From Actinomycetes bacterium (lineage in GTDB: Bacteria > Actinomycetota > Acidimicrobiia > Acidimicrobiales > JAJZXF01): 40,226 nt of DNA. Location: positions 1 through 40,226 of the forward strand of contig JAJYWA010000010.1 of assembly GCA_021791755.1 (NCBI GenBank), given 5' to 3'. Numbering within the stretch: the first letter of the stretch is position 1; each line of letters begins with the position of its first letter. The translations under genes were made by a program, and so were the position numbers. Shown here in pieces: positions 1-40,226 of this stretch. The notes under the pieces are model-generated. The model was not told where the DNA came from. It made no database searches and saw nothing but the letters and a program-made list of their open reading frames with translations.

Positions 1-342
1 ACGGTGGCGGTATTTCGGACACCACACGAGGTGCAGACCACACGAGGTGACACCTCCAGCGCTCCGGCGAAGTCGTGAAGATGACATGTTCCCACCATAC
101 GCCGAGGGTGTGACTTACATGATGGGAGGGTCCCCGGAGCAGGGCTGGGCCTGACCCCAAGCGTGTGACTGGCTTCGTGCCTTGCTGCTGATCTGTCGGC
201 CTGGTTCCTGCCCGTGGACACGCACCGACCGGTCGGACGGACGTGACCTGATAGGAGCCTTGAGCTGCACCGTGTAAGTCCTGTCCGCCGTCCCGGCCGG
301 TGGTGCGATCCCCCATCGGATGAGAGGAAGGCAGGTACCAGC
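1..342 (+). other. Non-coding left side of the IS110 element; candidate bridge-RNA region
   Basis: No convincing gene is seen in these 342 nt before the transposase ATG. The stretch has a 13-bp direct repeat ACCACACGAGGTG at 21-33 and 37-49, a dyad GAGGTG-A-CACCTC at 44-56, a repeated GTGTGACT at 108-115 and 163-170, and a perfect 12-bp palindrome CCGACCGGTCGG at 225-236. In IS110-group elements the region before the transposase gene is known to encode a structured bridge RNA that pairs with donor and target DNA. Position, length and self-complementarity fit that role, but I could not fold it or define its ends. The left boundary of the element is not resolved and may lie before the window. 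Confidence 0.45.
249..258 (+). repeat. 10-bp direct repeat TGATAGGAGC, left copy
   Basis: The same ten bases recur at 1597-1606, just after the transposase stop codon, so the two copies bracket the coding region. The left copy sits 84 nt before the ATG, inside the non-coding leader. It could be an element-end or guide-RNA related motif; this is inference. Confidence 0.4.
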
Positions 343-1593
343 ATGGCAAAGACGGACCGGGTTGTCATCGGCGGGGTGGACACCCACAAAGACGTCCACG
401 TCGCAGCGGTCGTCGACGAGGTCGGCAAGATCCTCGACACGAAGAGTTTCGAGACGACCGCAAAGGGCTATAGAGCGCTCGTCTCGTGGCTCAGCTCGTT
501 CGGCGAGCTCAGAAAGGTCGGTGTCGAAGGCACCGGCGCCTATGGCGCAGGTCTCGCCCGGCACCTCGCAGGCGCAGGGATCGAGGTCCTCGAGGTCAAC
601 CGGCCCAACCGCCAGGCACGCAGGCGCCGGGGCAAGTCCGACACCGTCGACGCCGAGGCGGCCGCCCGGGCGGCCTTGAACGGTGAGGCGCAGGTCGTGC
701 CCAAGTCCCAGACCTCGATGGTCGAGTCCATCCGAGCACTTCGCGTCGCGTTCAGGTCTGCGCGCCACAGTCGCACGCGGGTCGCCCTCCAGATCCGTGA
801 CCTGATCGTGACCGCTCCCGACCAGCTCCGGGTGGTCCTCGGGCCGCTCTCGACGCCCGAGCGTGTCGAACGCTGTAGCGGCTTTCGCGTGAGCGGTGAC
901 CTGGCTGACCCCGTTGTCGGCACCAAGCTGGCCCTGTGTACCTTGGCCCGCAGGTACGAGGCGCTGAGCACCGAGATGACCGAGCTCGAGGCGAGCCTCG
1001 ACACCCTCACTGCCCGGGCGAACCCCGCGCTCCGGGGCGCCAAGGGCGTCGGCCCCGACGTGGCCGCCATCTTGCTCACCGCAGCCGGTGACAACCCCGA
1101 GAGGCTGAAGAGCGAGGCCGCGTTCGCGGCCATGTGCGGGGTCTCGCCGATCGAGGCTTCCTCGGGCAAGACCGTCCGCCACCGCCTCAACCGTTCGGGG
1201 AACCGCCAGGCGAACCACGCCCTGTGGCGGATCGTGATGGTGCGGATCAGCCACGGTGACCCTCAGACGGCCGCCTACGTCGAGCGGCGCACCAAGGAGG
1301 GAAAGACCATGCGCGAGATCGTCCGGTGCCTGAAGCGCCACGTCGCCCGCGAGGTCTACCGCCATCTCGTGGATCCCGAGCAAGTGCCCGTTGGCGCAGA
1401 TCTGCGAGCGGCCCGCGTGGTTGCTCACATCAGCCTCCAGGTGGTCGCTGACGCCCTCGGGAGCTGGCCGACCCGCATCTCCGAGCTCGAGCGTGGTCTC
1501 AAGCACGACACGGAGCTCGCACAGCGATACGTGGCATGGCTCGATGAGCACGGCGAACAGGCCCCGAAGGCGAAACGCCTACTCGCCGCTTGA
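343..1593 (+). CDS. IS110-family transposase (DEDD recombinase) with C-terminal helix-turn-helix
   Basis: The 416-residue protein is a transposase of the IS110 family, which moves its element with a RuvC-like DEDD domain plus a C-terminal domain carrying a catalytic serine. The N-terminal acidic residues are visible: D13 in GVDTHKD, E62 in VEGTGAYG, and D100 and D103 in KSDTVDAE. The C-terminal part has the family hallmarks GVGPDVAAILL (236-246), CGVSPIEASSGK (265-276, with S273 or S274 as the likely nucleophile) and RLNRSGNRQAN (281-291). Residues about 354-403 (LRAARVV to RYVAWL) look like an extra Xre-type helix-turn-helix with the pattern ISELERG. The frame is full length and intact, so the element may be active. 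The start has GAGGAAGG a short distance upstream. A 478-residue open frame on the opposite strand is a coding shadow. Confidence 0.93.
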   Translation: MAKTDRVVIGGVDTHKDVHVAAVVDEVGKILDTKSFETTAKGYRALVSWLSSFGELRKVGVEGTGAYGAGLARHLAGAGIEVLEVNRPNRQARRRRGKSDTVDAEAAARAALNGEAQVVPKSQTSMVESIRALRVAFRSARHSRTRVALQIRDLIVTAPDQLRVVLGPLSTPERVERCSGFRVSGDLADPVVGTKLALCTLARRYEALSTEMTELEASLDTLTARANPALRGAKGVGPDVAAILLTAAGDNPERLKSEAAFAAMCGVSPIEASSGKTVRHRLNRSGNRQANHALWRIVMVRISHGDPQTAAYVERRTKEGKTMREIVRCLKRHVAREVYRHLVDPEQVPVGADLRAARVVAHISLQVVADALGSWPTRISELERGLKHDTELAQRYVAWLDEHGEQAPKAKRLLAA

Positions 1594-1596
1594 CAG

Positions 1597-1606
1597 TGAT
1601 AGGAGC
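1597..1606 (+). repeat. 10-bp direct repeat TGATAGGAGC, right copy
   Basis: Matches 249-258 exactly. It lies 3 nt after the transposase stop codon, where a short right end is expected in IS110-group elements. Confidence 0.4.
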
Positions 1607-1607
1607 A

Positions 1608-1663
1608 TCAGCCGTTGCGGACTTCGGAGCTGCGCTCCGAACCCCGATTCCCCTGACGGCTGA
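1608..1663 (+). terminator. Nested stem-loop after the IS110 transposase
   Basis: An outer 8-bp inverted repeat, TCAGCCGT (1608-1615) with ACGGCTGA (1656-1663), encloses a perfect inner hairpin, TTCGGAGC (1623-1630), loop TGC, GCTCCGAA (1634-1641). A further short CCCC-TC-GGGG hairpin follows near 1674-1683. There is no clear T-run, so it may be a terminator shielding the downstream operon or part of the element's right-end structure. Confidence 0.45.
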
Positions 1664-1754
1664 AGCCGCCAGTCCCCTCGGGGTGGTTTGATGGTGTGCC
1701 CATAGTGCTGCGGGAGGCGCCTGAGTGGACTGTAGCCAATGGACGGCGCGGTCG

Positions 1755-1783
1755 TTGCATATTACGTTCTCGTGTTGTAATGT
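1755..1783 (+). promoter_or_regulatory. Promoter candidate for the lipoprotein operon
   Basis: TTGCAT (-35, 1755-1760), a 17-nt spacer and TAATGT (-10, 1778-1783) form a near-consensus housekeeping promoter in an AT-rich patch. Transcription would start near 1790, leaving a leader of about 165 nt before the ATG at 1955. Confidence 0.55.
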
Positions 1784-1798
1784 AACGGAACAATAGTG

Positions 1799-1822
1799 AT
1801 GCCATGTAGCATGCCATGTAGC
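1799..1822 (+). repeat. 12-bp tandem repeat in the lipoprotein operon leader
   Basis: ATGCCATGTAGC occurs twice head to tail (1799-1810 and 1811-1822), about 10 nt after the predicted transcription start. It could be a regulator site or a replication-slippage product; the sequence alone does not decide. Confidence 0.6.
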
Positions 1823-1954
1823 AATCATGTGGCCACGAAGGTGATGCTGATGCCTCAGTAGCTGAGGCTTCAAGTAGGCAACTAGTCAGTAGGCGCCTGA
1901 TGCGGGTTCGTTGAGGCTCGAGGGGCGAGTGGCACACGGCCAGAGGGAGCAAGT

Positions 1955-2674
1955 ATGAGCGAATGGAGGCGGGCTATGAGTCGTGGTTCTCGGGAAGTAA
2001 TTAGAGTACGTGAAAGTGAGAAGGCGAGGGAGCTTCCGAGGCGTCGGCGCGGCGCCGTGGGCGCAATGGTGCTCGCTGGCGGATTTGCCCTGTTGCTAGC
2101 GGCTTGCAGTAGCTCGACTCCGAGTTCCTCTAGTACGACCACGACAAGGCCGAAGACCACGGTCACGCAGTCGGTCGACATCTTGCGAGTAGGCCATACA
2201 AGCCTTGGCGATGTGCTCATTGACTCGCAGGGGCACACCCTTTACCTCCATCTCGGAGACTCGACGGGCCAAAGCGCCTGCACCGGGTCTTGTTCGAAGA
2301 GCTGGCTGCCATTGGAGTACTCGGGGAACCCAGCAACGATGCCGGTTGGTCCCGGAGTAGCGGTGTCGAAGATCGGCTCGCTTACTCGTGCGAGCGGCAA
2401 GCATCAGATCATGTACAACGGTCACCCGCTGTACTCCTACGTAGGCGACCACGCTGCGGGTCAGGTGAACGGCGAAGGACTTCGGACGGCGTTCTACGTA
2501 GCGTCGCCAACCGGCGGAGGCATCTGGCCGGGCGGAAAGCTTGCTTTCCCACCAGCTGGCGCGTCGTATGGCTGGCATCCGCCTGCCCAGTCATCTGCCC
2601 CGCCAACCGGCACCGCTTCCACCGGAGCGCCAGCCACACCATCCCACTCTGGTACCGCAAGTAGCAACGGTTGA
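1955..2674 (+). CDS. Lipoprotein with two Yx(F/W/Y)xxD secreted repeats (COG4315 / PF03640-like)
   Basis: A 239-residue predicted lipoprotein. A long basic N-region is followed by a hydrophobic stretch and the lipobox LAA-C with C51 as the lipidated residue. A Ser/Thr-rich linker (52-75) leads to the first repeat, where HTLYLHLGD and the CTGSCSKSWLPL block (109-120) match the family pattern LYxFxxD...CxGxCxxxWPP. The second repeat is YNGHPLYSYVGD (154-165). The tail is Pro/Ser/Thr-rich. The two Cys in CTGSC are conserved in the family, whose function is unknown; a role at the cell surface is inferred from the signal. AGAGGGAG at 1942-1949 supports the ATG at 1955 over the one at 1976. The stop overlaps the TTG of the next gene. 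Confidence 0.85.
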   Translation: MSEWRRAMSRGSREVIRVRESEKARELPRRRRGAVGAMVLAGGFALLLAACSSSTPSSSSTTTTRPKTTVTQSVDILRVGHTSLGDVLIDSQGHTLYLHLGDSTGQSACTGSCSKSWLPLEYSGNPATMPVGPGVAVSKIGSLTRASGKHQIMYNGHPLYSYVGDHAAGQVNGEGLRTAFYVASPTGGGIWPGGKLAFPPAGASYGWHPPAQSSAPPTGTASTGAPATPSHSGTASSNG

Positions 2675-3939
2675 CCAGGGAGTCTCGTACGGTACCGCAG
2701 AAGTCATCTCGTAGGAGATGCCACGCGTACCGGGCGGCTGGGCTCGGAGCTCTAACAGTGCTGCTGGCACTAGTTGCAAGTGCCTGTTCAAGCAGTTCGC
2801 AACCGTTGGTCAAGCCTCCGGGTGGGAACTTCTCAGTACTGACCCAAGCGAGCGGGTGGGGCCCTGTCATCGGTCATAGGACCGTGATCTGCGTTGTCAA
2901 CACGGGCTCCAACTCAGTGAGCTTGGTCACGCCCTCCGGGAAAGAGGTCAGTCCTCCAATCCCGGTTGGGAACTCCCCGTATGCAGTGGCGGTGAGTCCC
3001 AATGGAGAGTGGGCATATGTTGCCAACACAGGTTGGGGTGTGACCGCCGGCAGCACCATTACGCCCATCAACCTCGTAACGTTCCAAGTTGCGAGGTCCA
3101 TCAAGGTCGGCACGGGGCCGTTCGCGATCGCTGTGACGCCGGATGGGAAATCGGCGTATGTCGCAAACATGGGCGCCATGCTCACGACCAGCAGCCAGAC
3201 TGCTGGGGCTGCGCTCTACGCCGGCACCAAGGTGATCGACTCCCACACAGTCACCCCGATTGACCTGGTCACCGGTAAGCCAGGTGGAGCGATCAACTCC
3301 GGACCAGGACCCGGGGCGGTAGCAGTCACGCCCGATGGGCGCTGGGCCTATGTTGCGAACTCTGGAGCTCCGAACAACTACTCAGGGACGGTGTCAGGGA
3401 CGGTCACGCCGATCAACACAGCCACCAATTCGCCTGGCAGGCCTATACCGGTTGGACCGGGACCGATGGCCATAGCTATCACGCCGAATGGCCAGGAAGC
3501 CTACGTTGCGAACGCGGGCTGGTGGAACCACCCGGGGCGCACTGTGACGCCGATCAACCTTCTTACGAACAGGCCCGGTCCTGCCATCCCGGTAGGGGTC
3601 GGCCCGCTGGGCATCGCGATAACGCCGGACGGCCGGTGGGCCTATGTGGCAAACAGTGGCTGGGGACATGCCGACACCGTAACGCCGATCAACCTCGTGA
3701 CGAACACCCCCGGGCCTGCTATCCCTGCAGGCCCTGGCCCTGACTACATAGCGATCACACCCGACGGCCATTGGGCGTTCGTCGCCGATGGTGGAGATCT
3801 ATCTGGCCCGTCGGACTTGCTCACGCCGATCAACCTTCTTACGAACAGGCCGGCAAGGCCAATCAAGGTGGGGCTCGCCCCGGGTGCTCTGGCTGTAGCC
3901 GAAGTTCCTGTGTTTGCACACGAGCCCAAGGCCGGCTGA
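2671..3939 (+). CDS. Seven-repeat YVTN-type beta-propeller lipoprotein
   Basis: A 422-residue secreted protein with a basic N-terminus, a hydrophobic core and a likely lipobox ending at C39 (VASA-C; position -3 is Ala, slightly off consensus). The rest is seven repeats of about 40-60 residues, each built like AYVANSG ... VTPINLVTN ... IPVGPGP ... IAITPDG, starting near residues 70, 114, 161, 226, 276, 323 and 368. Seven such repeats are expected to close as one seven-bladed beta-propeller. The family includes surface and adhesion-type proteins and no catalytic residues can be named. The TTG start shares two bases with the stop of the preceding gene (TTGA), so the two are probably translationally coupled and made together. 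Confidence 0.85.
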   Translation: MTRESRTVPQKSSRRRCHAYRAAGLGALTVLLALVASACSSSSQPLVKPPGGNFSVLTQASGWGPVIGHRTVICVVNTGSNSVSLVTPSGKEVSPPIPVGNSPYAVAVSPNGEWAYVANTGWGVTAGSTITPINLVTFQVARSIKVGTGPFAIAVTPDGKSAYVANMGAMLTTSSQTAGAALYAGTKVIDSHTVTPIDLVTGKPGGAINSGPGPGAVAVTPDGRWAYVANSGAPNNYSGTVSGTVTPINTATNSPGRPIPVGPGPMAIAITPNGQEAYVANAGWWNHPGRTVTPINLLTNRPGPAIPVGVGPLGIAITPDGRWAYVANSGWGHADTVTPINLVTNTPGPAIPAGPGPDYIAITPDGHWAFVADGGDLSGPSDLLTPINLLTNRPARPIKVGLAPGALAVAEVPVFAHEPKAG

Positions 3940-4243
3940 TCGACTGCTAGCCTGAAGGAACGGAACGGCGCAATGGGCCTCTCCTTCCACCGTTACGTGG
4001 CCACTTAGCCCAGCAGTGAAGTGCCGGGGAGCTTGGTCCCGTCCCTCGGGGTTGGGTTCGGCGTTACGCGTTGCGTTCTCGCTGGCCGCGAGCTAAGGTA
4101 AGTTGTGACGTGCCCACGTGCTGTTTTGTCGCGACATCGAACAAATAGGTGGTGCGCGTCATCAAGTCATGCCAGCTCGGTGTCGGAACCGGGCTAAGTC
4201 CTCGCTCACAAGCGATAACCGTCTCACCTCGAGGAGTAGGTCG
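3940..4243 (+). other. Gap upstream of rpoB
   Basis: A 304-nt non-coding stretch holding the rpoB promoter candidate (4071-4099), short dyads around its -35 box and spacer, a leader of about 138 nt, and the rpoB Shine-Dalgarno sequence GAGGAG (4231-4236). No clear terminator for the propeller gene is seen. The rpoB frame stays open upstream to a GTG at 4118, but that extension does not resemble RpoB. Confidence 0.7.
4071..4099 (+). promoter_or_regulatory. rpoBC promoter candidate
   Basis: TTGCGT (-35, 4071-4076), 17-nt spacer, TAAGGT (-10, 4094-4099). The -10 fits TAnnnT. The -35 lies inside a short dyad ACGC-GTT-GCGT (4066-4076) and the spacer holds CTCGC-N5-GCGAG (4078-4092). The rplM promoter candidate has the same -35 hexamer and spacing. 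Confidence 0.6.
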
Positions 4244-7200
4244 TTGTCTTCACGTTTCACGAGCCCTGAACGCTTTTCATTCGCCAACCTCGATGAGGTG
4301 CTGCCGCTTCCGGATCTCGTCGCCGTCCAGCGTTCATCCTTCGCGTGGTTCCTCGAAAAGGGTCTTGCGGACGCTTTCAACAGTCTGAGCCCTATCGAGG
4401 ACTACAACGGCCAGCTCAGGTTGGAGCTCGATTTCGATCCGTCCGACCCTGATCTGAAGCCGGAGCCGAAGTTCAGTGTTGATGAGTGCCGAGAGAGGGA
4501 CATGACCTATGCCGCGTCGATCTTCGTCCGAGCGCGGTTCATGAACTCCCAAACAGGCGAGATCAAGGAGCAGACGGTCTTCATGGGTGACTTCCCCATG
4601 ATGACCGACAGGGGGACCTTTATCATCAATGGCACCGAGCGGGTTGTGGTGAGCCAGCTCGTGCGCTCTCCCGGCGTGCTGTTCCAGCCGGGACGCGACG
4701 TCAAGACGGTCGCTACGGCCACGATCCATCCGTACAGAGGCGAGTGGATAGAGCTGGATGTTGAGGCAAAACCCGGCAAGGATGTCACAGCGGGAGCGCG
4801 CGTGGCTCGCAAGCGGCGTCTGTCGTTGTTCGTGCTGCTCAAGGCCCTTGGCTTCGAGGATGACGCGTTTTTCGAGCGATTTGTGAGGTATTTTGACTTC
4901 CTGGAGCCCCAATGGAGGAAAGAAGCCGGTCTTCTTCCTGAGCGCGACGGCGCGCTGTTGGAGATCTACAAGCGTGCGAGGCCGGGTGAGCCTCTCTCGC
5001 CAGAAGCGGCACGCGGCTACTTCGAGGGGTCCTTTTTCAATTCGAAGCGTTATGACCTCACACGAGTGGGACGCTACAAGCTCAATCGCAAGTTGGAGCC
5101 TGAGATCTCCAAGATCTCAGAGATCCTGCAAGTGGACCTTCCTCGCCCCGATCCTGCCCAGGGCGTCCTTTCATCGAGCGAGATCCTTGCTTCAGCGACC
5201 TACCTGTTGCACCTGGCCAAGGGTGAGCCGGGGTACCGCCTTGATGATCAGGACCATTTTGCCAATCGCCGGGTGCGGAGTGTGGGAGAGCTTATCCAGA
5301 ACCAGGTGAAGCTGGGGCTTTCGAGGATGGAGAGAGTCGTTCGTGAGCGGATGACCACGCAGGATGTCGAGACCATCACTCCCCAGGCGCTCATAAACAT
5401 TCGCCCTGTTGTTGCAGCGATGAAGGAATTCTTTGGCACGAGCCAGTTGAGCCAATTCATGGACCAGAACAATCCACTGTCGGGGTTGGCGCACAAGCGG
5501 CGGCTTTCGGCACTCGGTCCCGGTGGTCTTTCGAGGGAGAGAGCGGGCTTCGAGGTACGTGATGTTCATACTTCCCATTACGGGCGGATGTGCCCGATCG
5601 AGACGCCGGAAGGTCCGAACATCGGGCTGATCGGGGCGCTGGCTACGTACGCGCGAGTGAACGAGTACGGGTTCATCGAGACTCCGTATCGCAAGGTGGT
5701 CGGAGGTGTGGTCAGCAATGCGATCGTCTACTTGGCCGCAGACGAAGAGGAAGAGCATGTCATAGCCCAGGCGAACGCCGCCATCGACGACACCGGCCGT
5801 TTCGTCGAGGATCGTGTGCTCGTGCGCCGAGGCCCGCAGGGCGCGAGCGTCAGAGTGGGCGCGACATCCACCTCGTACGGGACGACCAGCGAGGTTGACT
5901 ATGTGCTGCCAGACGAGGTGGACCTCATGGACGTCTCGCCGAAGCAGATCGTCTCGGTGTCAACAAGCCTTATCCCTTTCATCGAGCACGACGACGCCAA
6001 CCGGGCTCTTATGGGCGCGAACATGCAGAAGCAGGCGGTTCCGCTGCTGGTGCCTGAGTCGCCCTTCATCGGGACCGGCGTGGAGGCGCCAGCGGCTCGA
6101 TACGCAGGCGAAGTCATCATGGCCGAGGGAAAAGGAACCGTGGTAGAGGTCTCGGGAGATCGCATCGTGGTCGAGTACGACCGTTCGCAGCGGGACGCTG
6201 TTGGAGCGGAGCTGGGACGGCGCGTCTACAAGCTGGAGAAGTTCCGTCGTTCTAACCAGAACACGTGCATCAACCAGAAGGTGGTAGTGCAGGAGGGCCA
6301 GAAGGTCACGTCAGACACGGTGCTTGCCGACGGCCCGGCAACCTACCAGGGCGAGCTATCCCTGGGGAAGAACCTCTTGGTGGCCTTCATGCCTTGGGAA
6401 GGATATAACTTCGAGGACGCGATCATACTTTCCGAGCGCCTTGTAAGGGACGACGTCTTGACCTCCATCCACATCGAGGAGCACGAGGTGGATGCGCGGG
6501 ACACGAAGCTCGGGGCCGAGGAGATCACACGTGATATCCCAAATCTCTCCGAGGAGGCACTTGCCGACTTGGATGAGCGAGGCATCATTCGCATCGGAGC
6601 AGAGGTCGGTCCGGGAGATGTGCTGGTGGGTAAGGTCACGCCGAAGGGCGAGACAGAGCAGACCCCCGAGGAGCGGTTGCTCAGGGCGATCTTTGGTGAG
6701 AAGGCCAGGGAAGTCCGTGACACCAGCTTGAAGGTGCCCCACGGTGAGTCGGGAAAGGTAATAGACGTTCGAGTCTTTTCACGTGAGGACTCTCACGAGC
6801 TCGCCCCTGGTGTCAATCAGTTGGTAAGGGTGTACATAGCCCAGCGTCGCAAGATCTCCGAAGGAGACAAGCTTGCCGGTCGCCATGGTAACAAGGGTGT
6901 CATCTCCAAGATCCTGCCAATCGAGGACATGCCGTTCATGGCTGATGGGACGCCGGTGGACATCATTCTCAACCCCCTTGGCGTGCCTTCACGGATGAAT
7001 GTTGGCCAGGTTCTCGAGAGTCATCTAGGGTACGCAGCTCGCTGGGGCTGGGATGGGGTTCCCAGTACGCATGGCTCGGATGCAGCCGTCTCGAAGAAGA
7101 CCGCTCCTCGCACCGATCCGGCGGTGTGGATCTCCACCCCGGTGTTCGACGGAGCGCACTGGGACGAGGAGGACAAGGCTGGCCGGCACCCTACCATCAA

Positions 7201-7804
7201 GCAGATCTTTGGTCGTCTGAACGCTGACGGCGCTGGCGGACAGAGGATGATCCAATCTGATGGAAAGGCGACTCTTTACAATGGGCGAACCGGTATGCCC
7301 TATGACAACCCTATCAGCGTTGGTTATGTCTACATACTGAAGCTTGCCCATCTCGTCGACGACAAGATCCACGCTCGCTCGACCGGTCCCTACTCGATGA
7401 TCACCCAGCAGCCCCTCGGCGGCAAGGCGCAGTTCGGGGGCCAGCGCTTTGGCGAGATGGAGGTTTGGGCTCTAGAAGCATACGGCGCCGCCTATGCGCT
7501 CCAGGAGATCCTGACCATCAAGTCCGACGATGTGCTTGGACGCGTGAAGGTCTATGAAGCGATCGTGAAAGGGGAGAACATCCCCGAACCGGGAATCCCC
7601 GAGAGCTTCAAGGTGCTGATCAAGGAGATGCAGTCGCTGTGCTTGAACGTGGAAGTGCTTTCGCGAAGTGGTGAGGAGATCGAAATGCGTGAGCTTGACG
7701 AGGATCTTTACCGGATGACCGAGGAGCTTGGCATCGATATCAGCCGTCCCGAGCGGGGCTCAGATGAGGAGGACGACAGGCGTGCAATGGAGAGGAGTTT
7801 CTAG
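4244..7804 (+). CDS. rpoB: DNA-directed RNA polymerase subunit beta
   Basis: RpoB, the beta subunit of RNA polymerase, forms half of the catalytic cleft. I start it at TTG 4244 (1186 residues): GAGGAG lies 7 nt upstream and the product begins just before the conserved [17 protein letters not shown] segment. A GTG at 4118 would add 42 residues unlike the family. The rifampicin pocket is intact: [13 protein letters not shown] begins at 398, and D407, H417 and S422 match E. coli D516, H526 and S531, so wild-type sensitivity is expected. Downstream blocks such as [33 protein letters not shown] and [15 protein letters not shown] are typical. The gene ends three bases from the rpoC ATG, with its own promoter upstream rather than an rplJ-rplL lead-in. 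Confidence 0.97.
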
Positions 7805-10800
7805 ATGCTCGACGTGAACGATTTTGACAGGCTTCGCATAGGTCTAGCTACAGCTGACACGATTCGAAGCTGGTCAAAAGGCGAGGTCAAGAAACCAGAG
7901 ACCATTAACTATAGGACGCTGCGTCCGGAGAAGGACGGTCTGTTCTGCGAGAGGATCTTTGGCCCGACAAAGGATTGGGAGTGCTACTGCGGCAAGTACA
8001 AGCGTGTGCGCTTCAAAGGGATCATCTGTGAGCGCTGCGGCGTCGAGGTGACCCGCTCGAAGGTGCGCAGAGAGCGTACAGGCCATATAGAGCTTGCTGC
8101 CCCGGTTGTGCACATTTGGTACCTAAAGGGCACGCGTTCTTGGCTTGCGTACCTGCTGATGGGCACCTCTGCTCGTGAGGAGCTGAAGGCCAAGCAACTG
8201 GAGAAGGTGATTTACTTCGCCGCATACCTGGTCACCCATGTCGACGAGGAGCGTCTGCATGACGCTCTTCCCGAGATCGAAGCAGATGTCGAGCGTGAGG
8301 TCGAAGAGATAGGTCAGCTCGCTGAACGCGACGAGAAGAAGCTGCTGGAACGCCTGGAGGAGGACCTTTCCGATCTTGAAGCATCGGGGGCGAAGGAGGG
8401 TGAGATCCGGTCCCACGACAAAGCTGCGCGTCGTGACATCGAGGCCCTGCGCGAAAGAGCGCAGGAAGAGGTACAGCAGCTGCAGGGGGCTTTCGAAGCG
8501 CTGAAGGGGCTGCATGCCCGCAAGATCATCGAGGATGAGCTCCTGTGGCGGGAGCTCAAGATTCGCTACGGCGAGTACTTCGAAGGAGGCATGGGGGCTG
8601 AGGCGATTGCCCAGTTGATTGAAAGGATCGACTTGAACGCGGAGGAGGAGAAGCTTCGCGAAGCGATTGATGCAAGTGACGGGCGCAAGCAGCTGCCGCT
8701 CCAGAGGCGTCAAAAGGCGATCAAGCGCCTGAAGATCGTGTCTGCCTTCAACTGCACTGACGAGCAGGGCAGGAGGGTCAACGATCCGCGGGCAATGATC
8801 CTGGACGCGGTGCCGGTCATCCCACCTGACCTTCGGCCGATGGTGCAGCTCGATGGTGGTCGGTTCGCGACCTCTGACCTCAATGATCTTTACAGGAGGG
8901 TGATCAACAGGAACAATCGGCTCAAGCGCCTGCTGGATCTGGAGGCTCCGGAGATCATCATCAACAACGAGAAGAGGATGCTCCAAGAAGCAGTGGACGC
9001 CCTGTTCGACAACGGTCGGCGTGGACGGCCTGTCAGCGGCCCGGGGAATCGTCCGTTGAAGAGCCTATCGGACATGCTCAAGGGCAAGCAGGGCCGTTTC
9101 CGTCAGAACCTGCTCGGCAAGAGGGTCGACTACTCTGGTCGTTCTGTCATCGTGATAGGGCCGACCTTGAAGCTTCATCAGTGCGGGCTTCCAAAGCAGA
9201 TGGCGCTGGAGCTGTTCAAGCCGTTCGTCATGAAGCGTCTGGTAGACGTCGAGCTGGCGCAGAACATCAAGTCGGCGAAGCGCATGGTGGAGCGCCAGCG
9301 CATGCAGGTATGGAACGTCCTCGAGGAGGTGATCAAGGAGCATCCTGTGCTCTTGAACCGTGCTCCGACGCTGCACCGCCTTGGCATTCAGGCCTTCGAG
9401 CCGGTGCTGGTGGAGGGGAAGGCGATACAGATCCATCCGTTGGTCTGTACGGCATTCAACGCTGACTTTGATGGCGATCAGATGGCGGTGCACCTGCCTT
9501 TGTCGGCCGAGGCTCAGGCTGAGGCGCGTGTTCTCATGCTGAGCGCGAACAACGTGCTCTCGCCAGCGACGGGAAGGCCGATTACCGTTCCTACCCAGGA
9601 CATGGTTTTTGGCATCTACTACCTCACCATTGAGGCGACGGGCGCCAAGGGCGAGGGGAGGGCGTTTCGCCGTCTGTCTGAGGTCGAGGCTGCGTACGAC
9701 GCAGGCGATCTCGACCTCCACGCGAAGATAATCTTCCGTCCGCGACCCATGGCGGATGCCGAGCCGAGCCGAGCCTCGGATGCATCCCCTGCGCAAGGCG
9801 CTGACGAGGGCGCCGACCCTGAAGCCGTTGCGACAGGGACGGCGGCTCCACTCGGCGGCGATGCGGAAGCGGTCGAGGAGGCGGTTGCAGCTGCTGCGAC
9901 CGCTGCGGGCGCCAAGGAGATCGAGACTACCCCCGGACGGTTGTTCTTCAACGCAGCGCTGCCGCGAGGCTTTCACTACATCAATGACATAGTTGGCCGG
10001 AGAAACACCAGCATCAGCAGCATCGTCGAAGAGTTGACCTCCAGGTACCCGAGGACCGTCGTTTCAGACAGTCTTGACCGGATCAAGGACCTCGGTTTCA
10101 GGTACTCTACTCGGTCCGGGCTGACGATCTCGATCGACGACGTCCGCACTCCGCCAGAGAAGGCGGCGATCCTGGACCGCTACGAGAAGGAGGCCGAGAA
10201 GGCGGAGACCGAGTTCAAGCGAGGCATCATCACCGATGATGAGAGGCGCCAGAAAGAGATCGAGATCTGGACGTCCGCCAACTCCGAAGTCGGTCGGGCG
10301 ATGGAGACGACGCTCTCTGCTATGAGCTTTAACCCACTGGACATGATGGTTGGCTCGGGCGCGCGGGGAAACTCCCAACAGGTCCGCCAGATCGCAGGCA
10401 TGAAGGGCTTGGTGTCCAATCCGCGAGGCGAGATGATCCCGCGCCCGATTAAGTCATCCTTCCGGGAGGGTCTGTCGGTTCTCGAGTACTTCATCTCCAC
10501 TCACGGCGCTCGCAAGGGTCTGGCCGACACGGCCTTGAGGACTGCAGACTCCGGCTATCTGACCCGGCGCCTTGTCGATGTGGCCCAGGAGATGATAGTG
10601 AGGATGGTCGACTGCGGGACCGTGCGTGGGATCTGGATCGAGAACGTGACTCCGGACGAGCCCGGCAAGCGGCGGTACCTCGAGACGCGTCTGTACGGCC
10701 GGGTGCTTGTGGCAGACGTCGCGCTTTCGAACGGCTCTCACATCGCTGCCGGCACCCTGCTGGGTGACGCTGAGGTTGCTGCGTTGCGTGAGGACCCATC

Positions 10801-11890
10801 TATAACAAGAGTGCGCGTTCGTTCCGTTCTCACGTGTGAGTCTCAACTCGGAATCTGCGCTACCTGCTATGGTCAGTCCCTCGCGACGGGACGCACGATC
10901 GAGCTGGGTGAGGCCGTAGGCGTAATTGCCGCTCAGTCGATAGGCGAGCCGGGGACCCAGCTCACCATGCGTACGTTCCACACCGGCGGCATCGTGGGAG
11001 AGGACATCACGCATGGTCTGCCGAGAGTTGTAGAGCTGTTCGAGGCGCGTACCCCAAAGGGCGCCGCTGTTCTTGCGCACACATCCGGGGTCGTGAGGAT
11101 CGCAGGGGACAGCGCTTCCCGCCAGGTGACGGTGGTCGCAGACGACGGTTCGGAGGTCGAGTACCCGATAGCCCAGAGGGCCCACGTCGAGGTCGTCGAC
11201 GGCCAGGAAGTCGGGCCCGGTGATCAGCTCGTCGAAGGTCCGAAGGATCCGAAGGAGCTCCTCGAAGTGAAGGGTATTCGAGAGACCCAGCAGTACCTCG
11301 TGGAAGAGGTGCAAAAGGTCTACCGGGACCAGGGGGTGTCGATCCATGACAAGCACATCGAGCTGATAGTCCGCCAGATGCTCCGTAGGGTCTCGGTCGC
11401 CGAGCCAGGGGACTCGCCCTTTCTTCCGGGCGAACGGGTGGACGCGCAGGTCTACGCTGAGCAGAACCGCAAGCTGGTTCAGGATGGAAAGCGCCCAGCA
11501 GAGGGCCGCCCGGAGCTCATGGGCATCACCAAGGCGTCTCTGGCGACGGACTCGTGGCTGTCAGCTGCCAGCTTCCAGGAGACTACGAGAGTCCTCACCG
11601 AGGCGGCCATCGAGAGCCGTTCGGACCAGCTGATTGGCTTGAAGGAGAACATCATCATCGGCAAGCTGATACCAGCTGGATCGGGAATGACGGCCTACAG
11701 GTCGGTGAACGTGGAGATGCCCGGCGCGGAGCCGATGCGTCCGTGGTCGTCAGAGATGGTTGGGGAAATAGACCCGGCTGCCTGGCTACGGGACATTGGC
11801 GCGGAGCGTGCGGGCGGGCTCGATGCCGTCGACGGCTCGGGCCTTGACGGGTTCGAGCAAGATGAACTGGGTGGCGCAGAGAGCAGCTAG
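7805..11890 (+). CDS. rpoC: DNA-directed RNA polymerase subunit beta'
   Basis: RpoC (1361 residues) holds the catalytic magnesium loop NADFDGDQM at 552-560 (D554, D556, D558). The first zinc site is C60, C62, C75, C78. The second is represented by DCGTVRG and [13 protein letters not shown], followed by [28 protein letters not shown] of the bridge-helix/trigger-loop side. A charged, helical insertion at about 120-240 marks it as actinobacterial. Unusually, residues about 650-704 are an Ala/Glu/Asp-rich low-complexity segment between [12 protein letters not shown] and [11 protein letters not shown], where relatives are normally compact; this accounts for most of the extra length over the roughly 1300 residues usual in the phylum. 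The ATG directly follows the rpoB stop, with GGAGAGGAG upstream. Confidence 0.97.
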
Positions 11891-11930
11891 GGTGTGAGGG
11901 AACAGCTAGCGCACAGTCGAGGGCGGCGCC

Positions 11931-11957
11931 GGGCGAGGATGGCGATCGCCTTCGCCC
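11931..11957 (+). terminator. Stem-loop after rpoC
   Basis: GGGCGAGG (11931-11938) pairs with CCTTCGCCC (11949-11957, one bulged T) around a 10-nt loop, 41 nt after the rpoC stop. No T-run follows directly, so this is a weak or U-less terminator candidate. Confidence 0.4.
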
Positions 11958-12001
11958 TGTGAGCCCAGCTCGGCACGAAGGGTTTTATAGGCCTATGGCA
12001 T

Positions 12002-12032
12002 TTGTGCGATTCTGCTTGGCTGTGTATATAAT
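12002..12032 (+). promoter_or_regulatory. str operon (rpsL) promoter candidate with upstream palindrome
   Basis: TTGTGC at 12002-12007 precedes a TATATAAT -10 region: TATATA 12025-12030 with 17-nt spacing, or TATAAT 12027-12032 with 19. This is the best -10 match in the window. A perfect 10-bp palindrome ATAGGCCTAT at 11987-11996 lies just upstream and could be an operator or an activator site. The leader to rpsL is about 115 nt. Confidence 0.6.
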
Positions 12033-12154
12033 AAGGTCTCGGCCTGCGTCGCGGCCGGTGGTTGGATTCTTTCAGAGATGAATGCCACTTGTTCCGCGGC
12101 GTGTCGCGATCCCGCGGGCCCCTCACGCTACGAAACTCTGAAGAAGGTCTTTCG

Positions 12155-12526
12155 GTGCCCACTATAAACCAACTTGTTCGCAAAGGTCGCTCCTCCAGGC
12201 AGGCCAAGACGAAGACGCCAGCGCTGAAGGGAGCGCCGCAACGTCGCGGTACCTGCACGCGGGTGTACACGCACACCCCGAAGAAGCCCAACTCCGCTCT
12301 GCGCAAGGTGGCCCGGGTGCGTCTTACCAACGGGATCGAGATAACGGCTTACATCCCCGGGGAAGGCCACAATCTCCAAGAGCACTCGAGCGTGCTGGTT
12401 CGCGGAGGGCGAGTAAAGGACCTGCCCGGTGTTCGCTACAAGGTTGTCCGGGGTGCTCTTGACGCTTCCGGTGTCAATCAGAGGGCACAGGCTCGCAGCC
12501 GCTACGGCGCGAAGAGGGGGTCCTGA
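12155..12526 (+). CDS. rpsL: 30S ribosomal protein S12
   Basis: S12 lies at the decoding centre of the small subunit and guards translational accuracy. The 123-residue product starts at GTG 12155, with AAGAAGG (12141-12147) 7 nt before it; the longer open frame from 12062 has no family similarity in its N-terminal part. [11 protein letters not shown] begins the protein. [11 protein letters not shown] carries K43 and K44, and [11 protein letters not shown] carries K88 and D89, so the streptomycin-related positions are the susceptible type and D89 is available for methylthiolation. It is the first gene of the str operon and ends one base before the rpsG ATG. Confidence 0.96.
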
Positions 12527-12527
12527 A

Positions 12528-12998
12528 ATGCCTCGTGGCGGTCCCGCCCGCGTTCAAGCGTTACCCGCTGATCCGGTTTACGAGTCCGTGCTCGTCACGC
12601 AGTTCGTGAACAAGGTCTTAGAACGCGGAAAGAGAACATTGGCCGAGAGATTGGTCTATTCGGCCCTCGACACGGTGAAGAGCCGATCGGGAACCGATCC
12701 CGTGGCAGTGCTGAAGCGCGCCATGGAGAACACGCGCCCCGAGCTGGAGGTCAGATCACGAAGGGTGGGCGGTGCGACCTATCAGGTGCCTGTGGAAGTG
12801 CGGCCCCGCCGAGCGACTGCCCTGTCGATCCGGTGGATCGTGACCAACGCGCGCCAGCGCCGCGAGAAAACCATGGGCGCGCGCTTGGCTGGAGAGATCC
12901 TTGATGCTTCCAACGGCGTCGGCGCTGCAGTGAAGCGCAAGGAGGATCTTCATCGTATGGCCGAGTCGAACAAGGCGTTTGCCCACTACCGCTGGTAG
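12528..12998 (+). CDS. rpsG: 30S ribosomal protein S7
   Basis: S7 nucleates assembly of the 30S head and contacts the E-site tRNA. The 156-residue length from ATG 12528 is the family norm. GAGGGGG (12514-12520) gives 7-nt spacing. Typical segments are MPRGGPA at the start, [44 protein letters not shown] and the C-terminal [14 protein letters not shown]. An upstream extension of the frame to 12429 overlaps rpsL and is not supported. Confidence 0.96.
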
Positions 12999-13307
12999 CG
13001 GTAGTCGATCGCGTTGCTGCCGGCCGTGGGTTTCATCATGGGGGGCTTCCAAGCTCTTGCGCCGGGGTGCTCTAGCGCCGGGGTAACGGTAGCTTGCGCC
13101 GGTCTCGGTAGCTTGGACCGTCTCCATCAGGGTTGTCGGCAAACTGCCCGGCGAACACCGCGCCGAGGATTCTCGCTGGTGAGGGTCGTGGCAGCCTGTG
13201 GGGAAAGAGCTTGCCAGTTGGGGCGACAAGCAAAGGGGGATGTGTCCGATGGGGGATGGTTGGGCCTTGCGCCCGCTTGGCTACAGGTTGGAATGAGGTT
13301 GCAATAA
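12999..13307 (+). other. Gap between rpsG and fusA
   Basis: These 309 nt hold no convincing gene; the open frame at 13014-13307 has no recognisable features. Short direct repeats are frequent: GCGCCGGGGT at 13059-13068 and 13075-13084 with a partial third copy at 13096-13102, CGGTAGCTTG at 13087-13096 and 13106-13115, and GGGGGATG at 13235-13242 and 13251-13258. No strong promoter is seen. The fusA Shine-Dalgarno GAGG is at 13295-13298. Confidence 0.6.
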
Positions 13308-15404
13308 ATGGCGGAAAGCCGTCCGATACGAGAGTTCCCACTGGTCAGAACCCGCAACATAGGGATCATGGCCCATATTGACGCGGGTAAGACTACGACC
13401 ACCGAGCGTGTCCTCTACTACACGGGTAGGAATTACAAGATGGGCGAGGTGCACGAGGGCGCTGCCACGATGGACTGGATGGTCCAGGAGCAAGAACGCG
13501 GCATCACCATCACCTCGGCCGCGACCACCTGCCGTTGGCGGGAGTGCTGGATCAACATCATCGATACACCTGGTCACGTGGACTTCACCGTCGAGGTGGA
13601 GAGGTCCCTCAGAGTGCTCGACGGTGCGGTGGCGGTTTTCGATGCGGTCGCGGGCGTTGAGCCCCAGACCGAGACCGTTTGGCGCCAGGCGAACAAGTAC
13701 GGCGTGCCACGGATCTGCTTTGTGAACAAGATGGACCGGATAGGGGCGGACTTCTCCCGCACTGTTCAGATGATCCGAGACCGTCTCGATGCCCTGCCAG
13801 CTGTGATCCAGGTTCCGATCGGCGCTGAAGGAGGCTTCAAGGGCTGTGTGGATCTTCTGAGGGGCCGCTCCCTCGTCTGGTCCGAGGGCACCGGTGAGAC
13901 CTGGTCCGAGGGTGACGTCCCCCCTGAGCTGGCAAGTGAGGTGGAGAAGGCTCATCATGAGCTGATCGACATCCTGTCAAACTTCGATGACACAGTAATG
14001 GAGAAGTTCGTCTCCGACGAGGAGATCACCTCGGAAGACCTCCGGAGAGCCCTTCGAAAGGCAACTATCGCTGGTCAGGTGGTTCCGGTGTTGTGTGGCA
14101 CCGCGTTCAGGAACAAAGGCGTTCAGCCGTTGCTCGACGCCGTTGTCGACTACCTGCCGAGCCCGCTCGACGTCCATGCGGCCACTGGCAGGCACAGGAC
14201 GTCGAGCGAAGAGATGGTGAGGACACCCGACGACTCTCAGCCGTTCGCCGCGCTCGCGTTCAAGATCATGAGCGACCCGTATGTAGGCAAGCTGACCTAC
14301 TTACGGGTGTACTCCGGGACCCTCGAAAAGGGAGCGAGCGTCCTGAACTCGACGAAGGACCGCAAGGAGCGGATCGGGCGGATCCTGCAGATGCACGCGA
14401 ACCACCGGGAGGACAAGGACGTGATCTTTTCCGGTGATATCGTCGCGGTGGTCGGCCTGAAGACGACCACGACGGGCGATACTCTTTGCGACGCGGCACA
14501 TCCGATACTGCTCGAGGCGCTCGACTTCCCTGAGCCGGTCGTTCACGTTGCTGTCGAGCCGAAGACCAAGGCCGACCAGGACAAGCTGAGCCGAGCGCTC
14601 ACCGCGCTCTCCGAAGAGGATCCCACTTTCAGGGTGCACGGTGATCCCGAGACCGGCCAAACGGTGATCTCGGGGATGGGCGAGCTTCATCTCGAGGTGC
14701 TGGTCGATCGGATGCTGCGAGAGTTCAAGGTGGATGCGAACGTCGGTAGGCCTCAGGTCGCCTACCGCGAGACGATCCGAAAGCCCTCTCGAAAGGTTGA
14801 GGGTCGTTATGTCCGTCAAACCGGTGGTCGCGGTCAGTACGGCCATGTGGTGGTGGATCTGGAGCCGACGGGGCCCGGCGGGGGCTACGAGTTCGTTGAC
14901 AAGATCACGGGCGGCGTCGTTCCGAAGGAGTACATTTCGTCTGTAGACGCCGGCATTCAGGAGGCGCTTACGTCAGGTGTGCTTGCTGGGTACCCGATGG
15001 TGGACGTGAGGGCAACGCTGATCGATGGTTCCTACCATGACGTCGACTCTTCGGAGATGGCGTTCAAGATCGCTGGCTCGATGGCGTTGAAGGAGGCTGC
15101 GCGTAGGGGCTCGCCGGTTCTCTTGGAGCCTATAATGTCGGTCGAGGTAGTCACGGCGGAAGAGTACCTCGGGGACGTGATCGGAGATCTATCATCGAGA
15201 CGCGGCCGGGTGGAGGGGATGGACCAGAGGGGAACCTCCCAGGTGGTGCGTGCCCAGGTACCATTGGCCGACATGTTCGGCTACGCTACCGACTTACGGT
15301 CTCGCACGCAGGGCCGTGCAACCTACACTATGCAGTTCGACTCCTACCAAGAGGTGCCGGAAGCGCTTGGGAAGGAGTTGGTTGCGCGAGCCAGGGGCGA
15401 GTAG
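13308..15404 (+). CDS. fusA: Elongation factor G
   Basis: EF-G is the GTPase that drives translocation of tRNA and mRNA. The 698-residue protein has the P-loop AHIDAGKTT (22-30), the switch region with RGITIT (64-69), DTPGHVDF (86-93) and NKMD (about 140), followed by domains [21 protein letters not shown] and [26 protein letters not shown] mark domain III, and [11 protein letters not shown] marks domain IV. Length is normal and no disruption is seen. GAGG lies 9 nt before the ATG. A 309-nt gap separates it from rpsG, so it may have some independent control. Confidence 0.97.
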
Positions 15405-15536
15405 CCGAAGGCTGAGCACCGAAGGCGGATAATGAGCAAGGGCAACGCCGTAGCGTAGCGGCGGGCAACGAGTAGCGGGTAAGCATCTGGCGGGACCGAG
15501 GGGTTCTGCCCTGAGACGACAGGGAGTTCTAAGTTC

Positions 15537-16724
15537 ATGGCGAAGCAGAAGTTCGAGCGTTCGAAACCACATATCAACATTGGGACCATGGGGCACATCG
15601 ACCATGGGAAGACCACGCTCACGGCCGCCATCACGAAGGTGTTGGCTGAGCGGAACCCGAAGGTCCAGTTCACCCCATTCGACCAGATCGACAAGGCTCC
15701 CGAGGAGAAGGCGCGCGGCATCACCATCTCCATTGCTCACGTTGAGTACGAGACGGACGCACGCCATTATGCCCACGTTGACATGCCGGGGCACGCCGAC
15801 TACATAAAGAACATGATCACAGGGGCTGCACAGGTCGATGGTGCGATCCTCGTCGTCTCGGCTGCAGATGGGCCGATGCCGCAGACCCGTGAGCACGTCC
15901 TGCTCGCACGACAGGTGGGTGTTCCATCCATCATCGTCGCGCTGAACAAAGCGGACATGGTCGATGACGAGGAGCTGTTGGATCTCGTAGAGCTGGAAGT
16001 GCGCGAGCTGCTGAGCCAGTACGAGTTTCCTGGAGACGACACACCGATCGTCAGGGTCTCAGCGCTCAAGGCGCTCGAGGGGGATCCTGTCTGGGTGGAG
16101 AAGATCGTCGAGTTGATGGACGCTGTAGATTCCTACGTGCCGGAGCCACAACGCGTGATAGACAAGCCGTTCCTCATGTCTGTGGAAGATGTCATGACCA
16201 TAACGGGCCGTGGAACGGTTGTCACCGGGCGTGTGGAGCAGGGCATAGTGAAGGTTGGCGAGGAGGTGGAGATCGTTGGTCTGCGTCCAACCCAGAAGAC
16301 GGTCTGCACCGGCGTGGAGATGTTCAGGAAGATCCTCGATGAGGGCCGAGCGGGCGACAATATCGGGGCGCTCCTGCGAGGCACCAAGAAAGAAGACGTT
16401 GAACGTGGTCAAGTCGTCTGCAAGCCGGGCACGATAACCCCACACACGAACTTCGAGGCCAACGTCTACGTGCTGACAAAGGATGAGGGTGGGCGTCACA
16501 AGCCGTTCTTCACCAACTACAGGCCGCAGTTCTACTTCCGCACCACGGACGTCACTGGCTCCATAGCTCTTCCCGATGGAACGGAGATGATCATGCCGGG
16601 TGACAACACGACGATGACTGTGGAGCTGCAGAAGCCGATCGCGATGGAGGAAGGTCTCCGCTTTGCGATTCGTGAAGGTGGTCGGACGGTGGGCGCCGGC
16701 CGTGTGACGAAAATACTCAAGTAG
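15537..16724 (+). CDS. tuf: Elongation factor Tu
   Basis: EF-Tu carries aminoacyl-tRNA to the ribosome as a GTP complex. The 395-residue protein shows the P-loop GHIDHGKT (19-26), effector RGITIS (59-64), DMPGHADY (81-88) and NKAD (136-139). Small differences from the commonest family spelling are Ile for Val in GHxDHGK and Met at the second position of DxPGH. Domains II and III follow normally ([25 protein letters not shown]) and the protein ends RVTKILK. The Shine-Dalgarno AGGGAG lies about 10 nt before the ATG. The 132-nt gap after fusA has short GTAGCG and GGGCAACG repeats but no convincing promoter. Confidence 0.97.
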
Positions 16725-16767
16725 TCGATCTGAAGGCGGCTGGAGAGAGAACTGGAAGGCTAACTCA

Positions 16768-17094
16768 ATGGCAGAAGTTCAGCGACAGCGGATTCGCATA
16801 CGCCTGAAGGCGTATGACCATGAGATCCTGGACCAATCTACGGAGAAGATAGTTCAGACTGTGTTGAGAACGCAGGCGAGGGTGCGTGGTCCCGTCCCCT
16901 TGCCGACCGAGAAGCACCGGTTCACGGTCATCCGCTCGCCTCACAAGTACAAGGACAGCCGGGAGCATTTCGAGATGCGAGTCCACAAGCGACTTCTTGA
17001 CATAGTGGACCACACTCCGAAGACTGTGGACTCGTTGCAACGTTTGGATCTTCCCGCAGGCGTCGACATAGAGATAAAGATCCAGGCATCCTGA
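16768..17094 (+). CDS. rpsJ: 30S ribosomal protein S10
   Basis: S10 (NusE) is a 30S head protein that also joins NusB in transcription antitermination. The 108-residue product carries the conserved [35 protein letters not shown] and [13 protein letters not shown] segments. GGAAGG (16754-16759) lies 8 nt before the ATG. It normally heads the S10 operon with rplC close behind; here 465 non-coding nt follow, which separates it from the rest and links it more to tuf, 43 nt upstream. Confidence 0.96.
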
Positions 17095-17200
17095 TCTCGG
17101 CTGGTGATCTTCGGAAAACCGGCTTGTCGAGTGTGCGATGCTGAGAGACCGCGGCGCTCTTTGCCGTTGCTCGATGGTTGCCCGACGTTGGTGTCCGCGG

Positions 17201-17230
17201 TTGGCGGGACTGGGCGCAGTCGTGTAAGAT
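17201..17230 (+). promoter_or_regulatory. Promoter candidate for the rplC-led S10 operon
   Basis: TTGGCG (-35, 17201-17206), 18-nt spacer, TAAGAT (-10, 17225-17230). The -10 fits TAnnnT. Start of transcription would be near 17237, giving a leader of about 320 nt before rplC. Confidence 0.6.
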
Positions 17231-17348
17231 GACGCTTCGAAGTTGGTAGCCACTGGGATGCCGCAGTACGGCGGCTGCCCGGTGGACGGTTCAGAATTCG
17301 TACAAGCCCTACGTTCGCAACGGGGAACTGTACGAGCAAGCGCTGGTG

Positions 17349-17378
17349 CGCTCCGCTCGCATGATGTCGGGCGGAGCG
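17349..17378 (+). promoter_or_regulatory. Leader hairpin upstream of rplC
   Basis: CGCTCCGC (17349-17356) and GCGGAGCG (17371-17378) form a perfect 8-bp stem with a 14-nt loop, inside the predicted rplC leader RNA. Confidence 0.5.
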
Positions 17379-17506
17379 TCTGCATGATGGATGCGACGTG
17401 GTCTGGGCGGGCTCGCGCCACACGGCGAAGCTGCGCTGGCACTGGTGAGCTTGATCGCTACGGTCTGTAGCGGTTCGCGCAGCGGGAAGAAGTTAGTACG
17501 TTCAGC

Positions 17507-17522
17507 GGCGGCACATGCCGCC
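17507..17522 (+). promoter_or_regulatory. GC hairpin just before rplC
   Basis: GGCGGC, loop ACAT, GCCGCC: a perfect 6-bp stem 37 nt upstream of the rplC start. It has no T-run and is more likely part of a leader structure than a terminator. Confidence 0.5.
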
Positions 17523-17559
17523 CCGGGAGCAGATTGTTGGAATTGGAAGGCCTCCATAG

Positions 17560-18219
17560 ATGTTCAGCAAGGCGATCGTTGGCGAGAAAGTGGGCATGAC
17601 ACAGGTATGGGATGAGCAGGACCGCGCCGTGCCGGTGACCGTGCTCAAGGTACTTCCCGCTCGTGTTGTTCAGGTCAAGACTCGCGAGAAGGAAGGTTAC
17701 TCCGCGGTCCAAGTCACCTATGGTCACCGCCGGCTGGAGAAGTTGCCCAGGCCCGAGAGCGGTCATTTTACAAGTGCTGGCGTCGATCCGGGGAAGAAGT
17801 TGGTCGAGCTTCGCTTGGATGACGTGGCGAGCTACCAGGTCGGCCAGGAGATAGGCGCGGACGTGCTGACGGTTGGGGATCAGGTCGACGTCACAGCGGT
17901 GAGCAAGGGCAAGGGCTTTTCTGGCTCGATGAAGCGGCACAACTTCGCGGGTCAGGGTGCGTCGCACGGTAATCACAAGAAGCACCGTGCGCCGGGATCG
18001 GTAGGAGCGTGTGCGACTCCATCGCGTGTCTTCAAGGGAACGCGTATGGCGGGACGCCTCGGCGCGCGCAAGGTGACCACGCTGAATCTGACCGTTGTGC
18101 AGGCGGATGCTGATCGGGAGGTCGTTCTCGTGAAGGGTTCGGTGCCCGGCCCGCGCGGCAGCCTGGTGTTCCTGAGGCAGGCAGTCAAGGCGGCGAAGGG
18201 CGCCAAGTTGCGGCCGTGA
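17560..18219 (+). CDS. rplC: 50S ribosomal protein L3
   Basis: L3 starts assembly of the large subunit and reaches the peptidyl-transferase centre. The 219-residue product begins GEKVGMTQVWDE and has the conserved centre-facing loop (GQGASHGNHKKHRAPGSVG, then CATPSRVFKGTRMAGRLG). GGAAGG (17545-17550) lies 9 nt upstream of the ATG. It heads the long gene cluster that follows, and its stop overlaps the rplD GTG. Confidence 0.96.
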   Translation: MFSKAIVGEKVGMTQVWDEQDRAVPVTVLKVLPARVVQVKTREKEGYSAVQVTYGHRRLEKLPRPESGHFTSAGVDPGKKLVELRLDDVASYQVGQEIGADVLTVGDQVDVTAVSKGKGFSGSMKRHNFAGQGASHGNHKKHRAPGSVGACATPSRVFKGTRMAGRLGARKVTTLNLTVVQADADREVVLVKGSVPGPRGSLVFLRQAVKAAKGAKLRP

Positions 18220-18941
18220 CCTCATCCAACCTCAAGGTAATGCGCAGGGCGATCGATGGTTCAGAGATCGCTGAGGTGGATCTCGACCCCGCGGTGTTCG
18301 GCGTAGTTCCGAACGTGGCTCTGATGCACCAGGTCGTGGCTGCACAGGCAGCTGGAGCCCGCGCTGGCACGCAGTCCACTCGCACGCGCGCTGAAGTACG
18401 CGGGGGAGGCGCAAAGCCGTTTCGCCAGAAAGGGACCGGCCGTGCTCGGCAGGGTTCAACACGTGCTCCCCAATGGTCGGGTGGTGGTGTAGCGCTTGGT
18501 CCTAAGCCTCGCAGCTACAAGCAACGTACCCCCCGTAAGATGGCGCAGGCCGCCTTGCGATCGGCTCTTTCCGATCGCGCCGCGGAGGGCAGGGTATGTC
18601 TGGTCGACAGGTGGAGGTTCTCTGAACCGAAGACAAGAGACGCTGCGCGTGCGCTCGAGGCACTTGGCCTTGACGGCAGGCTGCTCGTGGTGATCGAGCC
18701 TGACGATCTGGTCGCGGCGCTGTCTTTTTCCAACCTGCGCTCCGTCAAGGTCGTCTGGCCCGGCCAGCTGAGCACATTTGATGTCCTCCGCAGCGACTGG
18801 GTGCTCTTCACTTCGGCGACGCTACCCGGTGTCAACCAAGGCGCCGAGGTTCCCGCAGGTGAGCCGGTGGACGATGTTGCGCCATCGGTTCCCGTCGCGG
18901 ATGCCGTTGATCGGGGATCGGACGAGGGTGAGCCGGCATGA
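18216..18941 (+). CDS. rplD: 50S ribosomal protein L4 with acidic C-terminal tail
   Basis: L4 lines the exit tunnel and in some bacteria represses the S10 operon. The core spans about residues 1-205, with the tunnel loop segment TRAEVRGGGAKPFRQKGTGR followed by ARQGSTRAPQWSGGGVALGPKPR. After this comes an acidic tail of about 35 residues (207-241, rich in Glu, Asp, Pro, Val) that typical L4 proteins of about 205-220 residues lack. The GTG at 18216 overlaps the rplC stop (GTGA), which points to coupled translation. L4 with its long upstream leader makes autogenous control a reasonable inference. Confidence 0.94.
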   Translation: MTSSNLKVMRRAIDGSEIAEVDLDPAVFGVVPNVALMHQVVAAQAAGARAGTQSTRTRAEVRGGGAKPFRQKGTGRARQGSTRAPQWSGGGVALGPKPRSYKQRTPRKMAQAALRSALSDRAAEGRVCLVDRWRFSEPKTRDAARALEALGLDGRLLVVIEPDDLVAALSFSNLRSVKVVWPGQLSTFDVLRSDWVLFTSATLPGVNQGAEVPAGEPVDDVAPSVPVADAVDRGSDEGEPA

Positions 18942-19228
18942 TTGATGCGTCCTCGGTGCTTGTCCGGCCCGTGGTATCGGAGAAGACCTATGCTTTGATG
19001 GAGGTGGGGACCTATGTGTTCGTGGTGGATCCCCGCGCCAGCAAGGTGGAGATCCGACGTGCAGTCGAAGATGCCTTCAACGTTCATGTCACCCGGGTCA
19101 ACACGCTCACTCGCAAGGGTAAGAAGCGCCGCGATCGCAAGACCAGGCGTGTAGGTTACCGTCCAACCGTCAAGCGTGCACTCGTCACCCTCGTCGAGGG
19201 TGACCGTATAGACGTGTTCGAGAGCTGA
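18938..19228 (+). CDS. rplW: 50S ribosomal protein L23
   Basis: L23 sits at the mouth of the exit tunnel and is the docking point for trigger factor and the signal recognition particle. The 96-residue length is normal. Conserved segments are [39 protein letters not shown] and [15 protein letters not shown]. The ATG overlaps the rplD stop (ATGA). Confidence 0.95.
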
Positions 19229-19244
19229 GGAGGGCGCGGATCAG

Positions 19245-20081
19245 ATGGCTCTTCGCAAACGTAAGCCGACCAGTGCAGGACGGCGCTTCCAGACGGTCGC
19301 GGACTTTGCCGAGATAACACGTTCGAAACCCGAGCGATCCTTGGTGGAACCTCGGCCGAGCTCGGGAGGTCGCAACAGCTATGGTCGCAAGACAGCGCGA
19401 CATCGGGGAGGCGGCCATAAGCGCCGTTACCGAGTGATCGATTTCAAGCGCGACAAGGACGGCGTTCCTGCGAAGGTAGCTGCTATCGAGTACGATCCCA
19501 ATCGCAACGCGAGGATCGCACTATTGCACTACGTTGACGGCGAGAAGCGCTACATCCTTGCGCCCGCGAAGGTGGAGGTGGGTGACGTGCTCCGGAGTGG
19601 CCAGGGATCAGAGATAAGGCCAGGTAATGCGATGCAGCTGCGCTACGTGCCCGTGGGGTCGTTGGTGCACAATATCGAGCTTCGTCCCGGCGCTGGTGGC
19701 AAGCTTGCTCGTGGCGCGGGCATGAATGCCCAGGTAGTCGCAAAAGAAGGAGCGTTCGCTACGCTGCGCCTTCCCTCCAGCGAGATGCGCAGAGTTCCGA
19801 TCGACTGTCGTTGCACCCTCGGCGAGGTGGGCAACGCTCCGGCAGAGCTCATCTCGATAGGTAAGGCGGGTCGCAACAGGTGGCGGGGTGTGCGTCCGCA
19901 GACTCGAGGAGTGGCGATGAACCCCGTTGATCACCCGCTGGGTGGGGGTGAGGGGAAGTCGTCAGGTGGGCGTCACCCTGTTTCTCCCTGGGGCAAGGCG
20001 GAGGGTCGGACGCGGTCTCGGCGCAAGAGCTCGGATCGCCTCATCGTGCGGCGACGTCGTACCAGAGGAGCTCGGAGATAG
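19245..20081 (+). CDS. rplB: 50S ribosomal protein L2
   Basis: L2 binds 23S rRNA near the peptidyl-transferase centre and is needed for subunit joining. The 278-residue product is of normal length with [19 protein letters not shown], the nucleic-acid binding fold in the middle, and the conserved C-terminal region [20 protein letters not shown] followed by [18 protein letters not shown], which contains the universally conserved histidine of the [10 protein letters not shown] loop. GAGGAGGG precedes the ATG. It follows rplW by 16 nt. Confidence 0.96.
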
Positions 20082-20111
20082 CCGTGCGAATACCCATGCG
20101 AGGAGGTCTGA

Positions 20112-20390
20112 ATGCCGCGTAGTCTCAAGAAGGGCCCCTTTGTGGATGATCATCTGCTCAAAAAGGTGGACAAACTGAACGCCGCCAATGAAAAGCGCGT
20201 GATCAAGACGTGGTCACGACGCTCAACCATCATCCCTGAGATGGTGGGGCACACGATCGCGGTGCACGATGGTCGCAAGCACGTTCCCGTTTACATCACG
20301 GAGTCGATGGTAGGGCACAAGCTGGGAGAGTTCGCGCCTACCCGCACATTTCGCTACCATGCTGGCCAGGAACGCGGAGCGAGGCGATAG
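20112..20390 (+). CDS. rpsS: 30S ribosomal protein S19
   Basis: S19 forms the head of the small subunit with S13 and contacts the A-site finger. The 92-residue protein starts [19 protein letters not shown] and has [22 protein letters not shown] and [14 protein letters not shown] full AGGAGG (20101-20106) lies 5 nt before the ATG, one of the strongest ribosome binding sites here. Confidence 0.96.
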
Positions 20391-20392
20391 GG

Positions 20393-21115
20393 TTGGCCGT
20401 CACCACCGTCAATGGTGTTCCTGGTTCAAGGGCAGTGCTTCGTTTCAGCCGAATGTCGGCGTTCAAGGCGCGTCAGGTGTTGGACTTGATTCGGGGTCAA
20501 GATGCCGACCGAGCCCTCGATATACTGCGCGAATGTGACCGTGCTGCGGCGCGGGTAGTGTACAAAGTCCTCGCATCAGCTCTAGCAAACGCGGAGAACA
20601 ACGACGGTCGAGCGAGGGACGATCTTTACGTTGCCGCCTGCTATGCAGATGAAGCTGCCACGCTGAAGCGTTGGCGGCCGAGAGCCCGTGGCAGGGCCAC
20701 CCGGATAAGAAAGCGCTCGTGTCATATAACAGTTGTTGTAGCGAGGATGCCGGATGAGCGTTTGCGCCGCAGCCGCGCGGTCAAGGCAGAGCGCGCTAGC
20801 ACGCACCGTTCGCGTAGGGTCGCCGGTGCTCGGCGTGCAGCGGCGATGGCTGCAACCGCCGCCGGGCTGGCGCCGGAGGCTTCGACGGGCGTCGCGAAGA
20901 TTGCCGAGCCTGGTGATGGCCAGAGTGGGCGGGATCACGATGCGGTCGAGGCGCCTGAGAACGTGGTCGCGGGGGATGGAGATGACGAAGCTTTGCCTGA
21001 CGAGGATGTGGTCGAGGATGTGGTCGAGGATGTGGTCGAGGATGTCCAAGATGGTGACGAGGAGCGAGTGGAGGTTCAGGTGAAAGACAATCCGAGCGAC
21101 GGCAAGGATCTTTGA
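20393..21115 (+). CDS. rplV: 50S ribosomal protein L22 with long acidic C-terminal extension
   Basis: L22 lines the exit tunnel with its beta-hairpin, visible here as [20 protein letters not shown] (92-111), the macrolide-related constriction. The core ends near residue 120. Residues about 121-240 are an added tail: first basic and Ala-rich, then strongly acidic, with the repeat [13 protein letters not shown] encoded by 12-bp tandem repeats at 21002-21045. Usual L22 proteins have about 110-120 residues; actinobacterial ones are often longer, but this doubles the length. The TTG start has GAGG (20381-20384) 8 nt upstream. The end overlaps the open frame of rpsC. Confidence 0.93.
21002..21045 (+). 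repeat. 12-bp tandem repeats in rplV
   Basis: GAGGATGTGGTC occurs three times perfectly (21002-21013, 21014-21025, 21026-21037), then a partial GAGGATGT. Each unit encodes Glu-Asp-Val-Val. The unit is a multiple of three, so copy-number changes would keep the frame. Confidence 0.9.
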
Positions 21116-21117
21116 GC

Positions 21118-22242
21118 GTGGGCCAAAAGGTCAATCCATACGGTTTCAGGCTTGGTGTTACTACCGACTGGAAGTCCCGGTGGTTCATGGAGCGCGGGTA
21201 TCAAGATTGTGTTGTGGAAGATTGGAAGATCCGGGACCACCTCATGTCACAGCTGGAATCTGCCGCTGTCAGTAGGATCGAAGTGGAGCGCACTCGTGAC
21301 AGGATTCGCATCGATGTTCACACGGCACGGCCTGGAATTGTTATTGGCCGAAGAGGGTCGGAGGCTGAACGGCTCAAGAAAGAGATCGAAGAAATAACCG
21401 GCCTGTTCAACAGGATCACATTGAACGTTCAGGAGATCAAGCAGCCCGAGCTCGATGCGGCTCTCATGGCTCAGGGGATTGCTGACCAGCTGGCGCGCCG
21501 GGTCAGCTTCCGACGAGCGATGAAACGTGCTATCCAGACGGTGCAGAAGGCCGGCGGGCAGGGGGTCCGCGTTCAGTGCTCTGGTCGGCTGGGCGGCTCG
21601 GAGATGGCTCGCAAGGAGGCCTACAGAGAAGGTCGTGTGCCGTTGCATACAATCCGGGCCGACATTGACTACGGCTTCCGGGAGGCAAGGACGATCTCAG
21701 GCAGGATCGGTGTGAAGGTCTGGATATACAAAGGCGACATCCTTCCCTACAAGGTATCTTCCGACGAGAAGATCACGAAGGAAGCAGCAATGGCAGCGGG
21801 AGCGACGTCGGGGCAGAGTGCAGCCCGTCCTCGGCGACTGATATCTGCTGGAGGTGGCCGGCGAAGGGCGGGGATCTCTGCGCAGCCTGGCTCTGGCGAA
21901 GTTGGCGGAGTGCAGGGAGGTACGCCCACGACGGTCCCAGCGGAAGGTGGCGAGCCCGTGGTCGACCAGTCTGCTCCGACCTCGCCGGCGACTGTGGCCG
22001 ACGTCCCTGGCGCTGTCGGAGATCTTTCTCCAGCTAGTGCAGGAACCGCCGTTGTTGATGACCGCGGCGCGGTCGCCGGTGGCGATTTGCCGTCAGGGTC
22101 GTCGTCCGGGGCTGTGTCGGGGGCTGCCGTGATGCCGGAGGCGGACGACTTGGAGAAGATGCTCGAGGAGGAGGAGGAGATCGAGCGCAGAGCACGGTCT
22201 GAGCACCACGAGGCCCCGCATTTTCGCAAGGAGAGTGACTGA
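21118..22242 (+). CDS. rpsC: 30S ribosomal protein S3 with long C-terminal extension
   Basis: S3 forms the mRNA entry site of the small subunit. GTG 21118 gives the canonical [12 protein letters not shown] start and has AAGGA 9 nt upstream; TTG 21112, overlapping the rplV stop, is the alternative but lies only 3 nt after that AAGGA. The KH domain (with [16 protein letters not shown]) and the C-terminal S3 domain ([21 protein letters not shown] is its core region, in part) end near residue 220. A tail of about 150 residues follows: Gly/Ala/Pro/Val-rich, then an acidic helix [20 protein letters not shown] near the end. S3 is usually 210-280 residues; this is 374. Confidence 0.93.
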
Positions 22243-22244
22243 CC

Positions 22245-22682
22245 GTGCTCATGCCACGGAAGGTGAAACATCGCAAGCAGCATCGGGGGCGTCTGAGCGG
22301 CATGACCAAGGGTGCAGCTACGGTGGCATTCGGTGACTACGGGATCCAGGCACTCGAGCCCGGCTGGCTTACCGCGCGCCAGATCGAGGCCGCTCGTATC
22401 GCCATGACCAGGCATATTCGCCGTGGTGGCAAGGTATGGATCCGCGTGTTCCCCGACAAGCCGGTAACTCAAAAGCCGGCGGAGACTCGGATGGGATCAG
22501 GGAAGGGAAATCCAGAGCACTGGGTGGCGGTGGTGAGGCCAGGGAGAATGCTCTTCGAGCTTTCTGGAGTGGACGAGACGTTGGCGCGTGCTGCGATGAG
22601 TCGTGCTATTCAGAAGCTTCCGTTCAAGGCGCGTGTCGTAGTTCGGGCATCGGCGGCCGACATTCGACAGGTGGAGGGCTAG
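22245..22682 (+). CDS. rplP: 50S ribosomal protein L16
   Basis: L16 helps position tRNA in the A and P sites of the large subunit. The 145-residue protein begins with the hallmark [18 protein letters not shown] and includes [37 protein letters not shown] and [10 protein letters not shown]. The GTG start has AAGGAGAGTGA just upstream, reaching into the end of rpsC. Length and motifs are ordinary. Confidence 0.96.
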
Positions 22683-22723
22683 ATGCCGGAATTCCACAAT
22701 CTGCAAGGATCGCGGAGGCAGCT

Positions 22724-23182
22724 ATGACCAAGAGCCTAGAGCTGATCGAGCTGGACGACGACGAGCTTGATAATCGCCTGGCCCAGTCGAGCCAGGAGCT
22801 TTTCAATCTCCGGTTCCAGCTTGCGACTGGCCGCCTCGACAATTCAGCACGTATTCGGGAAGTCAAGCGAGACGTCGCGAGGATCTTGACCGAGATGCGT
22901 GCGCGAGAGCTGAAGGGCATTTCGTGGGTGGAGGGCGCCACTCTCCAGGAACCTGGGCGTGTGCGCTTGGCGCCACCTTCTCCACCTCATGAAGGCGCCG
23001 AATCCCAGCCTCCGAGCGAAGCCGGCGAGGCCGCCCCCGAGGCGCCCGCGGCCGCGGCCGCGGGCGTTAGCGAGACTGAGATCGCTCCGACTGAAGGCAG
23101 TCGTGTGGACAATGAGGTTGCAAATGAGAATGGCGATGCAGACAGCGCGAGCGAGTCTGGTGCAGGGATCGTCGGTGGCTGA
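22724..23182 (+). CDS. rpmC: 50S ribosomal protein L29 with C-terminal extension
   Basis: L29 lies at the tunnel exit beside L23. From ATG 22724, with GGAGG (22714-22718) 5 nt before it, the protein is 152 residues. The first 68 or so are a normal L29 (DELDNRLAQSSQELFNLRFQ and LATGRLDNSARIREVKRDVARI). Residues about 70-152 are an added Pro/Ala/Glu-rich, low-complexity acidic tail (APEAPAAAAAG, then Asn/Glu/Ser-rich). Ordinary L29 has 60-80 residues, so this is about twice the usual size. The open frame continues upstream to 22436 but that part overlaps rplP and is not L29. Confidence 0.92.
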   Translation: MTKSLELIELDDDELDNRLAQSSQELFNLRFQLATGRLDNSARIREVKRDVARILTEMRARELKGISWVEGATLQEPGRVRLAPPSPPHEGAESQPPSEAGEAAPEAPAAAAAGVSETEIAPTEGSRVDNEVANENGDADSASESGAGIVGG

Positions 23183-23192
23183 AGGAGACATT

Positions 23193-23477
23193 GTGACAAC
23201 TGAGGTATCGTCATCGGGTTCCGGGCGGGATACCCGCAGGAAGGTACGCGAAGGATTGGTCCTGTCGGACGCTATGGATGCCACCGTGGTGGTGGTGGTG
23301 CGAGACCGCGTGCGCCATCCTCGTTACCGGAAGACCGTGACTCGGACTAAGAAGCTATATGCGGACGACCCCGGCAATGAAGCGAGGGCTGGCGACAGGA
23401 TCCTGCTCGCGGAGACAAGGCCTTTGTCAAAGCTCAAGCGTTGGCGTGTGGTCGAGGTCCTGGAGCGTGTCAGATGA
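23193..23477 (+). CDS. rpsQ: 30S ribosomal protein S17
   Basis: S17 binds helix 11 of 16S rRNA early in assembly. I choose GTG 23193 because GAAGGAG (23181-23187) lies 5 nt upstream and the 94-residue product is of normal length; the frame stays open much further upstream inside rpm[21 protein letters not shown] and [20 protein letters not shown] are conserved, and the end [17 protein letters not shown] is typical. An N-terminal dozen residues are Ser/Thr-rich. The stop overlaps the rplN ATG. Confidence 0.94.
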
Positions 23478-23842
23478 TCCAGCAAGAGTCGCGATTGAGG
23501 GTTGCCGACAACTCCGGCGCACGGGAAGTGCTGTGCATCAGGGTCCTTGGTGGCTCTGGGAGACGCTACGCCGGGATCGGAGACGAGTTTGTGGCCACAG
23601 TCAAGGACGCGCTTCCAGGCGTGGCGGTCAAGAAGGGTGACGTGGTCCGCTGCGTGGTCGTACGCACCAAGAAGGAGGGTCGCCGAGCTGACGGGAGCTA
23701 TATCCGCTTTGACGAGAACGCGGCTGTTCTCATCAATGACCAGCGACTGCCCCGGGGCACCCGCATTTTCGGCCCGGTTGGTCGGGAGCTTCGAGACAAG
23801 AGGTTCATGCGTATAGTTTCACTGGCGCCCGAGGTCATATAG
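23474..23842 (+). CDS. rplN: 50S ribosomal protein L14
   Basis: L14 forms an inter-subunit bridge and binds the silencing factor RsfS. The 122-residue length from ATG 23474 is exactly the family norm. [20 protein letters not shown] opens it, and [27 protein letters not shown] and [13 protein letters not shown] are conserved. GGAG lies 8 nt upstream, and the ATG overlaps the rpsQ stop. Confidence 0.96.
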
Positions 23843-24147
23843 TGCGTATTCGCAAAGGAGATCGCGTACGAGTGCTCACGGGCAAGGAGGCCGGGCGTGA
23901 GGGTGAGGTCATGCGAGCCTTCCCGCGCAAGGGAACGGTGCTGGTTGCTGGGGTCAATATGGCGAAGCGGCACGCGCGCCCGAGTGGGAGCACGATGCAG
24001 GGAGGCATAATCGACAAGGACATGCCGTTGGCTGTGTCTGCCGTCGCGATCGTATGTCACAGCTGTGGGCCGACCCGCATCGGCGTGCGCTTCGATGAGC
24101 AGGGCCGTAAGGTGCGCGTGTGCCGCAAGTGCGAGGGTGACTTGTGA
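23842..24147 (+). CDS. rplX: 50S ribosomal protein L24, zinc-ribbon form
   Basis: L24 is an early assembly protein near the tunnel exit. The 101-residue protein has the KOW segment [19 protein letters not shown] at the N-terminus. C72, C75, C94 and C97 form two CxxC pairs (VCHSCGPTR and VCRKCEGD), which would bind zinc as in the cysteine-containing L24 forms. The GTG start shares its G with the rplN TAG stop. Confidence 0.95.
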
Positions 24148-24815
24148 CGCCTCCAGACACTGAGACGGCAGGCAAGGCCCGCGGGGCATCCAAGAAGCAA
24201 GCTGCAAGCTCACACGCTCGCGGGGCGGAGCTGAAAGAGCAAAGAGGCCAGAAGGTGTCGCCAACCGTGCCGCGGTTAAAACTCCGTTACGAACAGGAGG
24301 TTCGCGATCAGCTACGTTCGCAGCTCGGACTGACGAACGTGATGGAGGTTCCGCGGCTGAGCAAGATCGTGGTGAACATGGGCGTGGGGCGTGCTACTCA
24401 GCAGCAGTCATTGATCGATGGGGCGGTACGAGATCTCGAAGCCATAGCGGGTCAGCGCCCGATTGTGACAAAGGCGCGACGGTCGATCGCGGCATTCAAG
24501 CTGCGCGAGGGCAATGCGATAGGCGCGAAGGTCACTGTAAGAGGTGATAGGGCATGGGAGCTATTTGATCGTCTGGTCAGCATCGCGATACCGCGGATCA
24601 GGGACTTTCGAGGGTTGCCGCCGAATTCGTTTGATGGGAACGGCAATTACACGTTTGGCGTTGTTGAACAGGTTGTGTTCCCCGAGATCGACTACGACAA
24701 AGTTGATGCAGTTCGAGGAATGGACATAACCATCGTGACGACAGCGCGTGATGACAGAGGTGGTCGGGCATTTCTGACTGCTTTTGGGTTCCCCCTGCGC
24801 TCAGAGGCGTCATAG
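24144..24815 (+). CDS. rplE: 50S ribosomal protein L5, with possible N-terminal extension
   Basis: L5 binds 5S rRNA and forms the B1b bridge with S13. Two starts are credible. GTG 24144 overlaps the rplX stop (GTGA), has GAGGG 6 nt upstream and gives 223 residues with a basic, Ala/Lys-rich addition of about 37 residues. GTG 24255 has AGAGG 7 nt upstream and gives 186 residues, the family norm. The core is clear: [46 protein letters not shown] and [21 protein letters not shown] list the longer form because of the coupled overlap; the choice is uncertain. Confidence 0.9.
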
Positions 24816-24834
24816 AGGCCTGGAGGAGAGTCAA

Positions 24835-25020
24835 GTGGCAAAGAAGGCGCTGGTTCAAAAGCAGCAGCGAAAGCCAAAGTTCAAGGTGCGCGCGTACACG
24901 CGCTGTCGTCGATGCGGCCGACCGAAGGCTGTTTACCGCAAGTTCGGACTGTGCCGGATTTGCTTGCGGCAGATGGTGCACAATGGAGAGGTTCCTGGTG
25001 TTACGAAGGCCAGTTGGTGA
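24835..25020 (+). CDS. rpsZ: 30S ribosomal protein S14 type Z (zinc-binding)
   Basis: A 61-residue S14 of the short zinc-binding type, a late-assembling protein of the 30S head. C24, C27, C40 and C43 (RCRRCGR and GLCRICLR) make the zinc site. The GTG start has a strong GGAGGAG (24822-24828) 6 nt upstream; the open frame reaches back to 24784 but that part is not S14. The product ends with the typical [11 protein letters not shown]. Confidence 0.96.
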
Positions 25021-25099
25021 ACGGCGCCCGGTGATGTGCAAGGCGTTCAATCAGTGCCGGAATCAGTGCTCGCACACACAGACGGACGGGAGGATGTAC

Positions 25100-25123
25100 G
25101 TGATCGGTGGTGATCTACGATGA
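25100..25123 (+). CDS. Possible 7-residue leader peptide coupled to rpsH
   Basis: GTG 25100 opens a 7-codon frame (MIGGDLR, with a longer version MYVIGGDLR from ATG 25094) whose TGA overlaps the rpsH ATG as ATGA. GGGAGG (25088-25093) is 6 nt before this GTG, the proper spacing, whereas rpsH itself has no good site. It may bring ribosomes to rpsH by coupling. Chance occurrence cannot be excluded for such a short frame. Confidence 0.35.
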
Positions 25124-25524
25124 CCATGACGGACTCCATCGCTGACATGCTGACGCGTGTTCGCAACGCGAACGTCGCAATGCATGACAGCGTGAAGATG
25201 CCGGGATCGAAGTTGAAGGAGGCGCTGGCGGCGATCCTGGAGCAAGAGGGATATATTGCCGGCTTTCGAGTCAGTGCTGAGCAGGGCCCTCCCTTTAGCG
25301 TGTTGGAGATCGATTTGAAGTATGCTGCGGACCGCCGAAGGGCGATCGCAGGCCTGCGACGGGTGTCGAAACCCGGCCTTCGGGTCTACGCGCGCTCCGA
25401 TAAGCTCCCGCGGGTTCTAGGTGGAATGGGCATAGCGGTGCTTTCGACCAGCCGCGGGCTGATGACTGACCGGGACGCGCGTAAGAACAAGCTTGGAGGA
25501 GAGGTGCTCTGCTATGTATGGTGA
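25120..25524 (+). CDS. rpsH: 30S ribosomal protein S8
   Basis: S8 binds the central domain of 16S rRNA and in some bacteria represses the spc operon. The 134-residue product begins with the canonical [17 protein letters not shown] and has [21 protein letters not shown] and the end [10 protein letters not shown]. Only weak Shine-Dalgarno sequence lies just before the ATG; a small reading frame ending on it may supply ribosomes. The 99-nt gap before it holds a direct repeat AATCAGTGC at 25049-25057 and 25061-25069. Confidence 0.96.
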
Positions 25525-25595
25525 CCTCTGCAGGCGCCGGAGGCCGCAATCGCCGGCTTCGCGGCGATCACAGCTGTCGAGAACGGAGCGTCGAA

Positions 25596-26135
25596 GTGTC
25601 TAGGGTAGGTAGTGCTCCGATTTCGTTGCCACATGGCGTACTGGTGGAGGTTGAGCAAGGCTCTGTGTCGGTGAGTGGTCCGCGCGGGTCGCTCGAGAGG
25701 AAGGTGCCTGCCGGAATAAGCCTCAGTGTCGATGAGCAAGTGCTCGTTGTGAGGAGGTCAGACGATGAGCGGCGTTCGCGAGCGCTTCATGGCCTGACGC
25801 GGGCTCTGGTCAACAACATGGTCTTGGGCGTGACTGAGGGGTTCTCGAAGGACCTCGAGTTGGTGGGCGTCGGTTACAGGGTGGTGTCGAAGGGCCCCGG
25901 CCAGCTCGAATTCGCTCTAGGCTTTTCCCACCCAGTCGTTGTGAACGCGCCTGAAGGTGTCGCGTTCGAGGTGGCAGCGCCGAACCGGGTGAGAGTTGTG
26001 GGCAATGACAAGGAGTTGGTAGGCCAGGTGGCGGCTGACATCCGCCAGCTTCGCAAGCCCGAGCCCTACAAGGGCAAGGGAGTGCGCTATGCAGGGGAAC
26101 GGGTTCTCAGGAAAGCCGGAAAGGCGAACAAGTGA
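25596..26135 (+). CDS. rplF: 50S ribosomal protein L6
   Basis: L6 lies near the factor-binding site of the large subunit. GTG 25596 has GGAG (25585-25588) 7 nt upstream and gives 179 residues starting [11 protein letters not shown], the family pattern. [12 protein letters not shown] and the C-terminal [22 protein letters not shown] are typical. The frame is open back to 25518 but that extension is unlike L6. Confidence 0.95.
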
Positions 26136-26500
26136 TGAGCGAAGGCGGCAGAAAGGCAATCTTGCGAGCGCGGCGTCACGCGCATATCAGGCAACGTGTC
26201 AGCGGCGTCACTGAAAGGCCAAGGCTGTCCGTGCGCAGATCGAACCGGCATATCGTTGCGCAGGTGATCGATGATTCTCGAGGGCATACGCTCGCAGCGG
26301 CCTCCAGCCTGGAGCCCGCGGTGCGTGCCGCAGGCGGCACGGGCAACGTGGCTAGCGCTGGCCGTGTCGGCGACCTCGTAGCTCGACGGGCTCTCGATGC
26401 AGGCGTGACATCCGTCGTCTTCGATAGGGGTGGTTTTCGCTTTCATGGCCGGGTGGCAGCGCTTGCTCGGGCTGCAAGAGAAGCAGGTTTGGAGCTGTAG
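26135..26500 (+). CDS. rplR: 50S ribosomal protein L18
   Basis: L18 binds 5S rRNA with L5. The 121-residue product has [38 protein letters not shown] and the end [28 protein letters not shown]. The ATG at 26135 shares its A with the rplF stop; a GTG at 26132 would add one residue and overlap as GTGA. Length is normal. Confidence 0.95.
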
Positions 26501-27064
26501 ATGGTAGATCCCCAGTACGAGGAGCGTACAATCAGGGTCAACAGGGTGGCGAAAGTCGTCAAGGGTGGCCGGCGGTTCTCGTTCACAGCCCTGATGGTCG
26601 TGGGTGACGTCAATGGCAGGGTCGGCCTTGGCTACGGCAAGGCCAAGGAGGCCGGGCTTGCGGTTCAGAAAGGCCTCGAGGACGCCCGCAAGAACATCTT
26701 CGACGTGCCTCTCGCCGGTGGGACCATTACCCATCCTGTCATCGGCACGAGCGGCGCGGGTCGCGTCCTGCTGAAACCAGCAGCGCCTGGCACGGGCGTT
26801 ATCGCTGGTGGGGCTGCCCGCGCGATACTCGAGATGGCAGGCGTGCGCGACGTTCTGACCAAGTCACTTGGTTCGTCGAACGGTATCAATGTGGCGCATG
26901 CGACAGTCGCCGGCCTCAAGGCGCTAAGGGATCCTGATGACGTGTCGTCGCTGCGTGGCAAGCCAGCCGAGGAAGTCGTCCCAGCGGGAGTTCTAAGGGC
27001 TTGGCGCGCCCGGAAGGATCATGGCGATGCAGGCGGGCTGGCAAGAGAGGGCGGGCTCACATGA
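26501..27064 (+). CDS. rpsE: 30S ribosomal protein S5
   Basis: S5 helps form the mRNA entry helicase and affects accuracy. The 187-residue protein has [40 protein letters not shown] and [19 protein letters not shown], the spectinomycin-region and double-stranded-RNA-binding part, and then [23 protein letters not shown]-terminal tail of about 30 residues is basic. The ATG directly follows the rplR stop, and its own stop overlaps the rpmD ATG. Confidence 0.96.
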
Positions 27065-27492
27065 CGCCGGATAGCACGATGAGAGCTGCCGGGCGCCGGC
27101 CACGCGAGAACGAGAGCCGCAAGGAGCGTGGTGAGGCCGGGCATGTTCAAGCCGGAAGGAAAACGAAGGTCGCGACCGGCCAGCCTACGCCTGCGAAACA
27201 GAGCTCACGCCCCAGAGCGAGCGCCGCGTCGAGCGAGCGGCATGTCCGAGTGGCAATGGTGCGTTCGTCCATAGGGGCGCGTCCCAAGCATCAGGGATGC
27301 TTGCGGGCTCTTGGCCTGAGAAGGCTGGGCCAGAGCACCGTGCTACCTGATCGACCCGAGATTAGAGGCATGATAGCCAGAGTGTCACACCTTGTCGAAG
27401 TGGTCGAGGTCATAGAGGCTCCTTCGGCAGACCGCGAGAGCCAAGCCGCTCGGAGACTATCCAAGGAGGCGAGTCGTAATGAAGCTTCATGA
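27061..27492 (+). CDS. rpmD: 50S ribosomal protein L30 with N- and C-terminal extensions
   Basis: L30 is normally about 60 residues. Here ATG 27061, overlapping the rpsE stop as ATGA, gives 143 residues. The L30 core is at about 61-118 ([20 protein letters not shown], then [17 protein letters not shown] and [17 protein letters not shown]). Residues 1-60 are a basic, Arg/Lys/Ala/Ser-rich region, and 25 residues follow the core and overlap rplO by 14 bp. No good internal start with a Shine-Dalgarno sequence is seen at the core, so the extension is probably translated; a start near 27250 cannot be excluded. Confidence 0.88.
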
Positions 27493-28030
27493 CCTCAAAC
27501 CGGCGCCGGGATCGAAGCGCGATGGCAGACGGGTGGCTCGCGGGATTGGTGGCAAGGGTGGCAAGACGGCTGGCAGGGGAACAAAGGGTCAAAAGGCCCG
27601 CGGCGCGGTGAGGGTCGGCTTCGAGGGCGGTCAGCTTCCGCTCGTCCAGCGGGTGCCGAAGCTCAAGGGGTTCAAGAACCCGTTCAGGGTTGAGTACAGG
27701 GTGGTGAACCTTGGCGAGCTGGACAGACTTGGCGTCCCTGAGCCCGGGAGCGACGTTGGTGAAGGCAGTGCGGACGCGGCGCCTGGTGTGGACGCGGCGC
27801 CGCTCGTTACTCCCGAGCTGCTGGCGTCGGCCGGACTTGTGCGTCGTGGCTCCCTTGTAAAGGTCCTCGGCCGGGGCGAGCTTCACAAAGCCCTGACGGT
27901 AAGAGCACACGCCTTTTCTGGGTCAGCAAAGAGGTCTATTGAAGCCGCAGGTGGCGCCACCGAGGTGCTACCGCCTCCCTTCGGCAATGGCAGGCCCGCC
28001 GCTCGAGGCAGTGCGCTGACGAACCGATAG
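27479..28030 (+). CDS. rplO: 50S ribosomal protein L15
   Basis: L15 is a late assembly protein of the large subunit. AAGGAGG (27463-27469) lies 9 nt before the ATG. The 183-residue protein has [40 protein letters not shown] and [20 protein letters not shown]. An acidic/Ala-rich insertion of about 20 residues (roughly 84-106) interrupts the middle; it is encoded partly by a 12-bp repeat GGACGCGGCGCC at 27772-27783 and 27790-27801. Normal L15 has about 145-150 residues. Confidence 0.94.
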
Positions 28031-28050
28031 CTAGATAGAACATCGGCACG

Positions 28051-29346
28051 ATGCTTTCCAATCTGCGAAATATTCTCAAGGTTCCTGACCTTCGAAACAA
28101 GATCATCTTCACGCTGGTGGTCATCGCGATTTACCAGTTGGGGACGTATGCGCCCGTGCCTGGTGTCAGCTTTGCAGCAGTACAGAAGCTCGTGAACCTC
28201 TCAAAGAACAGTGGCATACTGGGCTTTCTGGACCTATTCTCAGGTGGTGCGCTGACCCGGATGTCGGTGTTCGGTCTTGGGATCATGCCGTACATCACAA
28301 GCTCGATCATTATCCAACTCCTGGCGACGGTTATACCGAAGTTCGAGGAGTGGAGAGATCAAGGGCCTGCTGGGCAGAAGAAGCTTACGCAGGTTACCCG
28401 ATACCTCACGGTGACCTTGGCGTTGATGCAGTCGACGGGGCTTGCCTACGCGTTCCACAATGGTGGCGCAGGTTTCTTTACGACCTCTTCGAGCGTTGAT
28501 CTTTTCCCGCACTTCGATATCGGTCATGTAGCGTTCTTCGTGCTGACGATGACTGCGGGCACTGCGTTCGTGATGTGGCTGGGCGAGCTGATCACCCAAC
28601 GGGGTATCGGCCAGGGGATGTCGATCCTGATCTTTGCCAATGTTGTGGCCTTTATCGTTCCGGGAGGACATGGCATCCTTGCCGAGGGCGGAGACGTGAA
28701 ATTCATCGCCTTCATTGCTCTTGCAGTGGCGCTCATGGTGGCCATCGTCGCGATGGAGCTCGGCCAACGCCGGATCCCGGTTACATTTGCCAAGCGAGTA
28801 GTGGGGCGCCAAGTCTATGGAGGCCAGAGCACCTACGTACCGCTCAAGGTAAACCAGGCAGGTGTTATACCGGTCATATTCGCCACGTCCATCTTGTATT
28901 TTCCGGTCCTGCTGTCAAACATCGTACCGTCAGTGGCGCTGCGTTCGTGGATCAATAGCAACCTGACGCCTACCAGCATGGTTTACATAGGGATGTACTC
29001 CATATTGATATTTGGCTTCACTTTCTTTTATGCGACCGTCACTTTTGATCCATATCAAAATGCTGATGTGATTCGTAAGCAAGGTGGCTATATTCCTGGC
29101 ATACGCCCAGGCCGCCCAACGGAGACGTACCTGGCGAAGACGCTCAATCGCATCACGTTCCCAGGAGCTCTCTTCCTCGTGGTCGTAGCGGTGGCTCCGT
29201 CGCTTCTCCTTGCTCTTTGGCACATCAATACCTTTCCCTTTGCGGGGACGACGCTGTTGATCGCTGCCGGAGTTGCGCTCGAGACCATGAAACAGGTGGA
29301 CAGCCAGCTCATGATGCGCAACTATGACGGCTTCTTGAGGCAGTGA
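28051..29346 (+). CDS. secY: Protein translocase subunit SecY
   Basis: SecY is the channel of the Sec export machinery in the cytoplasmic membrane. The 431-residue protein has the usual ten membrane segments, starting with LRNKIIFTLVVIAIYQLGTY and its plug-side region PGVSFAAV. FGLGIMPYITSSIIIQLLA, GELITQRGIGQGMSILIFAN and YGGQSTYVPLKVNQAGVIPV are conserved, as is the C-terminal MRNYDGFL. No clear Shine-Dalgarno sequence precedes the ATG, 20 nt after rplO. A hairpin follows the stop. Confidence 0.96.
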   Translation: MLSNLRNILKVPDLRNKIIFTLVVIAIYQLGTYAPVPGVSFAAVQKLVNLSKNSGILGFLDLFSGGALTRMSVFGLGIMPYITSSIIIQLLATVIPKFEEWRDQGPAGQKKLTQVTRYLTVTLALMQSTGLAYAFHNGGAGFFTTSSSVDLFPHFDIGHVAFFVLTMTAGTAFVMWLGELITQRGIGQGMSILIFANVVAFIVPGGHGILAEGGDVKFIAFIALAVALMVAIVAMELGQRRIPVTFAKRVVGRQVYGGQSTYVPLKVNQAGVIPVIFATSILYFPVLLSNIVPSVALRSWINSNLTPTSMVYIGMYSILIFGFTFFYATVTFDPYQNADVIRKQGGYIPGIRPGRPTETYLAKTLNRITFPGALFLVVVAVAPSLLLALWHINTFPFAGTTLLIAAGVALETMKQVDSQLMMRNYDGFLRQ

Positions 29347-29347
29347 T

Positions 29348-29376
29348 GGGCGCTGCAGCCGTGCGTGGGAGCGCCC
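29348..29376 (+). terminator. Stem-loop after secY
   Basis: GGGCGCT (29348-29354) and AGCGCCC (29370-29376) form a perfect 7-bp stem with a 15-nt loop, starting two bases after the secY stop. No T-run follows directly, so strength as a terminator is uncertain. Confidence 0.4.
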
Positions 29377-29434
29377 GCTGTGCACTTATCTTCCCTGGTG
29401 GCGGCCGCATGAACACTAGGGCTTGCTGAAGTAG

Positions 29435-30118
29435 GTGGCTTCCGGGCTTAGGCTTGTCATGCTTGGCAAGCAGGGAGCAGGGAAGGGCACGCAGTGTGTC
29501 AGGATCTCCCACCACTATGTGATACCGCACATATCCACAGGAGACATGCTGCGTGCTGCACTGAAGGCGGGGTACGAGGTTGGCAAGCAGGTGGCCGAGG
29601 CCATTGCGTCAGGCGAGTTGTTGGACGACGAGCTTGTGGTGTCCATGGTGGCAGAACGCCTCGAGCAGGACGATACGACGCGCCGAGGCTTTGTTCTTGA
29701 CGGCTTTCCCCGAACGATCGAGCAGGCTAAGGCATTGCAGGAGCTCTTGATACCCGCCGAGCTGGACTTGGTCCTCAACCTCACGATGCCCACGTCCCTC
29801 GTGTTGAAACGTCTGGCGGGGAGGCGGGTCTGTGTCGACTGCGGCGCGAACTACCACGTGACAGCTATGCCGAGCGTGGACTGGAGTTGTGATGTCTGTG
29901 GCGGAGAGGTTGTCCAGCGTGAGGACGACACCGAGGAGGCGATCCGCAGGAGGCTGGGTCTCTACGACCGCGAGACAGCCCCGCTCCTCGCCTGGTATGA
30001 GCAGCACTCCCGCGTTGCCGCAATCAGCGGGGTGGGGAGGCCTGACGTGGTTGCCGAGAGATTGGTTAGGGTTATTGACGCCTACCTTCGCCGGAGGGAT
30101 CGGAGCTCACGGCCATGA
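29435..30118 (+). CDS. adk: Adenylate kinase, zinc-LID form
   Basis: Adk interconverts ATP plus AMP with two ADP in the cytoplasm. The 227-residue protein has the P-loop GKQGAGKGT (11-19), the NMP-binding STGDMLRAAL, FVLDGFPRT, and a LID with C133, C136, C152 and C155 (VCVDCGA and SCDVCGG), a structural zinc site. GTG 29435 is the best start because the conserved first strand LRLVMLG follows it; an ATG at 29459 would cut that strand. The Shine-Dalgarno sequence is weak. The stop overlaps the map ATG. Confidence 0.95.
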   Translation: MASGLRLVMLGKQGAGKGTQCVRISHHYVIPHISTGDMLRAALKAGYEVGKQVAEAIASGELLDDELVVSMVAERLEQDDTTRRGFVLDGFPRTIEQAKALQELLIPAELDLVLNLTMPTSLVLKRLAGRRVCVDCGANYHVTAMPSVDWSCDVCGGEVVQREDDTEEAIRRRLGLYDRETAPLLAWYEQHSRVAAISGVGRPDVVAERLVRVIDAYLRRRDRSSRP

Positions 30119-30855
30119 CGCGAAGCAAAGCAGAAATTGCGAAGATGCGTCGTGCAGGTCGCGTCGTTGCCGAGATGCATGAGAAACTGCGTGACGCCGT
30201 CCGCCCGGGCGTGACTACTGGCGACCTCAACGCCGTCGCTGTAGAGATCCTGGAGAAACGAAGAGCGCGATCCAACTTCCTTGGCTACCATGGCTACCCT
30301 GCTGTTATCTGCACGTCACCCAATGACGTGATCGTTCATGGGATACCCGGAGACCGGCGCCTGGTCGAGGGCGACATCATCTCCCTGGACTGCGGAGCGG
30401 TGGTCGAGGGCTATCACGGGGACGCGGCATTTACCGCGCCGGTTGGCAGTGTGAGTGCCGACGCGCTTCGCCTCATGGAGGTGACAGAGTCGAGTCTGTG
30501 GGCTGGAATAGCCGTGATGAGCCCGGGCCGGCGCCTGCACGAGATCGGAAGGGCCGTTCAGGAGGTAGCGGAAAAGGCTGGCTTCTCGGTTGTGCGCGAG
30601 TATGTCGGGCACGCGATCGGTACGCAGATGCATGAGGATCCGCAGGTGCCCAACTACTGGCCCGGGACACCGGGTCCCGTGCTGAAGGTGGGTCACGTGT
30701 TCGCCGTAGAGCCCATGGTGAACTTGGGCAGTCCGCGAACGCGGCTGCTGCGTGACGGCTGGACGGTGGTCACTGCCGATGGTAAGTTATCAGCACACTT
30801 CGAGCACACGATCGCTGTGGGCGACGGTGGCCCGGAGGTGCTGACCTTGGCATGA
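30115..30855 (+). CDS. map: Methionine aminopeptidase type I
   Basis: Map removes the first methionine from new proteins. The 246-residue enzyme has the five metal ligands D92 (LDCGA), D103 (HGDAAFT), H166 (GHAIG), E199 (AVEPM) and E230 (AHFEHT), with H75 (VHGIP) as the expected catalytic histidine. GHAIG replaces the more common GHGIG; the ligand is kept. MHEDPQVPNY is conserved. The ATG overlaps the adk stop (ATGA), so the two are coupled. Confidence 0.96.
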   Translation: MTRSKAEIAKMRRAGRVVAEMHEKLRDAVRPGVTTGDLNAVAVEILEKRRARSNFLGYHGYPAVICTSPNDVIVHGIPGDRRLVEGDIISLDCGAVVEGYHGDAAFTAPVGSVSADALRLMEVTESSLWAGIAVMSPGRRLHEIGRAVQEVAEKAGFSVVREYVGHAIGTQMHEDPQVPNYWPGTPGPVLKVGHVFAVEPMVNLGSPRTRLLRDGWTVVTADGKLSAHFEHTIAVGDGGPEVLTLA

Positions 30856-30857
30856 GC

Positions 30858-30866
30858 TGCTAAACT
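30858..30866 (+). promoter_or_regulatory. Extended -10 promoter candidate upstream of infA
   Basis: TGC followed directly by TAAACT gives an extended -10 element (TGnTAnnnT). No good -35 is seen. It lies three bases after the map stop, so transcription from here would make a leader of about 400 nt before infA. Confidence 0.35.
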
Positions 30867-31026
30867 AACGTGCCTGCGGAGCTCCCCGTCCAGCTGGACT
30901 GCGTTGTCCCGTTTGGGTTGTCGTTCGAGATTTGTTGGTCGTGGGACGTGTAGGAGTGCACGTGCAGGTAGGACATGGTTGCTAGGACTCGTCAGGTGTT
31001 GTACGCAGGACAAGGGACCATCTGGG

Positions 31027-31051
31027 CGCACTCCATCGTGAATGGAGTGCG
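31027..31051 (+). ncRNA. Perfect 10-bp RNA hairpin in the infA leader
   Basis: CGCACTCCAT (31027-31036), loop CGTGA, ATGGAGTGCG (31042-31051). One of the strongest hairpins in the window outside coding sequence, with no T-run after it, so more likely a structural RNA element than a terminator. Whether it is a separate RNA is unknown. Confidence 0.4.
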
Positions 31052-31092
31052 AGCCAGCTTTCGGTTGTCGTCACCGGCAGGCGGAGGTCACC

Positions 31093-31128
31093 GGCCTCTG
31101 TGCAAGCTGAGATGAGCGACCAGAGGCC
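31093..31128 (+). ncRNA. Perfect 8-bp RNA hairpin in the infA leader
   Basis: GGCCTCTG (31093-31100) and CAGAGGCC (31121-31128) pair around a 20-nt loop, 42 nt after the stronger hairpin. Together they suggest a folded leader. Confidence 0.35.
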
Positions 31129-31273
31129 CTGGGGCGGCCGAGAGGTTTGGTCGGGTGTGGAATCGAGGGTGCGCGGGGGTGGCTGGGACAGCCCAGTGGG
31201 AATGAGCGGTTGTGGGGACACTGGCACGCTGTGATGGTGTGCAGGGATCAAGCACGGATCAAGGAGGATAGTT

Positions 31274-31513
31274 CTGGCTAAGGCCAAAGATCTCAAGACA
31301 AAGGAGGAGGCGATCGTTCTGGAGGGAACGGTGATCGAGCCGCTTCCCAACGCGATGTTCCGGGTAGAGCTCGAGAATGGGCACAAGATCCTTGCTCACA
31401 GCTCCGGTAAGATGCGGATGCACAGGATCCGGATCCTCCCCGGCGATCACGTGCAGGTCGAGATCACTCCGTATGACTTGACCAGAGGTCGGGTCACCTA
31501 TCGCTACAGGTGA
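31274..31513 (+). CDS. infA: Translation initiation factor IF-1, apparent CTG start
   Basis: IF-1 binds the ribosomal A site during initiation and works with IF-3 in start-codon choice. The canonical [20 protein letters not shown] core and the following [20 protein letters not shown] are clear. The frame has no ATG, GTG or TTG before the core. The codon at 31274 is CTG, followed by Ala-Lys-Ala-Lys as in the family's usual MAK start, and a full AAGGAGG (31261-31267) lies 6 nt before it. This gives 79 residues against the usual 71-73. The next standard start, GTG 31331, would remove the first beta-strand. CTG is therefore the best start. Standard gene finders would truncate this gene. Confidence 0.88.
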
Positions 31514-31574
31514 TGGCGAGTGGCGCCCCACAGCACTGACTGGGCGGCGCCGTGCAAGGTTCCGAGACGAGATG

Positions 31575-31592
31575 CAGCGCCGGCAGCGCCGG
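31575..31592 (+). repeat. 9-bp tandem repeat before rpmJ
   Basis: CAGCGCCGG occurs twice head to tail (31575-31583 and 31584-31592) in the 98-nt gap between infA and rpmJ. The GC-rich units could fold on themselves. Confidence 0.6.
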
Positions 31593-31611
31593 CGATGATC
31601 AGAAAGCAGCT

Positions 31612-31725
31612 ATGAAGGTACGACCAAGCGTAAAACCAATGTGCGAGAAGTGCAGGGTCATCAAACGCCATCGGCGCGTGATGGTGATCTGCGTGAACCC
31701 ACGGCATAAGCAGAGGCAGGGATGA
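31612..31725 (+). CDS. rpmJ: 50S ribosomal protein L36, zinc form
   Basis: A 37-residue protein, [20 protein letters not shown] and onward, too short for most open-frame lists. L36 is a late-binding large-subunit protein. C11, C14, C27 and H32 form the zinc site of the classic form. It lies between infA and rpsM, its usual place. Ribosome binding sequence is weak (GAAAG). The stop is followed by rpsM after 16 nt. Confidence 0.94.
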
Positions 31726-31741
31726 TGCAGGGCATGGAGAC

Positions 31742-32122
31742 ATGGCGCGTATAGCCGGAGTTGATATTCCTCGCGACAAGCGGTTGGAAGTCGCGCTCAC
31801 CTACGTGCACGGCATCGGCATCTCTTCGTCGCGGCGCATCTGCTCGGAGACGGGTCTTGGTCTTGACACGAGAGCTCGTGACCTCACCGAGGACGAGGTG
31901 GCGAAGCTGCGAGCGTGGATAGACACCAACATCAAGGTCGAGGGAGACCTGCGCCGCGAGGTCGCGCAGGATATCAAGCGCAAGATGGAGATCAACTGTT
32001 ACCAGGGGGTGCGACATCGCAGGGGTCTTCCCGTGCATGGACAACGTACCCATACCAACGCCCGTACCCGCAAAGGCCCCAAGAAGACCGTGGCTGGCAA
32101 GAAGAAGGTTCGTAAGCACTGA
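31742..32122 (+). CDS. rpsM: 30S ribosomal protein S13
   Basis: S13 forms the head bridges B1a and B1b and contacts the P-site tRNA. The 126-residue protein has [58 protein letters not shown] and the basic tail [13 protein letters not shown]. An AGGG lies 9 nt before the ATG. Its stop shares one base with the rpsK ATG (TGATG). Confidence 0.96.
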
Positions 32123-32526
32123 TGCCGAAAGGAAAGCCATCCAGCGGAGCGCGGCGCGCCCGCAAACGCGAACGTAAGAACGTGACCTTTGGGGTTGCTC
32201 ACATCAAGAGCTCGTTCAACAACACGATCGTCTCGATCACGGATCCGGATGGCAACGTCCTGGCCTGGGCTTCTGCCGGGAACGTTGGATTCAAGGGATC
32301 CAGGAAGTCAACTCCATACGCGGCCCAAACGGCCGCGGAGATCTGCGCCAAGCGCGCGATGGAGCACGGGATCAGGAAGGTCGATGTGCAGGCGCGAGGT
32401 CCGGGCTCAGGGCGGGAGATGGCGATACGATCGCTGGCCAGCGCCGGCATCGAGGTCGCGGGGATCAAGGACGTTACCCCTGTTCCGCACAACGGATGTC
32501 GTCCGAAGAAAAGGCGTCGCGTATGA
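32122..32526 (+). CDS. rpsK: 30S ribosomal protein S11
   Basis: S11 lies on the platform by the mRNA exit. The 134-residue product has [40 protein letters not shown] and the conserved end [20 protein letters not shown]. It follows rpsM with a one-base overlap and leads, after 50 nt, to rpsD. Confidence 0.96.
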
Positions 32527-32576
32527 GAGCTGATGCGAGGCGAGATGAGCCGTTTAGCAAGGAGTGTGACAGGTAG

Positions 32577-33224
32577 ATGGCGAGGTACACGGGACCGGTG
32601 TGCAGGCTGTGCAGACGGGAGAGGACCAAGCTGTTCCTGAAGGGACACCGGTGCGATACCTCGAAGTGCCCAGTGAGTGGTGATCCCAACGACAGAGGAA
32701 AGCGGGCCTTCCCTCCAGGTGAGCACGGGCGCGACCGGGTTCGCCAGGGGTCGGAGTACCTCACGCAGCTGCGCGAGAAGCAGAAGGCGCGCCGTATCTA
32801 TGGCGTGTTGGAGCGCCAGTTCGTCAACCTCTACGAAGAGGCGAGCAGGCAGCAGGGCATTACCGGTGAGAACCTCTTGCGCATGCTGGAGCTTCGCTTG
32901 GACAATGTCGTGTTCAGAGCTGGCTGGGCATCGAGCCGCTCGCAGGCTCGCCAGCTCGTGAACCACGGACACCTTTGCGTCAACGGCAAGAGGGTAACAA
33001 TACCCAGCTACCGGCTCCGCTCTGGCGACCTGGTGGCGCTGTCGGAGCCTGCGAAAAGTCTAGCCCTGGTCCGCCACAACGCTGATACCCTAGATCGCCA
33101 GGTTCCGGCGTGGCTCGAATTGAACGGCAGCGGACCATCCGTTACGGTGCTTCGTGCGCCCGAGCGCGCCGACATGGATGAGTCGATCAGAGAGCAGCTC
33201 ATCGTCGAGCTCTACTCCAAGTGA
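32577..33224 (+). CDS. rpsD: 30S ribosomal protein S4, zinc form
   Basis: S4 starts assembly of the small subunit and in some bacteria represses the alpha operon. The 215-residue protein carries C9, C12, C26 and C31 (VCRLCRR and HRCDTSKC), the zinc-binding version of S4. The S4 RNA-binding domain RLDNVVFRAGWASSRSQARQ and LVNHGHLCVNGKRV is intact. AAGGAG lies 12 nt before the ATG, farther than usual, with AGG 3 nt before it. Confidence 0.96.
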   Translation: MARYTGPVCRLCRRERTKLFLKGHRCDTSKCPVSGDPNDRGKRAFPPGEHGRDRVRQGSEYLTQLREKQKARRIYGVLERQFVNLYEEASRQQGITGENLLRMLELRLDNVVFRAGWASSRSQARQLVNHGHLCVNGKRVTIPSYRLRSGDLVALSEPAKSLALVRHNADTLDRQVPAWLELNGSGPSVTVLRAPERADMDESIREQLIVELYSK

Positions 33225-33318
33225 CCCTCTGGTTCGTTACCCCAGCGCGGCATGCCTACCGGCGCGCCGCTAGATGCCAGGCCGGCCATACCAACATTAC
33301 GACCATTCAGGAGTTGCG

Positions 33319-34269
33319 ATGCACATGCTCATGATCCAGCGTCCAAGCGTAGAGACCCAAGGCGAGGAGGATGAGAAGCGGCAGCGTTTTGCTGTCGGAC
33401 CGCTCGACCCTGGCTTCGGGCACACGTTGGGCAACTCATTGCGGCGTGCGCTGCTGTCATCTATCCCCGGTGCTGCGGTCACCCAGGTGCGTTTCGACGA
33501 CGCTCTGCACGAGTTCAGGACGCTGTCAGGTGTGACGGAGGACGTCACTGATATCATTCTTGCCCTCAAGGACCTAGTGTTGAGGATCGATTGCGAGGGA
33601 CCGGCAACGCTTCGCTGTGACGTGCGAGGTCCTGGTGATGTGACGGCTGGCGATCTTCAGGCCCCAGCTGGTGTCGAGGTGCTGAACACAGACCTACATC
33701 TCGCGTCGCTTAGCTCCAAAGGCCGTCTCGCGATGGATGTCGTCGTCGATCATGGGCGGGGCTATGTGCCCGCCGACCGGAACAAGCACACGACCGAGAT
33801 CGGGCTTATCCCAGTCGACTCGGTCTTCTCACCGGTGCGTCGTGTCGCCTACAACGTGGAGCCCACTCGTGTAGACCAGTCTGCCAACTACGACCGGCTG
33901 ATCCTTGATGTCGAGACCGATGGCTCAATCTCGGCGCGCGAAGCGGTCGCCTCTGCTGCAGGCACTCTGAGATCGCTCATGTCGCTGGTCGCTGAGATGA
34001 GCGATAGCCCGCGCAGCCTGGAGCTTGGTGAACCGGGCGTCACCACGGGCAGGTCTCCTGAGATGGACTTGCTCATCGAGGATCTAGATCTTTCCGAGAG
34101 ACCGCGTAACTGCTTGAAGAGGGCGATGGTGAACACGATCGGCGAGTTGCTGCAGAAGACCCCCGATGATCTCCTCGCGATCACGAACTTCGGTCAGAAG
34201 TCCCTGGACGAGGTGGTGCAACGCCTCGATGAACGCGGCCTTTCCCTGCGGGATAGTGAGGTGTCGTGA
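33319..34269 (+). CDS. rpoA: DNA-directed RNA polymerase subunit alpha
   Basis: RpoA is the assembly platform of RNA polymerase and binds UP elements and activators through its C-terminal domain. ATG 33319 has AGGAG (33309-33313) 5 nt upstream and gives 316 residues; the open frame reaches to 33274 but adds no family sequence. GFGHTLGNSLRRALLSSIPG is the dimer-forming helix region. Residues about 250-316 are the C-terminal domain, with RPRNCLKRAMVNTIGELLQK and ITNFGQKSLDEVVQRLDERG. The 5' site and coupling to rplQ (GTGA overlap) are standard for the alpha operon. Confidence 0.96.
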   Translation: MHMLMIQRPSVETQGEEDEKRQRFAVGPLDPGFGHTLGNSLRRALLSSIPGAAVTQVRFDDALHEFRTLSGVTEDVTDIILALKDLVLRIDCEGPATLRCDVRGPGDVTAGDLQAPAGVEVLNTDLHLASLSSKGRLAMDVVVDHGRGYVPADRNKHTTEIGLIPVDSVFSPVRRVAYNVEPTRVDQSANYDRLILDVETDGSISAREAVASAAGTLRSLMSLVAEMSDSPRSLELGEPGVTTGRSPEMDLLIEDLDLSERPRNCLKRAMVNTIGELLQKTPDDLLAITNFGQKSLDEVVQRLDERGLSLRDSEVS

Positions 34270-34619
34270 GAGGGACGCCAAGGAAAGGGCGCCGCTTTGG
34301 TGGCAGCGCTTCTCATCAGAAAGCCATGATGGGCAACCTCGTGGCGTCTTTGATCGCGGCCGAGTACCTGGTTACCACCGAGGCAAAGGCCAAGGCCCTG
34401 AGACCGGTGGCGGAGAAGGTCATAACGGCATCCCGAAAGGGGGGGCTTGACCGGCAACGCCGGGTGGTGGCGCTGATACGGGACAAGGACATGGCGAATA
34501 AGCTCTTCGAGGAGATTGGGCCTAGGTACTCCGACCGGCCGGGAGGCTACACACGTATCCTGAAGTTGGGTCCACGTCAGGGCGATGGTGCGCCGATGGC
34601 GCGTATAGAGCTGGTTTGA
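34266..34619 (+). CDS. rplQ: 50S ribosomal protein L17
   Basis: L17 lies at the tunnel exit region. The 117-residue protein has MRGTPRKGRRFGGSASHQKA, NLVASLIAAEYLVTTEAKAK and PGGYTRILKLGPRQGDGAPM. The GTG start overlaps the rpoA stop. A perfect 12-bp inverted repeat spans its stop codon and probably ends the operon. Confidence 0.96.
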   Translation: MRGTPRKGRRFGGSASHQKAMMGNLVASLIAAEYLVTTEAKAKALRPVAEKVITASRKGGLDRQRRVVALIRDKDMANKLFEEIGPRYSDRPGGYTRILKLGPRQGDGAPMARIELV

Positions 34620-34642
34620 CGCGCGAGCGTGTCAAACCAGCT
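34609..34642 (+). terminator. 12-bp perfect stem-loop at the end of rplQ
   Basis: AGCTGGTTTGAC (34609-34620) and GTCAAACCAGCT (34631-34642) form a perfect 12-bp stem with a 10-nt loop. The stop codon of rplQ (34617-34619) lies inside the stem. There is no T-run; U-less hairpins are a known terminator style in actinobacteria. This is the longest perfect stem seen in the window, and truA starts 14 nt later. Confidence 0.6.
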
Positions 34643-34656
34643 AGCAGTTCTCTGGC

Positions 34657-35712
34657 GTGGCAGCGCTGGAACGTGTTTCCGGCTTGGAGCCACGCTCTAG
34701 GACCTGCGCGGGATATCTGACCAAGGCGGACAACCTGCCCGGGGAAGACGGTGTCACTGAGCCAGACGTTCGGCTGATGCTGACCGTCGCGTATGATGGG
34801 ACGGACTTTCACGGTTTTGCCGCTCAGCCAGGTCAGAGGACCGTTGCGGGCGTGCTTGCCAGAGCCATCGAAGTAGTCACGGGTAGCCGTGCGTTAATCG
34901 TGTGCGCTGGGCGTACCGACGCTGGCGTCCACGCGTGGGGGCAGGTCGTGCACGTGGACGTTCCAGGGCGAGTTTCGGATCCACCCCTCTTGGCAAATGC
35001 TTGCAACAAGATGCTCGCTCCCGAGGTAGTCGTCAGGTCGGCTGTCGAAGCGCCGACGGGCTTCCACGCCAGAAGGTCAGCAAGCTCGCGGCTGTACAAG
35101 TACTTGCTGTACCAGGATGCCTTTCCGAGCCCCTTCATGGCGCGCCGGGCTTGGCATGTGCAGTCTCGCCTAGATCTAGCGGCGATGGAGCAGGCAACCT
35201 ATTCACTGCTCGGCGAGCATGATTTCACCTCGTTTTGCAGGCGGCCAAAGCCAAAGAGGGCTCTGAACAGGACTGGCGATAGGGCCGAGGTGTCGTTGGC
35301 CGAGGTGTCTCTGGTCCGTCGTGTCATCGAGGCGCGCTGGCGCCGGCTCATCCCAGCGGTACCCAATCCTTCCGAGGCCCCAACGGCTCCCGAGGCCCCA
35401 ACGGCTCCCGAGGCCCCAACGGCTCCCGAGGCGTTTCTTCACGGGGCTTTCCATGACGTAAGCATGCTGTGCTTCGACATCGAGGCGAGTTCGTTCTGCC
35501 ATCAGATGGTTCGCTCCGTGGTGTCCACCTTGGTCGAGGTGGGCGCCGGCAGGAAGACGGCTCAGGACGTCGTCAGGTTTCTCGAAGCTCGAGATAGGTC
35601 TGGCACGCCGCCTCCTGCCCCGCCCTATGGCCTTTACCTGTGGCGGGTGTCCTATCGGTCCGATCCTTCAGCTCGCGGTGGTGATCCCAGGGGCGCCGCG
35701 AGCCCACGGTGA
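34657..35712 (+). CDS. truA: tRNA pseudouridine synthase A with internal repeat insertion
   Basis: TruA makes pseudouridine at positions 38-40 of the tRNA anticodon arm. D88 in GRTDAGVHA is the catalytic aspartate. LTVAYDGTDFHGFA, FHARRSASSRLYKYLLY and SFCHQMVRSVVSTLVEVG are conserved. Two features are odd: a near-repeat AEVSLAEVSL (35284-35313), and three perfect 18-bp repeats coding EAPTAP (35374-35427) that insert a flexible linker before FLHGAFHDVSMLCFDIEAS. The GTG start at 34657 has no clear Shine-Dalgarno; ATG 34777, just before LTVAYDG, is an alternative that would remove 40 residues. The C-terminus carries an Arg/Gly-rich tail. Confidence 0.93.
   Translation: MAALERVSGLEPRSRTCAGYLTKADNLPGEDGVTEPDVRLMLTVAYDGTDFHGFAAQPGQRTVAGVLARAIEVVTGSRALIVCAGRTDAGVHAWGQVVHVDVPGRVSDPPLLANACNKMLAPEVVVRSAVEAPTGFHARRSASSRLYKYLLYQDAFPSPFMARRAWHVQSRLDLAAMEQATYSLLGEHDFTSFCRRPKPKRALNRTGDRAEVSLAEVSLVRRVIEARWRRLIPAVPNPSEAPTAPEAPTAPEAPTAPEAFLHGAFHDVSMLCFDIEASSFCHQMVRSVVSTLVEVGAGRKTAQDVVRFLEARDRSGTPPPAPPYGLYLWRVSYRSDPSARGGDPRGAASPR
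35284..35313 (+). repeat. 15-bp imperfect tandem repeat in truA
   Basis: GCCGAGGTGTCGTTG (35284-35298) and GCCGAGGTGTCTCTG (35299-35313) match at 13 of 15 positions and both code Ala-Glu-Val-Ser-Leu. Confidence 0.85.
35374..35427 (+). repeat. 18-bp tandem repeats in truA
   Basis: GAGGCCCCAACGGCTCCC occurs three times perfectly (35374-35391, 35392-35409, 35410-35427). Each unit codes Glu-Ala-Pro-Thr-Ala-Pro and keeps the frame. Perfect identity suggests recent expansion and possible copy-number variation between strains. Confidence 0.92.
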
Positions 35713-35782
35713 CCGTGGAGTGGGCTGTCCAAGAGCTCGATAACGCGATGACGCACACATGGGTGAACAGAACGGAGCGCAT

Positions 35783-35799
35783 GTCACGGTTTGCGTGAC
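35783..35799 (+). promoter_or_regulatory. Operator-like dyad over the rplM -35 box
   Basis: GTCACG (35783-35788), five bases, CGTGAC (35794-35799). The perfect 6-bp arms straddle the -35 hexamer of the rplM promoter candidate. A regulator binding here would compete with RNA polymerase. The regulator is not known. Confidence 0.4.
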
Positions 35800-35819
35800 G
35801 AACTGAATGACTCTAATCT
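35791..35819 (+). promoter_or_regulatory. rplM promoter candidate, leaderless arrangement
   Basis: TTGCGT (-35, 35791-35796), 17-nt spacer, TAATCT (-10, 35814-35819). Transcription would begin about 7 nt after the -10, which is the G of the rplM GTG at 35826. No Shine-Dalgarno sequence precedes that GTG. The -35 and spacing are the same as those of the rpoB promoter candidate. Confidence 0.6.
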
Positions 35820-35825
35820 AGCTGC

Positions 35826-36278
35826 GTGCCCACGTTCTCCCCCAAGTCTCGAGACATAGTTCGCGCTTGGTATGTAATCGATGCCGATGGTTTGGTCCTG
35901 GGCCGGATGTGCACCGAAGTGGCGAGGATGCTTCGTGGTAAGCATAAGGTGATCTTTGCTCCGCACATCGACACGGGTGATCATGTGGTCATAGTGAACG
36001 CAGGCAAGGTCGTGATGACCGCAGGCAAGGCGGAGAAGAAGAGAGCCTGGAAGCATAGCGGCTACCCAGGCGGCATTAGTAGCAGGAGCTACGCTGAGTT
36101 GCTGACGTCCAAGCCCGAAGAGGTTGTGCGCGACGCGATCAGGGGCATGCTGCCGAAGGGTCCCCTCGGACGTCAGATGCTGAGCAAACTGAAGGTGTAC
36201 GCGGGTCCGAGCCATCCGCATGCAGCCCAGTGCCCCGAGATGCTGGATCTGTCGGCGACGGCGAGAACCGCTTCGTGA
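35826..36278 (+). CDS. rplM: 50S ribosomal protein L13
   Basis: L13 is an early assembly protein of the large subunit. The 150-residue protein begins TFSPKSRDIVRAWYVIDADG and has VLGRMCTEVARMLRGKHK, NAGKVVMTAGKAEKKR and GMLPKGPLGRQMLSKLKVYA. The GTG lies 7 nt after a -10 box, so its mRNA is probably leaderless. A 14-bp tandem duplication covers the stop codon. In most relatives rpsI follows at once; here 243 non-coding nt separate them. Confidence 0.95.
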   Translation: MPTFSPKSRDIVRAWYVIDADGLVLGRMCTEVARMLRGKHKVIFAPHIDTGDHVVIVNAGKVVMTAGKAEKKRAWKHSGYPGGISSRSYAELLTSKPEEVVRDAIRGMLPKGPLGRQMLSKLKVYAGPSHPHAAQCPEMLDLSATARTAS

Positions 36279-36290
36279 GAACCGCTTCGT
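36263..36290 (+). repeat. 14-bp tandem duplication across the rplM stop
   Basis: GAGAACCGCTTCGT occurs twice head to tail (36263-36276, 36277-36290) and is followed by GAGA. Because TGA is formed at each junction, the protein end is the same with one or two copies. Confidence 0.9.
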
Positions 36291-36521
36291 GAGATCAGTC
36301 GCCTGCGATCTCCATCCTGCCAATGTTCATCTATCGTGCCACACGCCTTCCCGGTGTGCGCCGCTCCAAACTAATGATGCCTGTGCGACGGCCGCCTTGC
36401 TCAACTTTGATGAGCACGCAGACGTGAACATGGACCCATTGGCGCTCATGGGCATGGCGACATGGGACATGGGCACACAAGGTACGCAAGTGAGAACTGA
36501 CGGAAAAGACGGGAACTGAGG

Positions 36522-36914
36522 ATGCCAAAGCCACTTTGCCAGACGGTCGGGCGCCGCAAGCGTGCGATCGCACGTATCTGCTTTCGAGCTGGTGACGGGG
36601 CGATCACGGTCAATGGAAAGCCGCTGGAAGAGTACTTCACGTCGCTTGCCCACCGCACGAGGATCGTCGAGCCGCTGAACGCCACTGAGATGATGGGACG
36701 CTATGACGTCGAGGCCACCATCGATGGGGGCGGCTTCTCGGGGCAGGCCGGTGCGCTGCGACTGGCGATTGCGAGGGCGCTTGCAGACCTGGAACCGGGT
36801 TCACGGGTCGTCCTGCGGCGAGCGGGACATCTCACCCGGGATGACCGGATCAAGGAGAGCAAGAAGTATGGCTTGAAGAAAGCGCGTAAGGCGCCTCAGT
36901 ACTCCAAGAGGTAG
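36522..36914 (+). CDS. rpsI: 30S ribosomal protein S9
   Basis: S9 reaches the P-site tRNA with its C-terminal tail. The 130-residue product has QTVGRRKRAIARICFRAGDG, GGGFSGQAGALRLAIARALA and the conserved end DDRIKESKKYGLKKARKAPQ-YSKR, ending in the arginine that contacts tRNA. GAGG abuts the ATG; GGGA 7 nt upstream is a weaker but better-spaced site. The 243-nt gap before it has three CATGGG copies and no clear promoter. Confidence 0.95.
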   Translation: MPKPLCQTVGRRKRAIARICFRAGDGAITVNGKPLEEYFTSLAHRTRIVEPLNATEMMGRYDVEATIDGGGFSGQAGALRLAIARALADLEPGSRVVLRRAGHLTRDDRIKESKKYGLKKARKAPQYSKR

Positions 36915-36917
36915 GCC

Positions 36918-38333
36918 TTGGTGCACCATCGCCCCACGTTTGGAACGGATGGGATGCGTGGAAGGGCGAACACCGAGCTGACTCCGGAGCTCGTGCTGGC
37001 ACTCGGGCGTGCCTTCGCACGCGTGCAACGCCCTGAGCGCTGCGTGGTTGGCCGGGACACCAGGCTCTCCGGGACCATGCTCCAGGCGGCCTTTCAAGCC
37101 GGACTGTGCAGCGAAGGAGTTGATGTCGTGGACCTCGGCGTGATGCCAACCCCCGGCGTCGCCTGGTGGTCAGGTGAGATGGGCTGTGCGGCCGCCGTGG
37201 TGTCTGCGTCCCACAATCCTTTTTACGACAACGGGATCAAACTGTTCGGGCTGGCAGGGGTCAAGCTTCCCGATGCTCTCGAGAGAGCAGTGGAGGCCGA
37301 GCTCGAGCGGCTGTTGGATCCCCCTGATGATCTGCGGCCGGCAAGCAGGATGCCGGACGATGTCGATCCGGAGCCTGCGCCACATCCTCGCGATCGGCGC
37401 TGGTCGAAGGGGCAACCTGGCGTCGTGGTCATGGAACCGGCTGCAGCCGAAAGGTATGTGGAGCACCTCACGGGGGTGCTGGAGCAAGGATGCCTGAGTG
37501 GGCTGAAGATCGTGCTCGATACCGCAAACGGCGCTACGACGTGGCTTGCTCCAGCGGCGCTGCGGCGGCTGGGGGCTGAGATCATCCAGGTGGCTGCCGA
37601 GCCGGACGGGCTGAACATAAACGACGGATGTGGATCTACCCATCCAGAAGAGATGGTCGAGGCGGTCCTCGCTCACGGGGCCGACGTGGGGCTAGCGTTC
37701 GATGGGGACGGGGACCGGCTCATCGCGTCAGACCGAAACGGAAGGTTGGTGAACGGCGATGAGACCATGGCGATCTTGGCGGAAGACCTCGCGGCAAGGG
37801 GACTGCTCACCGGCTCATGCGTCGTCGTCACGGTGATGACGAACCTCGGTTTTCACAAGGCAATGGCTGCTCGCGGGATCAAAGTGCTGCAAACGGACGT
37901 GGGGGATCGCTACGTGCTGGAGGTCATGGAGAGGGAAGGGCTTGTTCTCGGCGGCGAGCAGTCGGGACATATTGTGCAGCGCCATTTGGCCGGTACCGGC
38001 GATGGGATCTTGACGGGCCTCAGCCTGCTCGGAGTCATGGTGCGCTCCGGTCGTTCTCTCGGAGACCTCGTGGACGACTCGATGCAACGGTTCCCCCAAG
38101 AGATGGTCAATGTTCCCGTTCAAGACCCCAGTTCCCTCGACGGCGCACGCCCCGTGTGGGCGACGGTCGAGGAGGTGCATGCAGAGCTCGACGGCCAGGG
38201 TCGTGTCCTTCTGCGTGCAAGCGGAACGGAGAAGGTGGTGCGGGTGATGGTCGAGGCCAGCTCTGCTCGACTCGCCAAAGAGATGGCTGACAGGCTTGCT
38301 AGCGTCGTGGCGGCCGAGCTGGAGGAGGCTTGA
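36918..38333 (+). CDS. glmM: Phosphoglucosamine mutase
   Basis: GlmM converts glucosamine-6-phosphate to glucosamine-1-phosphate, feeding UDP-GlcNAc and peptidoglycan. Family residues are all present: FGTDGMRGRAN at the start, SASHNP with the phospho-serine S98, FDGDGDR (261-267) for magnesium, GGEQSGH (345-351) for sugar, and RASGTEKVVRVMVE for phosphate. TTG 36918 (AGAGG 6 nt upstream) or GTG 36921 are equally usable starts, differing by one residue. The gene directly precedes glmS, which makes its substrate. Confidence 0.95.
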   Translation: MVHHRPTFGTDGMRGRANTELTPELVLALGRAFARVQRPERCVVGRDTRLSGTMLQAAFQAGLCSEGVDVVDLGVMPTPGVAWWSGEMGCAAAVVSASHNPFYDNGIKLFGLAGVKLPDALERAVEAELERLLDPPDDLRPASRMPDDVDPEPAPHPRDRRWSKGQPGVVVMEPAAAERYVEHLTGVLEQGCLSGLKIVLDTANGATTWLAPAALRRLGAEIIQVAAEPDGLNINDGCGSTHPEEMVEAVLAHGADVGLAFDGDGDRLIASDRNGRLVNGDETMAILAEDLAARGLLTGSCVVVTVMTNLGFHKAMAARGIKVLQTDVGDRYVLEVMEREGLVLGGEQSGHIVQRHLAGTGDGILTGLSLLGVMVRSGRSLGDLVDDSMQRFPQEMVNVPVQDPSSLDGARPVWATVEEVHAELDGQGRVLLRASGTEKVVRVMVEASSARLAKEMADRLASVVAAELEEA

Positions 38334-40175
38334 ATGTGTGGGATCATCGGGATCACCGGATGCCTTGACGTCCCAGAGGCGATCTTGGAGGGCTTGGCCC
38401 GGTTGGAGTACAGGGGGTATGACTCGGCAGGTGTTGCGCTGCAGGTCGAAGACGGCCTCTGGGTGAGCCGTGCGGCCAACGGGTCGAAGTCGCTCGCAGA
38501 CCTGCGGCGTGCGGTCAGCGGTGCGCCGGGTTCCTGCCGGGCCGGGATAGGCCATACCCGTTGGGCGACACATGGCAAGCCCAGCGAGGTCAATGCCCAC
38601 CCTCACCAGGACTGCAAGGGGACCCTGGCTGTTGTTCACAATGGCATCATCGAGAACCACTTCGAGATTGCGGCGAAGCTGTCGGCTGCCGGGCACGAGC
38701 TGGTCTCGAGCACTGACAGTGAGGTCTTGGCTCACCTGGTGGAGGAGGCGATCGCCGAGGGTGCGTCCTTGGTCGACGCTGTCCGGGCGTGCATGAAGAA
38801 GGTTCGTGGGTCGCTGGCCATGGTCGTAGTTCACGCTTCCGACCCCGAGCTAATGGTTGCGGCCCGGCGTGTCTCTCCGCTCATAGTCGCGACCGCGGAC
38901 GCAGCAGGCCTTGTGGCGTCCGACGTTCCTGCGTTGCTTGGCTGGGCCACGGCTATGTACGCCCTTGAAGATGACGAGGTGGCCGAGGTCTCTCCTGGCG
39001 GGGTGCTGGTGAGCGATGCCTCGGGCGCCCGGGTGGAGCCAGCGCGGCTCGAAGTGGACTGGGACGTCGGCGCTGCGCAGAAGGGCGGGTTCGACGACTT
39101 CATGCTGAAGGAGATCCATGAGCAGCCAGACGCGGTCGCGGGCACTCTCATGGGTCGTCTCTCGCCGTCGGGGGAGGTTCTCCTGGATGAGATGCGAATT
39201 GACGACGACGAGCTGCGTGAGGTCGAGAAGGTGTTCATCGTCGCCTGCGGCTCCAGCTATCACGCCGGGCTCGTGGCCAAGTACGCGATGGAGCACTGGG
39301 CGCGGACCGCGGTCGAGATCGACATCGCGAGCGAGTTTCGCTACCGCGACCCCATCCTCGACTCGCGGACTCTTGTCATCGGGGTGAGCCAGTCTGGTGA
39401 GACCCTCGACACTCTGCAGGCGATTCGATATGCTCGCCGGTGGAACGCGAAGGTGTTGGTGGTCTCAAACGTGGTCGATTCGTCGATGGCAAGGGAGGCG
39501 GACGGCGTCATCTACACGAGGGCCGGACCCGAGATCGGCGTGGCCGCGACGAAGACGTTCCTTGCTCAGCTGGTTGCCCTCGAGGTGCTTTCCTTGTACC
39601 TCGCGGGCCTGAGGGGAACTCTTTATCCAGCCGAGATCTCCGGCCTGCTCGACTCCATGCGTGAGCTTCCGGCGAAGGTCGCCCAGGCGCTCGAAGGCTC
39701 CAAGGACATTTTCGACGTTGCCGCCAGGTTCGCAAGCGCCGAGGAGTTCTTCTTCATAGGTCGACACGTGGGCTATCCGGTGGCCTTGGAGGGGGCGCTC
39801 AAGCTGAAGGAGATCTCCTACCTTCACGCGGAGGGTTACCCAGCGGGAGAGCTGAAGCACGGGCCGATCGCGCTCCTCGAGGAGGGCACGGTAGTGGTTG
39901 GCATCGCCACCAGGACGCGCCTGTGGGAGAAGATGATGGCGAACGTCGCGGAGGTGCGCGCCAGGGGCGCGATGGTGGTTCTCGTCGCGAACGACGGTGA
40001 CGAGGAGACCGCCGCGCTTGCGGATGCGACCCTTTGGGTCCCGAGCACCCATCCACTCTTTGCTCCTGTGCTGGACGTGATCCCGCTTCAGCTCTTCGCG
40101 TACGCGCTGGCAAGAGCAAGGGGGAACGACGTCGACCGGCCTCGCAACCTTGCCAAGACGGTGACGGTCGAGTGA
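38334..40175 (+). CDS. glmS: Glutamine-fructose-6-phosphate aminotransferase (isomerizing)
   Basis: GlmS makes glucosamine-6-phosphate from fructose-6-phosphate and glutamine, the first step to UDP-GlcNAc. The 613-residue enzyme has the N-terminal nucleophile C2 (MCGIIGITG), a glutaminase domain to about 225 (RLEYRGYDSAGVAL, GHTRWATHGKPSEVNAHPH), and two SIS sugar-isomerase domains (CGSSYHAGLVAKYAMEHWA, SQSGETLDTLQAIRYAR, then KLKEISYLHAEGYPAGELKH). It ends NLAKTVTVE as expected. GGAGGAGG lies just before the ATG, which abuts the glmM stop. No upstream glmS ribozyme sequence is possible, since glmM runs right up to the start. Confidence 0.97.
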   Translation: MCGIIGITGCLDVPEAILEGLARLEYRGYDSAGVALQVEDGLWVSRAANGSKSLADLRRAVSGAPGSCRAGIGHTRWATHGKPSEVNAHPHQDCKGTLAVVHNGIIENHFEIAAKLSAAGHELVSSTDSEVLAHLVEEAIAEGASLVDAVRACMKKVRGSLAMVVVHASDPELMVAARRVSPLIVATADAAGLVASDVPALLGWATAMYALEDDEVAEVSPGGVLVSDASGARVEPARLEVDWDVGAAQKGGFDDFMLKEIHEQPDAVAGTLMGRLSPSGEVLLDEMRIDDDELREVEKVFIVACGSSYHAGLVAKYAMEHWARTAVEIDIASEFRYRDPILDSRTLVIGVSQSGETLDTLQAIRYARRWNAKVLVVSNVVDSSMAREADGVIYTRAGPEIGVAATKTFLAQLVALEVLSLYLAGLRGTLYPAEISGLLDSMRELPAKVAQALEGSKDIFDVAARFASAEEFFFIGRHVGYPVALEGALKLKEISYLHAEGYPAGELKHGPIALLEEGTVVVGIATRTRLWEKMMANVAEVRARGAMVVLVANDGDEETAALADATLWVPSTHPLFAPVLDVIPLQLFAYALARARGNDVDRPRNLAKTVTVE

Positions 40176-40226
40176 GCGAGCGGACCGTCGTCGATGGTGT
40201 TGCGCTAGCCGAGGCAACCGCGGTCG
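40172..40226 (+). CDS. Start of an unidentified gene, cut by the window end
   Basis: GTG 40172 overlaps the glmS stop (GTGA) and stays open to the window edge, giving 18 codons beginning MSERTVVDGVALAEATAV. The overlap suggests it is coupled to glmS. Too little is visible to name it; genes placed after glmS in relatives include carrier-protein synthase, NAD(P)H-hydrate repair enzyme and alanine racemase, none of which I can confirm. Confidence 0.5.
   Translation, partial: MSERTVVDGVALAEATAV

What the first reader, a model, noticed from the sequence alone, without database searches (positions are those of the whole stretch)
1..1606. IS110 element with a candidate bridge RNA
Seen: an intact DEDD transposase preceded by 342 gene-free nt with a 12-bp palindrome (225-236) and several repeats. 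Known: IS110-group elements encode a bridge RNA in this position that pairs with donor and target DNA. Inference: this element may be an active, programmable recombinase from an actinomycete. The element's exact ends are unknown.
Basis: partly seen in the sequence, partly recalled or inferred. Interest (0 to 1): 0.6.

Follow-up and report, generated by a model that had tools for sequence, protein, structure and literature searches.

The report
IS110 element with matching bridge RNA
The start of this window holds a complete 1.5-kb jumping gene of the IS110 kind, inserted into another jumping gene, whose built-in guide RNA matches both its own ends and the site where it sits; it is ordinary in kind, but it and its relatives exchange DNA around one shared base instead of the two-base core known from the model element IS621.

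Summary
Window 115-1609 is a complete IS110-group element of about 1,495 bp, bounded exactly by two empty sites in the same genome (GTGTGAC^AGCCG and GTGTGAC^AACCG). It sits upstream of tnpA of an IS605-type element, so window 1-114 is target DNA and not part of the element. The leader, about 130-306, encodes a bridge RNA of IS621 architecture. A covariance model finds the RNA upstream of about 80 related transposases. In 64 RNAs, 28 of 41 pairs show two-sided changes, and 92% of cells pair against 32-44% in slid controls. Target, donor and handshake guides match each element's own flanks far beyond permutations in 50-63 elements. The RE-LE junction rebuilds a TTGACA-17-CATGAT promoter. Three things are unusual. 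(1) IS621 shares a CT core; here donor and target share only C8. Where guides predict different bases at position 9 (36 elements), the left end never carries the target base and the right end never the donor base, so exchange falls between positions 8 and 9. (2) The transposase carries a C-terminal XRE-type HTH tail. (3) Many relatives sit inside conserved motifs of other transposase genes. Expression, circle formation and activity were not tested.

The parts
1..114 (.). left half of the target: start of an IS200/IS605-type element (5' end of tnpA, minus strand, from about window 87 leftwards); not part of the IS110 element
   Evidence: contigs C23 and C155 of the same genome carry 1-114 joined directly to 1609-1699; Y1_Tnp there and in L006; tblastn of tnpA to window 87-1
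107..114 (+). left target GGTGTGAC (positions 1-8; C114 is the shared core base); on the minus strand the start of GTCACACC-N7-TATGGT
   Evidence: empty sites; pairs with LTG; promoter-like motif
115..1609 (+). complete IS110-group element, about 1,495 bp
   Evidence: boundaries from empty sites and from relatives
118..123 (+). CATGAT, candidate -10 box in the left end; pairs with the -35 box of the right end only in the circle (spacing 17)
130..306 (+). bridge RNA (predicted 5' end from the -10 box; modelled part 142-306)
   Evidence: CM R1 and searches; covariation
142..205 (+). target-binding loop with its stem; inner hairpin GGC-UUCGU-GCC at 171-181
162..169 (+). left target guide CGUGUGAC (7 of 8 identical to the left target; U170 after it is not a guide position)
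184..190 (+). right target guide GCUGCUG; its last four bases pair with CAGC (core C plus right target, 1609-1612)
191..192 (+). handshake guide AU, pairs with donor A1607-T1608
   Evidence: covaries with donor position 6: 58/63 against shuffled mean 41
249..258 (+). left donor guide UGAUAGGAGC, identical to the right end 1597-1606
271..278 (+). right donor guide CGUGUAAG, pairs with CTTACATG (core C plus left end 115-121; 7 Watson-Crick pairs and 1 G-U)
279..280 (+). handshake guide UC, pairs with target G112-A113
   Evidence: 50/55 against shuffled mean 30 at position 6
343..1593 (+). IS110-type DEDD/serine recombinase, 416 aa (D13, E62, D100, D103; S274)
1390..1551 (+). C-terminal XRE/Cro-type helix-turn-helix tail (residues about 350-403), absent from IS621
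1590..1595 (+). TTGACA, candidate -35 box in the right end, overlapping the transposase stop codon
   Evidence: TTGAC[A/G] in 49 of 50 relatives
1597..1609 (+). left donor TGATAGGAGCAT plus core C
1610..1694 (-). right half of the target: left end of the interrupted IS605-type element
   Evidence: homology with C23, C155 and L006 ends after GGTTTGATGG

Best explanation
It is a complete, probably functional insertion sequence of the IS110 group. Excised as a circle, it joins TTGACA of the right end to CATGAT of the left end and so makes a promoter that transcribes the bridge RNA and then the transposase. The RNA's first loop pairs with the target (left guide to the bottom strand over positions 1-8, right guide to the top strand over about 8-13). 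Its second loop pairs with the donor junction in the same way, and two 2-nt handshake guides pair with the partner's strand after exchange. The recombinase joins the target up to C8 to the donor from position 9, and the donor up to C8 to the target from position 9. Only C8 is shared, and position 9 is read separately for target (right target guide) and donor (right donor guide). This copy used GTGTGAC^A just upstream of tnpA of an IS605-type element. Shown by sequence: ends, structure, guides, crossover point, promoter elements. Inferred from IS621: pairing, catalysis, circle, activity.
For: Empty sites. RNA model hits directly upstream of transposases not used to build it, down to 3e-30. Structure covariation: 335 two-sided cells against 43-60 slid, covariation score 0.44 against 0.05. 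Right-target guide at position 9: 59/63 (shuffled mean 34, max 44); handshake guide at donor position 6: 58/63 (41, max 49). Left target guide 6.85/8 against 3.87 swapped (max 4.42); right donor guide at positions 9-12: 50-52/57 against 25-32. Crossover profile: position 7, 49/49 left=target and right=donor; position 9, left=donor 33/36 (target 0), right=target 34/36 (donor 0). Junction promoter. IS621/ISCro4 are the best solved relatives by sequence and by fold.
Against: No transcript, circle or transposition was observed. The own genome has only one intact copy, and the 99.9%-identical copy L006 lies in the same context, so it is not an independent insertion. The right target guide matches the window's target over only 4 contiguous bases. 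The IS621 structures place the top-strand cut after position 9, which does not fit the 8|9 junction without a changed register or biased repair.
Confidence: 0.93

Rival explanations
1. The chemistry is exactly that of IS621 (two-base core, top cut after position 9). The apparent one-base core arises because the mismatch at position 9 is always repaired in one direction, or because only copies repaired that way remain functional.
For: The recombinase is homologous to IS621. The donor keeps CT in many members and the handshake register matches IS621 (ATC before the core in both). Hiraizumi et al. state that mismatched nucleotides may be excised and repaired in cells (PMC11208158).
Against: Bias would have to be complete: 0 of 36 reversed at position 9, while positions 6-7 keep the opposite strand's information. 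The left target guide stops at position 8 and the base at 170 (U in 44 of 50) does not follow target position 9.
Confidence: 0.35
2. The leader is only a 5' UTR or attenuator regulating the transposase, and the matches to the flanks are repeats left by insertion.
For: A structured leader in front of a transposase can be regulatory; ISPpu9 has regulatory small RNAs (PMC8450116, abstract).
Against: Guides covary with flanks that are target DNA, shown by the empty sites, including on both sides and in handshake positions.
Confidence: 0.02
3. The copy is a dead relic that only looks intact.
For: Single intact copy in the genome; a second left end in contig C56 is truncated (L004).
Against: Full ORF, conserved DEDD and Ser residues, intact guides, intact -35 and -10 boxes.
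Confidence: 0.15

Closest known systems
IS621 (E. coli, IS110 group; PMC11208160, PMC11208158; PDB 8WT6-8WT9)
   Same: DEDD plus Ser recombinase; LE-encoded RNA with target loop then donor loop; left/right guides and 2-nt handshake guides in the same order; promoter rebuilt at the RE-LE junction; donor AT before the core
   Different: about 24% identity; core is one C instead of CT; left target guide covers 1-8 instead of 1-9; left donor guide ends at position 5 instead of 8; right donor guide contiguous; C-terminal HTH tail; target GTGTGAC^A
ISCro4 (PDB 9T56)
   Same: same recombinase fold
   Different: no HTH tail matched; its guides were not compared here
ISEc21 (IS110 group, seekRNA; PMC11187229)
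   Same: upstream non-coding region, RNA with bottom-strand match before top-strand match, no target duplication claimed
   Different: different target; not compared directly here
IS1111 group elements IS4321/IS5075 (title cited in PMC11187229)
   Same: RNA-guided elements that sit in other transposons (terminal repeats of Tn21 family)
   Different: RNA lies downstream of the gene and in reversed order; targets are transposon ends, not transposase coding motifs

Membership tests
[quoted passage not shown]
   5e-21, above cut-off; D13, E62, D100, D103 conserved
IS110 group | C-terminal Tnp domain with catalytic Ser (PF02371) | tested here: met
   5e-19; S273/S274 invariant
IS110 group | long non-coding left end, short right end (IS1111 has the reverse) | tested here: met
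   228 nt against 16 nt
IS110 group | LE-encoded RNA with conserved two-loop structure | tested here: met
IS110 group | loop guides complementary to target and donor | tested here: met
IS110 group | promoter rebuilt at RE-LE junction | tested here: met
   sequence only: TTGACA-17-CATGAT; similar in relatives
IS110 group | circular intermediate and RNA-bound recombinase | not testable with these tools
   needs reads or biochemistry
IS621-type subgroup with CT core | CT dinucleotide shared by donor and target | tested here: not met
   donor CT, target CA; only C shared. Control: IS621 copies show CT at both ends
IS1111 group | RNA downstream of the gene, long subterminal inverted repeats | tested here: not met
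   RNA upstream; right end only 16 nt

The most novel reading that the evidence does not exclude
This actinobacterial clade is a bridge-recombinase subclass with a one-base core: the top-strand exchange point is shifted to directly after C8, so position 9 is freely programmable on both donor and target. Within the clade, guides have repeatedly been tuned to conserved codons of other elements' transposase genes or, in the window's branch, to a promoter-type site (GTCACACC-N7-TANNNT).
Probability: 0.5. Interest if true: 0.65.

Novelty: new variant of a known kind. Interest (0 to 1): 0.48.

Why it matters
In the IS621 work the conserved CT core limits which sites can be programmed, and cores altered at the first base were generally less efficient (PMC11208160). 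A natural clade in which donor and target differ at the second core base would relax that limit and shows where strands are exchanged without needing a structure. It also gives about 50 natural donor/target/guide sets for a lineage that differs from IS621, and suggests that RNA-guided elements use other mobile elements as landing sites.

Tried and rejected
Rfam: no bridge-RNA family; only a spurious miRNA match at E 0.06. A one-position shift of the core relative to IS621 (our C8 = IS621 T9) was considered because the left target guide ends there; the IS621 control showed that the donor AT-C and the right-guide/handshake register align without a shift, so I keep C8 = C8. HTH tail as the reason for the GTGTGAC target: not supported, since L097 and L105 target GGTGTGAC without a tail and L114, L090 and L091-L094 have the tail with other targets. 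A literature search for a single-base core returned only the IS621 papers and one review, and searches for HTH tails or nesting in IS605 gave no paper that evidently reports them; those hits were judged by titles and abstracts only. The library holds open-licence papers only, so absence there is weak evidence.

Full report
What is there. The window is the start of contig C7 of a 2.67-Mb genome bin. Window 343-1593 encodes a 416-aa protein with both IS110 domains. Two other contigs of the same bin, C23 and C155, carry window 1-114 joined directly to 1609-1699 at 95-100% identity. These are natural empty sites and define the element as 115-1609 with one shared base, C (114 = 1609).

The host site. 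Window 1-114 and 1610-1694 together are the start of an IS200/IS605-type element: Y1_Tnp genes at both empty sites and, in the almost identical locus L006, a complete tnpA (Y1_Tnp 3.5e-28) and tnpB (OrfB_IS605, Cas12f1-like_TNB) to the left. The IS110 element lies between the IS605 left end and tnpA.

The RNA. Fifteen related leaders gave a consensus with two stem-loops. A covariance model found it directly upstream of about 80 related transposases, including loci not used for the model, for example L086 (3e-30), L087 (9e-27), L102 (4e-24); apart from 142-306 nothing in the 40-kb window matched. On 64 RNAs, 92.3% of cells are paired, 28 of 41 pairs have two-sided changes and the covariation score is 0.44; sliding the partner by 1-3 columns gives 32-44%, 10-13 pairs and 0.04-0.06. 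The single-sequence fold is only modestly stable for its composition (z -2.5), so the weight lies on covariation.

The guides. With the IS621 layout as template (PMC11208160, PMC11208158), guide segments were read from the model alignment and compared with each element's own ends. To avoid circularity the right ends were located with the left donor guide only, the left ends with the right donor guide only when testing the left target guide, and the reverse. Right ends (63 elements): right target guide positions 9-13 match 59, 55, 36, 44 and 37 of 63, none reached in 5,000 shuffles; handshake guide against donor position 6, 58/63 against 41. Left ends: left target guide 6.85 of 8 against 3.87 when swapped (max 4.42); second handshake guide 50/55 against 30; right donor guide positions 9-12, 50-52 of 57 against 25-32. 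Shuffles do not remove relatedness, but 32 distinct left target guides were among the 55. In the window: LTG CGUGUGAC against GGTGTGAC; RTG GCUG against CAGC; LDG UGAUAGGAGC identical to the right end; RDG CGUGUAAG against CTTACATG with one G-U; both handshakes paired.

The core. The empty sites read GTGTGA-CA-GCCG (C23) and GTGTGA-CA-ACCG (C155), while the left junction reads GTGTGA-CT-TACATG and the right junction GAGCAT-CA-GCCG. Hence donor CT and target CA share only C. In 50 elements with both ends, the guides predict different donor and target bases at position 9 in 36; 31 have left = donor and right = target at once, none is reversed. Position by position, the left junction follows the target up to position 8 and the donor from position 9, and the right junction does the opposite: position 7, 49/49 on both sides; position 8, 5/6 and 6/6; position 9, 33/36 and 34/36 with no case of the opposite; position 10, 42/46 and 41/46. 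As a control, three IS621 copies show CT at both ends (ATCAGGC-CT-TGTATTAT and ACAGTAT-CT-AC), as published. The IS621 structures place the top-strand cut after T9 and the bottom cut four positions to the left; the data here are simplest if the cut is directly after C8. That step is inference.

Transcription. TTGACA (1590-1595) overlaps the transposase stop codon and lies 17 nt from CATGAT (118-123) once the ends are joined; TTGAC[A/G] is present in 49 of 50 relatives and the best box score is 9 or more out of 12 in 37 of 50. This matches the promoter arrangement reported for IS621.

The protein. A profile of 45 relatives finds IS621 (3.6e-17) and ISCro4 (6.7e-16) as the only solved relatives. 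The AlphaFold2 model (pLDDT 88.5) matches IS621 best (Foldseek 3.8e-12). Residues about 350-403 form an extra helical domain predicted with good confidence. In this sequence Pfam sees it only weakly (E 0.007, below cut-off), but all 26 aligned tails match HTH_31 (best 7.8e-8) and their profile matches XRE regulators such as ClgR. The tail occurs mainly in one clade of Acidimicrobiia-type elements plus a small second clade. Close relatives are frequent in the same class (28 of 395 genomes, at E 1e-100) and nearly absent from a phylum-wide sample (only the own genome among 396, at the stricter E 1e-115). The tail's role is unknown; possibilities are target docking or repression of the junction promoter.

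Where relatives sit. Rejoining flanks showed that many relatives interrupt transposase genes of other elements, at conserved motifs: DDE_3/IS630 (L051 LVCD-N, L042 LVWDN), rve/IS3 (L038, L061), Transposase_mut/IS256 (L040, L047), ISL3 (L102, L104, L114), DDE_Tnp_4 or DDE_Tnp_1 (L030, L033, L036, L037, L041), and the end of a TnpB gene (L090). Others do not (a LysR gene in L027, a sigma factor gene in L098). The window's branch uses GGTGTGAC. On the other strand this reads GTCACACC, and 7 of 18 sites have TANNNT exactly 7 nt further (mean 0.07 at other spacings); the own genome has 7 such sites against 0 at another spacing, most of them IS605 copies. The distance from TGTC to TANNNT equals that of the mycobacterial DNA-damage promoter motif tTGTCRgtg-8-TannnT (PMC5656591); a functional link is speculation.

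Verdict. A new IS110 member with a well-supported bridge RNA. The family and the principle are known; the one-base core and the HTH tail make it a variant. Activity is likely but not shown.

Noticed in passing
L102, L104, L114, L030, L033, L036, L037, L041, L042, L051, L038, L061, L040, L047, L090: Relatives of the element interrupt transposase genes of at least six other families, at conserved motifs (confirmed by Pfam on rejoined flanks; L036 and L033's DDE match are only marginal).
   Followed up: partly
window 94-114 (minus strand) and 18 related sites: The target GGTGTGAC reads GTCACACC-N7-TANNNT on the other strand, upstream of gene starts; same TGTC-to-TANNNT distance as the mycobacterial DNA-damage promoter motif.
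   Followed up: partly
L004 (contig C56), 1022-1325: A truncated relative with a well-conserved bridge RNA (146 bits) but no transposase beyond the first codons and no right end found nearby; a possible trans-mobilised remnant.
   Followed up: partly
L097 and L105: These elements target GGTGTGAC but lack the HTH tail, so tail and target do not go together strictly.
   Followed up: partly
window 1955-2674 and 2671-3939: Lipoprotein with Lipoprotein_15 secreted repeats followed by a YVTN-like beta-propeller lipoprotein; ordinary neighbours.
   Followed up: no
L045, L061 compared with L063, L074 (Cryobacterium): Same guide set at GGGAT or GGGAC left targets while the right junction keeps C, so even the core base can be T on the target side.
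   Followed up: partly
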